Shown: positions 1 to 5,141 of the stretch, piece after piece
Numbering within the stretch: position 1 is the stretch's first letter
How the letters are laid out: the number at the start of each line of letters is the position of its first letter
Source of the DNA: Clostridia bacterium
GTDB lineage: Bacteria; Bacillota_A; Clostridia; Oscillospirales; CAG-272
Direction of reading: 5' to 3'
Length of the DNA stretch: 5,141 bases
NCBI GenBank assembly: GCA_017935805.1
Contig: JAGBGV010000123.1
Coordinates: 1 to 5,141, forward strand
The notes under the pieces: generated by a model
The model's database searches: none
What the model saw: only the letters and a program-made list of their open reading frames with translations
Told to the model about the DNA's origin: nothing
Translations under genes and position numbers: made by a program

Positions 1-25
1 CGCCGATGCGTGTTTTTGTTTCCGA

Positions 26-107
26 TGGGGGAAGGTGGATTCGAACCACCGAAGGCGTTGCCAGCAGATTTACAGTCTGTCCCCTTTGGCCACTCGGGAA
101 TTCCCCC
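26..107 (-). tRNA. tRNA-Tyr (anticodon GTA)
   Basis: On the minus strand this folds as a class II tRNA. The acceptor stem is GGGGGAA/TTCCCCC, with a D arm containing GAGTGGCCAAAGGGG, a long variable arm as expected for bacterial tRNA-Tyr, and a T arm with GGTTCGAATCC. The 7-nt anticodon loop CTGTAAA places GTA at 71-73, reading UAU/UAC. The anticodon stem has four clear pairs plus an A.C mismatch at 27-43. The CCA tail is not encoded (positions 23-25 do not match) and must be added after transcription. The 5' base at 107 directly follows the CCA of the tRNA-Thr, so both come from one precursor. The Thr(TGT)-Tyr(GTA) order is the same as in the E. coli thrU-tyrU cluster. Confidence 0.96.
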
Positions 108-182
108 TGGAGCTGGTGATCGGAGTCGAACCAACAACCTGCTGATTACAAATCAGCTGCTCTGCCATTGAGCCACACCAGC
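108..182 (-). tRNA. tRNA-Thr (anticodon TGT), CCA encoded
   Basis: On the minus strand the acceptor stem GCTGGTG pairs with CACCAGC, followed by discriminator T and an encoded CCA (108-110). The anticodon stem GCTGA/TCAGC encloses the loop TTTGTAA, giving anticodon TGT at 148-150, which reads ACA. The T loop GGTTCGACTCC is intact. It is the first tRNA of the transcript that starts near 240. Its CCA abuts the first base of tRNA-Tyr, so a single processing cut would generate both the Thr 3' end and the Tyr 5' end. Confidence 0.96.
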
Positions 183-245
183 ATATTATATAATTTTTAC
201 GCTCACATTTTGTAGATTTTTAACTACTCTCGTGCGAACGTTGAT

Positions 246-274
246 ATTATACCATGACAGAGGTCTTTTGTCAA
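246..274 (-). promoter_or_regulatory. Consensus sigma-A promoter of the tRNA-Thr/tRNA-Tyr operon
   Basis: Read on the minus strand, TTGACA (274-269) and TATAAT (251-246) are both perfect consensus hexamers separated by exactly 17 nt. The predicted start is near 239-240, leaving a leader of about 57 nt before tRNA-Thr. A full-consensus promoter is typical of stable RNA operons. I see no other candidate serving the tRNAs; a closer TATAAT at 190-185 would start transcription inside the tRNA. Confidence 0.85.
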
Positions 275-325
275 TACCATTTTCAAAAAAACTCGATAAA
301 ATTTTTTCATGCAAAATTTCCGTCG

Positions 326-366
326 AAAACAGCGAGCTGACCGCCCAACTACGGTATAGCTCGCTG
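326..366 (-). terminator. Probable terminator downstream of murD
   Basis: The 9-nt arms CAGCGAGCT (330-338) and AGCTCGCTG (358-366) are perfect complements. A second inner stem, ACCG/CGGT (340-343/352-355), lies inside the loop. On the minus strand the structure follows the tandem TAA TAA stop of murD by a few bases and is followed by a short TTTT run (329-326). The U-tract is short, so termination may be partial and murD readthrough could reach the tRNA operon. Confidence 0.55.
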
Positions 367-372
367 ATCTTA

Positions 373-1785
373 TTATTCAAAGCAGTTTACGATCTCCTTG
401 AACCGTCTTCCACGGACCTCGAAATTGGGGAATCGGTCGAATGATGCGGATGCGGGAGAGAGGATCACGGTGTCGCCTGCCTTGGCTGCAGCTCTTGCGT
501 CGCCGATCGCACCCTCGAAATCTGCATTCATTATGATCCGCAGGCTATCTTTATGACTCTGGTAATCTGCGTGAGAAGTGATCGCGGAATAAATCTTCTC
601 GGCAGTTGCGCCTGTGAGGACTACTGTGTGTACTGTTGAAGAGAAAATCGCATCTGCCAGCGGCTCATAGGGAATATTTTTGTCGTAGCCGCCAGCTATG
701 AGGACCACAGGTCTATCGCTTATTGCCGACAAAGCCGCCGCTGTTCTTGTGGGGGAGGAGTCGATAGATCCGTTGATGTAGGTTACCCCCTCAAGCTCGC
801 GAACGAATTCAAGACGGTGCTCAACTCCGCCGAAGGTGCGAGCCACTTCGCGGATCTTCTCTACAGTTGTGTAACCGTGAGTCAGGGCGATGGCGGTCAT
901 GTAGTTGGCGGTATTGTGCAGTCCGGGGAGCTTTATGTCAGAGCGCTGCATGATCTCAATTTTGCCTTCACCCGGGAAGCTTGAGTAGATCGCGCCGTTT
1001 TCCAGCCATACCGCGCTGTCGATCTCCCGAAGAAGTCCGCTTGGCAAGGGCTCAAGAGAGAAATATGTTACGGGAGTGGCAGTTTTTTGCATTTCACGAG
1101 CGATCTCACAAGTGATGTCATTGTCTTAGTTCAGTACCGCGCGGCCTGCGTTTTTAAGAATACGCCGCTTTGCCTCGATGTACTCTTCCATTCCCGTGTG
1201 CCAGTTGAGATGATTGGGTGTGATATTGGTAATAGCCGCCACGTCGATCGGGGCATCTATGGTCATCAGCTGGAATGAGGACAGCTCAACTGCCACCGCG
1301 TCGTCTGCCTCGATCTGATGATAACGGTACAGGAGAGGCTCGCCGATGTTGCCTCCGAGAATAGTCTTTCCCACTGGAGAGAGGAGCTTTGAGGTGATGG
1401 TCGTTGTGGTTGACTTGCCGTCGCTGCCTGTTATCGCGAATGTGGGACAGGGGTGAAGTGAGAGGAACATTTCCATCTCGGAGGTGATTACGGAGCCATG
1501 TTTCCGTGCCGCTTCAAGCTCGGGAATGTCAGGGCGGATTCCGGGGGAACGGAACACTATATCCTCGTCAATGTCAGAGAGATAGTCCTCGCCTGTTATA
1601 AGCTGTGCGCCGAGGGAAAGCAGCTTTTCACCGTTCTCTCCAAGCTCGGAGAGGGATTTTTTATCGCGCACTGTCAGCTTGTCACACCAAGGGGAGATCA
1701 TCTCAGCCAGCGGCATATTTGATATACCCGCGCCGAGAAGTGACACGGATTTGCCGCAAAAATATTCTTTTAACGAAGCTTTCAT
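373..1785 (-). pseudogene. murD: UDP-N-acetylmuramoylalanine--D-glutamate ligase (MurD), broken by an in-frame TAA
   Basis: MurD is the cytoplasmic peptidoglycan-precursor enzyme that adds D-Glu to UDP-MurNAc-L-Ala using ATP. The frame from the ATG at 1785 has a GGAGGT site 5 nt upstream and spans 470 codons, the usual family length. Residues 18-23 are the N-terminal GAGISN loop and 119-126 the P-loop TGSDGKST. ELSSFQL (167-173), TPNHLNWH (189-196) and the probable carbamylated lysine K206 mark the ATPase domain. HRLEF (323-327), AGGYDKN (364-370) and SPASASFDRF (443-452) mark the C-terminal D-Glu domain. Codon 220 (1128-1126) is TAA, in the same frame, where I expect Tyr in an LNYDND-like motif. 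The product would be 219 residues with no C-terminal domain. Downstream residues look well conserved apart from Gly339 in the usual NDS motif. This could be a real nonsense mutation, a sequencing error or, less likely, readthrough. The family is certain; functional status is not. Confidence 0.9.
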
Positions 1786-1820
1786 AAAAAACCTCCGATA
1801 ACTGTTTGTCATATACAGTA

Positions 1821-1849
1821 ATTATATACCAAAAAATCTGTTTTGGCAA
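1821..1849 (-). promoter_or_regulatory. murD promoter
   Basis: On the minus strand TTGCCA (1849-1844) and a perfect TATAAT (1826-1821) are 17 nt apart. The predicted start near 1814 gives a leader of about 30 nt that contains the GGAGGT ribosome site (1791-1796). An 18-bp inverted repeat, CCAAAA-6-TTTTGG (1829-1846), overlaps the -35 and spacer and could be an operator. A second weak inverted repeat (ACTGT/ACAGT, 1801-1819) lies just downstream of the start. Confidence 0.7.
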
Positions 1850-1855
1850 CAAGTA

Positions 1856-1884
1856 TTGAAGTAAAAAACAGTCGCCCTTATGCT
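1856..1884 (+). promoter_or_regulatory. Possible mazF promoter, divergent from murD
   Basis: TTGAAG (1856-1861) and TATGCT (1879-1884) are separated by 17 nt, each matching the consensus at four of six positions. If real, transcription starts near 1891 with a leader of about 115 nt, and its -35 lies 7 nt from the murD -35. It is the best candidate in the 1813-2006 intergenic region but is weak, and I cannot exclude another start. Confidence 0.3.
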
Positions 1885-2006
1885 CTCTCTCGCATATACT
1901 GCCCATGAAAGTGAAATTTCCCATATGGACCATGACTAAATCGTGTCTCTGTTGCAAATAATATTTCATGAAAGCAAAGGATAGCATCAGAAAGGAATGA
2001 GGTAAA

Positions 2007-2357
2007 GTGACGATCAAGCGAGGGGATATCTACTACGCTGACCTTAGCCCTGTGATAGGAAGTGAGCAGGGTGGCATCAGACCTGTACTTATAGTTCAGA
2101 ACGACGTTGGAAACCGTCACAGTCCGACTGTTATAGCGGCGGCGATCACCAGCAGAATGGGTAAAACGAAGCTGCCGACACATATTGACATATACGCCGA
2201 GCAGGTGGGGCTTCAGAAGGATTCGGTGGTACTGCTGGAGCAGATGCGGACCATTGACAAGAAACGGCTTGGTGAGAAAATGGGGCATCTGGACGAGGCT
2301 ACCATGACCGCGGTGAATAATGCGATTGGAATAAGCTTGGGACTGAGGCTTGAATAA
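2007..2357 (+). CDS. mazF: MazF/NdoA (EndoA)-type mRNA interferase toxin
   Basis: The 116-residue protein resembles Bacillus NdoA end to end and has the same length. MazF toxins are dimeric SH3-like-barrel endoribonucleases that cut single-stranded mRNA at short motifs; the Bacillus enzyme cuts at UACAU. Residues 5-13 (RGDIYYADL), 18-33 ([15 protein letters not shown]) and 35-48 are family hallmarks. Arg25 and Thr48 match the catalytic Arg/Thr pair. [20 protein letters not shown] forms the C-terminal core. The start is GTG with a TGAGGT site only 3 nt upstream; an ATG nine bases earlier runs into TGA in its frame, so GTG is the only sensible start. In Bacillus the gene follows its antitoxin ndoAI/mazE. 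Here the 194-bp upstream gap has no MazE-size frame and the next gene, murD, is divergent, so the toxin seems unpaired locally. The reading frame is intact, ending in TAA. Confidence 0.96.
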
Positions 2358-2823
2358 GAGGTGCTCCCTCTTCACACCCCATTTCTGCCGTTTCACTCCA
2401 CCTTATCAGCTGATGGTAGGGGATGGCGTCCTCGACATCCCGCTTCAAACAAGATAAAACTGCACTTTTCCTCTTTTATCTTCAACCGGATTTTTACGTT
2501 CAACCAAAGTCACCGCTATCGCGGAGATGATAAGAGGTGTAGACGTTGACACCTCTTATCGATCACCCAACGCCAAGGGAAGAAGAGCTTGTGCTCGATT
2601 GACTCGTCAATCTTCACACTGCGCTGTTCTCCCCTTTGGAAACCCCTCTTGTTTTCCGTGAAGTTGTGAACTAACTACATCCACATCAATCAGTTTCACC
2701 TTTGTCTACCACAGACACGCCTACCTTACTTGAACTTACTCGTAAAGTTAGATTGTCACGGTCAATAAACTTTTCGATTTCTTGCAAGCATAAACTGAAT
2801 TTGGCACAAAGGTGAGGATTTTA
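2358..2823. other. Gene-less stretch rich in hairpins: candidate structured RNA or leader
   Basis: No convincing gene lies here. Ordered inverted repeats are: AAGAGG/CCTCTT (2356-2372, over the mazF stop); GGGATG/CATCCC (2420-2441); a 9-bp AAGATAAAA/TTTTATCTT (2451-2482); CCGC-TATC-GCGG (2513-2524); a 12-bp perfect stem (2529-2560); an imperfect outer stem 2573-2584/2628-2639 enclosing GAGC-TTGT-GCTC (2585-2596) and GATTGA-CTCG-TCAATC (2597-2612); GTGAACT/AGTTTCAC (2666-2699); and CACCTTTGT/ACAAAGGTG (2697-2705/2806-2814). It matches no RNA class I can recognise (not RNase P, tmRNA, SRP or a common riboswitch). The transcribed strand is unclear: wobble pairs favour plus in some helices and minus in others. 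The minus strand also reads protein-like over roughly 2414-2700 but with several stops, so a decayed gene is the alternative. Confidence 0.4.
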
Positions 2824-2845
2824 ATGAGAGAAAGTCATATTCCCG

Positions 2846-2880
2846 AAAAACAAAAAAGAGACTCCCTCGAGCCTCTTTTT
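2846..2880 (-). terminator. Strong terminator of the EamA gene, probably bidirectional
   Basis: Arms 2853-2864 (AAAAAGAGACTC) and 2869-2880 (GAGCCTCTTTTT) form a 12-bp stem with a 4-nt loop. On the minus strand the one non-Watson-Crick pair is a G.U wobble, and the stem is followed by T6, G, T5 (2857-2846). It begins 4 nt beyond the EamA stop codon. On the plus strand the same site has a single A.C mismatch and a T5 run, so it may also stop transcription coming from mazF and the structured stretch. Confidence 0.85.
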
Positions 2881-2883
2881 CAT

Positions 2884-3780
2884 TTATTGTATTTTCTTCC
2901 CGAATTTCACCTGCGAGAGGAGAATGCCGCAGAAGATCAGCACGCAGCCGATATACGCAGTGATTGACATTTTCTCATTCAGAATTATTGCGCCGCCGAC
3001 AGCTGAAAACACCGCTTCCGTTGAGAGGATGATGGACGCGGAGGTTGGTTCGCTGTGCTTTTGACCGAGAACCTGACAGGTGTACGCCACGCCAACGGAC
3101 ATAAGACCGCAATACAGCACCGGAATGAGTGCCTCGTTGAGCTGTGCCATGGTGGGAGATTCAAAAATCAGCATTCCCACAAGATTGAAGAGTGTACAAA
3201 CCCCAAACTGCGTCATTGAGAAGCGGAGAGAGTACATCTTCTGACCGAAGGTGTCGATTATCAGTATATGTATTGAGAAAAGGACCGCGCAGCAGATCAG
3301 CAGAATATCCCCTTTGGTGAAGGTAAGCCGTCCGCCATTCATGCACACGAGAAACAGACCGCCAACACCGAATATAGCGCCGATCCAGGTCTGGAGCCCT
3401 GTCTTTTTCTTCAGAAATATGCCGATTATGGGCACAAGCACCATGTAAAGACCGGTGATGAATCCGGATTTGCCTGCTGCAGCTGACGGGTCAGCCATTT
3501 CAACTCCAAGCTGCTGGAGATATGAAGCGGTTGCCAAAACGATACCCGCAACTACCCCGACTGCCAAGGTGTTTTTCATCATCGCCTTGTCCCGGGCGTT
3601 TCTTTCAAAAATCAGAATTACGGGAATTAGTGACAGCGTGCCCAACAGATAGCGAGAGAAATTGAAGTAGAACGCGGGCATTGAGTCTGCGCCCATTCGC
3701 TGCGCAACGAAGGCAAAGCCCCATACCACTGCCGCAGTTACAAGGAAGATTATCCCTTTCATTGAGTTTTGTTTTTTCAT
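2884..3780 (-). CDS. EamA/DMT-superfamily membrane transporter
   Basis: The 298-residue protein is an inner-membrane permease of the drug/metabolite transporter superfamily, with ten predicted hydrophobic helices (roughly 8-27, 37-58, 71-89, 103-122, 130-147, 157-176, 185-205, 218-235, 246-266, 272-290). They form the two tandem five-helix EamA repeats. Family marks include VVWGFAFVAQR near the N-terminus and SEPTSASIILSTEAVFSAVGG at the start of the last helix pair. Members export amino acids, metabolites or drugs; nothing here fixes the substrate. I chose the ATG at 3780, with GAGGTG 5 nt upstream. A longer frame reaching 3870 would translate the promoter and the 36-bp repeat and is not credible. 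The gene is a single transcription unit between its own promoter (3811-3839) and terminator (2846-2880). Confidence 0.93.
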   Translation of the reverse strand: MKKQNSMKGIIFLVTAAVVWGFAFVAQRMGADSMPAFYFNFSRYLLGTLSLIPVILIFERNARDKAMMKNTLAVGVVAGIVLATASYLQQLGVEMADPSAAAGKSGFITGLYMVLVPIIGIFLKKKTGLQTWIGAIFGVGGLFLVCMNGGRLTFTKGDILLICCAVLFSIHILIIDTFGQKMYSLRFSMTQFGVCTLFNLVGMLIFESPTMAQLNEALIPVLYCGLMSVGVAYTCQVLGQKHSEPTSASIILSTEAVFSAVGGAIILNEKMSITAYIGCVLIFCGILLSQVKFGKKIQ

Positions 3781-3810
3781 TAATTCACCTCTATGTGTGA
3801 TTCTATCACC

Positions 3811-3839
3811 AATATAACATATTTGGCGAAAAAAGTCAA
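3811..3839 (-). promoter_or_regulatory. EamA gene promoter with extended -10
   Basis: On the minus strand TTGACT (3839-3834), a 17-nt spacer and TGTTATATT (3819-3811) form an extended -10 promoter, with a start near 3804. A 13-bp palindrome, GTGAT-TCT-ATCAC (3797-3809), sits on the predicted start and could be an operator. The spacer resembles that of the promoter at 4451-4479, as if both derive from one duplicated module. Confidence 0.75.
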
Positions 3840-3848
3840 TAAACCCGC

Positions 3849-3884
3849 ACCTGATCCTGCTGCGTTTCACTTGCAGGGCAAGTT
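3849..3884. repeat. 36-bp direct repeat, copy 1
   Basis: This is identical over 36 bp to 4509-4544, exactly 660 bp away in the same orientation. It lies between the terminator of the unknown gene (3903-3939) and the -35 of the EamA promoter. The right half is an inverted repeat, ACTTGC-AGG-GCAAGT (3869-3883). A competing stem, CCTGC/GCAGG (3856-3860/3873-3877), shares bases with it. Similarity continues weakly on both sides, into GGTTTAT near the promoter and GAT.GAG near the terminator. Confidence 0.9.
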
Positions 3885-3902
3885 AGATCGAGGGGTATCG
3901 CC

Positions 3903-3939
3903 AAAACAGAAAAGCCCACTCGGGCAGTGAGTGAGCTTT
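3903..3939 (-). terminator. Terminator of the unknown gene at 3951-4370
   Basis: Arms 3911-3921 and 3929-3939 pair over 11 bp (AAAGCTCACTC with GAGTGGGCTTT on the minus strand, one U.G wobble) around a 7-nt loop. The run TTTTCTGTTTT follows. The hairpin begins about 11 nt after the TGA stop at 3951. The wobble pairs only on the minus strand, which supports this orientation. Confidence 0.82.
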
Positions 3940-3950
3940 ATGTTTCAGGG

Positions 3951-4370
3951 TCAATCCTCAAGATCGTTATAGATTTTTTCGTATGTTTGAATCATTGTGA
4001 CAATAGTTTGCTCTCTGCGACAGAATGCACTGCAGACAGATTCGATCGCTTCCTTTCGTGCGTCTCCATCCATGTCGATGTGTTCCTGACAAACAGAATA
4101 TATTGCATCGGTCAAGCTGGACAGTGCATTACTGTCACCCAGCAACTGCTCCTGAAGCTTTACGATCTGCTCGAATGCTTCTCTTTTGGTGAGTGCTTTA
4201 TTTTCCATTTTATTTTCCTCCAAATATTGTTTCGGAGGACACGCAAGGCATATTTTGTTTTCACCTACGAAGCGTGCCCTGCCGTTTTTCACAAGACCTT
4301 TTGCCCGTTTGGGGTAGGTCGCTTCATATTCGTTTCCTTGCTCATCAACAACAATAATGTTTTTTTCGAT
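3951..4370 (-). CDS. Unknown small protein with YPKRAKGLVKNGRARF segment; start codon apparently lost
   Basis: The frame is open from 4439 but has no ATG, GTG or TTG before a GTG at 4292. The N-terminal part reads EKNIIVVDEQGNEYE, then YPKRAKGLVKNGRARFV and ENKICLACPP, which I associate from memory with a recurring Ruminococcus-type family. The expected first codon is ATC (4370-4368), placed 8 nt after AAGGGGG, so ATG to ATC loss is likely. From that point the protein is 139 residues. The C-terminal part (from residue 55, ATG at 4208) is charged and helical, ending YEKIYNDLED. That ATG has its own GGAGG 8 nt upstream (4217-4221), so an 85-residue product could still be made. Cys41 and Cys44 form a CxxC followed by PP. 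Basic residues 21-33 could bind nucleic acid, but the function is unknown. The gene has its own promoter (4451-4479) and terminator (3903-3939) and is flanked by the 36-bp repeats. Confidence 0.65.
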   Translation of the reverse strand: MEKNIIVVDEQGNEYEATYPKRAKGLVKNGRARFVGENKICLACPPKQYLEENKMENKALTKREAFEQIVKLQEQLLGDSNALSSLTDAIYSVCQEHIDMDGDARKEAIESVCSAFCRREQTIVTMIQTYEKIYNDLED

Positions 4371-4436
4371 GGGTGTCGCCCCCTTGCATTGATTTGCTTT
4401 TTGTGAATGTCGTTTTTTGTTATGGGTACCGTCCCC
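4359..4436. repeat. Imperfect tandem repeat around the expected start of the unknown gene
   Basis: Positions 4359-4383 and 4412-4436 match at 19 of 25 bases, 53 bp apart. Each has a T run followed by ATGGGT, a variable core and CCCC (ATGGGTACCGTCCCC and ATGGGTGTCGCCCCC on the plus strand). On the minus strand the copies cover the leader and the ribosome-site/start region of the gene at 3951-4370. The GGGTACCGTCCCC form resembles motifs seen near REP-type elements, but I cannot show a link. Confidence 0.4.
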
Positions 4437-4450
4437 AAATCAACAACTTT

Positions 4451-4479
4451 ATTGTAACATATCGAAAAAGTTTTGTCAA
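4451..4479 (-). promoter_or_regulatory. Promoter of the unknown gene, extended -10
   Basis: On the minus strand TTGACA (4479-4474), a 17-nt spacer and TGTTACAAT (4459-4451) form a near-consensus extended -10 promoter. The predicted start near 4444 gives a leader of about 74 nt before the expected start codon at 4370. The spacer (TTTTTCGATATGT at its end) parallels the EamA promoter spacer (TTTTTCGCCAAATATGT). Confidence 0.82.
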
Positions 4480-4508
4480 GAGATATTCACACGGCCGATA
4501 AACCGCGA

Positions 4509-4544
4509 ACCTGATCCTGCTGCGTTTCACTTGCAGGGCAAGTT
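4509..4544. repeat. 36-bp direct repeat, copy 2
   Basis: This is identical to 3849-3884. It again lies between a minus-strand terminator (4569-4591, of the flavin reductase gene) and a minus-strand extended -10 promoter (4451-4479). Compared with copy 1 there are about 18 extra bases between the GGTTTAT flank and the -35. The inverted repeat ACTTGC-AGG-GCAAGT is at 4529-4543. Confidence 0.9.
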
Positions 4545-4568
4545 CGATTGAGTGGTGTCTGTAGAAAC

Positions 4569-4591
4569 AAAAAAAACCACGCTGTGCGTGA
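4569..4591 (-). terminator. Terminator of the flavin reductase gene
   Basis: On the minus strand TCACGC-ACA-GCGTGG (4591-4577) forms a compact stem including one U.G wobble. It is followed immediately by eight T residues (4576-4569). An A-rich run on the 5' side can pair with the T tract. It lies about 50 nt beyond the stop at 4644. Confidence 0.75.
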
Positions 4592-4643
4592 GGATTTTTA
4601 TTTAGAAGGCGTGTTGACAAAAAAGATGCCATATAAAACAATA

Positions 4644-5141
4644 TCATTTTAATTTTACTCCATCGCGAAAAGCGTTCCCTACCTTTTCACCAATCACAAG
4701 ATACGCTTGATTCATAGAATCATAGGTGATAGGGCGAAGTTTTGATGGATCAATTCTTCCGTCTTCCTTCAAAACACATTCGTCGGCACTTACGTTGACG
4801 ATTTTTCCAACTAAGCGGCAACTCTCCTCATCATAGGAAACCAACGTACATTCTATCGCCATTGGTAACTCTTGAATAATGGGAGCATCTATAAACTCAC
4901 TCTTAATACAATGAAATCCTGCTCTTATCATTTTATCAGGAACATCATTCCCAGACACAATACCCAAATAATCGCATTCGACAACATGAGTAGCATCAGC
5001 CATGCTTACTGTAAATGCTTTCCGAGAAAGAATGTTTTGTGTGGTTTTATGATCTTCCGCAACACAGAAAGAAAGCTCATCGGAATCACTGATTCCTCCC
5101 CACGCAACATTCATGGCGTTAGGAGTACCGTCATTATTATA
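4644..5141 (-). CDS. Flavin reductase / flavoredoxin-family FMN-binding protein (5' end beyond window)
   Basis: The frame is open through the right edge, giving 165 C-terminal residues; about 15-25 N-terminal residues lie outside. The first visible residues (YNNDGTPNAMNVAWGGI) and the following LSFCVAEDHKTTQNIL and FTVSMA match the split-barrel flavin-reductase-like domain, which binds FMN. Members act as flavoredoxins or NAD(P)H:flavin oxidoreductases in the cytoplasm of anaerobes. The middle segment SGNDVPDKMIRAGF, then ELPMAIECTLVSY, GKIVNVSADE and RPITYDSMNQAYLVIGEKVG are typical of the clostridial branch, as is the short tail ending DGVKLK. An internal ATG at 5114 should not be taken as the start, because it cuts into the conserved NAMNVAWGG strand. 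The partner redox protein is not visible. A terminator follows (4569-4591), so it is not co-transcribed with the next gene. Confidence 0.92.
   Translation of the reverse strand, partial: YNNDGTPNAMNVAWGGISDSDELSFCVAEDHKTTQNILSRKAFTVSMADATHVVECDYLGIVSGNDVPDKMIRAGFHCIKSEFIDAPIIQELPMAIECTLVSYDEESCRLVGKIVNVSADECVLKEDGRIDPSKLRPITYDSMNQAYLVIGEKVGNAFRDGVKLK

Follow-up and report, generated by a model that had tools for sequence, protein, structure and literature searches.

An in-frame stop codon in the murD gene of a Clostridia contig is probably an error in the consensus sequence

In rumen metagenome assemblies, predicted proteins that are shorter than their database matches have been used as a sign of sequence error, as set out in a passage of the report concerned (PMC6785717). 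The murD gene described here resembles those cases in being a truncated frame with an intact database copy, but that passage deals with indels from long-read assembly, whereas here the frame is broken by one in-frame stop with no indel. The intact copy, P0002, is the same protein as that encoded by the interrupted frame except at two of 470 residues, and differs from it by the TAA at codon 220 and by one Gly/Ser exchange. The closest solved structure by sequence is 3lk7_A. The surroundings are also shared, since murD in a sister contig is likewise flanked by tRNA-Thr/tRNA-Tyr and a mazF-like gene. Throughout, the window is the whole 5,141-nucleotide stretch of contig JAGBGV010000123.1 (assembly GCA_017935805.1) that we analyzed, and its features are listed in Table 1.

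Table 1. Features of the window
Feature	Coordinates	Strand	Remarks
tRNA-Tyr	107-26	-	anticodon gta; downstream of murD
tRNA-Thr	182-108	-	anticodon tgt; downstream of murD
murD (UDP-N-acetylmuramoyl-L-alanine--D-glutamate ligase)	373..1785	-	470 codons plus stop, broken at codon 220; TIGR01087; 468/470 identical to P0002
murD piece after the stop	373..1125	-	rest of middle domain and glutamate ligase domain, TAA end; PF02875, TIGR01087
In-frame TAA, codon 220 of murD	1126..1128	-	counted from the ATG at 1785
murD piece before the stop	1129..1785	-	N-terminal domain and first part of middle (ATPase) domain; PF08245 profile 1-121/200, TIGR01087
mazF/pemK-like gene	2007-2357	+	PF02452; divergent, upstream of murD
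EamA transporter gene (eamA)		-	beyond mazF; profile match
Small gene	3951-4292	-	113 aa from GTG; no Pfam or NCBIfam match
Flavin-reductase-like gene		-	cut by the window's end; profile match

The interruption lies where the plus strand reads tta at 1126-1128, giving TAA on the minus strand, and is the sole internal stop in the murD frame, which is closed by a tandem TAA TAA at 375-370; a preliminary description of this DNA had both the coordinates and the frame of the stop right. It also reported MurD signatures intact on both sides in one frame, and the two pieces indeed match successive parts of TIGR01087, positions 2-206 before the stop and 221-440 after it, the latter together with Mur_ligase_C (Pfam), so that their arrangement is not due to chance. 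With X placed at the stop the whole frame scores 314.1 bits and belongs to the family by its curated cut-off of 211.95, below which either piece falls when taken alone (157 and 145 bits). By profile the interrupted frame is MurD. The match to Pfam Mur_ligase_M covers positions 1-121 of 200 and stops before the TAA, and the middle (ATPase) domain is therefore cut by the stop, where it had been placed previously. Among the 4221 possible single substitutions in the frame, 142 (3.4%, about one in thirty) create a stop.

When a single in-frame stop interrupts an essential gene from an uncultured bacterium, near-identical database copies should be compared before any claim of recoding or gene loss is made, and it was this comparison, made across about 5.8 billion proteins, that recovered the intact P0002. 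This public protein is 470 aa long, was found on 2 contigs (the longest of 3217 bases), and represents a cluster of 10 members; it is identical to the window frame at 468/470 residues and has Tyr where the window has the stop. Relatives had been expected to carry Tyr at this codon, and that is the residue in 111/119 of the listed homologues P0003-P0121, the others having Phe (5), Trp (2), or Leu (1). In columns with at least 90% agreement among 38 homologues the stop is the only private departure of the window murD, and the one further departure, a Cys, is common to P0002. No near-identical separate half of murD tops the protein lists (best 120 of 1638 and of 657 matches), and among the matches listed with 99-100% coverage the best share 66% and 73% identity with the two halves; as the protein set is clustered at 90%, a separate half may sit hidden inside another cluster.

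Homologues from the protein searches are predicted proteins in which an internal stop could not show, whereas DNA can show one. With tblastn, which reads through stops, none of 41 related loci in a species-level genome collection contains a stop inside the matched murD stretch. A family search found a murD match in 194 of 196 genomes, and none of the 150 matches listed has a stop inside murD; conservation of a stop at the codon 220 site was thus absent from both sets. There was no same-species genome in these comparisons; the best of 25 genus genomes is G001, with 79% DNA identity over murD, and it is also the best of the 196 family genomes, with 86% protein identity over MurD among the matches listed. 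No viral contig matches the window, and a plasmid search returned two records, matching tRNA genes only.

The murD gene is normally essential, and the four nearest genomes (G001-G004) contain one match each over the TIGR01087 cut-off, so loss of murD should be lethal. Weaker matches in these genomes, at 20 to 102 bits, lie far under the cut-off and are presumably other Mur ligases. The backup copy of murD that had been raised as a possibility is accordingly unsupported.

Selective constraint was estimated with a Nei-Gojobori style script against the nearest locus, L001, which has 86% protein identity. The dN/dS ratio is 0.078 before the stop (219 codons) and 0.062 after it (250 codons); with synonymous sites this divergent (dS 1.1 and 1.6) the ratios are approximate, and only an old stop can be excluded by them. 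With both halves similarly constrained the stop is not old, and we rejected an old pseudogene, for which constraint would be relaxed after the stop. Judged by these ratios, the second half is still under selection, and the stop is either absent from the cells or arose very recently.

Taken together, the intact P0002, the similar constraint on the two halves, and the lack of a stop in the examined relatives point to a sequence error or a recent mutation, both of which were among the explanations listed in the preliminary description, and both of which are ordinary. We consider it probable that the TAA at codon 220 arose as one wrong base in the consensus of a contig of metagenome type; that the window derives from a metagenome assembly we infer, and a wrong base call instead of a real rare allele is the most likely source. 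In the living population murD would then be ordinary and intact, as it is in P0002, with no cell depending on a murD that has TAA at codon 220. An error fits a difference of only two residues from an intact protein, the stop-free relatives, a second half without decay, the expected lethality of murD loss, and the lack of a near-identical half at the top of the protein lists, and the contig is moreover a mosaic relative to G001 (see below), as a chimeric contig would be. On the other side, the four other genes in the window have no internal stop and murD has no other private residue at conserved columns, so errors are not widespread in the sequence; the mosaic could reflect natural transfer, the Gly/Ser difference would also suit a separate strain bearing a genuine mutation, and the 10-member cluster of P0002 might include truncated proteins. 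The interrupted murD is unlikely to be a functional feature, and there is little biological weight in the stop itself; were it real and fixed, one would have to ask how peptidoglycan is made in a cell lacking MurD.

A genuine nonsense mutation of very recent origin, carried by some of the population or by cells that will leave no descendants, is possible but considerably less likely. Such an allele would encode an inactive fragment of 219 residues lacking the glutamate-ligase domain. One substitution suffices to make it, similar constraint on the two halves is expected if the stop arose too recently to have affected it, the additional residue difference from P0002 may mark another strain, and conserved columns show no other private change. 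However, cells with the single murD seen in the four nearest genomes should not grow with this allele, and a consensus base normally represents the majority of reads.

The three remaining explanations, a backup copy, readthrough, and a split gene, all likewise raised in the preliminary description, are improbable even when combined. Tolerance of a real stop through a second murD in the same genome is very unlikely; although the copy counts come from the four nearest genomes instead of the window's own, each of these has only one gene over the cut-off and otherwise matches no stronger than 102 bits, and a gene made redundant could decay freely, whereas constraint is seen in both halves.

We regard it as just as unlikely that full-length MurD is made by translation through the UAA, whether with a suppressor tRNA, by recoding, or by programmed readthrough, even though the frame is open on either side of the stop and its second half is constrained. 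TAA closes murD, mazF, and eamA, three of the five genes in the window, with TGA closing the other two, and TAA is therefore an ordinary stop here; the preliminary description had likewise noted that the neighbors and murD itself, with its tandem TAA TAA, stop at TAA, and its view that recoding has no local support agrees with these counts and with the gta anticodon of the tRNA-Tyr. Neither tRNA in the window has a stop-reading anticodon, and none was seen in 30 tRNA loci read of 79 tRNA matches in the two nearest sister genomes, although as these are only part of the tRNAs, and not from the window's own genome, this is no more than suggestive. The 90 nt that follow the stop fold no more stably than shuffled sequences (z 0.03), and at gathering score Rfam finds nothing in the window beyond the two tRNAs. 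With no examined relative having a stop inside murD either, recoding and readthrough were rejected, and it is barely credible that the strain makes its essential cell-wall enzyme by inserting an amino acid at the UAA of codon 220 often enough to be useful while stopping at UAA elsewhere. A scan of 1000-1300 for promoters and terminators gave one promoter-like site on the plus strand and no terminator.

Weakest, and extremely unlikely, is a true split gene whose two polypeptides assemble into an active enzyme, for although an ATG-started frame of 239 aa (373-1092) lies downstream, the cut falls inside the middle domain, no examined locus is split, and no near-identical half stands atop the protein lists.

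The quality of the contig bears on the consensus error that we favor. Relative to the sister genome G001, the window is 80% (3-2380) and 75% (2853-3839) identical to contig C81 (L103), with identity of 70-84% in the aligned 200-base bins between 201 and 3800 and of 96% in the first bin, where the tRNA genes lie. By contrast, 3927-5141 matches a different G001 contig, C9 (L102), at 97% identity. The jump from 75-80% to 97% falls at about 3840-3927, and at this stretch C9 and C81 share an overlap of exactly 127 bases, a length suggestive of an assembler word. From the EamA match to the shared stretch is some 2.8 kb in C81 versus 70 bases in the window. A direct repeat of 59 nt (3841-3899 and 4501-4559, 88% identical, 660 bases apart) sits at the change in identity and flanks the small gene on both sides, and pieces of 3840-4560 match 19/59 family genomes. 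The mosaic could stem from a chimeric join or from recent transfer of the small gene and the flavin-reductase-like gene between two species. It lessens trust in the contig; as evidence on the stop it is indirect, but it gives no ground for greater confidence in the consensus. MAG contigs supply the nearest loci, and their titles give cov values of 8.2 (L001) and 1.3 (L002), which do not stand for the depth of the window.

The mazF-like gene is also present in L001 and L002 (90% and 84% identity) and in L010 (76%). Between it and the EamA gene lie about 500 bases (2358-2883) with no recognized gene, within which 2730-2833 matches the sister contig in an orientation opposite to its surroundings. 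In G001:C9 the small gene encodes 146 aa from an ATG, and because a C run at 4379-4383 is two bases shorter in the window than in G001:C9, the same ATG is out of frame in the window.
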